Source: Cyanobium sp. PCC 7001
Lineage (GTDB): Bacteria > Cyanobacteriota > Cyanobacteriia > PCC-6307 > Cyanobiaceae
Reading direction: 5' to 3'
Length of the DNA stretch: 64,000 bases
Assembly: GCF_000155635.1 (NCBI RefSeq)
Contig: NZ_DS990556.1
Span: forward strand, 1,789,079-1,853,078
The stretch's first letter is position 1; each line of letters starts with the position of its first letter. Below the pieces are notes generated by a model. It was not told where the DNA came from. It did no database searches and saw only the letters and a list, made by a program, of their open reading frames with translations. This document shows, piece after piece, positions 1 to 64,000 of the stretch. A program made the position numbers and the translations under genes.

Positions 1-1291
<1,291 letters not shown>

Positions 1292-1316
1292 GCAGGGCCC
1301 GGGGCAAGGAAGGACC

Positions 1317-3017
1317 TCAGTCCGTCGCAGCGCTGGACTGGGGCTGGGATGCCTGGGCCGACGGGGAGGCGCTGGTGGCGGCCATGCCGGGAATCTGATC
1401 CAGGCGGCCATCCCGAGACAGGCGGGCCTGCAGCTTCAGCCAGCCCAGGCCCACCGGCAGCCCCGCCAGCAGGGGCACGGCCACCAGGGCCGGCTGGCGG
1501 CTGGCGGCCAGCACGGCGGCCGCCACGGCCAGACCGGCCAGGAGCATGGCCTGGCCGGCCGACTGCTGCGCCAGGGCGAGACGGCGCAGCAGCCGGTCGG
1601 TTTCCCCGGCGCGGATCTGCACCTGCAGGTCGCCCTGCTCGATGCGGGCCAGGTTCTCATCGAGCCGGCGCGGGATGCCGAGGGCCCGGCTGCCCACCGC
1701 GGCGGCCTGGCGGGAGAGTTCACCGAACAGATCGCCGCCGTTGCCGCTGGAGGTCATCAGGGGGAGCAGGTAAGGGCGGGCAATGGCCACCAGGCTAAAG
1801 CCGGGATCGAGGCTGCGACCCACCCCCTCGAAGGTGGAGAGGGCCCGCATCACGAAGATCAGCTCCGGCGGCACCCGGAAGGGCTGGCCGTACACGAGGT
1901 CGTAGAGATCTCCGGAGAGCTTCTCCAGCACGTTGGCGGAGAAGGGGGGCGTGAGGGCGTCGTTGAGCATCACCCGCACCAGCCGGCGCACCGGGCCGGG
2001 GTCCACTTCGGCGGCGATCACCCCGGCAGCCTGGAGCTCCTCCACCAGGGCCGAGGCATCGCGCCCAGCGGCGGCCCGCACCATGCGCCCCAGCCGTGAG
2101 CGCAGGCGGCTCGAAAGCTGGCCCATCATCCCGAAGTCGTAGTAGATGAGGGCCCCATCCGGGGCAACGGCCAGGTTGCCCGGGTGGGGGTCGGCGTGGA
2201 AGAAGCCGAAGCGCACCAGCTGCTGCAGGTAGCTGGCCGCACCCTTCTCGGCCACCGCGGCGGGCACCACACCAGCGTCGAGCAGGGCCTGGCGGTCGGT
2301 GATCTTGATGCCGGGCACGTAGTCGAGGCAGAGCACGCGGCGGGAGCTGAGTTCCCACACCACCGCCGGGATGCGGATGCCGGGGTCATCGAGGAACTGC
2401 TGGCGGAAGCGGGCGGCGTGCTCGGCCTCGAGCCGGAAATCCAGCTCCCGCAGCAGCACGCGGCGGCACTCCTGGGCGATGCCCACCCAGTCGCGGCCCC
2501 GACCCCAGCGCGGATGGCGCTGCACAACCCGGGCCACCTGCTGCAGCACCTCCAGATCGAGGCGGAACAACTTCTCCAGGCCAGGACGCTGCACCTTCAG
2601 AACCACCTGGCGGCCGCTGCGCAGACTGGCGCGGTGCACCTGGGCCAGGCTGGCGGAGCCGAGCGGGCTCTCCTGCAGGTCGATGATCTCGGCGCAGCGC
2701 TCGCCGAGCTCCTGCTCCAGCAGGGCCTGCACCACGGTGAAGGGGAAGGCGGGAACCCGGTCCTGCAGGGCGGCGAGCTCCTCCACCAGTTCGGCCGGCA
2801 GCACATCCGGCCGGGCCGAGAGCAGCTGGCCGAGCTTGATGAAGGCCGAGCCGAGGGCCAGGAATTCCTGGGTGAGCCAGCGGGCGCGGCGGCGGGCCCG
2901 CCGGCTGCGCCGTTCGGGCGTGGGACCGCCGGGATAGGTCCAGCGCTGGCCATCCCACCAGAGGCCGGTGGCCAGCCGCAGGGCCAGCCACCAGATGCGC
3001 AAGGGGCGCCGGATCAC
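1317..3017 (-). CDS. ABC1/AarF/UbiB-family atypical kinase
   Basis: A protein-kinase-like ATPase of the UbiB/ABC1 family, linked in other organisms to quinone and prenyl-lipid metabolism. It has 566 residues and a GTG start. It carries the family KxGQ motif (KLGQ, residues 61-64), a Ser/Ala-rich nucleotide loop (LGSASLAQVHRA near 120-130), a candidate nucleotide Lys in LKVQRP (about 141), an ExD-type element (RELDFRLEAE), the catalytic-loop equivalent HADPHPGN near 287 and YYDFG near 308. Two hydrophobic segments near the C-terminus (about 490-530) fit membrane anchoring, as in UbiB. Its start overlaps the stop of the upstream gene by four bases (GTGA), so the two are probably co-translated. 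The exact substrate is unknown, and cyanobacteria carry several paralogues. Confidence 0.93.
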   Translation of the reverse strand: MIRRPLRIWWLALRLATGLWWDGQRWTYPGGPTPERRSRRARRRARWLTQEFLALGSAFIKLGQLLSARPDVLPAELVEELAALQDRVPAFPFTVVQALLEQELGERCAEIIDLQESPLGSASLAQVHRASLRSGRQVVLKVQRPGLEKLFRLDLEVLQQVARVVQRHPRWGRGRDWVGIAQECRRVLLRELDFRLEAEHAARFRQQFLDDPGIRIPAVVWELSSRRVLCLDYVPGIKITDRQALLDAGVVPAAVAEKGAASYLQQLVRFGFFHADPHPGNLAVAPDGALIYYDFGMMGQLSSRLRSRLGRMVRAAAGRDASALVEELQAAGVIAAEVDPGPVRRLVRVMLNDALTPPFSANVLEKLSGDLYDLVYGQPFRVPPELIFVMRALSTFEGVGRSLDPGFSLVAIARPYLLPLMTSSGNGGDLFGELSRQAAAVGSRALGIPRRLDENLARIEQGDLQVQIRAGETDRLLRRLALAQQSAGQAMLLAGLAVAAAVLAASRQPALVAVPLLAGLPVGLGWLKLQARLSRDGRLDQIPGMAATSASPSAQASQPQSSAATD

Positions 3018-3331
3018 AGGCGCCGATCCACACGACGGCTCAGATCCGCCACCTGGGCGCGCAGGGCATCGATCTGGTCCTGCACGGCAGCAGGGCCCTC
3101 GGCAAAGGGGGTGTGCCCGGGCGACGCCTCACCGCCCCCGCGGCCACCGCGCTCGAGCCGGTCGGCCTCCAGTTCCACCTCATCCCAGAACAGCTGCAGC
3201 TCCTGGCGCAGCCGCTCCGGTGCGTCCTGCACCACCAGGGCCAGGTTGGCGGCAGCATCCAGCAGGCCGCTGCCCAGCCGCGCTCCGAGTCGCGCCAGGG
3301 TGGCCTGCATCAGGAGCTGGGGCGCCGGCAT
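3014..3331 (-). CDS. Conserved small protein upstream of the ABC1 kinase
   Basis: A 105-residue, probably soluble protein with no recognised domain. It is predicted helical, with an acidic middle (QELQLFWDEVELEADRLE) and a C-terminal heptad-like stretch (VQDQIDALRAQVADLSRRVD) that could form a short coiled coil. It overlaps the kinase start by four bases, which suggests co-translation and perhaps a physical partnership. An ATG at 3331 is used; an internal Met seven residues later is possible. It could assist membrane or oligomer assembly of the kinase, but nothing in the sequence proves this. Confidence 0.75.
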   Translation of the reverse strand: MPAPQLLMQATLARLGARLGSGLLDAAANLALVVQDAPERLRQELQLFWDEVELEADRLERGGRGGGEASPGHTPFAEGPAAVQDQIDALRAQVADLSRRVDRRL

Positions 3332-3393
3332 GGGGCGGGTTCTGCTGGAGAAACTGTGCCAGATGGCGCCCGCCGCTGCGGACTGAGCGACCC

Positions 3394-3888
3394 TCAGGGC
3401 GTGGGCGGCGGCAGGGTGGGCGCGACGGGCTCGTCCACGACCGGCTCAGGGGGCACCGCCGACTCGATGTCGCGTTCGCCTGGGGGCTGGGGGGGGGTCA
3501 GGAGGGCCTCGAGCTCCCGGGCACGGCGCTCCTCCTCGGCCTTCTGCTCGGCCTGGCGGCGCTGCTCGGCCTCGGCCTGCTTGCGCTCCTCCTCCTTCCG
3601 CTCCTGTTCCCGCTGCTTGGCCTGGCGCTCCAGTTCCAGCACCTCCAGATCGCCCCGGATCTCCTGGGCGTCTTTGCCGAAACGCAGGCGCAGGCTCTCC
3701 AGGCTGGTGCCGGGGAACTCGCGCACGTCGAAGCCCTGGCGGAGCTGCACGAGGCTCGGCAGTTGGAGCGCCAGCACCCGCTGGGTGATGCCGTAGCCCA
3801 ACCCGAAGCAGAACCCCGCCACCAGCGGGCCGCGCCAGCGGTTGCGGGGGCGCGTCGGAACGGCGCGGCTCGGGCTGGAGGTGGCCAT
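3394..3888 (-). CDS. Single-pass membrane protein with charged coiled coil
   Basis: A 164-residue protein of unknown function. The start is placed at the ATG MATSSPSR; upstream in-frame codons exist but read as low-complexity Arg/Ala. After a basic N-terminus comes one membrane segment (about residues 18-38, WRGPLVAGFCFGLGYG), then a soluble part, then a Glu/Lys/Arg/Gln-rich helix (roughly residues 85-130) typical of a long single helix or coiled coil, and a Pro-rich acidic tail. The basic N-terminus suggests cytoplasmic-in topology. It lies 62 bp downstream of the small kinase-associated protein on the same strand but ends before it in transcription order, so it may head that operon. Confidence 0.72.
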   Translation of the reverse strand: MATSSPSRAVPTRPRNRWRGPLVAGFCFGLGYGITQRVLALQLPSLVQLRQGFDVREFPGTSLESLRLRFGKDAQEIRGDLEVLELERQAKQREQERKEEERKQAEAEQRRQAEQKAEEERRARELEALLTPPQPPGERDIESAVPPEPVVDEPVAPTLPPPTP

Positions 3889-3988
3889 GGCCGCCAGGTT
3901 AAGCCGCACCGCCAGGGGCGCCCGGGCGGCGGCGCGCCGTCCGCCGCGGTTGACTTGGGGTTCACCGATCCCTGCATTCACAGACCCC

Positions 3989-4162
3989 ATGCCCCTGCTG
4001 CCGCGCTGGCGCTACATGACGGATGAAGCGAAGGCCCTCACGCGGCGCACCGCGGTGTCGGCCGGGGTGCTGCTGCTCGTGTTGCTGGTGTTCCGCTCCC
4101 TGGTTCCCTGGATGCTGCTGGCGGTGGTGGCCTACTGGCTGTGGAAGGCGATGCGCCGCTGA
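3989..4162 (+). CDS. Small membrane protein, 57 aa
   Basis: Short open frame beginning MPLLPRWRYMTDEAK. A second possible start is the Met at 4016. It contains one long hydrophobic stretch (AGVLLLVLLVFRSLVPWMLLAVVAYWLWKAM) that can form one or two membrane helices, and it ends in basic residues. It is divergent from the coiled-coil membrane protein (100-bp gap) and converges on another 60-residue membrane protein. No function is recognised. The clean hydrophobic pattern flanked by charges argues for a real small gene. Confidence 0.6.
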   Translation: MPLLPRWRYMTDEAKALTRRTAVSAGVLLLVLLVFRSLVPWMLLAVVAYWLWKAMRR

Positions 4163-4168
4163 GGTCGA

Positions 4169-4216
4169 GCTGACGGATCCGCTGACGGAGGCGCTGACAG
4201 AGGCGCTGGCAGAGGC
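4169..4216. repeat. Four tandem 12-bp units in a convergent intergenic region
   Basis: Four head-to-tail 12-mers, GCTGACGGATCC, GCTGACGGAGGC, GCTGACAGAGGC and GCTGGCAGAGGC, fill most of the gap between two small convergent membrane-protein genes. Each unit differs from its neighbour by one or two bases. The reverse-strand register (TCCGTCAGCGCC) closely resembles the 12-mer repeated inside the start of the flavodiiron gene at 35601-35624. Confidence 0.8.
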
Positions 4217-4234
4217 GCACTCCCCCGCCCGCAC

Positions 4235-4417
4235 TCAGGCCTGCTGCTCCTGCCGGGCCCAGAGCTTCTCCAGGGAACCCCTGAAGCCCTCCAGATCCGC
4301 CTTCGCCGGCCGGCGAAGGCGCTGCACCAGGCGGGCCAGCCGCCAGAGCTTGATTCCGGCGGCCAGCGCCAGCACCAGCCATGGCAGCAACAGGGTCATG
4401 GGCTGTTCTGCCGTCAT
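4235..4417 (-). CDS. Small membrane protein overlapping the end of argJ
   Basis: A 60-residue protein beginning MTAEQPMTLLLPWLV. It has one N-terminal hydrophobic helix (about residues 7-22), then a basic region (KLWRLARLVQRLRRPAK) and a short amphipathic tail. The ATG overlaps the argJ TGA (ATGA at 4414-4417), so it is probably translated by coupling with argJ. A longer in-frame extension back into argJ is Arg/Gly-rich antisense-like sequence and was discarded. Function unknown. Confidence 0.65.
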   Translation of the reverse strand: MTAEQPMTLLLPWLVLALAAGIKLWRLARLVQRLRRPAKADLEGFRGSLEKLWARQEQQA

Positions 4418-5658
4418 GTGGTGTAGTCGGCGTTGATCCGCACGTACTGATCCGAGAGGTCGCAGCCCCAGGCCACGCCGGCGCCGGGGCCGTCGCCCAC
4501 CAGCAGACGGATCAGCACGGTGTCGCCCCCCGGGCCGCTGCCGCCCAGATAGGCGCCGGCGGCCCGCGACCGGAGGTAAGCGGACGCCGCCGGGCGGTCG
4601 AAGGGCAGGGGTTGGCCGGCCGCCATCAGCTGGTGATCCCCCAGCCACAGGGCCACCGCCTCCGGATCGAAGGCCACGCCGGCCCGTCCCGCCGCGGCCA
4701 CGATCCGTCCCCAGTTGGGATCGCGGCCGTGCACGGCGCACTTCACCAGCGAGGAGCCGCAGATGGTGCGGGCGATGGCGCGGGCGCCGGCCTCGTCGGC
4801 GGCGCCATCCACCTGCACCTCGATCAGGCAGGTGGCACCCTCGCCGTCGCGGGCGATCGCCTTGGCCAGGTGCTGCGACACCGCCGTGAGGCCGGCCTCC
4901 AGGGCCTCGAAATGTTCCGGCCCCAGGGGCTCGCCGGCGGCAAAGGCCAGGTAGGTGTCATTGGTGCTGGTGTCGCCGTCCACCGTGATCGCGTTGAAGG
5001 AGCGATCCACCGCCCGCTTCACCATCGCCCGCCACAGCTCGGCCGGCACGCCGGCATCGCAGCTGAGGGTGCCCAGCATGGTGGCCATGGCGGGGTGGAT
5101 CATCCCCGAACCCTTGGCGCAGCCGCCGATCCGCACCCTCCGCCCGCCCAGCTCCGCCTCGAGGGCGATCTCCTTGGCCACCAGGTCGGTGGTGAGGATG
5201 GCGGTGGCCGCAGCCGCGCCCCCCTCCGAGCTGAGCGCCGCCACCAGCGGATCGAGGCCCGCCAGGAGGGTGTCCATCGGAATCGGCACGCCGATCACGC
5301 CGGTGGAGCAGAGCAGCACCTGCTCGGCCTCCAGGCCCAGCCGGGCCGCCAGGGCGTCGGTGGCCCGCAGGCTGTCGATCAGGCCCCGATCCCCCGTGCA
5401 GGCGTTGGCCTGACCGGAATTGGTGAGCACCGCCCGGGCCCTGCCGCCCGAGGCCTGCAGCCGCTCGGCGCAGAGGTCCACGCAGGCGGCCCGCACCCGC
5501 GAGGTGGTGAAGGTGCCGGCGCACACGGCACCCTCGGGCGCCAGCAGCAGGGAGAGATCGGGATTGCCGGAGGGCTTGAGGCCGGCGGTGATGCCCGCCG
5601 CCAGAAAGCCCTTCGGCGCAGTGAGGCCGCCGGGAATCGGGTGCCAGGAAGGGGTCAC
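4414..5658 (-). CDS. argJ: Bifunctional ornithine acetyltransferase / N-acetylglutamate synthase
   Basis: Arginine biosynthesis: transfers acetyl from N-acetylornithine to glutamate and can also make N-acetylglutamate from acetyl-CoA. The self-cleavage region is present as KGSGMIHPAMATML, where autoproteolysis occurs before the Thr to give alpha and beta chains. Other family features are GTFTTSRVRAA, LTNSGQANACTG, STGVIG and a C-terminal end in NADYTT. The start is uncertain. A GTG at 5658 gives MTPSWHPIPGG, matching the usual picocyanobacterial N-terminus (414 aa); an ATG at 5697 would add 13 residues and overlap the divergent coaE start in a shared CCATGG. The downstream small membrane protein is translationally coupled to it. 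Confidence 0.95.
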   Translation of the reverse strand: MTPSWHPIPGGLTAPKGFLAAGITAGLKPSGNPDLSLLLAPEGAVCAGTFTTSRVRAACVDLCAERLQASGGRARAVLTNSGQANACTGDRGLIDSLRATDALAARLGLEAEQVLLCSTGVIGVPIPMDTLLAGLDPLVAALSSEGGAAAATAILTTDLVAKEIALEAELGGRRVRIGGCAKGSGMIHPAMATMLGTLSCDAGVPAELWRAMVKRAVDRSFNAITVDGDTSTNDTYLAFAAGEPLGPEHFEALEAGLTAVSQHLAKAIARDGEGATCLIEVQVDGAADEAGARAIARTICGSSLVKCAVHGRDPNWGRIVAAAGRAGVAFDPEAVALWLGDHQLMAAGQPLPFDRPAASAYLRSRAAGAYLGGSGPGGDTVLIRLLVGDGPGAGVAWGCDLSDQYVRINADYTT

Positions 5659-5695
5659 GGCGGCAGGATGACTGTCTCCATCCTGCCCAGCCGCC

Positions 5696-7165
5696 ATGGA
5701 CCCGGCCGATGCCGAGGCGAATGCCGTGTGCCGCCGGCTGGCGGGTGAGCTCTTTCCCTGGGATCTCACCCGAGCCCTGGAGCTGGCCCTGCTGAAGACG
5801 TTCTGCCTGCCGTCGATCTCGAGCCTGCTGGAACGGACCGGCGAATTCACCAGCCGGCCCCGCAAGCGCTACGACGACACCGGCCTGATGGTGGCCGAGC
5901 TGCTGCGCTGGGGGCCCGGCAGCGCCGCAGGACAGGCGGTGATCGACCGCATGAACCGCATCCACGGCGCCTACGCGATCGGCCAGCGCGATTTCCTCTA
6001 CGTGCTCTCCACCTTCGTGGCCGAGCCGATCCGCTGGCTGCGGCGCTACGGCTGGCGGCCGCTGAGTGCCCACGAGCAGACCTGCCTGTACCGCTTCTGG
6101 CGCCAGGTGGGGGAGCACATGGGCCTCCAGGACATTCCCGGCAGCCTGGAGGCGCTGCTGACCTTCAATCGCCAGGTGGAGCGCGAGGCGTTCCGCCCCG
6201 CTGCCAGCAACGCCCGCGTGGCCGAGGCCACCCTGGGGATGCTGCTGGCCGACTGGCCCGAGCCGCTGCGGCCCGCCCTGCGAAGCGTGCTGCTGGCGCT
6301 GGTCAGCGCCGAGGTGGGCGGCAGCCTCGGCTGGAGCGCCAGCCCCGGCTGGCTGCAGCGGCTGGTGCTGCAGGCCCTGCGGCTGCGCAGCCGGCTGGCA
6401 CAGCGCTGGCCCCGGCGCCCCGGCGCCACCCGCTTCTATTCCGAACGCCCCACCCCGGGCTACGGCGAGAGCTTCCGCCTGGAGCAGCTGGGCCCGCCGG
6501 CGCTGCTGCCGCGCCTGAACCGGCCCCGCTGGCAGGGCCACCAGCGGCGCATCGGCCTCACGGGCGGCATCGCCAGCGGCAAGAGCACCGCCGGCCGCTG
6601 GCTGGCTGATCAGGCCGGCCTGCCGCTGCTCGACGCCGATCACTACGCCCGCGAGGCCCTGGCGCCCGGCTCGGCCGGGGAGGCCGAGGTGCTGCAGCGC
6701 TACGGGGCCGCGGTGAGACCGGCGGAGGGAACGGCCCAGGGCATCGATCGAGCGGAGCTGGGCCGCCTGGTGTTCCACGATCCAGCCGAGCGGGCCTGGC
6801 TGGAGCAGCTGGTGCATCCGCAGGTGCGCCGTCGCTTCGAGGCCGAACTGCAGCGGCTGGCAGGTGAACCGGCGGTGGTGCTGATGATCCCGCTGCTGTT
6901 CGAGGCCGGCCTGGAGGGCCTCTGCAGCGAGGTGTGGCTGATCGACTGCGACGAACGTCAGCAGTTGCAGCGGCTGATGCAGCGCAACCAGCTCGACGAG
7001 GCCGAGGCCCGCGCCCGTATCAGCGCCCAGTGGCCCCTGCAGCGCAAGCGGCCGCTGGCCGACGTGGTGCTCGACAACCGCAGCGGTGTCGAGGCCCTGG
7101 AGGCCGGCCTGGCCGCCGCGCTGGCGAAGGGGACCGACGGAGACCGGATCGGCACGCCCACCTAG
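5696..7165 (+). CDS. coaE: MpaB-like oxygenase domain fused to dephospho-CoA kinase
   Basis: A 489-residue two-part protein. Residues about 50-275 match the DUF2236/MpaB-type (rubber-oxygenase-like) family by pattern: RKRYDDTGLMVAELL, MNRIHGAY (His93), FLYVLSTFVAEPIRWL, then DIPGSLEALLTFN. Residues about 284-489 are dephospho-CoA kinase, the last step of CoA synthesis: P-loop GGIASGKST with Lys296, LDADHYAREAL, LVHPQVRRRFE, VLMIPLLFEAGLE. The two are joined in one frame by LNRPRWQGHQRR without a stop or restart. CoaE is normally a stand-alone protein of about 200 aa. It lies beside argJ, where coaE usually sits in picocyanobacteria, so the kinase is in its ancestral place and the oxygenase is the added part. 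The oxygenase substrate is unknown. Confidence 0.88.
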   Translation: MDPADAEANAVCRRLAGELFPWDLTRALELALLKTFCLPSISSLLERTGEFTSRPRKRYDDTGLMVAELLRWGPGSAAGQAVIDRMNRIHGAYAIGQRDFLYVLSTFVAEPIRWLRRYGWRPLSAHEQTCLYRFWRQVGEHMGLQDIPGSLEALLTFNRQVEREAFRPAASNARVAEATLGMLLADWPEPLRPALRSVLLALVSAEVGGSLGWSASPGWLQRLVLQALRLRSRLAQRWPRRPGATRFYSERPTPGYGESFRLEQLGPPALLPRLNRPRWQGHQRRIGLTGGIASGKSTAGRWLADQAGLPLLDADHYAREALAPGSAGEAEVLQRYGAAVRPAEGTAQGIDRAELGRLVFHDPAERAWLEQLVHPQVRRRFEAELQRLAGEPAVVLMIPLLFEAGLEGLCSEVWLIDCDERQQLQRLMQRNQLDEAEARARISAQWPLQRKRPLADVVLDNRSGVEALEAGLAAALAKGTDGDRIGTPT

Positions 7166-7196
7166 CGTCGAGGCAACGCCGCCAGCGGCCACCCCC

Positions 7197-8351
7197 ATGC
7201 GCTCCGATCACCCCGGCCTGCCCGTGAGCGGGAGCCTCAGCTGGCCGCTGCGCTCGATCACCAAGTCGTTCACCGTCACGCTGCTGCTCAAGCTCGCGGA
7301 TGAAGGCCGTCTCGATCTCGACGATCCCGTGGGCCGCTACGTGCGTGGGGTGCCGAACGGCGATGCGGTGACCTTGCGCGACCTGGCTGCCATGACCAGC
7401 GGCCTGCCGGACTACACCACTCCCGCCTTCTTCGAGGCCTTTCAAGCCAACCCCCGGCGGATCTTCTCGGCGCGGGAGCTGCTGGCGTTCGCCTGGCGCC
7501 AGCCCCTGCAGGGCCAGCCCGGTGAGGAAGCGGTGTACACGAACGTGAACACGTTGCTGCTGGGGGAGGTGATCCGCGCGGTGACCGGCCGCAGCTTCGA
7601 GCGCAGCCTGCGGCGCCAGGTGCTCAGGCCGCTGGGGTTGCGCCAGACCCTGGTGACGCCGGACCAGCGCCGCTGGCCCAGGCCCCGTCCGGTGGGCTAC
7701 CAGCGGGAGGACGGGCAGCTCACCCCCCAGCCCGGCAACCTCTCGATCTTCCGCGCCGCCGGCGAGATGCTGGCCACCCTGCCGGATCTGCGCCGCTGGG
7801 CCGGCATGCTCGGCCGCGGCCGCCTGCTCAGCCGCTCCACGGCGGCCGAGCGCCGATCCTCTGCCCAGCCGCTGGTCGAGGGGCCGGAGTACGACAGCTA
7901 CGGCCTCGGCCTCGGCAGCCTCGAGGGCTGGTGGGGACACACCGGCGAGGGACTCGGCTTCACCGCCCTGGTGATGTACGAACCCCGCTCCCGGGCGCGG
8001 GCGGCCATCGCCATGAACATCTCCAATCTGCCGGCCGGCCACCCGCCGACGCGGCTGTTCCGGCGGCTCGCCCGCACCCTGAAGCGCGATGGGATCACAG
8101 GCGCATTCCAACGACAGCAGGGCACTGGCGGGCAGGAAGCTCCCCTGCCGGTGAAGCAGCTCGATGCCGCCCTGGAGCAGACCGTGCGGCGGTTCGGCAT
8201 CCCCGGCGTGGCGGCCGGGGTGTGGCTGCCGGGTGGGCGGCGCTGGCGGCGGTTCAGCGGCGAGGCGGTGCTGGGTTCCAGCGGGTCAGGGGTGGAACGG
8301 CAGCGTGCGGGACAGGGGCTGCCCTGGGTGGAGGAGGCCTCGGCGCTCTGA
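7197..8351 (+). CDS. Serine hydrolase of the beta-lactamase/DD-peptidase fold, apparently circularly permuted
   Basis: A 384-residue class C beta-lactamase-like serine hydrolase. Active-site motifs are SxxK at Ser20-Ile-Thr-Lys23, YxN at Tyr114-Thr-Asn116 and HTG at about 248, in normal order. In this family the SxxK motif usually follows 50-70 residues containing the first helix and two strands. Here it is almost at the N-terminus, while residues about 320-355 (LDAALEQTVRRFGIPGVAAG, then a Trp-Leu-Pro turn and RRFSGEA) look like exactly that missing segment. No signal peptide is visible. Upstream codons overlap coaE in another frame and show no family pattern. It could be a functional permutein or a remnant of a tandem duplication. 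The substrate is not predictable. Confidence 0.8.
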   Translation: MRSDHPGLPVSGSLSWPLRSITKSFTVTLLLKLADEGRLDLDDPVGRYVRGVPNGDAVTLRDLAAMTSGLPDYTTPAFFEAFQANPRRIFSARELLAFAWRQPLQGQPGEEAVYTNVNTLLLGEVIRAVTGRSFERSLRRQVLRPLGLRQTLVTPDQRRWPRPRPVGYQREDGQLTPQPGNLSIFRAAGEMLATLPDLRRWAGMLGRGRLLSRSTAAERRSSAQPLVEGPEYDSYGLGLGSLEGWWGHTGEGLGFTALVMYEPRSRARAAIAMNISNLPAGHPPTRLFRRLARTLKRDGITGAFQRQQGTGGQEAPLPVKQLDAALEQTVRRFGIPGVAAGVWLPGGRRWRRFSGEAVLGSSGSGVERQRAGQGLPWVEEASAL

Positions 8352-8391
8352 AGTCAGGCTCGTGCCGTTCAAGAGAGTCGCCGGGCCGGGC

Positions 8392-9930
8392 TCAGCCCTT
8401 GAGCTTCTCGGCCAGGATCCGGTTCGCCAGCTTGGGATCGGCCTTGCCGCCGGTCTTCTTCATCAGCTGCCCCACGAAGAAGCCCTGCAGCTTGGTCTTG
8501 CCGCCGCGGAACGCCTCCACCTCGCCGGGGTGGGCTGCCAGCAGCTCCTCCACGATGGCGGTGATCGCGGCGGGATCGCTGATCATCCCCAGGCCGCGCT
8601 CGGCCACGATCGCCTTGGCGGAGCCGCCTTGCTGCAGCAGTTCCGGCAACAGCTCCTTGGCGATCTTGCCGCTGATGGTGCCGTTCTCGATCAGCTCGAT
8701 CATCTCGGCCAGCTGCTCGGGCCGCAGCGGCAGGTCGGTGTAGGAGAGCCGGTTGGCATTCACATGGGCGGCGATGTCGCCGGTGATCCAGTTGGCGGTG
8801 GCCTTGGCGTCGGCTCCCGCGGCCACCGCCGCCTCGAAGTACTCCGCCATGGGGCGCTCATCGGTGAGCACACGGGCGTCGTAGGCGCTCAGCCCCAGCT
8901 GCTCGGCGTAGCGATGGCGCTTGGCGGCCGGCAGCTCGGGCAGCTCGGCGCGCCAGGCCTCCCGCTGCTGCGGGGTGACCTCGATCGGCCCCAGATCGGG
9001 ATCCGGGAAGTAGCGGTAATCGCTGCTGCCTTCCTTGGAGCGCATGCTCTTGGTGAGCTGCTTGCCCTCATCCCAGAGGCGGGTTTCCTGCACCACCGGT
9101 TCACCGGCCTCGTAGGCCTTGATCTGCCGCTGGATCTCGTAGTCGCAGGCCTTCTGGATCGCCGAGAAGGAGTTCATGTTCTTGATCTCCACCTTCGTGC
9201 CGAAGGGGGCGTCAGGCCCGCGCCGCACGGAGATGTTGACGTCGCAGCGCAGGGAACCTTCCTGCATGTTGCCGTCGCTCACGCCGAGGTAGCGCATGAT
9301 CCGGCGGATCTCGGAGGCATACTCCGCCGCCTCGCGGCCGGTGCGCAGATCGGGTTTGCTCACGATCTCGGCCAGGGCCACCCCGGCGCGGTTGTAGTCC
9401 ACCAGGGAGTGGGTGGAGCCGGCCAGACGGTCGCTGCCGGCATGCACGAGCTTGCCGGCATCCTCCTCCATGTGGAGGCGCTCGATGCCAATGCGCTTGG
9501 TGTAGGTCTCCTTGCCCTTCTCCGCCACCTCCACCTCGATCCAGCCGTCTTCGGCGATCGGCTCGTCGAACTGGGAGATCTGGTAGTTCTTCGGCAGATC
9601 GGGATAGAAGTATTGCTTGCGGTCGAACTTGCTGTGTTCGGCGATGTGCAGATTCAGCGCCATGGCGGCCTTCACCGCGTACTCCAGCACCCGCTGATTG
9701 AGCACCGGCAGGGTGCCGGGCAGGCCGCACACCACCGGGTCGATGTGGGTGTTGGGATCGTCGCCGAAGGCGGTGGACGCCGCGGTGAAGATCTTGCTGG
9801 CGGTGCCGAGCTGCACATGGGTTTCCAGGCCGATCACGGCCTCCCAGGCCGCAGCTCCTGCCTCAGAGCCAGCCCCATGGTGGTCCTGGGGTGTGGCCGG
9901 AGGGGCTGCAGTCGGGGCGGTGCCTGCCAT
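8392..9930 (-). CDS. gatB: Aspartyl/glutamyl-tRNA(Asn/Gln) amidotransferase subunit B
   Basis: Subunit B of GatCAB, which amidates misacylated Glu-tRNA(Gln) or Asp-tRNA(Asn). It has 512 residues. After an Ala/Pro-rich N-terminal extension of about 28 residues the family core begins (WEAVIGLETHVQL), followed by the hallmark LPKNYQISQFDEPI, RLHMEEDAGK, KVEIKNMNSF and KEGSSDYRYFPDPDLGP. The C-terminal YqeY-like tRNA-binding part ends in FFVGQLMKKTGGKADP. Full length with no missing motif. It converges on the serine hydrolase gene. In picocyanobacteria gatB commonly neighbours coaE and thiO, as here with insertions between them. Confidence 0.97.
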   Translation of the reverse strand: MAGTAPTAAPPATPQDHHGAGSEAGAAAWEAVIGLETHVQLGTASKIFTAASTAFGDDPNTHIDPVVCGLPGTLPVLNQRVLEYAVKAAMALNLHIAEHSKFDRKQYFYPDLPKNYQISQFDEPIAEDGWIEVEVAEKGKETYTKRIGIERLHMEEDAGKLVHAGSDRLAGSTHSLVDYNRAGVALAEIVSKPDLRTGREAAEYASEIRRIMRYLGVSDGNMQEGSLRCDVNISVRRGPDAPFGTKVEIKNMNSFSAIQKACDYEIQRQIKAYEAGEPVVQETRLWDEGKQLTKSMRSKEGSSDYRYFPDPDLGPIEVTPQQREAWRAELPELPAAKRHRYAEQLGLSAYDARVLTDERPMAEYFEAAVAAGADAKATANWITGDIAAHVNANRLSYTDLPLRPEQLAEMIELIENGTISGKIAKELLPELLQQGGSAKAIVAERGLGMISDPAAITAIVEELLAAHPGEVEAFRGGKTKLQGFFVGQLMKKTGGKADPKLANRILAEKLKG

Positions 9931-9988
9931 CGCGTCGTTCCAGCGCCAGTGCGTGGGCTGATCCTATGGAACCCCCGCAGCGGCCGGC

Positions 9989-10858
9989 TCAGCGGCTGTT
10001 CGGGTAGGCGTCCTGCGGCCCGGGACGGCTGCCCCCGGGCCGGGGCCCATCGCCGCCGCCACCTCCTCCGCCACCGAAGCCGAACCCGAAGCCGAACGAG
10101 AAGGGCGGCCGGCCGCCCGCGGCCCGGGGCTCGGGCCGCGGCAGGCGCACGCCCGGCACGTTGGCGTTGAGGTAGTCCTCCAGGGCGCCCTGGGCGGGGA
10201 GTCGCGGCTCGAAGCCCCGGAACAGGGGCCCCTCCAGGATGGCCTGGTAGTCCTGGGGCGTGAGGGGGATCACGGTGGTGAGGTCCAGGGCCTGCAGCAG
10301 CCGCAGGCGCTGACCGCTCTCCAGCAGCACGGGGGCCTCGTCCGTGGGTGCGCCATCCCGCAGCCGCACCAGTTCGAGGCGTCCCTGCAGGGAGGTCACC
10401 GCCGTGTCGCCGTTCTCGAAGGCCTCCAGGATGTAGGTGGTGCCCCGCACGCTCACCCGCATCGAGCGGGTGCAGCCGTCCTGCCGTCCGGACACCAGCA
10501 GCTGTCCCTGATCGAGCAGCAGGCAGCCGCTGCCCAGCTTCAGCCGCGACTGGCGGTTGATCCGGGCCCCGGCACCGGTGTGGAACTGCAGCTGGGCGCG
10601 GGTGTCGCGGGTGCTGAGGGTCTCGGGCTCGTGGGCCACATCCTTCACCCGGGCGCGGCGCTGCTCGATGAACAGTTCGGGCCGGTCCAGGATCTGCAGC
10701 ACGGTGGCCTGCACCGCTCGACCGGTGGCGCCCTGGGCGAGGGTGGAGGCCGGCATGGCACGGGCCGGTGCACTGCCGAAAGCGAGTGACAGCGGCAGGG
10801 CGAGGGGCAGCGGCAGCACCAGAAGCAGGGCGCGGATTCGACGGTTCAGCACGGCCAC
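9989..10858 (-). CDS. Exported FecR-domain protein (FecR-1)
   Basis: About 289 residues. A GTG at 10858 gives a basic start followed by a hydrophobic signal peptide (IRALLLVLPLPLALPLSLAF, then a SAPARAM cleavage region). The mature protein carries a FecR-like beta domain with the family pattern of a positively scored gene product: RINRQSRLKLGSG, SVRGTTYILEA, SLQGRLELV. Two Cys (LGSGC and QDGCTRS) could form a disulfide in the periplasm. A C-terminal motif DYQAILEGPLFRGF and VPGVRLP is shared with the FecR protein at 14066-14815. The tail is Gly/Pro-rich. It is divergent from thiO across 110 bp. In other bacteria FecR domains relay periplasmic signals; here the likely partners are the two CHASE2 cyclases nearby. 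Confidence 0.85.
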   Translation of the reverse strand: MAVLNRRIRALLLVLPLPLALPLSLAFGSAPARAMPASTLAQGATGRAVQATVLQILDRPELFIEQRRARVKDVAHEPETLSTRDTRAQLQFHTGAGARINRQSRLKLGSGCLLLDQGQLLVSGRQDGCTRSMRVSVRGTTYILEAFENGDTAVTSLQGRLELVRLRDGAPTDEAPVLLESGQRLRLLQALDLTTVIPLTPQDYQAILEGPLFRGFEPRLPAQGALEDYLNANVPGVRLPRPEPRAAGGRPPFSFGFGFGFGGGGGGGGDGPRPGGSRPGPQDAYPNSR

Positions 10859-10968
10859 CCGCTCCCACGTCCGGCCCCTCCACTCTGCAGCGATCCCGGC
10901 CTCTCGGCAGAAGCCGCCGGGGCCCAAGCGGGATTGGCAGGATGCCAACGGCCTGCCGACAACCCCCC

Positions 10969-12108
10969 GTGAGCGCCAGCGCGCAACCACCGACCGCGGA
11001 CATCCTGGTTCTGGGTGGGGGACTGATGGGACTCTCCATCGCGCACCACCTGGCGCGGCAGGGCAGAGCGGTGCGGGTGCTCAGCCGCCGCCGGCAGGAA
11101 GCCGCCGGCTTCGTGGCCGCCGGCATGCTCGCCCCCCACGCCGAGGGACTGGAAGGCCCGCTGCTCAGCCTGGGCCAGCGCTCCCTGGCGCGGATCCCCG
11201 CCTGGGTGGCCGCGATCGAGGCCGACTCCGGCCTGAGCTGCGGGCTCCGGCCCTGCGGCATCGTGGTGCCCTTCACCACGGCCGAGGCCCGCGACGCCTA
11301 CGCCACCGCCCGCTGGGGTCAATGCCTCGACCGGCAGGGGCTGGAGCAGGAGGTGCCCGGCATCGGCCACGCCTGGCAGGCCGGCCTGCTCTTCCCTCAG
11401 GACGGCCAGATCGACAACCGCCGGCGCCTGATGCGGGCCCTGGAGCGGGCCTGCGTGGAGCGGGGGGTGCGGTTCGACGAGGGGGCCGAGGTGCTGGATC
11501 TGGCCACCGACGGCCAAGGCGCCCTGGCGGCGGTGCGGTGGCGGGGAGCTGACGGACGCCCCCGGGAGCTGCCGTGCGAGCAGGCGGTGCTGAGCGGGGG
11601 AGCCTGGAGCAGCCAGCTGCTGCCCCAGCTGCCGATCGCCCCCGTCAAGGGGCAGATGCTGTCGCTGCAGGGGCCCCGCAACGCGCTCGCTCGGGTGATC
11701 TTCGGACCCGGCACCTACCTGGTGCCCCGCAACGATGGGCTGGTGGTGGTGGGCGCCACCTCCGAACCGGAGGCGGGTTTCAGCCCCGGGCTCACGCCCG
11801 CCGGCCAGCGGCAGCTCGAGGAGGGCCTCGCCGCCCTGCTGCCCGCGGCCGGGAGCTGGCCGTCGATGGAGCGCTGGTGGGGCTTTCGCCCCTGCACCCC
11901 GGACGAGGCGCCTCTTCTGGGGCCGGGCCCCCTGGCCGGCCTCTGGCTGGCGGCGGGCCACCACCGCAACGGGGTGCTGCTGGCCGCCATCACCGCTGCC
12001 CTGGTGGGGGAGTCCCTGCTGGGCCGGGCCCTGCCGGCGGAGGACCAGCGGCTGCTGGAGGCCTTCCGCTGGGACCGCTTCAGCCGGCCGGCAGGGTCTG
12101 CAGCGTGA
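10969..12108 (+). CDS. thiO: Glycine oxidase ThiO (FAD-dependent)
   Basis: FAD-dependent amine oxidase that oxidises glycine to the imine used to build the thiazole ring of thiamine. About 379 residues from a GTG at 10969; an ATG at 10942 would add nine residues. The Rossmann FAD motif is DILVLGGGLMGLSIAHHLA, followed by SRRRQEAAGFVAAGMLAP, a DAO-family signature. WWGFRPCTPDEAPLLGP and the late HHRNGVLLAA segment belong to the FAD/substrate region of DAO-family oxidases. Its 3' end overlaps the convergent cyclase gene by 29 bp. It is a standard neighbour of gatB and ndk in picocyanobacteria, so it marks the ancestral order here. Confidence 0.9.
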   Translation: MSASAQPPTADILVLGGGLMGLSIAHHLARQGRAVRVLSRRRQEAAGFVAAGMLAPHAEGLEGPLLSLGQRSLARIPAWVAAIEADSGLSCGLRPCGIVVPFTTAEARDAYATARWGQCLDRQGLEQEVPGIGHAWQAGLLFPQDGQIDNRRRLMRALERACVERGVRFDEGAEVLDLATDGQGALAAVRWRGADGRPRELPCEQAVLSGGAWSSQLLPQLPIAPVKGQMLSLQGPRNALARVIFGPGTYLVPRNDGLVVVGATSEPEAGFSPGLTPAGQRQLEEGLAALLPAAGSWPSMERWWGFRPCTPDEAPLLGPGPLAGLWLAAGHHRNGVLLAAITAALVGESLLGRALPAEDQRLLEAFRWDRFSRPAGSAA

Positions 12109-13969
12109 ACACCGGCAGCTTCCCCATGCCCTTCACCGCCTGCTCCCCCAGCCGTTGCACCGGCAACACCCCGCCCACCAGCTCGGCGGTGGCGGCATCG
12201 AACAGCACGGATGCCCCGGCCGTGCGGGTGAGGCCCTCCATGCGGCTGGCCAGGTTCACCTTGTCGCCGATCACGGTGAACTCCATGCGGCGGGGGCTGC
12301 CGATCTGACCCACGATCACCTCGCCCGAGGCCAGCCCGATGCCGTTGTCGAGCGGCTCGAGGCCCTCGGCCTGCCAGGTGGCGTTCAGGCGGCTCAGGGC
12401 CCGGCGCATTTCCGCGGCGCAACGCAGCGCCGCCACCGCCTCGGCCTGGGGCCCACGCCCCAACGGTGAACCGAACACCGCCATCACCGCATCGCCGATG
12501 AACTTGTCCACGGTGCCGCCGTGGGCGTTGATCACTTCCACCATCTCGCCGAGGTAGCGGTTGAGCTGGCGCACGTGCAGCTCGATCTCGCCACTGCCGC
12601 TGCGGGCATTGGTGAGCTGGGTGAAGCCCTTGAGGTCGGTGAAGAGCACGGTGACGGGCAGGAGGCGGCCCCGCAGGATGCCCTCGGCCGCCGCCGGATC
12701 GGAGAGGATCTCCGCCACGACGCTGGGGGCCACGTAGCGCTCGAAGGTGCGTCGCAGACGCCGCCGCTCCCCTTCCTCCGCCAGATAGGCATCCCCGCCG
12801 TAGAGCACCCCCAGCAGCACCAGCGCCGTGGCGGGCACCAGCAGGGGCACCCAGGTGTTGAAGCGATCGAAGGCCACCCAGGCGCCCGCCAGTTGCAGCA
12901 CCAGCACCATCCCCACCAGGCCAAGCCGCCAGCCCAGACCGGCCCGCAGAAGCGCCAGAGCCGCCACCAGCAGCACCGGCGCCAGGGCCAGCAGGCCCCG
13001 CGGCAGCGGCTGGGCCGGCCACGCCTGGAGGCCATCGCCCAGCAGCGAGTTGGCGGTGGCGGTGGCCAGCATCTCCAGCCCGGAGAGGGTGCCGAAGGGG
13101 GTCACCGTGCCCGCGCCGCCCTGGGCGCCCACCGGGCCGATCAGCACCACCGCATCGCGGATCAGGCTGCGCTTGGGATGGTTGCTCCAGCGCTCCGGGT
13201 CGAGCACCTCCCAGGCCGGCAGCCGCTCGAACGACCCCTCAGGGCCGTAGAAATTGAGCTGGCGCCGGGCATCCGGCTGGCGGCTGGCCCGGCCGGAGCG
13301 CTCCAGGGCCACCTGGGAGAGCGCCTTTTGGGGCCTGGCTCCGGCCAGAGCCAGGATGCGCTCGCTGTAGGTCTGGGGATGGGGGTGGGCCTCGCCCTGG
13401 CCGCCCGGCAGGGTGTTGGTGATGCCGATGCCGCCAGGGCCGGCCGCCTCCCGCAGCGGATCGGCGGGCGGGGCAAGGCTCAGCCCCACGAAGCTGGTGT
13501 CGCGGATCTCCATGATCTCGGCGGCGAGGGCCACACGCCCCTGCTGGCGGCCGATGGCCGCGGCCAGGGCCGCGTCGTCGGCCGGACCCTGGCCGCTGGG
13601 GCCCTCGAACACCACGTTGATGGCCACTGCAGCTGGACTGGCCTGGCCCAGCCGGTCCAGCAGGTCGCCGTAGCGGGCGCGGGGCCAGGGCAGGGTGCTG
13701 AGCCCCTCGGCCCAGCCGGGAATCGGGGACGCTCCCTGGGACTGATCGGCGAACCAGGCGCCCTGCTGCAGGGTGGAGTCGTCGATGGCCACCAGCACCA
13801 CCGACTGGGGCACCGGCCGGCGGCCCCGCAGCCGCACCATCTGATCCTCCAGGCCCCGTTCCAGAACGCGCAGCGGCTGTGGCGGCCTGGCTCCCAGCCA
13901 GGCCGCGGCCAGGGCCAGCCCAGTGGAGGCAAGAGCCAGAACGACGGTGCGGCGGGAGGAGGAAGGCAT
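12080..13969 (-). CDS. CHASE2-domain class III adenylate/guanylate cyclase (cyclase 1)
   Basis: A 629-residue membrane sensor cyclase. An N-terminal membrane helix (about residues 8-28) precedes an extracytoplasmic CHASE2 domain (about 30-310, beginning LRVLERGLEDQMVRLRGRR and including VVLVAIDDSTL). Three closely spaced membrane helices follow (about 325-395), then the catalytic domain (about 430-620). Catalytic features are present: metal Asp in LFTDLKGFT and GDAVMAVFG, the Lys of DKFIGD and Thr of EFTVIG at the base-selecting positions (the Lys/Thr pair of known bacterial adenylate cyclases), and Asn/Arg in VNLASR. It therefore looks active and probably makes cAMP. FecR-2 lies upstream on the same strand with a 97-bp gap. 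The ligand of CHASE2 domains is unknown. Confidence 0.93.
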   Translation of the reverse strand: MPSSSRRTVVLALASTGLALAAAWLGARPPQPLRVLERGLEDQMVRLRGRRPVPQSVVLVAIDDSTLQQGAWFADQSQGASPIPGWAEGLSTLPWPRARYGDLLDRLGQASPAAVAINVVFEGPSGQGPADDAALAAAIGRQQGRVALAAEIMEIRDTSFVGLSLAPPADPLREAAGPGGIGITNTLPGGQGEAHPHPQTYSERILALAGARPQKALSQVALERSGRASRQPDARRQLNFYGPEGSFERLPAWEVLDPERWSNHPKRSLIRDAVVLIGPVGAQGGAGTVTPFGTLSGLEMLATATANSLLGDGLQAWPAQPLPRGLLALAPVLLVAALALLRAGLGWRLGLVGMVLVLQLAGAWVAFDRFNTWVPLLVPATALVLLGVLYGGDAYLAEEGERRRLRRTFERYVAPSVVAEILSDPAAAEGILRGRLLPVTVLFTDLKGFTQLTNARSGSGEIELHVRQLNRYLGEMVEVINAHGGTVDKFIGDAVMAVFGSPLGRGPQAEAVAALRCAAEMRRALSRLNATWQAEGLEPLDNGIGLASGEVIVGQIGSPRRMEFTVIGDKVNLASRMEGLTRTAGASVLFDAATAELVGGVLPVQRLGEQAVKGMGKLPVFTLQTLPAG

Positions 13970-14065
13970 CAGACAAGCGGGTCGGTGGCGGCGGATCCCG
14001 GCCGGATCACAGCGAGCCGGTCAGCCAAGGCCGTTCGGCACGGCCTCCTGTTCAGCAGGACCTGC

Positions 14066-14815
14066 TCAGAAGAAACGGGGGAAGCTGAAACCGGGAATCG
14101 AGGGGGTGACCGGCGCGCCGGGCAGATTCACCCCCGGCACGTAGCGGCGGATGTAGCTCTCCAGGGAGCCGATCCCCGGCAGGGGCGCGCTGAACCCCTC
14201 GAACAACGGGCCGCCCAGGATGGCGCTGTAGTCGCCGGAGCTGAGGCGCAGCAGGGTGAGCACCACGCCCGCGGGGGAGAGGGTGACGCGCTGGCCGGCC
14301 TCCACCCGCGTGATCTTGGCGGCTCCCTGCTCACCCGGTGGGATGGGTTCCCCGTCCTGCAGCGGCTCCACCTCCACGGCCCCCTCCAGCACCGAGAGTT
14401 CGGCCTGCCCGTCCTCCCGCACCTCGAGCAAGTAGTTGGTGCCACGCACGCTCATCCGCGACGAGCGGGTGCAGCCGCTCTGGGGACCGGAGACCAGGAT
14501 CTGGCCCTTGCGCAGCAGGAAGCAGCCGCTGCCCAGTCGGAGCTGGGAGAAGCGGTTCACCCGGCCCGCCGCCCCGGTGTCGAAACGGATCTGCCCCCGG
14601 CTCTTGCGGGTGCTGATCTCCTGGGGTGCCGTGGCCCGCTGCTTCACCTTGGCCTCGCGGCTGTCGATGTAGAACTCCCGCCCATCGAGGATCTCCTGCA
14701 CCGTGGCCGCCTCCTTGGCCATGGCGGGGCCCACGGCAGGCAAGGTGAGCGGCGTCAGCGCCAGGGGCAGCCAGACCCACAACAGCGGCAGCCGCCGCGA
14801 GGGGAGGGAGGGCAT
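14066..14815 (-). CDS. Exported FecR-domain protein (FecR-2), paralogue of FecR-1
   Basis: About 249 residues from the ATG MPSLPSRRLPLLW. A signal peptide covers residues 1-33 (LPLLWVWLPLALTPLTL, cleavage after VGPAMA). The FecR-like domain aligns closely with FecR-1: ILDGREFYIDSREAKVK, RVNRFSQLRLGSGC, SGCTRSSRMSVRGTNYLLE. The Cys pair is conserved between the two. The C-terminus repeats the pattern DYSAILGGPLFEGF and VPGVNLP, then ends in a short Pro/Phe tail. It sits between the two CHASE2 cyclases on their strand, 31 bp after cyclase 2, so it is probably co-transcribed with it and exposed on the same side of the membrane as the CHASE2 sensors. Confidence 0.85.
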   Translation of the reverse strand: MPSLPSRRLPLLWVWLPLALTPLTLPAVGPAMAKEAATVQEILDGREFYIDSREAKVKQRATAPQEISTRKSRGQIRFDTGAAGRVNRFSQLRLGSGCFLLRKGQILVSGPQSGCTRSSRMSVRGTNYLLEVREDGQAELSVLEGAVEVEPLQDGEPIPPGEQGAAKITRVEAGQRVTLSPAGVVLTLLRLSSGDYSAILGGPLFEGFSAPLPGIGSLESYIRRYVPGVNLPGAPVTPSIPGFSFPRFF

Positions 14816-14846
14816 CGGATCGCCAGGAGCCTGAACCCCCGCATTC

Positions 14847-16766
14847 TCACCCCGATTCCCCGGGCGGGACCTGGAGGGCGTGCACCTCCAGCGGGTGGGG
14901 CCAGCCCTTGAGCTGGTGCCGGCCCAGGGGGAGGCTGGCCACCGCGTCCGGCAGCAGCTCCCGCAGGGCCGCACTCAGCAGGATCGGGTGGTCGGGATAG
15001 CGGCGGGTGAGGTCCTGCAGCCGGCTCGCCACATTGACGGCCGCCCCCACCACCGTGAATTCCAGCCGTTCGGGAGAGCCGAGGTTGCCGGCGATCACCT
15101 CCCCCACGTGGAGGCCGATCCCCTGGCGCAGCGGCGGCAGCCCCTGGCTCGCGAGCTCCCGGTTGAGCACTCCGAGCCGTTCCTGCATGGCCAGGGCAGC
15201 CCGCACCGCCGCCAGGGCCTCCGCGCGCTCTCCGCGGCTGCGGGGAACGCCGAACTCCGCCATCAGGGCATCGCCGATGAACTTGTCCAGCAGACCGTTC
15301 TGCTCGATCACGGCGGCGGCGATCGCCGCGAAGTAGCGGTTGAGCAGGGCGAACAGATCGGCAGGGGCCAGGCGCGCACTGAGCGCGGTGAAGCCCACCA
15401 GATCGGTGAACAGCACCACGCAGGTGCAGCGGCGCCCCCCCAGCTCCGTGCCGAGGGGCCCCGGATCCCGCAGGATGTCCCGCAGCAGGGCCGGGGAGAT
15501 CCGGCGGGCCAGCACCCGGTGCAGGTAGGCGCGCTCCCGGCGTTCCTGCCAGGCCTGACCGGCAACCCGCAGGCTCCCCGCCAGCAGCGGCATCGCCAGC
15601 AGCGCCGCAAGCGGCAGCCACAGCTGCAGCCACGCCCAGGCCAGGCCTGCCATCAGGAGGATCACCGCCACCAGCGCCAGCGCCCGGACGGCACTGGGCA
15701 AGGCGAGGGAGGAACGGCCCAGCACTCCGCCAACGGCCAGCCCCCACCCCAGCAGCAGCAGCGCCGCCAGTGGGGCCTCCAGCGGCAGCAGGCTGCTGCC
15801 CCGCGCCACGCTGGCGAGGGCCTCGGCCTGCACCTGCGTGCCGCTGAGCGGGCCGAAGGGGGTCTCCATCTGGTCGCCCAGGGTGGCGGCCGTCACGCCG
15901 ATCAACACGGTGCGCCCTTGCCAGAAGCCGTCAGGGAGGTCCGGCAACCGCCAGGCGGGCACCAGGGGCACGCCGGCGGAGGGGCCGGGGAACTCGATGT
16001 AGCGGGGCGGACGCGGCAGGGGCCGGGAGGCCGGCAGGGCCCGGTCTGCCAGGGGCTGCGGCCAGGGAGGGGCGAAGTCGGCCAGGTGCTCCCGCAGCCA
16101 GCTCGCTCCCGGGATCGCCTCCGTGTACCCCTGGGGGCTCTGGAGCAGGGCGGTGAGGCCGGGGGGAGGGGAAGCAGCCGAGCGGAGCAGGGGCAGGGGG
16201 AGCCGCAGCTGCCGCAGCTCCAACCCCTGCTGCTGCCGCCGGTCGAAGGCCGCCGCCAGCACCACCCGGTCCCGCCAGGGGCGAAGACGCTCCACGAAGG
16301 CCCGATCGTCGGCGGCGCCGAAGCGGCTGGGCTGGCTCAGCACCACGTTGAACAGCACCCGATCGGCACCCCGCTCCAGCACCCAGGCCGCCAGGTCCGC
16401 CTGCAGGGATCGCCGCCAGGGCCACGGGCCCATGGCCGCCAGCAGCGGGGCGGCTTGGCGCTGCTGGGGGGCCATCAGCTGATCCAGCTCCAGGGACTCG
16501 GCGTCGATGCCGAGCACCACCAGATCGACCGGTGAGGGCGGGGCAGAGCGGAGGGCCGCCAGGGCGGCGCGCAGCCGGAACCCGGCCACCCGCAACTGGG
16601 CATCGGCCGCCTCCATCAGCTGGGCCAGCATCCCGGGCCTCAACGGCCCGGGCAGCGTGACCAGAGCGGGGAGGATCAGACCCAGCATCCAGAGCTGCCG
16701 CCGGCGCGGCTTTCGCCGGAGTGAGCGCCATGGAGGCCGGAACCGGAGCTGGGGCTCAGCGCCCAT
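14847..16766 (-). CDS. CHASE2-domain class III cyclase (cyclase 2)
   Basis: A 639-residue protein with the same plan as cyclase 1: N-terminal membrane helix (residues about 25-45), CHASE2 domain (about 50-330; VDLVVLGIDAESL, RTVLIGVTAATLGDQMETPF), three membrane helices (about 345-420) and a C-terminal cyclase domain (about 455-635). Both metal Asp residues (LFTDLVGFTALS and GDALMAEFG), the base-selecting Lys (DKFIGD) and Thr (EFTVVG), and the Asn/Arg of VNVASR are present. GAAVN replaces the more usual GDxVN in the last motif, a position that is conserved but not one of the metal or base residues. Overall identity with cyclase 1 appears low outside the catalytic motifs, so this is an old duplication or a separate gain. 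It overlaps the FecR-3 gene by 11 bp. Confidence 0.92.
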   Translation of the reverse strand: MGAEPQLRFRPPWRSLRRKPRRRQLWMLGLILPALVTLPGPLRPGMLAQLMEAADAQLRVAGFRLRAALAALRSAPPSPVDLVVLGIDAESLELDQLMAPQQRQAAPLLAAMGPWPWRRSLQADLAAWVLERGADRVLFNVVLSQPSRFGAADDRAFVERLRPWRDRVVLAAAFDRRQQQGLELRQLRLPLPLLRSAASPPPGLTALLQSPQGYTEAIPGASWLREHLADFAPPWPQPLADRALPASRPLPRPPRYIEFPGPSAGVPLVPAWRLPDLPDGFWQGRTVLIGVTAATLGDQMETPFGPLSGTQVQAEALASVARGSSLLPLEAPLAALLLLGWGLAVGGVLGRSSLALPSAVRALALVAVILLMAGLAWAWLQLWLPLAALLAMPLLAGSLRVAGQAWQERRERAYLHRVLARRISPALLRDILRDPGPLGTELGGRRCTCVVLFTDLVGFTALSARLAPADLFALLNRYFAAIAAAVIEQNGLLDKFIGDALMAEFGVPRSRGERAEALAAVRAALAMQERLGVLNRELASQGLPPLRQGIGLHVGEVIAGNLGSPERLEFTVVGAAVNVASRLQDLTRRYPDHPILLSAALRELLPDAVASLPLGRHQLKGWPHPLEVHALQVPPGESG

Positions 16767-17499
16767 CCGGCCCCGCCGGCTCCAGCGCCTCCAGCTCCTG
16801 CTCGATCACGGGCAGGGTGGGCATGGCCGCCGTGAAGCCGTTCAGCAGGATGCTGGAGCGGCGCCGGCGCTGCGCCTCCTCCCGTCCCAGGCGGCGCGGC
16901 GGTTGCCAGGCCCCGTTCTGGTAGGTGAGCTGCTCACCGCTGGCGAGCCACACGTCTTCGGCCTTGCCTGCCCCCTCCGGCTCGAGGGTCACCCGCACCC
17001 GCCCCTCCCAGCTGAACACCAGCACCCGCTCGGCCTCCACCTCCAGGAACACGGTGGTGCCCTCGATCGAGGCGGTGCCGACACGCGTGCGCACCCGCAA
17101 CGGACCGCCCCCCTGGCGGCCAGGGTTGATCCAGGCGATCAGCTGCCCGCGCTCCAGATCCAGGGCCGAGGCGCTGAGACGCACCACCGCATCACCACCG
17201 AGGCGAAAGCTGCGGCCATTGGGAAGATCCACCTGCATGCGCCCCGGGCGCTGGGTGCGCAGCAGGGAGCGCCCCGGCAGCCGCTGGCCCACCCTGGCGG
17301 ACCGCTCCTGATCACCGGGCGGCCGCACGAAGGCAGGCCGGGAGGGAACATCGGCCACCTTGGGCAGGGGCCGGGAGGCCTGCACCCCCTCGGGTGCGCC
17401 AAGCAGCAGCACACCGAGCAGCGCCACACCAGGGAGAAGCAGGCGGGCCTGGCCCCGCACCGTGAGGGTGGGCCCGGGCTGCAGGTGGACAACCGGCAT
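16756..17499 (-). CDS. Exported FecR-domain protein (FecR-3)
   Basis: A 247-residue FecR-like protein heading the cyclase 2 operon. The N-terminus has a hydrophobic export segment (ARLLLPGVALLGVLLLG, followed by a small-residue cleavage region EGVQAS). The FecR domain spans about residues 75-190: GRMQVDLPNGRSFRLGGDAV, RVRTRVGTASIEGTTVFLEV, FSWEGRVRVTLEP. It lacks the two Cys and the C-terminal DYxAIL motif of FecR-1 and FecR-2, so it is a more distant family member. Its stop lies inside the start of cyclase 2 (11-bp overlap), strong evidence for co-translation and functional pairing with that sensor. Confidence 0.85.
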   Translation of the reverse strand: MPVVHLQPGPTLTVRGQARLLLPGVALLGVLLLGAPEGVQASRPLPKVADVPSRPAFVRPPGDQERSARVGQRLPGRSLLRTQRPGRMQVDLPNGRSFRLGGDAVVRLSASALDLERGQLIAWINPGRQGGGPLRVRTRVGTASIEGTTVFLEVEAERVLVFSWEGRVRVTLEPEGAGKAEDVWLASGEQLTYQNGAWQPPRRLGREEAQRRRRSSILLNGFTAAMPTLPVIEQELEALEPAGPDGR

Positions 17500-17530
17500 G
17501 GCGGTTGGGACGGGTCTCCAGCCTGGCGAC

Positions 17531-17989
17531 TCAGCCCTCGGTGCGCCAGCCCTGGTCGGAGGGGGTCCAGTCGCTCAGTTCCGAGGGCTGGAACCAGAGG
17601 CCGATCTCGAACGCGGCCGTTTCGGGAGCATCGGAGCCGTGGATCACGTTGCGGCCGATGTTGATGGCCAGATCCCCGCGGATGGTGCCGGGCTCGGCCT
17701 CCAGGGGCTTGGTGGCGCCGATCAGCTTGCGGGCGCTGGCGATCACCCCATCGCCCTCCCACACCATCGCCACCACGGGACCGGAGGTGATGAAGTCCAC
17801 CAGCCCGGCGAAGAAGGGGCGCTCCCGGTGCACGCCGTAGTGGTTCTCGGCCAGCTCACGGCTGGGGGTGAGCTGCTTGAGGCCCACCAGCTTGAAGCCC
17901 TTGCGCTCGAAGCGGCCCAGGATCTCCCCCACCAGGCCGCGCTGCACGCCATCCGGCTTGATGGCGATGAAGGTGCGTTCGGCGGCCAT
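17531..17989 (-). CDS. ndk: Nucleoside diphosphate kinase
   Basis: Balances NTP pools by phosphoryl transfer through an active-site His. It has 152 residues from the [21 protein letters not shown]; an in-frame extension of nine residues upstream is not needed. The kinase signature [10 protein letters not shown] holds the phosphorylated His. Lys in AIKPDG, and Arg and Asn in [11 protein letters not shown], are nucleotide-binding. Length and motifs are those of an intact hexameric Ndk. It is divergent from speA with a 112-bp gap. Gene order ndk-speA is normal for picocyanobacteria. Confidence 0.97.
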
Positions 17990-18101
17990 GAACTCGATGC
18001 GGCGGATTCGCGCCATCGTGTGCGTCGGCCCTGCCGCTTGGCAAGCTCACCGACGGGCCAACTGCCTACATTCCTTCACGTTCCAAGCACGGTGCCGGGC
18101 C

Positions 18102-20069
18102 ATGGTGCTCACCATCACCCCCAGCACCTGGACCGCGGAGGACGGCTCCAGCCTCTACGGGCTCGACCGCTGGGGTGATCCCTATTTCTCGGTGAATGGG
18201 CGCGGCCACGTGATGGTGCAGCCCCGCGGTGACCGGGGCGGCTCGCTCGATCTGGTGGAGCTGGTGCGGGAGCTGCAGGGGCGGGACCTGACGCTGCCGC
18301 TGCTGATCCGCTTCGACGACATCCTGGAGGACAGGCTCGAACGGCTGCACGCCGCCTTCGAACGGGCCATCGCCCAGTACGGCTACACCGGGCGGTACCA
18401 GGGCGTGTTCCCGGTGAAGTGCAACCAACAGCGCCACGTGGTGGAGCAGCTGGTGGAGAGCGGCCGCCGCTGGCACTTCGGGCTGGAGGCCGGCAGCAAG
18501 GCCGAACTGCTGATCGCCCTCTCCCTGGTGGACGATCCCGAGGCGCTGCTGATCTGCAACGGCTACAAGGACCGGCGCTACATCGAAACGGCGATCCTGG
18601 CCCGCCGGCTCGGCCGCCAGCCGGTGGTGGTGATCGAGCAGGCCGACGAGGTGGAGCGCATCATCCACGCCAGCCGGGAGCTGGGTGCCGCGCCCCTGAT
18701 CGGGGTGCGGGCGAAGCTCTCGAGCCGCAGCACCGGCCGCTGGGGCAGCTCGGTGGGGGAACGGGCCAAGTTCGGGCTCTCCGTGCCGGACCTGCTGGCC
18801 ACGGTGGAGGCCCTGCGCCAGGCGGGTCTGCTGCCCGAACTGCGGCTTCTGCACTTCCACATCGGCAGCCAGATCAACGACATCGCCGTGCTCAAGGACG
18901 CCCTGCAGGAGGCCGGGCAGATCTATGGGGAGCTCACCCGGCTGGGAGCGCCGATGGGCTACCTGGATGTGGGCGGCGGCCTGGGGATCGATTACGACGG
19001 CAGCCGCACCGCCACCGCCGCCTCCAAGAACTACTCCCTTCAGAACTACGCCAACGACGTGGTGGCCACGGTGCGGGAGTGCTGCGAACCCCATGGCGTG
19101 CCCCTGCCCACGCTGGTGAGCGAGAGCGGCCGGGCGATCGCCAGCCACTTCTCCGTTCTGATCTTCGATGTGCTGGGCACGGCTGGACCGCCCGCGGCCG
19201 TGCCGGCGGTCCAGGCCGAAGAACCCCTGATGGTGCGCAACCTGCGGGACACCTTCGCCACCATCCACGCCACGGCTGAGGCAACGGCACAGGCAACGGC
19301 AGAGGGCGCCACCTGCTGCGACGCCCTGCAGGAAGCCTGGAACGATGCGATCAAGTTCAAGGACGACGCCCTCTCGGCCTTCCGGCTCGGCTATCTGAAC
19401 CTGCCGCAACGGGCGGTGGCGGAACAGCTCACCTGGGCCTGCGCCGAAGCCATCGCCGGCCAGCTCGCCCAGCTGCCGCCGGGCACCCCCATCCCGGAGC
19501 AGCTGCAGGCCCTGCAGGCGGGGCTGGCCAGCACCTACTACGCCAACCTCTCCGTGTTCCGCTCCGCGCCGGACACCTGGGCCATCGATCAGCTGTTCCC
19601 GGTGCTGCCGATCCAGCGGCTGGACGAGGCCCCCACGGGACTGGGCAGCTTTGCCGATCTCACCTGCGACTCCGACGGCAAACTGACCCGCTTCATCGGC
19701 CGCGGCCAGGAGAAGAGCCTGCTGGAACTGCACCCGCCCCGGCCGGGGGAGCCCTACTGGGTGGGGCTGTTCCTGGCGGGCGCCTACCAGGAGGTGATGG
19801 GCAACCTCCACAACCTCTTCGGCAGCACCAATGCGGCGCACATCCGCCTCGGTCCCGGCGGTAACTACCTCGTGGACCATGTGGTGCGGGGCGACACCAA
19901 TGCCGAGGTGCTGCAGGTGATGGAGCACGATCCCCGGCAGCTGCTGGAGCGGCTGCGGCTGGCCAGTGAGGAGGCGATCGGCCGGGGCCAGCTGGCCATC
20001 AGCGACGCGCGCCGCCTGATGGCCCATCTGGAAAGCAGCCTGGGGCAGACCACCTACCTGCAGTCCTGA
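18102..20069 (+). CDS. speA: Biosynthetic arginine decarboxylase
   Basis: PLP-dependent conversion of arginine to agmatine, the entry to polyamine synthesis. The ATG at 18102 gives 655 residues (MVLTITPSTWTAEDGSSLYG). The PLP Lys is in FPVKCNQQRHVVE (about residue 105), and other family elements are HFHIGSQINDI, LDVGGGLGIDYDGS, LVSESGRAI and LFLAGAYQEVMGNLHNLFG. Near residues 390-405 three 12-bp repeats (19272-19307) encode a Thr-Ala-rich loop, ATAEATAQATAEG, that is probably a lineage-specific insertion in a surface loop. Catalytic residues flank it and appear unaffected. Confidence 0.96.
   Translation: MVLTITPSTWTAEDGSSLYGLDRWGDPYFSVNGRGHVMVQPRGDRGGSLDLVELVRELQGRDLTLPLLIRFDDILEDRLERLHAAFERAIAQYGYTGRYQGVFPVKCNQQRHVVEQLVESGRRWHFGLEAGSKAELLIALSLVDDPEALLICNGYKDRRYIETAILARRLGRQPVVVIEQADEVERIIHASRELGAAPLIGVRAKLSSRSTGRWGSSVGERAKFGLSVPDLLATVEALRQAGLLPELRLLHFHIGSQINDIAVLKDALQEAGQIYGELTRLGAPMGYLDVGGGLGIDYDGSRTATAASKNYSLQNYANDVVATVRECCEPHGVPLPTLVSESGRAIASHFSVLIFDVLGTAGPPAAVPAVQAEEPLMVRNLRDTFATIHATAEATAQATAEGATCCDALQEAWNDAIKFKDDALSAFRLGYLNLPQRAVAEQLTWACAEAIAGQLAQLPPGTPIPEQLQALQAGLASTYYANLSVFRSAPDTWAIDQLFPVLPIQRLDEAPTGLGSFADLTCDSDGKLTRFIGRGQEKSLLELHPPRPGEPYWVGLFLAGAYQEVMGNLHNLFGSTNAAHIRLGPGGNYLVDHVVRGDTNAEVLQVMEHDPRQLLERLRLASEEAIGRGQLAISDARRLMAHLESSLGQTTYLQS
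19272..19307 (+). repeat. Three 12-bp in-frame repeats inside speA
   Basis: Units ACGGCTGAGGCA, ACGGCACAGGCA and ACGGCAGAGGGC lie head to tail and keep the reading frame, coding Thr-Ala-Glu/Gln-Ala units. They look like slippage-prone expansion of a disordered loop, similar in unit size to the repeats at 4169-4216 and 35601-35624. Confidence 0.7.
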
Positions 20070-20088
20070 GCCCGGGGTGGCGGGGCGG

Positions 20089-20472
20089 TCAGGCCACCAG
20101 CGCCACCCAGATCAGCTTGCAGGCCAGATGCAGGGCCTGGTCGATGCCGATCCGGTAGAGGCGGCGGCACTTGCCCAGGTCGATGCACACATGGGCCACC
20201 CACTCCGCCAGGCCCAGCAGGGGCACGCCGGTGAGCACCGCCACCAGGAAGCCGTGGATGCCGCCATGGGCGGCCATCCACCAGCCCCAGGGCAGCACGC
20301 CACGGGCCTGGGGGCACTTCTCCAGAGCCATGCGGTCGCTCTGCAGGGCGAAATCCCCCAGGAAGTGCCCCATGGCGAGCAGCAACAGCAGGTTGAGCGC
20401 CGTCGGCACCGCTGCCCCCGACCCGGGGATGGCCATCGCCAGGGGATGGGCCATCAGCAGGGGAACGGCCAT
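20089..20472 (-). CDS. DUF3307-family membrane protein
   Basis: About 127 residues from the ATG at 20472; Met codons at 20454 and 20436 are alternative starts. The sequence has the DUF3307 pattern: LLLLLAMGHFLGDFALQSDRMA, AAHGGIHGFLVAVLTGVPLLGLAEWVAHVCIDLGK split over two helices, and IDQALHLACKLIWVALVA. Three or four hydrophobic helices with His/Asp residues in the membrane are typical of this uncharacterised family. It converges on speA and is divergent from the channel gene at 20552. No function is known for the family. Confidence 0.75.
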   Translation of the reverse strand: MAVPLLMAHPLAMAIPGSGAAVPTALNLLLLLAMGHFLGDFALQSDRMALEKCPQARGVLPWGWWMAAHGGIHGFLVAVLTGVPLLGLAEWVAHVCIDLGKCRRLYRIGIDQALHLACKLIWVALVA

Positions 20473-20551
20473 GGGGAACAGCGCCGGGGAGCCGGATGGG
20501 GCAGCGTGTGAACCACTTTGAACCAGGCTGGGCCGAGGAGGCCTGATCGCG

Positions 20552-22045
20552 ATGCTGCCGATGGCAATGTCCCAACTGGCGGCCACCCTGGCGCTGGTGG
20601 CCGGACTGGTGGTGTGGCGAGCCTGGATGGTGCGCCGCAGCCGTCTGGCGCCGGTGCCCCTGGTGCTGCCCCTCACCGCCCTGCTGGTGCATCTGGTGGC
20701 CTCCCTCACGCCGGTGAGCCTGGTGGGGGCGGTGCCGGCCCGATGGCTGGCGACGCTCGATCTGCTGTTCACGGGCTATGCCCTGATCCGGCTGGGCACA
20801 TGGGCGGGCCTGCAGCTGCCCTCCGGCGTGCCGTGGTGGCCCCAGCCTCCCAAGATCCTGCGCGATCTGGCCATGCTGCTGCTGGCGGCGGCCTACACGG
20901 TGCTGGTGCTGCGGGAGCGGGCCGGGGTGAACCTGGTGGGGCTGCTCACCACCTCCGCGGTGCTCACGGCCGTGGTGGGTCTGGCGGCCCAGGAAACCCT
21001 CAAGGATCTGTTCGCGGGGATCAGCCTGCAGCTCGATGCCCCGTTCAACGAGGGCGACTGGATCGAGGTGAACGGCAGCGGCGGCTTCGTGCAGACCGTG
21101 ACCCTGATGAACACCTACCTGAAGACCTTCGATGGCAGCAGGTTGGTGGTGCCCAACGACACCGTGGCCCAGGCGACGGCGCGCTGCTTCACGGCGAGCG
21201 ATCCGGTGGGGAACCGGTTCAGCATCGGTCTGGACTACGCCCTGCCCCCGGGCCAGGCCTGCGCGCTGCTGGAGCAGGTGATGGCCCAGTGCCCCGGCGT
21301 GCTGCAGCAGCCGCCACCGCGGGCCTGGGTGGGGGCCTACGCCGACAGCGCCATCACCTACGAGCTGCTGGTGTGGCAGCGGGGCGCCGGCGAACTGCAG
21401 CGCCTGGAGGTGCGCAGCACGGTGCTGCAGCACATCTGGTACGCCCTCAGCCGCGAAGGCCAGAGCATCCCCTACCCGGTGCGGGAGCTGCGCCCGAAAC
21501 GCCAGGCGCCCCCGGAGGATGATCCCGCCCTGATCGACGCGCCGTCACGCGCCCGGCTGCTGTCCGGCAACGCCCTGTTCCGGGAGCTGGGACCGGAGCA
21601 GCTGGCCCGGCTGGCTCCCCTCACCCGCTGCCTGCGGTTCGGGCCCGGCGAAGCCGTGGTGCGGGAAGGGGATCCCAGCGCGGCGTTGTTCCAGGTCGTG
21701 CGGGGCCGGGTCGAGGTGCTGAAGGCCAGCCCCCAGGGCGGGCAGACCCGACTGGCCAGCCTCGGGCCTGGCGAGGTGTTCGGGGAGATGGGCCTCTGCA
21801 CCGGAGCCGAGCGCTCGGCCACCGTGCGTGCCGAGGAGGACACGGTGCTGCTCGAGGTGGAGCGGGACGACCTGCTGCCGCTGGTGGAGGCGGAGCCCGA
21901 CTTCCTCAGCCATCTGGCCCATCTGGTGAACCGCCGCCGCTGCGAGCTGGAGAAGGTCACCGCCGAGCAGGCTGCGGCGCGGGAGCTGGGGCTGCTGCAG
22001 CGGATGCAGCAGTTGTTCGGCGCGGTGGGGATGGGACGAAGCTGA
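20552..22045 (+). CDS. MscS-type channel with C-terminal cyclic-nucleotide-binding domain (bCNG family)
   Basis: A 497-residue predicted cyclic-nucleotide-gated small-conductance channel. Four N-terminal membrane helices (about residues 8-160) lead into the MscS pore and beta domain (VVGLAAQETLKDLFAGISL, then GDWIEVNGSGGFVQTV and VVPNDTVAQA, about 140-215). The C-terminus (about 335-480) is a cNMP-binding domain whose phosphate cassette FGEMGLCTGAERSATV keeps the Glu and Arg needed to hold the cyclic phosphate. bCNG proteins of this kind, including a Synechocystis member, respond to cAMP rather than stretch. The gene begins 3.1 kb past the FecR-3 end of the CHASE2 cyclase cluster, so it is a plausible effector. 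A GAGGAG ribosome site lies about 11 bases before the ATG. Confidence 0.9.
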   Translation: MLPMAMSQLAATLALVAGLVVWRAWMVRRSRLAPVPLVLPLTALLVHLVASLTPVSLVGAVPARWLATLDLLFTGYALIRLGTWAGLQLPSGVPWWPQPPKILRDLAMLLLAAAYTVLVLRERAGVNLVGLLTTSAVLTAVVGLAAQETLKDLFAGISLQLDAPFNEGDWIEVNGSGGFVQTVTLMNTYLKTFDGSRLVVPNDTVAQATARCFTASDPVGNRFSIGLDYALPPGQACALLEQVMAQCPGVLQQPPPRAWVGAYADSAITYELLVWQRGAGELQRLEVRSTVLQHIWYALSREGQSIPYPVRELRPKRQAPPEDDPALIDAPSRARLLSGNALFRELGPEQLARLAPLTRCLRFGPGEAVVREGDPSAALFQVVRGRVEVLKASPQGGQTRLASLGPGEVFGEMGLCTGAERSATVRAEEDTVLLEVERDDLLPLVEAEPDFLSHLAHLVNRRRCELEKVTAEQAAARELGLLQRMQQLFGAVGMGRS

Positions 22046-22053
22046 GGCCTGGC

Positions 22054-22776
22054 CTAACGGGCACAGAACCACACCTGCAGGCCCAGACGGTCCAGCGGCG
22101 CCGGCAGCTCCGCCGGATCGAAGTCCGGAGCCGCCTCCGCCACCATGGCCCTCAGCGGCACCGGTCGCGGACCGCCCTCCACCTGCACCTGGATCGCGCG
22201 CACGTCCCGCAGCCCGATCACGCCGGCCAGATCCCGGGCCTGCTGCAGGGCGTCCTGATAGGCCGCGCGCAGCAGCTGCTGGCGGCTGGCACGGTCCTCT
22301 TCCGGCCTGGCCTCCGTGCTCACCGGCGACAGCCGCACACCCGGCAGGCCGCCCACCCGGCGCACCAGGGGCTGCAGCCGCTCGAGGGCCAGCTTGCCGC
22401 TGACCCGCAGGCTGGCCACCCAGGCCGAGGGCCGGCGGCCGCTGCGGCCGCGCTCCCAGGTGTTCGGCGAGGTCACCTCCAGCTCGTCCACCCCCAGGGC
22501 TTTCAGCTCCTGCCGCACAGCCCCCAGGCGCCCCTGGAGGATCTCGAGGGCCTGATCGGCCGTCTCGGCCTCGGCCTCCAGACCGAGGGAAAAGCTGAAG
22601 CGGCTGGCCTCGCGGCGCAGCTCGGCCGTGCCACGGGCCTCGAGCAGCGTGCCGCTGCACTGGAGCTGCACCTGGGCCTGGGCCTGGGCCGGCGGCGGAC
22701 CGGCCTGGAGCAGCAGCGCCGCGGCCGGGAGGCTGACCAGCGGCCTGAGCAGAACCCTGGCCCGTGGAGTGAGCAA
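22054..22776 (-). CDS. SIMPL-domain (DUF541) exported protein
   Basis: About 240 residues. The predicted start is a TTG at 22776 just before a basic stretch and hydrophobic signal peptide (LVSLPAAALLLQAG, cleavage near AQAQ). No ATG is available close by. The mature part fits the SIMPL/DUF541 fold: a GTAELRREASRFSFSLGLEA strand, helical EILQGRLGAVRQELKALGV, then SPNTWERG and the late AAYQDALQQARDLAGVIGL helix. A lone Cys precedes the C-terminal Ala-Arg. Family members are periplasmic and oligomeric with poorly known roles in stress and membrane protection. It converges on the channel gene (8 bp between stops). Confidence 0.82.
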   Translation of the reverse strand: MLTPRARVLLRPLVSLPAAALLLQAGPPPAQAQAQVQLQCSGTLLEARGTAELRREASRFSFSLGLEAEAETADQALEILQGRLGAVRQELKALGVDELEVTSPNTWERGRSGRRPSAWVASLRVSGKLALERLQPLVRRVGGLPGVRLSPVSTEARPEEDRASRQQLLRAAYQDALQQARDLAGVIGLRDVRAIQVQVEGGPRPVPLRAMVAEAAPDFDPAELPAPLDRLGLQVWFCAR

Positions 22777-22847
22777 GGCAAGGAGGGCGGAGAAGCCTCA
22801 GCTTGCTCCCGGCCTAGGGAACCGGGCAAGTGTTGGACGAGGCCGGC

Positions 22848-24080
22848 TCAGAAGATCCCCTTGAAGAGGTTGAAGGGGCCGCCGCCCCCCTCGGGGCGTT
22901 CCTGCTCCTGGGCAGGAGCGATGCGCTCCATCCCCTCCATCAGGGGCTGGATGAGCAGGGACTGGCGCTCCACCTGCACCTGCCAGGCCGGGGAGACCCC
23001 CGGCTCCTGAAGGCGCTGCGGGGCGGCGGGCGCCACGAAGGTGAGCACGCCGGCCTGCAGCGCCTGCATCGCCTGGGCACTCACGGCGCAGCTGGTCTGG
23101 GATGCCGGCATCAGACCAGGCCCCCCCTCCTGGCCGGCGGCCGGGGAGCCTCCGGCCTGGCCTGAGGAGAGCGTGGCCAGACCCAGCAGGGGGTTGTCCC
23201 CCCAGGGCCGGCTGCTGGAGGTCCAGATCACCAGATCGCCCTCCTGGCGCCCGGCTCCCGCCACCAGGGCCAGGTAACCCTCGGCACCGGACACCGGCTG
23301 CCAGCGCAGCAGCGAGGCCCCTGCGGCATCGGAGATCTGCAGCTCCACCGGCGCCAGGAAGTCGTGGCGGCTGTCGAGGGAGAAGTTGAGCGTGGGGGCG
23401 TAGCTGCCGCTCACCGTGTGGGCGCCCACCAGGGAGGCGCCGGTGGGCACGGCCCCACTGGCTCCGCTGCCCCTGGTTTCGGTGTTGGGCCAGCGGCCGA
23501 GCACGGTGGCGCCGGACCGCAGCCGATCCGCCTGGGCGCGCAGACCGCCCATCGAGGCCAGCCGGCGGGCCAGGGCCTGCTGATCCGGCAGCAGGCGCTC
23601 CAGGCTGATCACCTGGGGCTGATCCCCCGTGGCCTGCTCCGCGCAACCGTTGAAGAGCAGCAGGCGCCCCTCGGGGCTCTCGGGCCTGCTCCCCGTCCCG
23701 GGGGTGTCCGGATCGACAGCCGTGATCGGCGGGGTGACGAGCGGCAGCACGGAGCCCAGGCGCAGGCCCTCGGGAACGCGGTGCTCGGCTCGGGGGACGC
23801 CGGAGGCCGGGCCCGGCGCCCGCAGGGTGAGGTCCAGGGTGCGGACGGAGGCCGGCGGCGCACCTCCCATCAGCAGGCGCATCATGCCGCCGGCTGAGAG
23901 GTCACCCGCGGCCAGCGCCCCCAGGCCGGAGAGCGTCGTGGCCTGGATGGTGTAGGTCACGGGCGGCTCGGCCGCAGCCGCAGCCGCGGGCAGCAGGGGG
24001 GACGCGGCCAGGAGCAGGACGCCAGCCAGGGACCGGCTGCGTCCTGACGGCCACCTGCGGAGCGGAGCGGGAGCCGGCAT
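22848..24080 (-). CDS. Secreted protein of unknown function
   Basis: A 410-residue exported protein. The N-terminus is basic, then hydrophobic (LAGVLLLAASPLLPAAAAAA), a good signal peptide with cleavage near AEP. The mature chain is rich in Gly, Ala, Pro and Ser with few charges. Around residues 225-290 a beta-rich stretch (LNFSLDSRHDFLAPVELQIS, LRWQPVSGAEGYLALVAG) resembles a fibronectin-III-like or Ig-like sandwich, by pattern only. Two Cys are present (NGCAEQ and TSCAVS) and might pair. The last 50 residues (QVQVERQSLLIQPLMEGMER) may be a helix. No family was recognised. It lies between the SIMPL protein and alaS, all on the minus strand. Confidence 0.7.
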   Translation of the reverse strand: MPAPAPLRRWPSGRSRSLAGVLLLAASPLLPAAAAAAEPPVTYTIQATTLSGLGALAAGDLSAGGMMRLLMGGAPPASVRTLDLTLRAPGPASGVPRAEHRVPEGLRLGSVLPLVTPPITAVDPDTPGTGSRPESPEGRLLLFNGCAEQATGDQPQVISLERLLPDQQALARRLASMGGLRAQADRLRSGATVLGRWPNTETRGSGASGAVPTGASLVGAHTVSGSYAPTLNFSLDSRHDFLAPVELQISDAAGASLLRWQPVSGAEGYLALVAGAGRQEGDLVIWTSSSRPWGDNPLLGLATLSSGQAGGSPAAGQEGGPGLMPASQTSCAVSAQAMQALQAGVLTFVAPAAPQRLQEPGVSPAWQVQVERQSLLIQPLMEGMERIAPAQEQERPEGGGGPFNLFKGIF

Positions 24081-24145
24081 GCCGATGCAGCTTGGGCCTG
24101 CAGATTATGGGCTGCTCCAGGCCGGCTGGCCCTGGAGACTGGCCC

Positions 24146-26869
24146 TCAGCCCAGGGCCGCCCGCAGGCTCTGCCGGGCCTGCTCGAGGGCCCCGTCCAGC
24201 GCTGCCCCGTTGCGTCCGCCGGCCTGGGCCAGGTTGGGCCGGCCGCCGCCGCCACCGCCGCACGCCTTGGCCACAGCGCCGATGAACGGGCCAGCCTTCT
24301 GGCCGGCGGCGACCAAGGCCGCACCGAAGGCCGCCACCAGAACCACCTTGCCCAGATCGGTGGGATCCGGCAGCCCGCCCAGCACCACCGCGGCGGTGGC
24401 GCCCAGCTGATCCACCAGCTCCTGGGCGGCGTTCTGCAGGGCCGCCCCCTCCACGCCATCGAGACGGGCCACCAGCAGCTGGAAGGGCTCGCCGCCCCCA
24501 TCGCCGGCAGCGGCCGCCCCCACGGCTTCGGCCTGCGTCACCAGGGCGGCCGAGCGGGCCAGGGCCAGCTCCTGCCGTGCCGATGCGAGGGCCTTCTGGC
24601 TCGCCTTCAGGTCGTCCTGCAGCGCCGTCACCCGCTCCACGATCTCGCCCGGCTGGGCCTTGAAGCGATCGCCAAGGGCCTTCACCACCGCATCGCGCTC
24701 CTGCAGGTAGCTCAGCACCGCCGGGCCCGCCACCGCCTCGATGCGGCGGATCCCGGCGGCCACGCCGCTCTCGGCCACGATCTTGAACACCCCGATCTCG
24801 GCGGTGTTGGCCACGTGGGTGCCGCCGCAGAGCTCCATGGACACGCCCGGCACGTCCACCACCCGCACCACCTCTCCGTACTTCTCGCCGAACATCGCCA
24901 CGGCACCGGCGGCCCTGGCCTGATCGATCGCCATCTCCTCCACCACCAGGGCATGGCCCTCGCTGATCCAGGCGTTGATCAGGGCCTCGATCCGCTCCAG
25001 CTCCTCCGGCGTCACAGCCCGGGGGCAGTGGAAGTCGAAGCGGAGGCGATCGAAGTCCACCAGCGAGCCGGCCTGGCCGATGTCCGGATCCACCACCTGC
25101 TTGAGGGCCGCCTGCAGCAGGTGGGTGGCGGTGTGGTTCGCCTGGGCCCGGCGGCGGCAGGCGCCATCCACCCGGGCCGTGACCAGATCCCCAACGGCCA
25201 GCGCGCCCCGCTCCACCCGGCCGCTGTGCACGAACACGCTGCGGTTGCGGCTCACGGCCTCGATGCTCACGATCACCCCGGCATCCACCGCCGTCTGGTC
25301 GCCGCCGCCGAGCAGCACGCCGCGGTCGCCCACCTGCCCGCCGCCTTCGCCGTAGAAGGGGGTGGAATCGAGCACGATCTGCACCGCATCACCGGCTGCG
25401 GCCCGCTCGGCGGGCTCGCCGTTCACCACCAGGGCCAGCACGCAGCTGGGGTGCTCCAGGGCCTCGTAACCGCGGAAGGCGGTGGCCTCCAGATCCGCCG
25501 CCACCGCATCGATGGCCTCCTGCAGGGTGAGGTCGATGCTCACCGCCGCGGCCTTGGCCCGCTGGCGCTGGGCCTCCATGGCGGCCTCGAAACCCTCCAG
25601 ATCCACCGTGAGGCCCTGTTCCTCGGCGATCTCCTGGGTGAGCTCGAGGGGGAAACCGTAGGTGTCGTAGAGCTCGAAGGCCTGATCGCCGCTGATCTGC
25701 CGCGGGCCGGTGGCCAGCACGTCGGCCAGCAGCTTCTCGCCCCGCTCCAGGGTTTCGAGGAAGCGGCCCTCCTCCCGCTCCAGCTCCGCCAGGATCACGG
25801 TGCGGCGCTCGTCGAGCTGTGGATAGGCCTGGCGCATCTGGGCGATCGCGGCCTCCCCCATCGTCTTGAGGAAGGGTCGGTCGATGCCCAGCAGCCGGCC
25901 GTGGCGCACCACCCGGCGCAGCAGCCGCCGCAGGATGTAGCCGCGGCCGAGGTTGCTGGCGCTCACCCCATCGCCGATCAGCTGGGTGATGGCGCGGCTG
26001 TGGTCGCCGATCACCTTCAGGCTCGTCTGGCCCTTCTGCTCCAGCTGGCGGTAGTCCACGCCCGCCAGAGCTGCGGCGGTTTCAATCAGCGGGTAGATCA
26101 GATCGGTCTCGTAGTTGTTGGGAACGCCCTGGAGGATCTGGGCCATGCGCTCGAGGCCCATGCCGGTGTCGATGCTGCGGTTCGCCAGCGGCGTGAGGCT
26201 GCCCTCCGCGTCGCGGTTGTACTGCATGAACACCAGGTTGTAGAACTCGATGAAGCGGCTGTCGTCCTCCAGATCGATGCCGTCATCGCCCAGTTCGGGC
26301 CTGAAGTCGTAGTAGATCTCCGAGCAGGGGCCGCAGGGGCCGGTGGGACCGGACGCCCAGAAGTTGTCGGCCTCGTCCATGCGGATGATCCGTCTGGGGT
26401 TCACCCCCACCACCTCACGCCAGATCGCCTCGGCTTCGTGGTCTTCCCGGAAGACGCTCACCACGAGGTTGGCCGGGGAGAGGCCGAACACCTCGGTGGA
26501 GAGCTCCCAGGCCCACTGGATCGCCTGCTCCTTGAAGTAATCGCCGAAGGAGAAGTTCCCCAGCATCTCGAAGAAGGTGTGGTGGCGCGCCGTGCGGCCC
26601 ACGTTCTCGATGTCGTTGGTGCGGATGCACTTCTGGCTGCTGGTGGCCCGCGGTGCCGGCCGCTCCGCCTGTCCCAGGAACACCGGCTTGAAGGGCAGCA
26701 TGCCGGCGATGGTGAGCAGCACCGTGGGGTCGTCCGGCACCAGCGAGGCACTCGGCATCCGCCGGTGGCCGCGCTGCTCATAGAAAGCGAGAAAGGCCGA
26801 GCGGATGTCGGCGCCACTGCGGGGCGGAGCGATCGGGGAACGACCGGTGGGGGGAGTGGCAGCGGCCAT
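24146..26869 (-). CDS. alaS: Alanyl-tRNA synthetase
   Basis: Charges tRNA(Ala) and edits misacylated Ser/Gly. It has 907 residues, slightly longer than the usual 875. The class II catalytic core is at the N-terminus ([50 protein letters not shown]). The editing domain has the zinc motifs [13 protein letters not shown] and [16 protein letters not shown]. The C-Ala region ends [15 protein letters not shown] before a short helical tail. The first 20 residues (Ala/Pro-rich) are a local extension. All motifs are intact. Confidence 0.98.
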
Positions 26870-26929
26870 GGCTCAGCGCGTCAACCCGGGAACGGGCATG
26901 ATCGCTCAGCGGCTTCCGGGCCCGGCTGT

Positions 26930-29608
26930 TCAGCACTGCTCCCCCTGCATCCCCTCGATCCTGCGGGTCTGCTGACGCAGCAGGCTGCGGGCGAAGCCCG
27001 AGGACTGGTGCAGCAACTGCTCGAAGGCCCCCGCATCGAACACCAGCGCCTGCACGGGCTTCTCGGCGGTGGCGGCCGAACCCCGGGAGCGCCCGCTCAG
27101 CAGGGCCATCTCGCCAAGGGTCTCCCCGGCGGTTACCCGCGCCTGCCAGTCGACGCCGCTGACCAGCACCGAGCCCTCCAGCAGGATCGCCATCCAGGCC
27201 GCCTCCTCGCCGGCCTGCAGGAGCGGAGCACCGGCCGGCCAGGCCTGCAGGGTCCCCCAGGACGCCACGTTGAACAGGGCCGAGGGGGAGAGCTCCGCCA
27301 GCAGAGGCACCCGCAGCAGCAGTTCCAGCAGGGGGGCCTCGGCCAGGGGGCGTCCATCCATCAGGCCCTGGAGATGGGGCGTGACCGGCAGACCCGTGCG
27401 GGGGGTGCGGCGCAGGCGGGCGGCCCGGGCCGGATCCCGCTGCTCCAGCAGCCACAACACCCACACCGCATTCTCCGGATCGGGGTCGTTCCAGAGCTCC
27501 TCGATCGCCTGCAGGGGGTCCGGCAGGGGCTCGAGCTCCAGGGCAGGCCCGGGATCCGCATGGGGCAGCAGGGTGAGGTCACGGCGCAGCAGCTCCCCCA
27601 CCACCGCCGAGGGCAGCAGGGCCTGCAGGGCCGCGAAGCGCTGGAGCAGGTCATCGTCATCCCCGGCCCTGAACTCCGACAGCAGGGGCAGGAGGGGCAG
27701 CAGGCAGCCCACGATGCGCAGATCGCACACCGGCAGCAGGGGGCGGATCCGGTTGTCGTCGCGGGCGGCGACCGCCAGGGCAGCCCGGCGGGCCAGCTCG
27801 CCCTGCAGGGCGTCCACCCCGCGCTCCAACTGGCGACGGGCGAAGTCCGAGCGGGGGCCGAACCGCAGCAGCAGCTGCTGCCAGGCCCCATCCTCCAGGC
27901 CGGAATCCTGGCGGATCCGCTCCAGCCGCCGGGCCTGGGAGGGCTGGAGCAGCTCAGGCCGCAGATCGTGCTGGCCGGCGAACTGAAGCAGATCCTGGAT
28001 CGCCTCGGCCGCGGCCTCCTCCCGCAGGTTGCGGCTGGCCCGCTGGCGGCCATCGAGCTCCAGCAGCTCGGGGTCCTGGAGCTCCAGTTCGCGGATGGCC
28101 GTGTGGTGGTCGGCCTCCTCCAGCCCCAGGGCAAGCCGCAGCTCCTCGAGCTGCACCGCGCTGGTGGCCCGCTCCAGACGGCCGCCGCGGAACAGATCGG
28201 CCAGCACATCCCGGTAGAGCGCCTGGCTGCTGGCTGCGAGCTGGGCCGGCAACGCCTTGGCCAGGGTGAACACCTCCCCGGGCGTCAGCTCCTCGAGCGT
28301 GCGCCCACCCAGGTGAGCCTCCAGGCCAGGGAAGCGCTTGCGCAGCTGGGAGCGCAGGCTGGCTCCGGTGCTCTCCCGCCGGTACACCTCCGCATCCCGG
28401 GGCCAGCCGCGGTAGAGCCAGATGGCGCTGGCGATCAGCACCAGCGAGCGGATCAACTGGCCCACCTTGCCCTCCGCCGCCCCGAGGCTGGGGTCGGCGA
28501 ACCAGAAGAAGAGGTTCACCGCCGTGAACGTGGCCAACAGCCGGGTGCGTGAGCGCGCCATCGCCCGGGCCCGCTCCTCGCTGTGATCCGCTGCCAGCCT
28601 GGTCTGCAGCGCCCGCTCCAGCCCACCGAACAGCGCCACACTGCCGGCGCCGGCGGCGCTCAGCAGGGCCGGAATCGCCAGCAGGCGCGGCATGCCCCAG
28701 CCCGCATCGGGGCGCGGCCACAGATCCAGGGCCCGGGCCGGCAGATCGGCGTCGAAGGCCCACAGCCCGCTGCGCAGCATCTCCACCGCCTGGGGCCCCT
28801 GCTGGCGGCTGAGCAGGAAGAAGGCCAGCACCAGCCCCGGATAGGACAGCCAAGCCCAGCGCAGGCCGCGCCGGCCTTCGAATCCGGCCCAGTAGGTGCG
28901 CTCCGAATCGATGTCGATGCAGGGCGACTGGCAGGCCACGCAGGCCGAGCGCTCCTGGGCGTCATCGCCGAGGGTGCGGCACATCGACTGGGTGATGCGA
29001 CCGGGATCGAGGTGGGCGGCACTGGCCAGCGGCCCGCGCGGACCGGTGATCACCTGCTGCACGGCTCCCATCGGGCAGACGTACTGGCACCAGGCCCTGC
29101 CGGCGTAGGCCCAGCCGACCGCGATGGCGGCCAGCACGGTGAGCAGCAGCAGCAGGCCCAGGCCCACCGGACTGCTGTTCACCGCCAGCAGGCGCAGACA
29201 CAGACCCGCGATCAGCAGACACCACTGCAGCGCCAGATGGTGGCGGCCCAGCCAGGAATCGCTCTCCACCTTGGCCACCTGGGGCCTGCCGTTCCTGCCG
29301 GTCACCCGGCGCTGGCGATCCAGGCCCCGGAACAGCTGGGAGACGAAGGCCAGCGGACAGAGGCGGCGCCAGAGCTCGTGGCTGCCGGCCGCCAGGATCA
29401 GCAGGCCGGTGGGCACCACCGCGCCCCAGAACAGCTGGTTGCCGCCGTGGCCGTGGCAGTCCAGGCCGGCGGGGCAGAGGGGCGGCCGCAGGGCCCAGGT
29501 CCCCAGCGGCGGAATCAGCAGCGAAGCGATCAGGGCCAGCCAGCCCAGCAGCAGCAGCCAACGCACGGCGTGGGCCTGGCGTTCGGGCCACCTCGCGAAG
29601 ATCCGCAT
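26930..29608 (-). CDS. Membrane polyferredoxin-like protein with C-terminal cyclic-nucleotide-binding domain
   Basis: An 892-residue multidomain protein. The N-terminal 330 residues contain about six membrane helices and Cys clusters of the NapH/NosR/YccM redox type: LCPAGLDC, LCPLAFVSQLF, WCQYVCPMGAVQQV and CVACQSPCIDID, likely ligating Fe-S clusters. After two more membrane helices (about 345-400) comes a long helical cytoplasmic region (about 410-740) without a recognised family. The last 140 residues form a cNMP-binding domain with GEMALLSGRSRGSAAT, which keeps the Glu/Arg pair of the phosphate cassette with one extra residue. This joins membrane electron transfer to cyclic-nucleotide sensing. 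It lies 61 bp downstream of nothing on its own strand and 60 bp upstream of alaS, so co-transcription with alaS is possible. Confidence 0.82.
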   Translation of the reverse strand: MRIFARWPERQAHAVRWLLLLGWLALIASLLIPPLGTWALRPPLCPAGLDCHGHGGNQLFWGAVVPTGLLILAAGSHELWRRLCPLAFVSQLFRGLDRQRRVTGRNGRPQVAKVESDSWLGRHHLALQWCLLIAGLCLRLLAVNSSPVGLGLLLLLTVLAAIAVGWAYAGRAWCQYVCPMGAVQQVITGPRGPLASAAHLDPGRITQSMCRTLGDDAQERSACVACQSPCIDIDSERTYWAGFEGRRGLRWAWLSYPGLVLAFFLLSRQQGPQAVEMLRSGLWAFDADLPARALDLWPRPDAGWGMPRLLAIPALLSAAGAGSVALFGGLERALQTRLAADHSEERARAMARSRTRLLATFTAVNLFFWFADPSLGAAEGKVGQLIRSLVLIASAIWLYRGWPRDAEVYRRESTGASLRSQLRKRFPGLEAHLGGRTLEELTPGEVFTLAKALPAQLAASSQALYRDVLADLFRGGRLERATSAVQLEELRLALGLEEADHHTAIRELELQDPELLELDGRQRASRNLREEAAAEAIQDLLQFAGQHDLRPELLQPSQARRLERIRQDSGLEDGAWQQLLLRFGPRSDFARRQLERGVDALQGELARRAALAVAARDDNRIRPLLPVCDLRIVGCLLPLLPLLSEFRAGDDDDLLQRFAALQALLPSAVVGELLRRDLTLLPHADPGPALELEPLPDPLQAIEELWNDPDPENAVWVLWLLEQRDPARAARLRRTPRTGLPVTPHLQGLMDGRPLAEAPLLELLLRVPLLAELSPSALFNVASWGTLQAWPAGAPLLQAGEEAAWMAILLEGSVLVSGVDWQARVTAGETLGEMALLSGRSRGSAATAEKPVQALVFDAGAFEQLLHQSSGFARSLLRQQTRRIEGMQGEQC

Positions 29609-29730
29609 GGGGCAGGTGGTGGCAGTGCCGCCACGCTACGGAGGACGGACCGCTGTGTCCCGGCGCTCTGTCCCGGATCCCAGCGCGGCATGATCCCCCA
29701 GCAGCAGTCCGGCCCGGCCGGCATGTCCGC

Positions 29731-30153
29731 GTGAGCCAGCTCGCCCCTTCCCTGTCCCGCCAGCAGCTGCGCCTGCGCTCGATCGCCTGGTCCCTGGGGG
29801 CCGGCGTCGCCGCCCTCCTGCTGGGCCTGCCCCTGGGCCTGGAGGCCGCCCTGCGGGCCGGCGGCTGCGGCGTGCTCTACGGCCTGCTCGCCTTCCATCT
29901 GCAGCGGGTCGACCCAGACGACGGCCACCTGCAGGCGGGCCTGGTGGGGGCGGTCTGCGGCATCCACAGCCTCGCCCTGCCGCCTCTGGCCCCCTGGCCC
30001 CCGCCGGCACCGCTGCCGGCCGGGCTGGTGGCGGTTGCACCAACTGTGATGATGGGTCTCGTTCGGGCATGGCTGCCGCTGATCGGCGCCGCTGTGCTGC
30101 TGCACGGAGGCCAGGTCCTGGTCCGGCGTCTGCGGCCGGGGAACGGGTCCTAG
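29731..30153 (+). CDS. Small polytopic membrane protein
   Basis: A 140-residue protein from a GTG at 29731 (MSQLAPSLSRQQLRLRS). Three or four hydrophobic helices are apparent: AWSLGAGVAALLLGLPLGLE, AGGCGVLYGLLAFHL, GLVGAVCGIHSLAL and VMMGLVRAWLPLIGAAVLL. It ends in basic residues. No family was recognised. It is divergent from the polyferredoxin gene (122-bp gap) and stands 40 bp before the SNF2 helicase gene on the same strand, so it may be the first gene of that operon. Confidence 0.65.
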   Translation: MSQLAPSLSRQQLRLRSIAWSLGAGVAALLLGLPLGLEAALRAGGCGVLYGLLAFHLQRVDPDDGHLQAGLVGAVCGIHSLALPPLAPWPPPAPLPAGLVAVAPTVMMGLVRAWLPLIGAAVLLHGGQVLVRRLRPGNGS

Positions 30154-30193
30154 CCGTGCCTGCCCGATCGTCCGCCGCGGTCCTGCCCGCCCC

Positions 30194-33100
30194 ATGAGCC
30201 TGCTGCACGCCACCTGGCTGTTTCCACCGGAAGGGGCGGGGGGACGGCTGTTCCTGTGGGCCGACACCTGGCGGGTGGCCACCCCGACCACGCCGGGCCG
30301 GGACGCCCCGGAACACCCCCTGGCCCTCGATGAGGACAGCCTGGCGGAATGGCTGGATGACAACGGGCTCTGGGCCGAGGCGCTGCGCCCCGCCCGCGCC
30401 ACCCTCACCCTGCCCAGCCGTCAGCAGGCGGCCCGCGGCCGCAGGAGCTCGGGCGGCAGCTGGAGCGGCCTGCCGCTCCAGGCCGGGGAGCCGATCCCGA
30501 AGCAGCTGCAGTGGTGGCCCTGGCAGGTGACGGGCTGGGCCCTCGATCCCGCCAGCGCCGCCGAGTGGCTGAGCCTGCTGCCGCTGGCCGGGGACCACCC
30601 GGAGATCGGCGATGACGTGCGCTGGTGGACCCACCTGCAACGCTGGTCGCTGAGCCTGATCGCCCGCGGCCGCTGGCTGCCCCAGATCGAGGAGGGCAAG
30701 GCCCGCTGGCTCCCTCTGCTCAACCGTGAGGACGACCGGCGCCGGCTCGAGGACCTCGCCACCGGCCTGCCCCAGGTGGCCACCTGCGCCCTCGCCGCCG
30801 GTCTGCAGGGGGATCCGTCCCTGGCCTGCCGCCGCCCGGGCAGCGGCCGGCTGCGGGTGGCCAGCCTGGTGGGGGCCCTGCTCGATGGCCAGCTGCGGCA
30901 GGACTTCCGGCCCGACACCACGGGCCTCGATCCCCTGCTCACCGCCTGGCAGAAGGCCCTCGGCAAGGGGGATGGCTCCCTGCCCCTCGATGAGGAGGAG
31001 CTGGAACGCCTCGACATCGCCACCCACCACTGGCGCGAGGGCGTGGCGGGCCGGGTGGCTCCGGCCCGCGCCTGCCTGGAGCTGTTCACCCCGGCGGAAG
31101 GGGATGAGTTGTGGGAGGTGCAGCTGAGCCTGCAGGCCGAGGCCGATCCCAGCCTCCGGGTGCCGGCCGCCCTGGCCTGGGCCGCCGGCGATCAGGGGCT
31201 GCAACTGGGGGAGGTGGCCGTGGCCCAGCCCAGTGAACTGCTGCTGGAAGGCCTCGGCCGGGCTCTCACCGTGTTCGAGCCGATCCTGCACGGCCTCGAC
31301 TCCGCCACGCCGGAGACGATGCAGCTCACCCCGGCGGAAGCCTTCGTGCTGGTGCGCACCGCCGCCGCCCAGCTGCGGGATGTGGGTGTGGGCGTGGTGC
31401 TGCCCGCCAGCCTGGCCGGCGGCCTGGCCAGCCGGCTCGGCCTGGCGATCACCGCCGAACTGCCGGCCAACTCCAGGGGCTTCACCCTCGGCGAGGGCCT
31501 GGACTGGAGCTGGGAGTTCATGATCGGCGGCGTCACCCTCACCCTGCGGGACCTCGAGACACTCGCCGCCAAGCGGAGTCCGCTGGTGCAGCACAAGGGC
31601 GCCTGGATCGAGCTGCGGCCCAACGACCAGCGCAACGCCGAGCGCTTCTGCGCCGCCGACCCGGCCCTCAGCCTCGACGACGCCCTGCGGCTCACCGCCA
31701 CCGAGGGCGACACCTTCCACCGGCTGCCGGTGCACGCCTTCACGGCCGGCCCCCGGCTGCAGGCGGTGCTGGAGCAATACCACCAGCAGAAGGCCCCCGA
31801 CCCCCTGCCGGCACCGCCGGGCTTCGCCGGCCAGCTGCGGCCCTACCAGGAGCGCGGCCTGGGCTGGCTCGCCTTCCTGCACCGGTTCGACCAGGGCGCC
31901 TGCCTGGCCGACGACATGGGTCTGGGCAAGACGATCCAGCTGCTGGCCTTCCTGCAGCACCTCAAGGCCGAGGAGGAGCTGAAGCGGCCCGTGCTGCTGG
32001 TGGCCCCCACCTCGGTGCTCACCAACTGGAAGCGCGAGGCGGCCGCCTTCACCCCGGAGCTGGGCGTGCGGGAGCACTACGGTCCGCGGCGGCCCAGCAG
32101 CGAGGCCGCCCTGAAGAAGGCCCTCAAGGGCGTGGATCTGGTGCTCACCAGCTACGGCCTGCTGCAGCGCGACAGCGAACTCCTGGAAACGGTCGACTGG
32201 CAGGGGGTGGTGATCGACGAGGCCCAGGCGATCAAGAATCCGAGCGCCAAGCAGTCGATGGCCGCCCGCGACCTGGGGCGGCCGGGCAAGGGCAGCCGCT
32301 TCCGCATCGCCCTCACCGGCACCCCGGTGGAGAACCGGGTGAGCGAGCTCTGGGCCCTGATGGATTTCCTCAATCCCCGGGTGCTCGGTGACGAGGGCTT
32401 CTTCCACCAGCGCTACCGGCTGCCGATCGAGCGCTACGGCGACATGGCCTCCCTGCGGGATCTAAAGGCCCGCGTGGGGCCCTTCCTGCTGCGGCGGCTC
32501 AAGACCGACAAGTCGATCATCTCGGACCTGCCCGAGAAGGTGGAGCTGAGCGAGTGGGTGACCCTCTCGCCCGAGCAGAAGAAGCTCTACAGCCGCACGG
32601 TGGACGACAGCCTCGAGGCCATCGCCCGCTCCCCCCTCGGCCAGAAGCACGGCCAGGTGCTGGCCCTGCTCACCAAGCTCAAGCAGATCTGCAACCACCC
32701 GGCCCTGGCCCTGGGCGAGAGCGCCGAGGCGGCCTCCAGCGCCGGGCCCGCCAGTTTCGCCGCCCGCAGCGCCAAGGTGCAGCGGCTGGAGGAGATCCTC
32801 GAGGAGGTGATCGAAGCCGGCGACCGCGCCCTGCTGTTCACCCAGTTCGCCGAATGGGGCCTGCTGCTCCAGGCCCATCTTCAGAAGCGCTGGCGCCAGG
32901 AGGTGCCGTTCCTCTACGGCAGCACCAGCAAGACCGAACGCCAGGCGATGGTGGACCGCTTCCAGGAGGATCCCCGCGGACCCCAGCTGTTCCTGCTCTC
33001 GCTGAAGGCGGGCGGGGTGGGGCTCAACCTCACCCGCGCCAGCCACGTGTTCCACATCGACCGCTGGTGGAATCCCGCCGTGGAGAACCAGGCCACCGAC

Positions 33101-33295
33101 CGCGCCTACCGCATCGGCCAGCAGAACCGGGTGATGGTGCACAAGTTCATCACCAGCGGCTCGGTGGAGGAGAAGGTGGACCGGATGATCCGGGAGAAGT
33201 CGAAGCTGGCCGAGGAGATCGTCGGCTCGGGCGAAGACTGGCTGGGGGGGCTGGACGTGGGCCAGCTCAAGGACCTGGTGGCCCTGGAGGAGTAG
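30194..33295 (+). CDS. SNF2/SWI-family DEAD-like helicase (HepA type)
   Basis: A 1033-residue Swi2/Snf2 ATPase, a dsDNA translocase likely to remodel protein-DNA complexes. The N-terminal 500 residues match the bacterial SNF2-associated domain (DPALSLDDALRLTATEGD near 490). The ATPase core follows: Walker A DDMGLGKTIQLLAF near 577, VLLVAPTSVLTNWKRE, Walker B VVIDEAQAIKNP near 675, TGTPVENRVSELWAL, and the second RecA lobe with LLFTQFAEWG, LSLKAGGVGLNLT and RWWNPAVENQATDRAYRIGQ. All helicase motifs are present. It is followed after 13 bp by a ceramidase-like membrane protein and then by a SWIM zinc-finger protein, the usual companion of bacterial SNF2 enzymes. Confidence 0.95.
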   Translation: MSLLHATWLFPPEGAGGRLFLWADTWRVATPTTPGRDAPEHPLALDEDSLAEWLDDNGLWAEALRPARATLTLPSRQQAARGRRSSGGSWSGLPLQAGEPIPKQLQWWPWQVTGWALDPASAAEWLSLLPLAGDHPEIGDDVRWWTHLQRWSLSLIARGRWLPQIEEGKARWLPLLNREDDRRRLEDLATGLPQVATCALAAGLQGDPSLACRRPGSGRLRVASLVGALLDGQLRQDFRPDTTGLDPLLTAWQKALGKGDGSLPLDEEELERLDIATHHWREGVAGRVAPARACLELFTPAEGDELWEVQLSLQAEADPSLRVPAALAWAAGDQGLQLGEVAVAQPSELLLEGLGRALTVFEPILHGLDSATPETMQLTPAEAFVLVRTAAAQLRDVGVGVVLPASLAGGLASRLGLAITAELPANSRGFTLGEGLDWSWEFMIGGVTLTLRDLETLAAKRSPLVQHKGAWIELRPNDQRNAERFCAADPALSLDDALRLTATEGDTFHRLPVHAFTAGPRLQAVLEQYHQQKAPDPLPAPPGFAGQLRPYQERGLGWLAFLHRFDQGACLADDMGLGKTIQLLAFLQHLKAEEELKRPVLLVAPTSVLTNWKREAAAFTPELGVREHYGPRRPSSEAALKKALKGVDLVLTSYGLLQRDSELLETVDWQGVVIDEAQAIKNPSAKQSMAARDLGRPGKGSRFRIALTGTPVENRVSELWALMDFLNPRVLGDEGFFHQRYRLPIERYGDMASLRDLKARVGPFLLRRLKTDKSIISDLPEKVELSEWVTLSPEQKKLYSRTVDDSLEAIARSPLGQKHGQVLALLTKLKQICNHPALALGESAEAASSAGPASFAARSAKVQRLEEILEEVIEAGDRALLFTQFAEWGLLLQAHLQKRWRQEVPFLYGSTSKTERQAMVDRFQEDPRGPQLFLLSLKAGGVGLNLTRASHVFHIDRWWNPAVENQATDRAYRIGQQNRVMVHKFITSGSVEEKVDRMIREKSKLAEEIVGSGEDWLGGLDVGQLKDLVALEE

Positions 33296-33308
33296 GACGG
33301 CGCCGGCC

Positions 33309-34016
33309 ATGGAACTCGATCTCTACTGCGAGCGGCTGGGCCCCGGGCTTCTGGGGGAACCGGTCAACACCCTCACCAACGCGGCCTTCTTTCTGGCCGC
33401 GGTGTGGATCTGGCGGCAGGCCCCACGGCGCCGGGGTCGGGTCGATCCCGGCATCGCCCTGCTGGTGGGCCTGGTGCTCGCCATCGGCGTCGGCAGCACC
33501 CTGTTCCACACCACCGCCAGCCGCTGGGCCCTGGTGGCCGACGTGGGGCCGATCCTGCTGTTCCAGATGGTGTTCCTCTGGCTCTATCTGAAGCGGCGGA
33601 TGGGCCTGAGCCACGCCCCGGCGCTGATTCTCGAGGCCCTGTTCGTGGCCGCCACCCTGGCGAGCCGCTCCTGGCCCCAGCTGCTGAATGGGTCGCTGGC
33701 CTACGGCCCCAGCCTCCTGGCGCTGCTGCTGCTGGGGCTCAGGGAACGGGCTCTGCGGTCCCGGACAACCCAGGGCGGGACGACCCTGCTGCTGGCCGCC
33801 GCGGTCTTCGCCGTTTCCCTCACCCTGCGCAGCGTGGATCAGCTGGTGTGCGCCTGGCTGCCTCTGGGCACCCATCCGGCCTGGCATCTGCTCAACGCCC
33901 TGGTGCTGGCGCTCGTGAGCCGATCCATCATGGAGCCGGCGGCCCCCCCACCGCCCGGCTCGCCCCAGACCGGCCGCGATACCGAAGTGCCGGCTCACCC
34001 CATCCCCAGCCCATGA
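33309..34016 (+). CDS. Ceramidase-like (CREST superfamily) membrane protein
   Basis: A 235-residue protein with about seven membrane helices. The pattern of the alkaline ceramidase/CREST superfamily is visible: YCERLGPGLLGEPVNTLTNA at the N-terminus, GVGSTLFHTTASRWALVADV near residue 60 with the characteristic Ser, His and Asp, and HPAWHLLNALVL near residue 195 with the late His pair. These His/Asp/Ser residues bind zinc in family hydrolases. The last 30 residues are a Pro-rich tail. It is 13 bp after the helicase and overlaps the SWIM gene by four bases (ATGA), so the three are translated together. The substrate in a cyanobacterium is unknown. Confidence 0.75.
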   Translation: MELDLYCERLGPGLLGEPVNTLTNAAFFLAAVWIWRQAPRRRGRVDPGIALLVGLVLAIGVGSTLFHTTASRWALVADVGPILLFQMVFLWLYLKRRMGLSHAPALILEALFVAATLASRSWPQLLNGSLAYGPSLLALLLLGLRERALRSRTTQGGTTLLLAAAVFAVSLTLRSVDQLVCAWLPLGTHPAWHLLNALVLALVSRSIMEPAAPPPPGSPQTGRDTEVPAHPIPSP

Positions 34017-34903
34017 CCGTGAGCCCCATCACCACCCAGCTCGGCGACGAAGGCCTGAGCCAGCAGCCCTGGTGGGTGGAGCAGTGGATGGAGCTGATCA
34101 ACTCCTACCGCTACAAGAAGCGGCTGGAGCGCGCCTGGGACTACGCCCGCTCCGGCAACGTCACCTCGATCCGCTTCGAGGGCCGCCGGGTGCACGCCCG
34201 GGTGCAGGGGCGCCGCCCCGATCCCTACAAGGTGAAGCTCTGGCTGGATGTGCTCAACGACGACGACTGGGGCTTCGTGCTGGAGGCCCTGAGCCAGAAG
34301 GCGCGCTGGTCGGCCCAGCTGCTGGCGGGCGTGATGCCCGAGGACATCGAGCGGGCCTTCGCCGCCAGCGGCAAGCGGCTGTTCCCGTTCAAGCTGCAGG
34401 AGGTGCGCAGCGAGTGCACCTGCCCCGACAAGACCAACCCCTGCAAGCACGTGAGCGCCGTCTTCTACCTGATGGGGGAGCGCTTCAGCGAAGACCCCTT
34501 CGTGCTGTTCCAGCTGCGGGGGCGTTCCCGGGCCCAGCTGCTGGCCGACCTGGCCAAGCGGCGGCGCAAGGTGCTGGCCAGGCAGGCCCGCTCCCGCGGC
34601 GGCGACGCCAATCCGGCCGCCGCCGCCAGCCAGCCGGTGCACCCCGCCATCCGGGATCCGAGCCGCTGGTGGCGCTACGACGCCGCCCTGCCCCCCGACC
34701 TGGTGGTGATCACCCCCGCCATGGAGGGCGACACCGGCCTGGATGCGGCCGGGCCCCTGCCCCTGGCCGAGGAGCCCCGCTTCCCGGAGGCCAATCGGCT
34801 CTTCCTCGAGCATCTCCAGGCCCACAGCCGGGAGCGGGCCGCCCTGGCCCTGGCACGGGCGATGGGCAACGGCAGCGAGGGCGGGGAGCCAGGCGAGACC
34901 TGA
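34013..34903 (+). CDS. SWIM zinc-finger protein
   Basis: A 296-residue protein with a SWIM zinc finger at about residues 140-152 (CTCPDKTNPCKH, the CxC...CxH ligand set). Upstream, residues 25-130 (ERAWDYARSGNVTSIRFEGR, VHARVQGRRPDPYKV) are the usual companion region of bacterial SWIM proteins. The C-terminal third is rich in Ala and Arg and looks partly disordered. Bacterial SWIM proteins are frequently encoded beside SNF2 helicases and are thought to act with them on DNA or protein complexes. The start overlaps the end of the ceramidase-like gene. Confidence 0.9.
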   Translation: MTVSPITTQLGDEGLSQQPWWVEQWMELINSYRYKKRLERAWDYARSGNVTSIRFEGRRVHARVQGRRPDPYKVKLWLDVLNDDDWGFVLEALSQKARWSAQLLAGVMPEDIERAFAASGKRLFPFKLQEVRSECTCPDKTNPCKHVSAVFYLMGERFSEDPFVLFQLRGRSRAQLLADLAKRRRKVLARQARSRGGDANPAAAASQPVHPAIRDPSRWWRYDAALPPDLVVITPAMEGDTGLDAAGPLPLAEEPRFPEANRLFLEHLQAHSRERAALALARAMGNGSEGGEPGET

Positions 34904-34921
34904 GCGGGAGGCGGCAACCCC

Positions 34922-35428
34922 GTGGACAACACCGAGGAGATCGTCCCGCTCTGGTACTCGCCCCCGGCGCTCGAGGCCGCCGCGGGCATCCTGCAGTCCC
35001 ACCTGCGGGCCTATGGACGGCCATTGCTGGCTGGCCTCAGCGGTGATGCCACACCGCTGCAGGGCGCCCAGGCCCTCTTCGGCTACCCGGCGCCGGTGCT
35101 GGCCCACGACGGCGTCGACCCCGGCGGTGACCCCGGCCCCCGGCTGATCTACGCCAATCGGGCCGCCCTCACGCTCTGGCAGCGCCGCTGGGGGGAGATG
35201 GTGGGCCTGCCCTCCCAGCTCACCGCCGAGCCCCACGAGCGCCGCAGCCGCCGCCGGGCCCTGCACAGCGCCCGCACGGCCGTGGCCATCACGGGCTACA
35301 GCGGCGTGCGCATCGACAGCCAAGGCCGGCGCTTCCGGATCCGGGGAGCACGCCTCTGGACGCTGTGGGACGCCGCGGGCCAGCCCTGCGGACAGGCCGC
35401 GCGCTTCAGCGACTGGCACTGGCTGTGA
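34922..35428 (+). CDS. MEKHLA-domain protein
   Basis: A 168-residue single-domain protein of the MEKHLA family, a PAS-related fold also found at the C-terminus of plant HD-Zip III factors. Family-pattern stretches include LIYANRAALTLWQRRWGEMV, LPSQLTAEPHERRSRRRAL, ITGYSGVRIDSQGRRFRI and ARLWTLWDAAGQPCGQAA. The start is a GTG at 34922, 18 bp after the SWIM gene, giving a likely four-gene operon with the SNF2 helicase. A sensory or ligand-binding role is suggested by the PAS relationship; no cofactor ligand can be assigned. Confidence 0.88.
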   Translation: MDNTEEIVPLWYSPPALEAAAGILQSHLRAYGRPLLAGLSGDATPLQGAQALFGYPAPVLAHDGVDPGGDPGPRLIYANRAALTLWQRRWGEMVGLPSQLTAEPHERRSRRRALHSARTAVAITGYSGVRIDSQGRRFRIRGARLWTLWDAAGQPCGQAARFSDWHWL

Positions 35429-35549
35429 CCCTGGCGCCGTCATCCTGACAACAGCGGCGAGCACACCGGACCACATCGGGTGGTGAGACCGGGCGAGTCA
35501 ACCGTCCAGGCAGCCTCTTTACAGTTCAGGCCGTTCCACCGGGTGTCCC

Positions 35550-37367
35550 ATGGGAGCTGCCACCTCCACGTCCTCCACGACGTCCGGCGCCGCCACCGGC
35601 TCGGTCACTGCCTCGGTCACCGCCTCCGCCGTGGCGCCGCGCCTCAGCCTCCAGTGTGAGGCGATCGCCGCCGACACCACCACCATCCGCTCGCTCGACT
35701 GGGATCGCAGCCGCTTCGACATCGAGTTCGGCCTGCGCAACGGCACCACCTACAACGCCTTTCTGGTGCGGGGGGAGCAGACGGCCCTGATCGACACAAG
35801 CCACCTCAAGTTCGCGGACACCTGGCTGCCCCTGCTCGAGGAGCAGATCGATCCGAAGGCGATCGATGTGCTGATCGTGTCCCACACCGAACCCGACCAC
35901 TCCGGGTTGATCGGCCACCTGATCGATCGCAACCCCGAGATCCTGATCGTGGGCTCGAAGGTGGCCCTTCAGTTCCTGGAGAACCAGGTGCACCGCCCCT
36001 TCCGCAGCCGCGCCGTGAAGAGCGGCGATGAGCTGGATCTGGGCACCAACCCCGAGAGCGGCGTGCAGCACCGCTTCTCCTTCCTCAGTGCCCCCAACCT
36101 GCACTGGCCCGACACGATCTTCTCCTTCGACCACGGCACCGGCATCCTCTACACCTGCGATGCCTTCGGCCTGCACTACTGCTCCGAGCATGTCTTCGAC
36201 GTGGATCCCGGCGCCATCGCCCCGGATTTCCGGTTCTATTACGACTGCCTGATGGGCCCCAACGCCCGCAGCGTGCTGCAGGCGCTGAAGCGCATGGAAT
36301 CCCTGCCGGAGATCAGCACGATCGCCGTGGGCCACGGGCCGCTGCTGCGTCACCACCTCAGCCTCTGGGTGAACGACTACCGCGAGTGGAGCAGCGACCG
36401 CAGCAGCGGTGAGGTGTACGCCGCCGTGTGTTACGTGAGTCAGTACGGCTTCTGCGACCGGCTGAGCCAGGCGATCGCCCGCGGCATCGGCAAGGCCGGC
36501 GCCCAGGTGCAGCTGGTGGATCTGCGCGCCACCGACGCCCAGGAGCTCACGGCCCTGATCAGCGAGGCCAGCGCCGTGGTGGTGCCCACCTGGCCGGCCG
36601 GGGCCGACGCCGAGCTGCAGGCCTCGGTGGGCACCCTGCTGGCGGCGCTCAAGCCCAAGCAGTGGGTGGCCTGCTACGACGCCTTCGGCGGCAACGACGA
36701 ACCGATCGACACCTTGGCCTCCAAGCTGCGCAGCCTCGGCCAGAAGGCGGCCTTCGATCCCCTGCGGGTGCGCCAGGTGCCCCAGGCGGAGGACTACCAG
36801 CGCTGCGAGGAGGCCGGCACCGACCTGGGCCAGCTGCTCACCAAAGCGAAGACGATCGCGGCGATGAAGGCCCTCGACGGCGATCTCGACAAGGCCCTGG
36901 GCCGTCTCAGCGGCGGTCTGTACGTGGTGACCGCCCAGCAGACCACCGAGGATGGAGGCACGCTCAGCAGCGCCATGGTGGCCAGCTGGGTGAGCCAGGC
37001 CAGCTTCGAGCCCCCGGGCCTCACCGTGGCGGTGGCCAAGGACCGGGCGATCGAATCCCTGATGCAGGTGGGCGATCGCTTCGTGCTCAACATCCTGCGG
37101 GAGGACAACCACCAGCAGCTGCTGCGCCACTTCCTCAAGCGCTTCCCCCCCGGGGCCGACCGCTTCGCGGGTGTGGCCACGGTGGAGGGCGCCGCGGCCG
37201 GCGGGCCCGTGCTCGGCGATGCGCTGGCCTTCCTGGGCTGCCGCGTGGCCCAGCGGATGGAGGGCCCCGACCACTGGATCATCTACGCCGAGGTGGAGGA
37301 GGGCAATGTGGCCGACACTGAGGCCACCACCGCCGTGCACCACCGCAAGGTGGGCAACCACTACTGA
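35550..37367 (+). CDS. flv3: Diflavin flavodiiron protein, canonical type (Flv3-like)
   Basis: A 605-residue oxygen-reducing flavodiiron protein of the Mehler-like reaction. After a Ser/Thr/Ala-rich leader of about 30 residues comes the metallo-lactamase domain with intact diiron ligands: HTEPDH (about 115), His in SAPNLHWPD, Asp in YTCDAFG and His in VGHGPL. A flavodoxin domain (about 290-430) and a C-terminal flavin reductase domain (about 450-605; SSAMVASWVSQASFEPPG) follow, the cyanobacterial three-domain form. Complete ligands point to Flv3 rather than Flv1. Its TGA shares one base with the ATG of the next gene (TGATG), so Flv3 and Flv1 are translationally coupled. Confidence 0.93.
   Translation: MGAATSTSSTTSGAATGSVTASVTASAVAPRLSLQCEAIAADTTTIRSLDWDRSRFDIEFGLRNGTTYNAFLVRGEQTALIDTSHLKFADTWLPLLEEQIDPKAIDVLIVSHTEPDHSGLIGHLIDRNPEILIVGSKVALQFLENQVHRPFRSRAVKSGDELDLGTNPESGVQHRFSFLSAPNLHWPDTIFSFDHGTGILYTCDAFGLHYCSEHVFDVDPGAIAPDFRFYYDCLMGPNARSVLQALKRMESLPEISTIAVGHGPLLRHHLSLWVNDYREWSSDRSSGEVYAAVCYVSQYGFCDRLSQAIARGIGKAGAQVQLVDLRATDAQELTALISEASAVVVPTWPAGADAELQASVGTLLAALKPKQWVACYDAFGGNDEPIDTLASKLRSLGQKAAFDPLRVRQVPQAEDYQRCEEAGTDLGQLLTKAKTIAAMKALDGDLDKALGRLSGGLYVVTAQQTTEDGGTLSSAMVASWVSQASFEPPGLTVAVAKDRAIESLMQVGDRFVLNILREDNHQQLLRHFLKRFPPGADRFAGVATVEGAAAGGPVLGDALAFLGCRVAQRMEGPDHWIIYAEVEEGNVADTEATTAVHHRKVGNHY
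35601..35624 (+). repeat. Two 12-bp in-frame repeats in the leader of flv3
   Basis: TCGGTCACTGCC and TCGGTCACCGCC stand head to tail and code Ser-Val-Thr-Ala twice in the low-complexity N-terminus. The unit differs from the reverse-strand unit at 4169-4216 (TCCGTCAGCGCC) at two positions. Confidence 0.65.
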
Positions 37368-39214
37368 TGAAGACTTCGATCAGCGGATCCCCCGGGGCCG
37401 CCGCTCCGGTGTCCGACCGGCGTGTGCTGGTGATCCGGCTCGAGCCCGGGCTGCTGTGCCTGCGGGGTCTCAGCCCCCGCCGGTCCCGCTTCGAGGTGGA
37501 GTACGGCCTGGAGCGGGGCACCACGGCCAACAGCTTCCTGTTCGAGTCGGGCAGCGCCGAGGGCGGACGCACCGTGCCGCCGGTGCTGATCCATCCGCCG
37601 GGGATGACCTATGCCGAACCCTTCTTCGCCGCCCTGGCGGAGCTGGTGCCCAGCGATGCCCCTCTGAAGGTGGTGGTGGGGGTGGTGAACCCCAACCGGG
37701 TGGAACTGCTGCGGGCCATGGCCGACCGCTGGCCCCAGATGGCGCTGGTGGCCTCCAATGCGGGGGCGAAGCTGGTGCGCGAGCTCTGGGATCAACGGCG
37801 TCCGACGCCGGCCGGGGCGCCGGAGCCGGCACCGCTGCCGCCCCAACCACCGATCGACGTGGTGAAGCAGGAAGCGAGCCGGCCCCTGGCCGGTGGGCTG
37901 CAGCTGCGACTGATTCCCGCGCCCACCCCCCGCTGGCCCGGCGCCCTGATGGCGTTCGAGGAAAGCACCGGCCTGCTGATGAGCAGCAAGTTCTTCTCCG
38001 CCCACATCTGCCAGGAGTCCTTCGCCGAAGCGAACCGCAGCAGCACCGAGGAGGACCGGCGCTGGGTCTACGACTGCCTGATGGCCCCCATGGCCCGGCA
38101 GGTGGACACCGTGCTCGACCGGATCGACGAGCTGCCCATCCGCACCATCGCCCCCTTCCACGGCCCCGCCATCGCCGAGAGCTGGCGCAGCCTGCTGGCC
38201 GACTACCGGCGCTGGGGGGAGGGACAGAACCGCTCCCGCCTGTCCGTGGCCCTGCTCTACGCCAGCGCCTACGGCAACACCGCCACCATCGCCGATGCCC
38301 TGGCCCAGGGCGTCTCCCGCACGGGAGTGCGGGTGGAGAGCCTCAACTGTGAGTTCAGCGAGCCCGAACAGCTGCTGGAGGTGATCCGCTCCGCCGATGC
38401 CCTGCTGATCGGCTCGCCCACCCTGGGCGGTCACGCGCCCACGCCGATCGTGGCGGCCCTCGGCACCGTGCTGGCCGAGGGCGACCGCAGCAAACCGGTG
38501 GGGGTGTTCGGCAGCTTCGGCTGGAGCGGCGAGGCGCTCGATCTGCTGGAGACCAAGCTGCGCGATGGCGGCTTCCGCTTCGCCTTCGAGCCGATCAAGG
38601 TGAAGTTCAGCCCCGATGCCGTCACGATCAAGACGATCGAGGAAACCGGCACCGCCCTGGGACGGGAGCTGCTCGGTGCCAGAAAACGGCAGGAGCGGCG
38701 CAGCGCCGGAGGCCTGCATGACAGCCGCACCAACCCAGCCATCCAGGCGCTGGGCCGCGTGGTGGGCTCGCTCTGCGTGCTCACGGCCGTGAAGCCCGCC
38801 GGCGATTCCCGTCTGGGGGGGGCGATGGTGGCCAGCTGGGTGAGCCAGGCCAGTTTCAATCCCCCCGGCTTCACGGTGGCCGTGGCCAAGGACCGGGCAG
38901 TGGAGGGGCTGCTCCACATCGGCGACCGGTTCGCGCTCAACGTGCTGGCCGAAGGCCGTCAGACCGCACCCATGCGGCAGTTCCTCAAACCCTTCAGCCC
39001 GGGCGCCGACCGCTTTGCCGGCCTCAACCTGGAGGAAACCCCGGGGGGACAGCCGGTGCTGCCGGAGGCCCTCGCCTGGCTGGAGGCCTGCGTGCGTCAG
39101 CGCATGGAGTGCGGTGACCACTGGCTGATCTACGCCGAGGCCACCGGCGGTGGGGTGCTGGATCCCACCGGCACCACGGCCGTGCACCAGCGGCGCAGCG
39201 GCGCCCAGTACTGA
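37367..39214 (+). CDS. flv1: Diflavin flavodiiron protein with degenerate diiron site (Flv1-like)
   Basis: A 615-residue partner of Flv3 with the same three domains: lactamase-like (about 20-290), flavodoxin-like (about 300-435; LLYASAYGNTATIADAL) and flavin reductase (about 460-615; GGAMVASWVSQASFNPPG). The diiron ligands are replaced, as known for cyanobacterial class B proteins: VVNPNRVE stands where Flv3 has HTEPDH, PTPRWPG replaces the next His, and SSKFFSAH the Asp segment. A Pro-rich insertion near residues 140-160 separates lactamase strands. It probably works only as a heterodimer with Flv3 in light-driven O2 reduction. The one-base overlap with flv3 supports equal expression. Confidence 0.93.
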   Translation: MKTSISGSPGAAAPVSDRRVLVIRLEPGLLCLRGLSPRRSRFEVEYGLERGTTANSFLFESGSAEGGRTVPPVLIHPPGMTYAEPFFAALAELVPSDAPLKVVVGVVNPNRVELLRAMADRWPQMALVASNAGAKLVRELWDQRRPTPAGAPEPAPLPPQPPIDVVKQEASRPLAGGLQLRLIPAPTPRWPGALMAFEESTGLLMSSKFFSAHICQESFAEANRSSTEEDRRWVYDCLMAPMARQVDTVLDRIDELPIRTIAPFHGPAIAESWRSLLADYRRWGEGQNRSRLSVALLYASAYGNTATIADALAQGVSRTGVRVESLNCEFSEPEQLLEVIRSADALLIGSPTLGGHAPTPIVAALGTVLAEGDRSKPVGVFGSFGWSGEALDLLETKLRDGGFRFAFEPIKVKFSPDAVTIKTIEETGTALGRELLGARKRQERRSAGGLHDSRTNPAIQALGRVVGSLCVLTAVKPAGDSRLGGAMVASWVSQASFNPPGFTVAVAKDRAVEGLLHIGDRFALNVLAEGRQTAPMRQFLKPFSPGADRFAGLNLEETPGGQPVLPEALAWLEACVRQRMECGDHWLIYAEATGGGVLDPTGTTAVHQRRSGAQY

Positions 39215-39216
39215 GC

Positions 39217-39468
39217 TCAGGCGGCCTGAGGGGGAGGGGTGGGGTCGCCTCCAGCCTGCTGGAAGGGGATCACCAGGGTGGCCCAGTGGTCCGGCCGTTC
39301 GGGCCGGGCGCGGCGGGCGCGGCGCATGCCGAAGGCCACCCGTACCACATTGGTGCCCTCCACGGCCCCGAGCACGCGCCCTCTGGAAGAGGAGGCCTCC
39401 GCCAGGAGTCCAGCTTCGATACCGCCGGGGCCGTCGCCCCCGTCCCTGCCGTCTTGGTGTCCGCTCAT
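39217..39468 (-). CDS. Small conserved hypothetical protein
   Basis: An 83-residue protein from the ATG MSGHQDGRDGG; a GTG three codons earlier is possible. After a Gly/Ser-rich leader, a compact beta-like core is visible (RVLGAVEGTNVVRVAFGMRR, then RPDHWATLVIPFQQ). The core looks conserved rather than antisense noise, being richer in hydrophobic residues than its surroundings. It converges on flv1 with its stop two bases beyond the flv1 stop and lies downstream of gcvP. Function unknown. Confidence 0.5.
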   Translation of the reverse strand: MSGHQDGRDGGDGPGGIEAGLLAEASSSRGRVLGAVEGTNVVRVAFGMRRARRARPERPDHWATLVIPFQQAGGDPTPPPQAA

Positions 39469-39585
39469 GGTCCCCACACGATGGTTGGCTGAAGCCCAGT
39501 CCCAGGCGCTGAACGGGTGCCGGCACGGAATCGCGCCATGACCACGCCCACGAGCGCAGTTGCACCAGATTTTCCGGGAAAAGCA

Positions 39586-39612
39586 AGGGAAGAATCCTAA
39601 AGAGATTCTTTC
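39586..39612 (-). terminator. Possible rho-independent terminator after gcvP
   Basis: On the minus strand a stem AAGAATC / GATTCTT (39590-39596 with 39604-39610) closes a seven-base loop and is followed by CCCTTGCTTTTCC. The arms are perfect and the sequence is AT-rich in a 70% GC genome. The T-run is interrupted, so strength is uncertain. A second palindrome, TTTTCC-G-GGAAAA, follows at 39570-39582. Confidence 0.5.
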
Positions 39613-39653
39613 GCTGGCCTGGTCCCTGCTCCGCCAGTGTGCGCCATGCCGCC

Positions 39654-42599
<2,946 letters not shown>

Positions 42600-42631
42600 G
42601 CCGCTCCCCAGCTGCTGCAGATCCTCCACCG

Positions 42632-43021
42632 TCAGTGGCCCTCCACCTTGGCGGCGTAGGCCTGGGCATCCATCAGGGCGTCCATCTGGGAAGGGTCGGT
42701 GGGGCGCAGCTTCAGCAACCAGCCCTCGCCGTAGGGGTCGTTCTGCAGTTCCTCCGGGCTGGCCACCACGGCCTCGTTGCGGGCCTCCACCACCCCGGAG
42801 ATGGGCGCCAGCAGATCCTCCACGGCCTTCACCGATTCGATGCTGCCGCAGCTCTGCCCCTGGCTGAGCTCGGCCCCCACCTCCGGCAGCTCCACGAACA
42901 CGATGTCCCCGAGCTGGTCGATGGCGAAGGCGCTCAGACCCAGCCGCACGCTGTCGCCGTCGGGACGCAGGTATTCGTGGCTGTCGGCGTAGCGACAGTC
43001 GCTGGGATAGGAGAGCGCCAT
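42632..43021 (-). CDS. gcvH: Glycine cleavage system H protein
   Basis: Lipoyl carrier of the glycine cleavage system. It has 129 residues from the [21 protein letters not shown]. The lipoylation motif is [17 protein letters not shown] with the modified Lys near residue 64, preceded by [12 protein letters not shown]. The C-terminal [13 protein letters not shown] is typical. Directly upstream of gcvP (32-bp gap), consistent with an operon. The start at an ATG five codons inside the longest frame matches the usual family N-terminus. Confidence 0.97.
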
Positions 43022-43048
43022 CGCAACGGAGAGCACGGGAGGTGCGGC

Positions 43049-44308
43049 TCAGTCTGGAGGACAGGCTCCGCTTTCGGCGAGTGCCACCAGGGCCTTCTCC
43101 AGCGCCAGCCGGGCATGGGCCCGGTGCGTGCCCCCCTGGGCATAGAGCACATAGGGCTCCCGCAGGGGGGCATCGGCCGAGAACTCGCTGGTGCTGCCGT
43201 CGATGAAGGTGCCGCCGGCCATCACCAGGGCGCTGGCGTAGCCGGGCATGGGGGCCGGCACCGGATCGAGGTACGAGCCCACCGGCGAGCAGGCCTGGAA
43301 CGCGCGGCACACCGTCTTGAGCAGCTCGGGGGACCCGAGGCGCACGGCCTGGATCACATCGCTGCGCTCGGCTCCGGGCCGCGGATGGGTGGCGAAGCCG
43401 AGATCGGAGAACACCTGGGCCACCAGTTCGCTGCAGATCAGGGCCTCGGCCACCATCTGGGGAGCCAGGAACAGCCCCTGGAACAGCAGGCGATTGAGAT
43501 CGAAGCTGGTGCCGCCCTCGGCGCCGATGCCGGGAGCCGTGAGGCGGCAGCAGGCCATCTCCACCAGATCGGCACGGCCGGCCACGTAGCCGCCCGTGGG
43601 GGCGAGCGTGCCGCCGAGGTTCTTGATCAGCGAGCCCGCGATCAGATCCGCTCCCACCGCCGTGGGTTCCAGCTCCTGCACCAGTTCGCCGTAGCAGTTG
43701 TCCACGAACACGACGCAGCCCGGCTGGCGCTCCCGGATCCGCTCCACCAGATCCCCGATCTCCGCCACCGGCAGCGACGGCCGCCAGCTGTAGCCGCAGC
43801 TGCGCTGAATCAGCACCATGCGGGTGGGGGCGGCCAGGGCCTCCTCCACTGCCCCCCTGTCCACCCGGCCCCGGGGGTCGAGAGCCACCTCGTCGTAGAC
43901 GATGCCGAACTCGGCCAGGGAGCCCTGGCCCGTTCCCCGCAGCCCGATCACCTCCTCGAGGGTGTCGTAGGGGCGACCGGTGATGGAGAGCAGGCGGTCG
44001 CCGGGACGCAACACGCCGAACAGGGCGGCCGCAATGGCGTGGGTGCCGCTCACGAACTGCAGGCGCACGGCGGCCGCCTCCGCCTGCAGCACACGGGCGA
44101 ACACCCGATCCAGCACCTCCCGGCCCTGGTCGCCATGGCCGTAGCCGCTCACGGAGGCAAAGTGATGCACCCCCACCCGTTCCGCCGCCAGCGCCTCCAG
44201 TACCCGTTGCAGCCGCGGCTGCACCAGGGCGGTGTGGCGCTCGGCGGCGGCGGCGATGCGGGCGGCGGCCGCTTCCAACCGCTCGGCGGCCCAACGGGCG
44301 GGGGTCAT
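43049..44308 (-). CDS. Methionine gamma-lyase-family PLP enzyme (aluminium-resistance type)
   Basis: A 419-residue fold-type I PLP enzyme of the family annotated as methionine gamma-lyase family or aluminium-resistance protein (YnbB). The PLP Lys is in [21 protein letters not shown] near residue 230. Other features are [49 protein letters not shown] and [13 protein letters not shown]. The ATG at 44308 is preferred over a GTG two codons earlier. It sits 27 bp upstream of gcvH, so it may share the gcv transcript. The true reaction in cyanobacteria is not established. Confidence 0.9.
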
Positions 44309-44435
44309 CGGCACACCACGGGAGCCGCCATGTTGCCCGTCTAGATTCCGCGGCCCGGGAGCCTGGGCCCGTCGTCCACCGGTTCACGGCAGCGGCGGCC
44401 CGGCCGCTCCGCCCTGTCCAACCGCCTGGCTGCCC

Positions 44436-45440
44436 TTGCCCACACCGATCACGCCCGCCAACCCCAGGGGCCTGGGCCCGACCATCCCGCCCGCCCAGGT
44501 GCTGGAGCTGGAGCCGCCGTCACGCCGCCACGAGCGGGAGCTGCGCCACGGGCTGCAGGCCAGCCGCCCACCCCTGCCGCCGCGGCAGCGGCGTTACAAG
44601 GCGGGCACCACGGGCTTCATGCTGGCGCTGCACGTGGGGGCGATGGCCGCCCTGCTGCCGAGGTTCTGGAGCTGGCAGGGGCTGCTGGCGCTGGCGGTGT
44701 TGTACTGGGTCACCGTGCTCGGGGTGACGCTGGGCCTGCACCGGCTGGTGGCCCACCGCAGCTTCAGCGCCCCGCTCTGGGTGGAGCGCGTTCTGGTGCT
44801 GATGGGCGCCCTGGCCTGCCAGAGCGGCCCGATCGAGTGGGTGGGGCTGCACCGCCACCACCACCGCCACTCCGACCAGCCCAACGACCACCACGACGCC
44901 GGCCGCGGACTGTGGTGGTCCCACAGCGACTGGATGCTGCACGAGATCCCGGCGCTGCAGCACGTGGAGAGCCTGACGGGGGACCTGCAGCGCGACCCCT
45001 TCTACCGCTGGCTCGATCGCTGGTTCCTGCTGCTGCAGCTGCCTCTCGGCGCCGCTCTCTACTGGGTCGGAGAGAGGGCCGGGGTTCACGGCGGCGGGCT
45101 TGGCCTCGTGCTCTGGGCGATCCCCCTGCGCCTGGTGCTCGTGTACCACGTGACCTGGCTGGTGAACTCCGCCACCCACGCCTGGGGCTATCGCAACTTC
45201 GACTGCCCGGACCGCTCGCGCAACTGCTGGTGGGTGGCGATCCTCAGCTTCGGCGAGGGCTGGCACAACAACCACCACGCCTTCCCCCACTCGGCGCGCC
45301 ACGGCCTGCGCTGGTTCGAGTTCGACATCACCTGGCAGCACATCCGGCTGCTGTGGGCCCTGGGCTGGGCGCGCAGGGTGCGGCTGGCGCCGGTCACGGC
45401 CTGCACAGACCGCCCAGTTCGGCGCGGATGGCGGCGGTGA
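44436..45440 (+). CDS. Membrane acyl-lipid/acyl-CoA desaturase (copy 1)
   Basis: A fatty acid desaturase of the delta-9 DesC type, about 334 residues. The three His boxes are HRLVAH (about residue 104), HRHHHRH (about 141) and HNNHH (about 274); an extra [10 protein letters not shown] segment precedes the last one. Four membrane helices are apparent. The start is uncertain: no ATG or GTG fits before the first membrane helix, so a TTG at 44436 ([12 protein letters not shown]) is proposed; it gives almost the length of copy 2. No ribosome site is visible. The 3' end overlaps the convergent regulator-like gene by 47 bp. Its C-terminus ([11 protein letters not shown]) extends past copy 2. Confidence 0.9.
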
Positions 45441-46185
45441 AATCGTCGGGGCCCGCGCCATCGGTTCCGCCGCCCAGGTCCCGGGCCCGTCGGCGCAGCA
45501 GGTCGAGGAACTGGTCCGGCCCGAGCTGCTGCTCCTCCACCCCGCCCAGGGCGGCCAGGGTGCGACGCAGCTCGGGCAGCTCGGCCTCCAGCTCGGCGGC
45601 GGCGTAATCGCTCTGGCCGGCCATCACCGCCGCGAAGCGTTCGCGGCGCTGGCGCTTGTTCACCGGATAGGCCGCCAGCACCTGGTCGCGGCAGAGGCGC
45701 CAGGCGCGCCCGGCGGTGAGCAGTTCGGCCAGGGCGGCGCTGAGCGCCCGTGATTCGGCATCCCCGATGCGCAGGTCAAAGGCGGGGGGCGGCTGGCGCA
45801 GGCCCACGAACACCTCGAGCAGTTCGCCTGGCCCCAGCACGGGCTCCCCGGGGGCCTGCACGGGCAGGGCGGAGGCCTCCAGATCGGCCAGCAGGGCGGG
45901 ATGGTCGGCCAGCTGCTGGCGCAGGGCGTCCGAGAGCACCCCATCCACCACTTCATCCGCCAGCAGGCGGTTGATGCGGCCGAGGGCGAGGAACACCTCC
46001 GGGCCCGGGGAGGCCAGCTTGCCGTTGCGCAGCATGGAGAGCTGGGAGTTGTGCACCCGCCCGAGGTCGAGGGCTTCCGCCAGGGCGGGGAGCACCCGGT
46101 GGCTCCAGCCGTTGCGGCCGTGCCACACCCGGATCAGATGGGCGAAGGCCACCCGACCAGTCGCGAGATCGTCCCGATAACCCAC
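45394..46185 (-). CDS. Putative DNA-binding regulator between two desaturase genes
   Basis: A 263-residue soluble protein from a GTG at 46185. Residues about 20-75 look like a helix-turn-helix of XRE-like type (LIRVWHGRNGWSHRVLPALA, VHNSQLSMLRNGKLASPGPE, FLALGRINRLL), where NSQLSMLRNGK would be the recognition part. The rest is helical and Leu/Ala/Glu-rich, with no recognised family. It is divergent from desaturase copy 2 and its start region faces a 20-bp palindrome (46212-46231). It is convergent with copy 1. Position and helix pattern suggest it regulates one or both desaturases and itself; this is inference. Confidence 0.65.
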   Translation of the reverse strand: MGYRDDLATGRVAFAHLIRVWHGRNGWSHRVLPALAEALDLGRVHNSQLSMLRNGKLASPGPEVFLALGRINRLLADEVVDGVLSDALRQQLADHPALLADLEASALPVQAPGEPVLGPGELLEVFVGLRQPPPAFDLRIGDAESRALSAALAELLTAGRAWRLCRDQVLAAYPVNKRQRRERFAAVMAGQSDYAAAELEAELPELRRTLAALGGVEEQQLGPDQFLDLLRRRARDLGGGTDGAGPDDFTAAIRAELGGLCRP

Positions 46186-46211
46186 AGAGCTCTCTGCCGA
46201 TCTTGATTCGT

Positions 46212-46231
46212 ATTGCTACCATCGTAGCGAT
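46212..46231. promoter_or_regulatory. Palindrome in the regulator-desaturase divergent gap (candidate operator)
   Basis: ATTGCTAC-CATC-GTAGCGAT: two 8-bp arms matching at seven positions around a 4-bp spacer, in the 66-bp gap between the putative HTH gene and desaturase copy 2. The surrounding sequence (TTGATTCG... and ...GATTGATC) is AT-rich relative to the genome and partly continues the symmetry. Its position fits an operator for the adjacent regulator. Confidence 0.5.
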
Positions 46232-46251
46232 TGATCAGGACTCGGTCCGTT

Positions 46252-47229
46252 ATGACCGCAACAGCACCAACCAGGGCAAGGGCCCGACTCGGGAGCCGAG
46301 GCACCCGCCAGCCGGCCTTCATCAACGGTGGAGCCGATGGTCTCCGCCGCGCCGCCGCCCTGCATCTGCCCCGCTCCGGCGAACCCCAGGCCGCCATCAA
46401 GCAGGGCACCCGCTGGGGGACGATCGGCTTCATGGTGGCCATCCACGCGCTCAGCCTGGTGGCGCTGCTGCCCCGGTTCTGGAGTGTGCCGGCCGTGGCC
46501 AGCTTCCTGATCCTCTACTGGGTGACGGCCTGCCTGGGGGTGACCGTGGGGTACCACCGGATGCTCAGCCACCGCGCCTTCCGTGTGCCCCGCTGGCTCG
46601 AGCGCTTCTTCACCACCTGCGGTGCCCTCAGCTGCCAGCACGGCCCGATCGACTGGGTGGGGCTGCACCGCCACCACCACAAGTTCTCCGACACCGAGGT
46701 GGATCACCACAGCAGCCTGCGGGGGTTCTGGTGGAGCCACATGGGCTGGATGTTCCACACGATTCCGGCCATGGCGGCGGTGCCCCGCCTCACCGGTGAT
46801 CTGGCCCGTGATCCCTACTACCGCTGGCTGAACAACTGGTTCCTGCTGCTGCAGCTGCCCCTGGCCGGACTGCTGTTCTGGATCGGCACCGTGACCGGGG
46901 CCGGCGGCTGGGCCCTGGTGCTGTGGGGCATCCCCCTGCGCCTGGTGGTGGTCTACCACTGCACCTGGCTGGTGAATTCCGCCACCCACTGCTGGGGCAG
47001 CGTGTCCCACGACAGCGGCGACCAGTCGCGCAACAACCCCTGGGTGGCTGCCCTCACCTTCGGCGAGGGCTGGCACAACAACCACCACGCCTTCCCCCAC
47101 TCGGCGCGCCATGGCTTCGGCCGCCAGCTCGATCTCACCTGGCAGCACATCCGCCTGATGCGCCGGCTCGGCCTGGCCAGCCAGGTGCGGCTGCCCGCCG
47201 CGGCCGCTCTGCGCAGCCTGCGGGGCTGA
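46252..47229 (+). CDS. Membrane acyl-lipid/acyl-CoA desaturase (copy 2)
   Basis: A 325-residue delta-9-type desaturase from the [17 protein letters not shown]; a TTG at 46231 was not chosen because it lies in the palindrome. His boxes are HRMLSH (about residue 103), HRHHHKFSD (about 140) and HNNHH (about 275). It shares long near-identical blocks with copy 1 ([26 protein letters not shown]), so the two are paralogues. It introduces double bonds in acyl chains using O2 and ferredoxin or cytochrome electrons; in cyanobacteria such enzymes set cold-induced membrane fluidity. A UUCG-loop hairpin lies just after its stop. Confidence 0.95.
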
Positions 47230-47238
47230 ATCCGGCAC

Positions 47239-47256
47239 GGCCGGCTTCGGCCGGCC
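47239..47256 (+). terminator. GC hairpin with TTCG tetraloop after desaturase copy 2
   Basis: Perfect 7-bp stem GGCCGGC / GCCGGCC closed by TTCG, ten bases after the desaturase stop. There is no T-run behind it, so it may be a weak terminator or an mRNA 3'-end stabiliser. Confidence 0.5.
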
Positions 47257-47308
47257 CTGTCACGTAGATTGGCCGATCGGCTCGCGATCAGACACCCGTA
47301 CTTCTCCC

Positions 47309-47767
47309 ATGGCCAAGCGCGTTCAAGTCGTACTCAGCGAAGATGTCCTCAGCCTGGGCAAGGACGGCGATCTGGTGGAAGTGGCCCCTGGCTACGCCCG
47401 CAACTTCCTGCTCCCCACCGGCAAGGCGGTGCCCCTCACCCCAGCGGTGCTGCGGCAGGTGGAAGCCCGCCGCGCCAAGGAGGCCGAGCGCCAGGCCGCC
47501 CTGCGGGCGGAGGCCGAGGCCTTCCGCACCGCCCTGGCCACCATCGGCCGCTTCACGGTGAAGAAGCAGACCGGCGGCGATGACGTGCTGTTCGGCACCG
47601 TGACCAACGGCGATGTGGCCGAGGCCATCGAGGCCGCCACCAAGAAGGACGTGGACCGTCGCCACATCCTGGTGCCCGAGATCCACCGCACCGGCTCCTA
47701 CAAGGTGCAGGTGAAGCTGCACCCCGAGGTGGTGGCCGAGATCAACCTCGAAGTGGTGAGCCACTGA
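47309..47767 (+). CDS. rplI: 50S ribosomal protein L9
   Basis: A 152-residue large-subunit protein. The N-terminal rRNA-binding domain begins [20 protein letters not shown] and contains [19 protein letters not shown], the L9 signature. A helical connector ([20 protein letters not shown]) leads to the C-terminal domain ending in [15 protein letters not shown]. Length and motifs are standard. It is followed by dnaB, the usual bacterial order. Confidence 0.98.
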
Positions 47768-47900
47768 GCCCGGCCGCCCGGTTCAACCGCGCCTCAAGAC
47801 CGGCCCCCATCCCCTCGATCCAGGGGCGCCAGAATGACGGACCAACGCCGTGGGCCCCTGCCGGGCCGGCGGTGCCAGCCAGCCAGCGAGCCGTGCAGCA

Positions 47901-49316
47901 ATGGTGAGCGTGCCTGTCAGCGACCGTGATGCCGACGGCGAGGGCGCCCGGCCTGGTCCCAGGCGGGCACGGCTGCGGGATGAGGCCAGCTTCGAGGCCC
48001 TGCCCGATTCGGTGCCGCCCCAGAACCTGGAGGCCGAGGAGGCGGTGCTGGGCGGCGTGCTGCTCGACCCCGACGCCATCGGCCGGGTGGCCGATGTGCT
48101 GCAGCCGGAGGCCTTCTACCTGAGCGCCCACCGGGAGATCTACCGCACCGCCCTGATGCTGCACAGCCAGGGCAAGCCCACTGACCTCACCGCCATGACC
48201 GCCTGGCTGGCGGACACCGGCCTGCTGGAGAAAGTGGGCGGCAGCGGCCGGCTGGTGGAGCTCGTGGAGCGCACGATCTCCACCGCCTCGATCGACCAGG
48301 TGGCCCGCCTGGTGATGGACAAGTTCCTGAGGCGCCAGCTGATCCGCTCCGGCAACGAGGTGATCCAGCTGGGCTTCGACCAGAGCAAGCCCATGGAGCA
48401 GGTGCTCGATGAGGCCGAGCAGAAGATCTTCGCCATCAGCCAGGAGAAGCCCAGCCAGGGGCTCACCCCCACCGCCGAGATCCTCACCAGCACCTTCAAC
48501 GAGATCGAGAGCCGCTCGCTCGGCACCTCGGTGGCCGGCATTCCGGTGAACTTCTACGACCTGGACGCCATCACCCAGGGGCTGCAGCGCAGCGACCTGA
48601 TCATCGTCGCCGGCCGGCCGGCGATGGGGAAGACCTCGATCGTGCTGAACATCGCCAAGAACGTGGCCCAGCTGCACAGCCTGCCGGTGTGCGTGTTCTC
48701 CCTGGAGATGAGCAAGGAACAGCTCACCTACCGACTGCTGGCGATGGAGGTGGGCATCGAGAGCGGCCGGCTGCGCACGGGCCGGCTGCAGCAGGAGGAG
48801 TGGCCGCTGCTGGGACAGGGCATCAACACCCTGGGGCAGCTTCCGATCTTCATCGACGACAAGCCCAATGCCGGCGTGCTGGAGATGCGCTCGCTCTGCC
48901 GCCGGCTGATGGCCGAAAGCGGCAAGGAGCTCGGGCTGATCGTGATCGACTACCTGCAGCTGATGGAGGGCTCCACCCCCGACAACCGGGTGCAGGAACT
49001 CTCGCGCATCACCCGGGGCCTCAAGGGCATGGCGCGGGAACTCAACGTGCCGGTGATGGCCCTCTCCCAGCTCAGCCGGGGGGTGGAATCGCGCACGAAC
49101 AAGCGTCCGATGCTGAGCGACCTGCGCGAGTCGGGCTCCATCGAGCAGGACGCCGACCTGGTGCTGATGATCTACCGGGACGAGTACTACAACCCGGAGA
49201 CGCCGGACCGCGGCATCACCGAGGTGATCGTGACCAAGCACCGCAACGGGCCGGTGGGCACGGTGAAGCTGCTGTTCGAGCCCCAGTTCACCCGGTTCCG
49301 CAACCTGGCGGCCTGA
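47901..49316 (+). CDS. dnaB: Replicative DNA helicase DnaB
   Basis: Hexameric helicase that unwinds the chromosome at the fork. It has 471 residues from the ATG MVSVPVSDRDADGEG, which precedes an unstructured leader; the conserved part starts at PDSVPPQNLEAEEAVLGGVL. The C-terminal RecA domain has Walker A AGRPAMGKTSIVLNIA (about residue 238) and Walker B LIVIDYLQLM (about 347), plus FSLEMSKEQL and VMALSQLSRGVE. No intein is present. The stop overlaps the next gene start (TGATG). Confidence 0.98.
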   Translation: MVSVPVSDRDADGEGARPGPRRARLRDEASFEALPDSVPPQNLEAEEAVLGGVLLDPDAIGRVADVLQPEAFYLSAHREIYRTALMLHSQGKPTDLTAMTAWLADTGLLEKVGGSGRLVELVERTISTASIDQVARLVMDKFLRRQLIRSGNEVIQLGFDQSKPMEQVLDEAEQKIFAISQEKPSQGLTPTAEILTSTFNEIESRSLGTSVAGIPVNFYDLDAITQGLQRSDLIIVAGRPAMGKTSIVLNIAKNVAQLHSLPVCVFSLEMSKEQLTYRLLAMEVGIESGRLRTGRLQQEEWPLLGQGINTLGQLPIFIDDKPNAGVLEMRSLCRRLMAESGKELGLIVIDYLQLMEGSTPDNRVQELSRITRGLKGMARELNVPVMALSQLSRGVESRTNKRPMLSDLRESGSIEQDADLVLMIYRDEYYNPETPDRGITEVIVTKHRNGPVGTVKLLFEPQFTRFRNLAA

Positions 49317-50074
49317 TGCCGGTGCCGATCCCGGTGTTCACCGTGTTCAGCGGCCGCACCTACGCGCCGGCGTACGTGGAGCGGCTGCAGCGGATGCTGG
49401 CGCGCCACCTGCCCGAGCCCCACCAGCTCACCGTGCTGTGCGACGCGGCCAACCAGCCGGCCATGGCCAGCCTGGGGCTGCCCCATCGCGGCCTGCAGGA
49501 GCGGGGCCTGCAGGGCTTCTGCAGCAAGATCCAGCTGTTCGATCCAGATCTCACCGGCACCGAACCCTTCCTGTATTTCGACATCACCCTGGTGGTGCGC
49601 TCCAGCCTGGCGCCGCTGCTGGCGTTCGGGGCCGGCAGCGGCGCCGAGCTGGTGGGCGTGCGCGACTGGAACTACCCCACCCTCAACTCCTGCCTCATGC
49701 GGCTCAAGCCCGGGGCCGCCACGTCCCGGGTGTGGCAGGCGTACCTGGACGGGGAAGACCATGGCACCCCGGGCCCCAACCAGAACTTCATCCACCGGGT
49801 GCTGCGGCGCCACTGCCCCGAGGCGCTCGGCTTCTGGCCGGACGGGCTGGTGGCCTCCTACCGGGGGCTGCGCAAGCTGGCCCGCCGCGATCCTGGCGCC
49901 GCCAAGCAGGCCCGCCGGGCCGCCTGCGTGCTCAAGTTCCACGGCAGGCCGCGGCCCCACGAGGTGCTGCGTCCCTGGCGCCATCCCACCCAGACGGTGC
50001 TGAAGAACCCGGATCGGCCCGACCTGTGGGGTTACCTCGCCGGTGACATCACCGAGCACTGGCTGCTGAGCTGA
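49316..50074 (+). CDS. Glycosyltransferase-like protein
   Basis: A 252-residue soluble protein resembling nucleotide-sugar transferases. An early strand-helix unit ([20 protein letters not shown]) and the segment [20 protein letters not shown] contain a short acidic FD motif like the DxD metal site of GT8-type enzymes. [16 protein letters not shown] resembles the acceptor-loop region. The exact family and product are unknown. Its ATG overlaps the dnaB stop by one base, so expression is coupled to dnaB, an odd partner that probably reflects compaction. Confidence 0.65.
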
Positions 50075-50154
50075 GCCGGCTCCGCCAAGCCCTCGCTGCC
50101 GGTGCCCGCCATACTCGGGATCAGGCTGCCCCTTGTCCTCCACCCGCGCCGGCG

Positions 50155-53275
<3,121 letters not shown>

Positions 53276-53369
53276 GCCGGGCGAGGCGTTTCCACCCCCA
53301 CCACCGCCCAACCGCTGCCCAGCTGCCCAGCCACCCATCCGAACCCAGCCCTCCATCGCCGCATCGCCC

Positions 53370-54254
53370 TTGTCCCCGCTCGAGCTGCTCAGTGACAGCC
53401 GCTGCTTCGGCGGTTCCCAACGCCGTTACCGCCACCAGTCCCGGGAGCTGGCCTGCTCCATGGTGTTCGGGGTGTTTCTGCCACCGGCCGCCCTGCAGGG
53501 CGCACAGGTGCCGGCGGTGTACTGGCTCTCGGGGCTCACCTGCACCGACGAGAACATGGCCCAGAAAGCCGGGGCCCAGCGGCTGGCGGCCGAGCTGGGG
53601 CTGGCCCTGGTGCTGCCCGACACCAGTCCCCGCGGGGCGGCGGTGCCGGACGATCCCGACGGCGGCTGGGACTTCGGCCACGGCGCCGGCTTCTACGTGG
53701 ATGCCACCGAGGCCCCCTGGAGCCGGCACTACCGCATGCACAGCTACGTGGTGGAGGAGCTGCCCCGGCTGGTGGAAGCGGAGCTGCCCCTCACGCCGCG
53801 GCGCAGCATCTGCGGCCACTCCATGGGCGGCCATGGCGCCCTGGTGGCGGCCCTGCGCCATCCCGGCCGCTACGGCGCCGTGTCCGCCTTCGCCCCGATC
53901 GCCAACCCCAGCGCCTGCCCCTGGGGGCAGAAGGCCTTCACCCATCTGCTGGGGCCGGATCCGGCCACCTGGCAAGGCTGGGATGCCGCGGCCCTGCTGC
54001 GCGCGGGGCACCGGGCACTCGGCCCGGATGGCGACACCCCCCTGCCGATCCTGGTGGACCAGGGAACGGCCGATCCCTTCCTCCAGAGCCAGCTCCACCC
54101 CGAAGCTCTCCGCGAGGCCGCCGCTGCAGCAGGCCAGCCGCTGGAGCTGCGGCTGCAGGAGGGCTACGACCACAGCTACTACGGCATCGCCAGCTTCATC
54201 GCCGACCATCTGGCCTGGCACGCCAGGGCCCTTCTGGGGCCGCTGCAACCCTGA
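53370..54254 (+). CDS. fghA: S-formylglutathione hydrolase
   Basis: Hydrolyses S-formylglutathione to formate and glutathione. About 294 residues from a TTG at 53370 (MSPLELLSDSRCFGG); no ATG or GTG gives a full N-terminus. This is an alpha/beta-hydrolase of the esterase D family: nucleophile Ser in CGHSMGGHGAL (about residue 148), oxyanion region WLSGLTCTDENM, the Asp in LVDQGTADPFL and His in YDHSYYGIASF. All triad residues are present. With the preceding dehydrogenase it completes glutathione-dependent formaldehyde detoxification. Confidence 0.95.
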   Translation: MSPLELLSDSRCFGGSQRRYRHQSRELACSMVFGVFLPPAALQGAQVPAVYWLSGLTCTDENMAQKAGAQRLAAELGLALVLPDTSPRGAAVPDDPDGGWDFGHGAGFYVDATEAPWSRHYRMHSYVVEELPRLVEAELPLTPRRSICGHSMGGHGALVAALRHPGRYGAVSAFAPIANPSACPWGQKAFTHLLGPDPATWQGWDAAALLRAGHRALGPDGDTPLPILVDQGTADPFLQSQLHPEALREAAAAAGQPLELRLQEGYDHSYYGIASFIADHLAWHARALLGPLQP

Positions 54255-54272
54255 TGTCAGCCCCGAATGAGC

Positions 54273-54288
54273 CAGCCGGGAACGGCTG
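54273..54288 (+). terminator. Short hairpin after the S-formylglutathione hydrolase gene
   Basis: CAGCCG-GGAA-CGGCTG, a perfect 6-bp stem with a GNRA-type loop, 19 bases after the stop. No T-run follows, so a terminator role is only suggested. Confidence 0.35.
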
Positions 54289-54358
54289 CTGTAGCAAGCA
54301 AGTCGACAGGACTGGGGATGAGCGGTAAGACTGAAATGGATACCCCGTAGGAGCCCCC

Positions 54359-54748
54359 ATGCCGCTCTCCAGCCGCTATCGGCCCAGGAGACTGCGCCGC
54401 AACCAGGTTCCCTTGAACAGCGCGGGAATCAACGCCGAACTGGTGCACGAAGGGCAGACCCTCCATCACGGCATCGTGTGGGACCTCAGCTGGGCCGGGG
54501 CCTGCCTGCTGGTCAAGGCCAAGCAGCCGCTGCCTGCGCGGCAGGGGATCCAGCTGCTGCTCTATCCCTCGATCGGCCTCGGCGAGGTATGCGTCGTGGC
54601 GGAGACCATCTGGTGCCAGATCCACGGCGACCAGTGCTTCGTGGGCCTGCGCTTCCTTCAGGAGGCGGTGATGCAGGGCAGCTTCCTGCACCGCTACCTG
54701 GGGGACGAGGGCGGCGGCAACGGCACAGCCACCCTGCAGGCCGCCTGA
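54359..54748 (+). CDS. PilZ-domain protein
   Basis: A 129-residue single-domain protein likely to bind cyclic di-GMP. The two contact motifs are an RxxxR in the basic N-terminus (RRLRR, residues 9-13) and DLSWAGACL (the D/NxSxxG motif, about residues 42-50), followed by the beta-barrel ending in CFVGLRFLQEAVMQG. PilZ proteins act in motility, exopolysaccharide or regulation. An AGGAG ribosome site precedes the ATG by five bases (54349-54353). A strong hairpin follows its stop. Confidence 0.88.
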   Translation: MPLSSRYRPRRLRRNQVPLNSAGINAELVHEGQTLHHGIVWDLSWAGACLLVKAKQPLPARQGIQLLLYPSIGLGEVCVVAETIWCQIHGDQCFVGLRFLQEAVMQGSFLHRYLGDEGGGNGTATLQAA

Positions 54749-54761
54749 GGCTGCTCCTGAA

Positions 54762-54800
54762 CCGCCAACCTTCCGCCTCGTCAATCCGGAAAGTTGGCGG
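54762..54800. terminator. Long imperfect inverted repeat after the PilZ gene
   Basis: CCGCCAACCTTCCG and CGGAAAGTTGGCGG form 14-bp arms with one mismatch around an 11-base loop, beginning 14 bases after the PilZ stop. There is no clear T-run on either strand. The structure covers the TTG at 54794 that would otherwise be the first start of the next frame. Confidence 0.6.
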
Positions 54801-54895
54801 TAAGGTTGGCGCCACTTGTCACCGGGGCGGCCGTGACGGCGGTTCGAGGCATACCCACCTCCCGTGCGTACTGGGAGCTGCGCGCCGAGCAGGTG

Positions 54896-55705
54896 ATGAA
54901 CAACGTGTTCTCACCCGACGCCGCCATTGACGTCGAGATCTGCGAGACACCGCCGCCGCTGTCGGGCGGCCCTCCGCTGGAGCCGGCCAGCCAGATCTCT
55001 GAATCGCCGATTCCCCCCTCCGCCCGGTCCAGCAGCCGCCAGGGCAGCCGGACCCACCCACACCACCAGGGCTCAGCCAGCTTCTCGCCCTCCCTGATCC
55101 TGGCCAGCGTCAGCATCACGGTGACCCTGCTCTCCGGCCTCGGGCTGATCGCCCTGAATGTGTGGAACCAGAGTCAGCAGGCGATCCGTCAGGAGCGCAA
55201 CATGCTGATGATCGAGCGGCTCCGCACCATGGGCCCCGTGGCCGCCGAGCCGGCTTCCACCCCGCCCGCCACCCTCGCCGGCGGTGTGGATCCCGCAGCC
55301 GCAGACAATGGCCTGCCGCCACCGCCACCGGCTGAGCCCTGGATGGAGGAGCTGGCCACCCTGCCGGCCAGCAGCGCCCCTTCTGCCAACGTGCTCAAGG
55401 TTCCCATGAGCAGCCGGGTGGGGAGCCCGGCGCCTGCAGCCACCGGTTCCGGACGCAGCAGCACCCCCTCGGGCGGTGCCGGAGCCTCGGGCGGCGGCGG
55501 CGACGCCCCCCACCTGGTGGGGGTGGTGCAGGCCCAGGGCCAGGGCGGCTCCGCCATCTTCCAGATCGGCAACGCCTCCACCAGCGCGGCGGTGGGGGAG
55601 ACGATCGGCAGTTCGGGCTGGCGGCTCCGCTCGGCCCAGGGCGACCACGTCGTGATCGAGCGTGGCGGGGAGCAGCGCAAGGTGAGCATCAGCGGCGGCA
55701 GCTGA
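54896..55705 (+). CDS. Bitopic membrane protein with secretion/pilus-like C-terminal domain
   Basis: About 269 residues from the ATG MNNVFSPDAAIDVEI; GTG codons upstream could add up to about 22 residues. It has a disordered cytoplasmic part, one membrane helix (about residues 62-84, LILASVSITVTLLSGLGLIAL), a long Pro/Ser/Gly-rich linker, and a C-terminal beta domain of about 60 residues (LVGVVQAQGQGGSAIFQIGN, GSSGWRLRSAQGDHVVIERG). The layout and final domain recall GspC/PilP-type inner-membrane proteins of type II secretion or type IV pili, but the match is by pattern only. It follows the PilZ gene. Its end overlaps the convergent glycosyltransferase by 17 bp. Confidence 0.65.
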   Translation: MNNVFSPDAAIDVEICETPPPLSGGPPLEPASQISESPIPPSARSSSRQGSRTHPHHQGSASFSPSLILASVSITVTLLSGLGLIALNVWNQSQQAIRQERNMLMIERLRTMGPVAAEPASTPPATLAGGVDPAAADNGLPPPPPAEPWMEELATLPASSAPSANVLKVPMSSRVGSPAPAATGSGRSSTPSGGAGASGGGGDAPHLVGVVQAQGQGGSAIFQIGNASTSAAVGETIGSSGWRLRSAQGDHVVIERGGEQRKVSISGGS

Positions 55706-56795
55706 GTTCACCGGCCATCAGGGCCCCATACACCGCGTTGATCGCCTCGGCCTCGGCCTGGAGCGAGTGACGGGCCACCGCCCGCTGGCGGGCCCTCAGC
55801 CCCATGGCCTCCAGCTCATCGGGGTGATCCAGCAGCCAGAGCAGTTCCCGCGTCAGCGAGGCGGCGCTGCCGGTGTCGAAGCGGCGACCGACCTCGGCGT
55901 CGATCAGCTCGGGCCACACCCCTGCCTGGGAGGTGAGCACGGCACAGCCGCAGGCCATGGCCTCCAGAGGCGTCAGCCCGAAACCCTCCCGCCGCGAGGC
56001 CGCCACGCAGAGGCTGGTGCAGCGGTAGCAGTCCCGAACGGTGTCGCGATCGAGATCGCCCAGAAACTGGATCCGCTTCTCCAGCCCCGCCGCCGCGATC
56101 CGCTGCTGCAGCCGCTCCAGAAAGGGCCGATCCGCCGGCTGCACCAGGCCGGTGAAGAAGGCCCCGTAGCCGGGCCGCGCCGGCAGGGCGGCGATCAGGG
56201 CCTCCACCACCAGATCGGTGCCCTTGCTGGGCCGCAGGCGCCCGAAGCAGCCGATCAGCCGCAGGTCGGCCCCATCACCGCCACTCAGCAGCGGCAGAAG
56301 CACCCGGGGAGGGGAGGCGCGCCGGTGCGGCCCGACACCACCCGGGCTGTAGAAGGCGGTGTCGACCCCATGGTGGATCGTGGCGCTGACGCAGCCAGGC
56401 GGCAGAAAGGCCGCCGAGCGCCCCGACGTGGCAATCACCCCGTCGCAGCGGCGGATCAGCCAGCGCAGCACAGGGCCGGGCCGCTTCGGGGCGGCCGAGG
56501 TGAAGAGCAGCCGCCAGGGCTGCCGCAGCACCGACCGCAGCAGCAGCCCCACCAGAATCTCCCCATCCCGGCGGGCATGCCACACCCGCCAGCGGTGCCC
56601 GGCCGGCCGACCCCAGCCCTGCCCCAGCAGATCCAGCCAGCCCATTGCCGCGGGCAGGCCCAGCTGGCCGGTGTCGAGCAGGCCGATCGCCAGAGTGCGG
56701 CGCTGCAACGGCAGGAGGGCGCGCACGGTGGCCGACACGCCCGTGTAGCGGCGGTGCAGGTTGGCCACGACCACCGGAGGCAGCACCTGGGTCAT
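55689..56795 (-). CDS. Glycosyltransferase family 4 protein
   Basis: A 368-residue GT-B-fold enzyme from the ATG MTQVLPPVVVANLHRR. An N-terminal Rossmann half with VSATVRALLPLQ is followed by a nucleotide-binding half with GCFGRLRPSKGTDLVVEAL, a loop around VRDCYRCTSLCVAAS, and the diagnostic EGFGLTPLEAMACGCAVL (the EX7E motif). C-terminal GRRFDTGSAASL and a closing helix complete the fold. Such enzymes build lipopolysaccharide or exopolysaccharide; the local N-terminus resembles mannosyl/glucosyl core transferases. It is divergent from the chorismate lyase gene. Confidence 0.88.
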   Translation of the reverse strand: MTQVLPPVVVANLHRRYTGVSATVRALLPLQRRTLAIGLLDTGQLGLPAAMGWLDLLGQGWGRPAGHRWRVWHARRDGEILVGLLLRSVLRQPWRLLFTSAAPKRPGPVLRWLIRRCDGVIATSGRSAAFLPPGCVSATIHHGVDTAFYSPGGVGPHRRASPPRVLLPLLSGGDGADLRLIGCFGRLRPSKGTDLVVEALIAALPARPGYGAFFTGLVQPADRPFLERLQQRIAAAGLEKRIQFLGDLDRDTVRDCYRCTSLCVAASRREGFGLTPLEAMACGCAVLTSQAGVWPELIDAEVGRRFDTGSAASLTRELLWLLDHPDELEAMGLRARQRAVARHSLQAEAEAINAVYGALMAGELSCRR

Positions 56796-56851
56796 GGCCG
56801 CGGCCGCCCTCTGGCGATTTCTAGGGTAATGAGCCCTGGTGGAGGAGTCTG

Positions 56852-57463
56852 ATGCCGGTGGCTGCCCCAGCTCCATCGCCGACGCTGCTGTGGCAGACCG
56901 CCCTCGTGCAGGGAGCACTGCGCCAGGGCTGCTGTGGAGAGCTCACCGGCCCTTGGCGGCTGCTGCTGCTGGGCGACGGCAGTCCCACCCGCCATCTGGA
57001 ATCCCTCACCGGGTTGCCGGTGGAGATCGAGCTGGTGGCCATGGGCCTGCAGCGGCCGGACGACGGCGCCAGGCCCCCCGCGGAGGTGGAGGAACTGGCG
57101 GAACCCCTGATCCGGCGCCAGGTGTGGCTGCGCTGCGGGCCCCACACCCTGGCCTGGGCCGAGAGCTGGTGGAATCAGCAGCGGGCCGAGGAGCACCTGC
57201 AGCAGCGTGACCAGCCGATCTGGCGCAGCCTCACCAGCAACCGCGCCGAGCTGTTCCGGGAAGTGGACGGGCTCGGCCAGGTGGACGCCCTCTGGCTGGC
57301 GCAGCGCTTCGGCCAGCCGGGGCCGTTCTGGAGCCGTCACTACCGCTTCTTCCGAGGGGGCCAGCCCCTCACGGTGATCCGCGAGGTGTTCTCACCAGAA
57401 CTGGAGCAGTGGCTCGGGCCTGCCCTGCCGGCCTGGTCGGCCGCGGCACAGGCCGGCATCTAG
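56852..57463 (+). CDS. Chorismate lyase (DUF98 type)
   Basis: Converts chorismate to 4-hydroxybenzoate and pyruvate, the first step of plastoquinone head-group synthesis in cyanobacteria. It has 203 residues. Family patterns are GDGSPTRHLESLTGLPVEIE, REVWLRC-like RRQVWLRCG, and the C-terminal WSRHYRFFRGGQPLTVIREV, where Arg and the late Glu are expected in catalysis. A GGAGGAG ribosome site lies four bases before the ATG (56841-56847). It is divergent from the glycosyltransferase with a 56-bp gap that is locally AT-richer. Confidence 0.85.
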   Translation: MPVAAPAPSPTLLWQTALVQGALRQGCCGELTGPWRLLLLGDGSPTRHLESLTGLPVEIELVAMGLQRPDDGARPPAEVEELAEPLIRRQVWLRCGPHTLAWAESWWNQQRAEEHLQQRDQPIWRSLTSNRAELFREVDGLGQVDALWLAQRFGQPGPFWSRHYRFFRGGQPLTVIREVFSPELEQWLGPALPAWSAAAQAGI

Positions 57464-57518
57464 CGATATGTCAATTTGCAAACTTGGTAACAGCTTGCTA
57501 CTGCTCAGGCTTGACGGA

Positions 57519-57546
57519 TTGACAGCCCTGAGTTCCTTCTGATCAT
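57519..57546 (+). promoter_or_regulatory. Possible sigma70-type promoter
   Basis: A perfect TTGACA (57519-57524) is followed 16 bases later by GATCAT (57541-57546), in an AT-rich 122-bp gap between chorismate lyase and the next gene. A related TTGACG lies at 57511 and an 8-bp palindrome TTTGCAAA at 57475-57482. The -10 box is weak. Confidence 0.35.
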
Positions 57547-57585
57547 GGGTGCCATGTTCTCGCAGGCATCCGCCCCGGCAGCCCC

Positions 57586-58119
57586 ATGGCCCAGCCCTCC
57601 CCCCTCCATCACGGTTCTCCTCCCCAGCCCGAGTGGCTGAGCCTCACCGAACTCGGCCGGCTCTACGGCATCTCCGCCGTGCTCTGCGGCCGCCAGCTCA
57701 GCGCCGCGGGCCTGCGCCAGGACAACGGGGCCCCCACCGCCCACGCCCTGGGCCACGGCCTGGCCCTGCTCGCCCATCCGCGCGCCCACCACCGCAGCGC
57801 CCTCTGGCATCGCCAGGCCTGCGGCACGATCCTGGAGCGCCAGGGGCTGCAGCCGGTGGCTCAGAACCGGCTCGTGCAACTCTGGGCCGATCTGCTCGAA
57901 GCCCTGCTCAGCGATTCCGGCGCCATCAGCACCTCCCCGGAGGAGATGGCCGCCGAGATGCCGAGCGAACTGGTGGGTTCGGTGAACCTGGAGCTGCGGC
58001 AGCGCGGCAGCGGCTTCACCGTGGCGAGCCCCCGGCGGCGCAGCCAGCCGAACCGTGCTCAGCCGAGCCGCAAGCCTTCGGCCTGTTTGCGGGCCCGCTC
58101 CAGCATCTCCCGCAGCTGA
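57586..58119 (+). CDS. Hypothetical protein with helix-turn-helix-like N-terminus
   Basis: A 177-residue protein of unknown function. Residues about 16-60 (EWLSLTELGRLYGISAVLCG, RQLSAAGLRQDNG) resemble the N-terminal module of phage-type or KilA-like regulators and may bind DNA. The middle contains HRQACGTILERQGLQPV and a Leu-rich helix. The last 25 residues are Arg/Ser-rich and overlap the end of the convergent DUF1269 gene by 61 bp, so the real stop may be functionally unimportant. It has the candidate promoter upstream. Confidence 0.6.
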   Translation: MAQPSPLHHGSPPQPEWLSLTELGRLYGISAVLCGRQLSAAGLRQDNGAPTAHALGHGLALLAHPRAHHRSALWHRQACGTILERQGLQPVAQNRLVQLWADLLEALLSDSGAISTSPEEMAAEMPSELVGSVNLELRQRGSGFTVASPRRRSQPNRAQPSRKPSACLRARSSISRS

Positions 58120-58580
58120 TCCTCGTCCGTGTGGCTGAGGTTGGTGCGCAGGAGGCGGGCGTGGGGCGCATGGGAGCGCAGCCGCTCGATCACCCGATCC
58201 GGGGTGGCCTCCCGCACCAGCAGACAGAGCGCGGCAGTGCCCTGGGGCAGGGTCTCGCCGAGCTCCCGCATGAAGCCGTCGTTGATGCCGATGTCGGACA
58301 GGGAGCCTGAAGCCGCCCCCACGCCGGCCCCCACGGCCGCCCCCAGCAGGGGGTTGAGAAAGAGCAGGCCCACCAGCGTGCCCCAGAAGCCCCCGCCCAG
58401 GGCACCGGCGGCGGTGAGGTTGAGCGCCTGGCGCAGGTGCACCTGCCCCTCCGCGTCGTGCTCCACCACCACGGCGTCCTCCAGGGCGATCAGTTGCTCA
58501 CGCTGGATGTCCACCAGTTCGCGGCGCACGGCCTCCGCTTCCTCCGCTTTGGGGAAGCCCACCACCACCAGGCTGCTCAT
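58059..58580 (-). CDS. DUF1269-family membrane-associated protein
   Basis: A 173-residue protein. An N-terminal ferredoxin-like half (SSLVVVGFPKAEEAEAVRRE, LIALEDAVVVEHDAEGQVHL) is interrupted by a Gly-rich membrane hairpin (GALGGGFWGTLVGLLFLNPL, AVGAGVGAASGSLSDIG), then continues with FMRELGETLPQGTAALCLLV and a C-terminal helix. This is the DUF1269 arrangement, found in many cyanobacteria and proteobacteria without a known function. Its end overlaps the convergent hypothetical gene. Confidence 0.85.
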   Translation of the reverse strand: MSSLVVVGFPKAEEAEAVRRELVDIQREQLIALEDAVVVEHDAEGQVHLRQALNLTAAGALGGGFWGTLVGLLFLNPLLGAAVGAGVGAASGSLSDIGINDGFMRELGETLPQGTAALCLLVREATPDRVIERLRSHAPHARLLRTNLSHTDEDQLREMLERARKQAEGLRLG

Positions 58581-58608
58581 GTCAGGGATGCAGACGGCCT
58601 CAACCTAA

Positions 58609-59310
58609 TCAGCGGGGCCGGCGGCGGCTCGAGCGCGGCATCGGCCTGGGACCGGCACCACCCTCGGCAGGGGCCGAGCGCCCCGGGGCGCGGCGGTCCT
58701 CCGGCGGCGGTGTCACCGCCCCGCGGGGGCGCTGCCAGCGGGGCAGGCTGAAGCTGTCCTCATCGGGCCAGTCCTCGGCTGCGGTCTCGGCTGCGGCAGG
58801 CGTGCTGGCCCCGGGCGCGGCGGCGGGGCGCTCCCGCCCCGGGTTGACCGGCACGTCGCCCCCGCGGCGGGAGCGGGCTTCGAGCCGCCGGCGGGGCGCG
58901 CTGGCCGGCGCCGGCGCGGGCGTCCGCGCGGGCTGAGGGGCTGACTGGAATTCCCGAGCCGGCTCACCGCGCCGGTCCGGCTGCCGCCCGACCCGCGGCG
59001 GGGCCTCCTCCCAGGGCTCCCGCCAGTCGTCCTCGTCGTCGAGGATCCAGTCGAGCTTGCCCTCCACCCAGCGGCCCAGGTCGTTGAGGCGCGGCAGCCC
59101 GCCGGCTCCACGGCCGGCCCCACGCCCCGACGGACGCGAGCCAGGGCGAGCCCCGGACACCCCATCCACCAGCTGGCGTCCCGCCGACACCCAGCGGTCG
59201 AGATCCCGGCGCACACCGTCGCCACGCCCCGCTGCAGAGAATCGGGACTCCGCGCCGTACCTGGGCTCCGGCGCAGACGGGGGATCGGACTCGGACCAGG
59301 GCTCTCGCAT
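58609..59310 (-). CDS. Hypothetical, mostly disordered basic protein
   Basis: About 233 residues from the ATG MREPWSESDPPSAPE; a TTG seven codons earlier is possible. A compact part is visible around residues 30-95 (VRRDLDRWVSAGRQLVDGVSG, LGRWVEGKLDWILDDEDDW), with two repeats of an aromatic Leu-xx-Trp-Val helix. The remainder is Pro/Ala/Arg/Gly-rich and probably disordered, ending in SSRRRPR. The structured core suggests a true gene, but no family or role can be assigned. Confidence 0.65.
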   Translation of the reverse strand: MREPWSESDPPSAPEPRYGAESRFSAAGRGDGVRRDLDRWVSAGRQLVDGVSGARPGSRPSGRGAGRGAGGLPRLNDLGRWVEGKLDWILDDEDDWREPWEEAPPRVGRQPDRRGEPAREFQSAPQPARTPAPAPASAPRRRLEARSRRGGDVPVNPGRERPAAAPGASTPAAAETAAEDWPDEDSFSLPRWQRPRGAVTPPPEDRRAPGRSAPAEGGAGPRPMPRSSRRRPR

Positions 59311-59333
59311 GGGGCCATGCCACTGGGACAACG

Positions 59334-59474
59334 CTATCGAGCCGGGGCGCGGCGCGGCAGCAGATCGCGGCGTCGCCGGGCGAGCCAGCGTTCGCGGCTC
59401 AGACCCACCAGCGCGATGCTCAGGCCGCCGATCTGCAGAGTCCAGAGGAAGATGCCCAAGGGATAGGCCCGCAC
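59334..59474 (-). CDS. Possible 46-aa membrane protein
   Basis: A short frame from a GTG at 59474, RAYPLGIFLWTLQIGGLSIA, forming one membrane helix, followed by a strongly basic tail (RERWLARRRRDLLPRRAPAR). It lies between the SprT-like gene and the hypothetical gene at 58609, on the same strand with small gaps. The positive-inside pattern supports a real small protein, but no homologue is recognised. Confidence 0.4.
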   Translation of the reverse strand: MRAYPLGIFLWTLQIGGLSIALVGLSRERWLARRRRDLLPRRAPAR

Positions 59475-59496
59475 CCAGGCCGCAGCGGCGCCGACC

Positions 59497-60045
59497 TTAG
59501 GCGGCCTGGTGGAAGTCCAGCAGGCAGCTGGGATGCCAGTGGCCGCCGTGGTGGCGCTCGCAGCAGGCCCGGCAGGCCAGGCCGCGGACCCGGCGGCGGT
59601 AGGGGGCGGTGATGCCGCAGAGCGGACAGCGGGCGATCCAGCGGCTGGTGGCCACGGCACCGCCCGGCAGCGGGTAGCGGTGCCGCAGGCTCACCTCGAA
59701 GCCATCCTGGGCCGCATTGATCGCTGCCATCCGCTGGCGGAAATTGGGGCCGTGCACCTCCTGCACCTGCAGCACCCGGTCCACCCAGGCGTGGATCATC
59801 TCGTGGCAGAGGGTGCTGAGCAGGGCCTCGCGGGGCAGGGGATCCAGCAGGGGGCGGGAGAGCACGATCTCGCAGAGGGCACTGCCGTCGGGGCGGCGGC
59901 CCCGCCGATAGAGGCCCGCGGTGCGGCGCATGCGGCCATCGCTCCAGCGCAGATCCACCAGCGGCGTGCCGAGCGGAGCCAGGCTGGCGTCGAAATGCTC
60001 CCGGTTCAACCGGTGGAACAGCGGCAGCAGGGGCTCAAGCGGCAC
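59497..60045 (-). CDS. SprT-like zinc metalloprotease-family protein
   Basis: About 182 residues from a GTG at 60045. The SprT-like active site is CHEMIHAWVD (HExxH, near residue 80) within LLSTLCHEMIHAW, followed by HGPNFRQRMAAIN with the third zinc ligand. A C-terminal zinc ribbon has CPLCG and CRACC. SprT-like proteins in eukaryotes cut DNA-protein crosslinks; bacterial roles are less clear. Both zinc sites look complete. Confidence 0.85.
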   Translation of the reverse strand: MPLEPLLPLFHRLNREHFDASLAPLGTPLVDLRWSDGRMRRTAGLYRRGRRPDGSALCEIVLSRPLLDPLPREALLSTLCHEMIHAWVDRVLQVQEVHGPNFRQRMAAINAAQDGFEVSLRHRYPLPGGAVATSRWIARCPLCGITAPYRRRVRGLACRACCERHHGGHWHPSCLLDFHQAA

Positions 60046-60100
60046 GCCGGGGGCCTGGTCAGTCAGACTCTGGGGCCATTCAACACAGATTCACCGGCCT

Positions 60101-60520
60101 ATGGACTGGGCTCTGACCCGCGAGATCGGCAGCAAGGCCCTCCTGGCCGGTGCCGGAGCCCTGCTCCTCTACTGGACGATCACGGCGGTGAAGCTGGTGC
60201 TCAGTGCCCGGGGCATCAACCCGCTGATCAAACAGTTCTTCACCCAGGTGGCCAGCGGCCAGGTGGACGGGGCCTACCTGCTCACCACGAAGAACTACCG
60301 CACCCATGTGAACCGCAAGCAGTTCATCCAGTACCTGGCCGGGCTCAAGCTCAACAAGTACCGCAACCTGAAATCCGGCCGGCCCCGGCTGCAGGAGGGC
60401 CAGCTGATCCTCACGGTGAAGCTGCTCACCGAGGCCAAGGAGGAGCTGCCCCTCGATTTCACCTTCGTGAAGGTGGAGGACCAGTGGCGCATCGACCGGA
60501 TCCGCACCGTCGGCGCCTGA
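60101..60520 (+). CDS. Membrane-anchored small protein with NTF2-like domain
   Basis: A 139-residue protein from the [20 protein letters not shown]. One N-terminal membrane helix (about residues 10-32) is followed by a soluble domain with NTF2/DUF4864-like character: [40 protein letters not shown] and a closing [19 protein letters not shown]. The exact family is uncertain. It lies 7 bp before ligA and is likely co-transcribed with it. It is divergent from the SprT-like gene. Confidence 0.7.
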
Positions 60521-60527
60521 GGCCGGC

Positions 60528-62622
<2,095 letters not shown>

Positions 62623-62626
62623 CCAA

Positions 62627-62644
62627 GGGCCCCTGACGGGGCCC
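62627..62644. terminator. Bidirectional GC hairpin between ligA and the phosphatase-like gene
   Basis: GGGCCCC-TGAC-GGGGCCC, a perfect 7-bp stem, four bases after the ligA stop and between two convergent genes. There is no T-run, as is common at high GC. Its position suits termination from both sides. Confidence 0.5.
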
Positions 62645-62674
62645 GCAGCCTGCCTGGGGAGGACGGCCTCCAGC

Positions 62675-64000
62675 TCAGAGCATCGGGGTGGACGCCATGT
62701 CCTGGATCAGATTGAGCTGGCCGCCCTGAACCAGGTTGTTGTTGCCGCCGATGGTGCCGTCCCGCAGGCTGTGGGCCTGCACATCTGCCAGGAAGGTGCT
62801 GCCGGCAGCCTGGTCATAGATGGGGGAGACATCGATGATCCCGGACGATTCCCAGTTGCCGGGGTCGCTGGCACTGGGATCGGTCTGACCTGCGGCCGTG
62901 GGCACGGCGGTGCGGTCGATCTGGGCCCAGCGCTCGCTGGTGGCCTGACCGGTGATCGGATCGGTGGCGGTGGGGCTCACCTTCCAGATCGAGGTTTCCT
63001 CCTGGCTGAAGTAGGCCGGGGAGACCGAGCGGTCTTCCTGCACATAGACAGAGCCATCCCCCGCCCAGGTGAGGTTGTCGGGGTTGCGGATGATCGTGGC
63101 GCCGAAGGCACCCTCCTGGCCGGCGTCGATGACGCCGTCATTGTTGCCATTGGCCGCATCCCAGGCGGCGATCTCCCGATCGCCGTCGTAGATCACGGCC
63201 AGATCGGTGCTGTTCGAAGCGTCGATCAGACCGTCGGCGTTGAAGGCCCCGCTGAGATCGAGGCTGATCAGATTGCCGAAGGTATCCGCGCCGCCAAAGG
63301 CCGCGTTCCCCGTGGTGGCCAGCACCACTTCCTGGCCATCCTCCGGATTGATGCTGGCGTCCTCGAGGCGGCTGAGCTGCAGGGCACCGAGGGCATTGGC
63401 GGTACCGCGCAGGGTGCTCTCGTCCCAGCCCGCCACGTCGGTACCGGAGCCCACCAGCTGCCAGCTACCGGAAGCCGGAGTGGCCAGGGAGAGGAGGTTG
63501 AGGTCGGCGGAATCGGGAACGCCCGCCAGCCCGGCATCGGTGCCGATGAGGCCCCCCGGTGTCGGCACCCAGGTGTACACCTCGCCCTGGCTGGCCGCCA
63601 GGCCGTTGCGCTCGAGGAACCCGGCGGCGGGATCCGTGGACTTGGTGCCCACCCAGAGGTAGAGCGGAGCGGTGTTGTCGTCCATCAGCAGCACACCCAC
63701 GCTGTCGCTGCTGCCGGTGTCCACTTGGACGGCCGTTTCCCAGCCGCCCCGACCCAGGCCCGGCAGGGCATACAGGGTGTCGGTGGCGGTGTCGAGCGCG
63801 TAGAACAGACCCTCATCCGCTTCCTCACCGGTGAGATAGAGGGCGTCCACGAAGCCGTGACCCTCACCGAAGCGGTTCGCCATCTCGAAACTGCCCGAGC
63901 AGAAGCGGTTGAAGCCGCCGCCGATCTGGGCCGCATCGGTCACCAGATTGCCGTCGGCATCGATGATGGAGGTGTAGGCGATCCCACCGGCGATCAGCGC
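62675..64000 (-). CDS. C-terminal part of a PhoX/DUF839-like secreted phosphatase (5' end outside the window)
   Basis: At least 441 residues; the frame is open to the window edge (ALIAGGIAYTSIIDADGNL), so the N-terminus lies beyond 64000. Features fit the PhoX/DUF839 beta-propeller group: FVDALYLTGEEADEGLFYAL, RNPDNLTWAGDGSVYVQEDR, QEETSIWKVSP and the end FLADVQAHSLRDGTIGG. Calcium-type loops occur at FNADGLID and NGNNDGVID. Such enzymes release phosphate outside the cell under P limitation, but phytase-like esterases share the pattern. It converges on ligA. No catalytic verdict is possible without the N-terminus. Confidence 0.6.
   Translation of the reverse strand, partial: ALIAGGIAYTSIIDADGNLVTDAAQIGGGFNRFCSGSFEMANRFGEGHGFVDALYLTGEEADEGLFYALDTATDTLYALPGLGRGGWETAVQVDTGSSDSVGVLLMDDNTAPLYLWVGTKSTDPAAGFLERNGLAASQGEVYTWVPTPGGLIGTDAGLAGVPDSADLNLLSLATPASGSWQLVGSGTDVAGWDESTLRGTANALGALQLSRLEDASINPEDGQEVVLATTGNAAFGGADTFGNLISLDLSGAFNADGLIDASNSTDLAVIYDGDREIAAWDAANGNNDGVIDAGQEGAFGATIIRNPDNLTWAGDGSVYVQEDRSVSPAYFSQEETSIWKVSPTATDPITGQATSERWAQIDRTAVPTAAGQTDPSASDPGNWESSGIIDVSPIYDQAAGSTFLADVQAHSLRDGTIGGNNNLVQGGQLNLIQDMASTPML

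Follow-up and report, generated by a model that had tools for sequence, protein, structure and literature searches.

A probable natural circular permutation of a family S12 serine hydrolase in Cyanobium and related cyanobacteria

How can a serine hydrolase keep its fold when the catalytic serine stands only 20 residues from the start of the chain? The question is raised by a gene of Cyanobium sp. PCC 7001 located in the window, that is, the whole stretch of 64,000 nucleotides that was analyzed. The encoded protein matches the family profile PF00144 over residues 7–290 (E 1.1e-56, 192.8 bits for a cut-off of 27), and this match covers profile positions 41–325 only, the first 40 positions being absent. 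The upstream gene stops at position 7165, 31 nucleotides before the ATG, and there is therefore no space upstream for a normal N-terminus. The first-pass annotation had proposed that the C-terminal tail resembles the missing part, making the protein either a natural permutein or the fused remains of two tandem copies. The features of the locus are the following (positions in the window):

5696–7165, forward strand: upstream neighbor, an MpaB/Lcp-like domain fused to dephospho-CoA kinase (CoaE)
7197–8351, forward strand: whole gene of the putative circularly permuted serine hydrolase (384 amino acids, ATG start; peptidase family S12, PF00144)
7218–7253, forward strand: new N-terminus, a loop (LPVSGSLSWPLR; alignment with unpermuted relatives)
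7254–7265, forward strand: SxxK catalytic motif, S20-I-T-K23 (direct sequence; both S20 and K23 unchanged across the three permuted proteins)
7536–7544, forward strand: YxN motif, Y114-T-N116 (direct sequence; invariant in the same three proteins)
7938–7946, forward strand: third motif, H248-T-G250, equivalent to the KTG box (direct sequence; HTG as in Streptomyces R61, by alignment)
8091–8147, forward strand: linker, residues 299–317, between the ancestral C-terminal and N-terminal helices, with no hydrophobic stretch
8148–8276, forward strand: relocated N-terminal segment, residues 318–360, with helix 1 and strands 1 and 2 (HMM versus shuffles, profile columns 25–63)
8277–8348, forward strand: C-terminal extension, residues 361–384, without a family counterpart
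8392–9930, reverse strand: convergent downstream neighbor gatB

The catalytic core is that of the family. An SxxK motif had been noticed near the start of the 384-residue open reading frame, with YxN and HTG following in the usual order, and all of this was confirmed: the SxxK, YxN, and (K/H)TG motifs keep the S12 order and are invariant in the three permuted proteins. In family S12, the serine (here S20) is acylated, the lysine and the tyrosine (K23 and Y114) serve as basic residues, and the HTG strand holds the substrate. As the motifs are conserved, ordinary S12 chemistry is likely in the permuted protein, and S20, K23, Y114, and H248 would form the usual acyl-enzyme machinery. Sequence similarity to solved enzymes of the R61 type is clear (E 1e-25 to 7e-31), and the core fold and the SxxK/YxN/HTG motifs are common to the Streptomyces R61 DD-peptidase (3pte/1hvb), the Bacillus alkaline D-peptidase (4y7p), and the Streptomyces D-stereospecific amidohydrolase (3wwx); these enzymes differ, however, in being secreted and in having the normal topology, with the N-terminal helix and strands first. 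The protein scored 47.7 bits against the class C beta-lactamase NCBIfam equivalog (cut-off 415) and 67.2 bits against that of the D-alanyl-D-alanine carboxypeptidase AmpH (cut-off 266), and thus neither name applies to it.

The segment missing at the start was found at the other end of the chain. The ancestral C-terminal helix (...LFRRLARTLKRDG) is followed by the linker, then by helix 1 (LDAALEQTVRRFG), strand 1 (VAAGVWLPGG), and strand 2 (RWRRFSGEAVL), so that the segment which in S12 enzymes stands ahead of the SxxK helix sits at the C-terminus. Correspondingly, the loop LPVSGSLSWPLR, which ends at S20, is the connection between strand 2 and the SxxK helix in normal relatives, placing the new termini in the loop ahead of the catalytic-serine helix. 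The tail does align with family N-termini, at 22–48 bits against 11–16 bits for the best shuffle. Against HMMs of the family N-terminus, the tails from this genome, from a sister species (G002), and from another genus (G095) scored 37.0, 22.4, and 48.2 bits, respectively, G002 being the weakest, while among 3000 shuffles per tail the highest scores were 13.7, 10.8, and 15.5 bits. With a profile built from more distant relatives only, the scores were 24.3, 16.7, and 37.2 bits versus 9.0, 11.9, and 13.1 bits for the best shuffles. A profile of the N-terminus only was used because comparing rotated and native full-length scores is uninformative: the residues between tail and core break the alignment, HMMER lists the two as distinct stretches, and shuffled-tail controls therefore matched the real protein for the core. 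By tblastn, query residues 297–362 fall immediately upstream of the core in unpermuted actinobacterial relatives, and the tail retains the conserved family residues PG.A.GVW.PG. The supposed likeness of the tail to family N-termini is therefore a true homology, but within narrower limits than the residues 300–384 first suggested: it spans approximately residues 318–360, residues 299–317 being linker and residues 361–384 having no counterpart.

The coverage of the family profile distinguishes between the two readings proposed for the gene. In native order, the protein of this genome covers columns 66–356 and then 25–63, that of G002 columns 65–355 and then 24–65, and that of G095 columns 65–356 and then 15–69, with an overlap between the two stretches of at most five columns in G095. 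Each family segment is thus present essentially once, in swapped order, which argues for circular permutation and not for two overlapping partial copies fused together; as a description of the present protein, fused remains of tandem copies were rejected because the profile is covered essentially once. When the tail was put in front in silico, the PF00144 match widened to profile positions 2–325, and, even with the added linkers, the score went up from 192.8 to 199.2 bits. The permutein reading is supported by the tail scores against shuffles, by the complementary profile coverage, and by the permuted order in three species, and no homologue was found in which this tail coexists with a normal N-terminus. 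Judged by its sequence, the protein is a family relative by descent with a changed segment order and not a standard S12 member. More generally, a domain annotation in which the start of PF00144 is 'missing' can mask a complete enzyme.

The nearest unpermuted relatives found are actinobacterial S12 lipoproteins (loci L028–L035, L056, and L057), for example, from Arthrobacter (L032), Microbacterium (L029), Rhodococcus (L030), and an Acidimicrobiia MAG (L028). Their core is about 48–57% identical to that of the permuted protein, with the WPLRSITK block and the YTN and GH(T/N)G motifs in common, and their N-terminal segment is homologous to its tail. They differ in that they have a signal stretch and lipobox and a normal N-terminus, and end right after the C-terminal helix. 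The linker 299–317, of about 20 residues and low complexity, occupies the place of their signal peptide and lipobox. The unpermuted relatives show a lipobox and a hydrophobic signal stretch ahead of helix 1 (hydrophobic maximum 1.8–2.7), whereas scanning the permuted proteins revealed no hydrophobic stretch anywhere (maximum about 1.0) and no signal peptide or lipobox. Lacking an export signal, the permuted enzyme most probably resides in the cytoplasm.

By its four psbA copies above the curated cut-off, the genome of the window is cyanobacterial, its family probably being the picocyanobacterial one. The gene is rare. It is present in 2 of the 13 genomes of the genus (this genome and G002) and in 3 of 400 genomes of the family, the third carrier being G095; another search, over 399 genomes sampled from the order, recovered these three and no others. 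Overall identity to the protein of this genome is 79% for G002 and 59% for G095, and the permuted order is found in all three orthologues. The three loci also have the order coaE-hydrolase-gatB in common: the hydrolase lies directly between the two genes in this genome, one extra gene precedes gatB in G002, and extra genes are found on both sides in G095. In sister genomes, the coaE-gatB interval is empty or holds other genes, and no credible match to a hydrolase remnant was detected in it. No permuted relatives were found in viral contigs, in plasmids, in the class, or in the phylum to which one of the actinobacterial relatives belongs; where phage proteins matched, as did mycobacteriophage minor tail proteins, they did so over the core part only. 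In the tree, the three permuted proteins form one clade (support 97/97) that joins the unpermuted actinobacterial proteins (97/96), apart from the cyanobacterial paralogues. This topology fits a gene transfer between Actinomycetota and cyanobacteria, which might have occurred in either direction, with the permutation before or after it.

The best explanation, to which we give a probability of roughly 0.85, is a functional S12 hydrolase of the R61 DD-peptidase or D-stereospecific hydrolase type that was circularly permuted once, ancestrally. The event would have taken place in the ancestor of these cyanobacteria or in the lineage of a gene donor, moving the helix 1-strand 1-strand 2 segment from the N-terminus to the C-terminus, where the linker of about 20 residues would tie it to the old C-terminal helix. 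Permutation by duplication is the usual route for permuted proteins, and a tandem duplication, an in-frame fusion, and a trimming at both ends might have given rise to this gene; two tandem copies are thus possible as the route of origin, and a search of the sister genomes for a tandem unpermuted copy that would document such an intermediate found none. Known substrates of the closest relatives with solved structures are D-amino-acid peptides, amides, and cell-wall peptides, and the permuted protein may be a cytoplasmic enzyme acting on small D-amino-acid peptides, amides, or esters, not on the cell wall.

Structure models were consistent with an S12 core. The core model matched 3wwx (Z 19.0), 4y7p (18.4), and R61 (3pte/1hvb, 18.3), with an rmsd of 3.5–3.8 Å over 263–268 residues, starting from model residue 19 and R61 residue 61. 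The AlphaFold2 prediction of the permuted chain was weak (mean pLDDT 58.4, pTM 0.68; tail blocks pLDDT 27–58), the input being 13 alignment rows with the tail rows as separate pieces and with G002 and G095 left out. The low-confidence model of the tail contains a helix (319–333) and a strand (339–343) that correspond to H14–30 and E35–42 in the model of the unpermuted Arthrobacter protein L032 (pLDDT 72.0). The latter aligns with R61 end to end (1hvb Z 29.3, 3pte Z 29.2), and its first elements, H14–30, E35–42, and E46–56, are by sequence those carried by the tail. In the permuted protein, the tail would pack where this segment lies in normal members, next to the C-terminal helix and along the sheet edge, restoring the ordinary fold. 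It could instead complete a neighboring subunit, in an obligate domain-swapped oligomer of permuted chains: the long low-complexity linker could reach that far, and the model positions the tail poorly. We consider this arrangement unlikely, as some 20 residues are also enough within one chain, and permutants of TEM-1 use a tripeptide (PMC3334891).

Selection on the gene bears on whether it still encodes a working enzyme. Between this genome and G002, dN/dS (NG86) was 0.28 for the whole gene and 0.18 for the core, and fairly high in the tail (0.56, residues 318–384). The tail evolves faster than the core, though not to a greater degree than its counterpart in normal relatives does: the tail/core identity ratio was 0.67–0.89 in permuted pairs and 0.36–0.97 in unpermuted pairs, indicating that the tail is no more relaxed than a normal N-terminal segment and arguing against both a pseudogene and an assembly error. 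A degenerate gene, made of an N-terminally truncated hydrolase and a chance fragment of a second copy, and decaying or unexpressed, would account for the missing signal peptide and for the faster evolution of the tail. It is nevertheless very improbable: three species from two genera retain an open frame and the catalytic motifs, dN/dS is low in the core, the tail/core ratio is like that of normal relatives, and the tail keeps the PG.A.GVW.PG residues.

The tail could also be an unrelated extension whose likeness to the N-terminal segment is fortuitous, a thought prompted by the low score of the G002 tail alone (just 22 bits). This was refuted by the shuffle controls and the profile coverage: none of the 3000 shuffles per tail came near the real score, the aligned residues are the conserved ones of the family, and the tail supplies the missing profile columns, leaving chance a negligible probability. 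Least probable by far is an assembly artefact swapping two gene halves, for which rarity alone speaks (3/400 genomes of the family) and which is refuted by three separately assembled genomes with 59–79% identity and differing intervening genes.

Permutants of this fold were known from the laboratory. In a TEM-1 permutant library, the old ends were joined by a tripeptide, and active permutants had their new ends near the old termini at high ampicillin and at more varied sites at low ampicillin (PMC3334891); 1ALQ CP254 is likewise an engineered serine beta-lactamase permutant (PMC2395249). These proteins have the same overall fold as the permuted hydrolase and show that the original ends can be closed and others created elsewhere. 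They differ in being man-made and of class A, and in their cut sites: 1ALQ is cut at residue 254, and the omega loop is the site of permutation in the two TEM-1 variants with shifted specificity (PMC3334891), in neither case before the SxxK helix. The cpRAS GTPases offer a similarly sporadic natural permutation of a common fold, although theirs is an unrelated one (PMC2430557). The open-access literature searched yielded no natural permutant of the serine beta-lactamase/DD-peptidase fold. More tentatively, and with the odds slightly against the whole of this statement, the protein could be the first natural permutant of the fold: an active enzyme with its cut immediately ahead of the catalytic-serine helix, in which the rearrangement exchanged lipoprotein export for a cytoplasmic location and a new role.

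The circular permutation, our preferred reading, adds a natural and conserved example to those made in the laboratory. With the permuted order kept in three species, the fold appears to have been rewired by nature without breaking, and a cut site beside the catalytic-serine helix was evidently tolerated by evolution, which bears on whether folding order is constrained in this enzyme class. Set beside its close normal relatives, the permutant allows a direct comparison of segment order, export, and activity.

A few further observations were made on the sequences around this gene. Within the C-terminal extension (residues 361–384), the pattern GSG..RQRAG..LPWV recurs in G002 only; G095 carries in its place a long Gly/Asp-rich extension of other sequence. 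The coaE-gatB interval (7166–8391 in the window; loci L060–L068, L040, and L041) is a variable slot: three genomes have the permuted hydrolase there, G005 and G095 a 2OG-Fe(II) oxygenase, G004 and G007 other small genes, and in G009 it is nearly empty. In the upstream gene (5696–7165, forward strand), the MpaB/Lcp oxygenase-like domain (PF09995, E 2e-12) lies in frame at the N-terminus of CoaE (PF01121, residues 286–465); six further genomes of the genus gave nearly full-length matches to this fusion, and two matched the CoaE part only. Finally, a normal-order S12 hydrolase of another subgroup in G012 (L004, 1504–2478, reverse strand) contains an in-frame TGA, whereas the frame is uninterrupted in near-identical relatives from G132 and G212.
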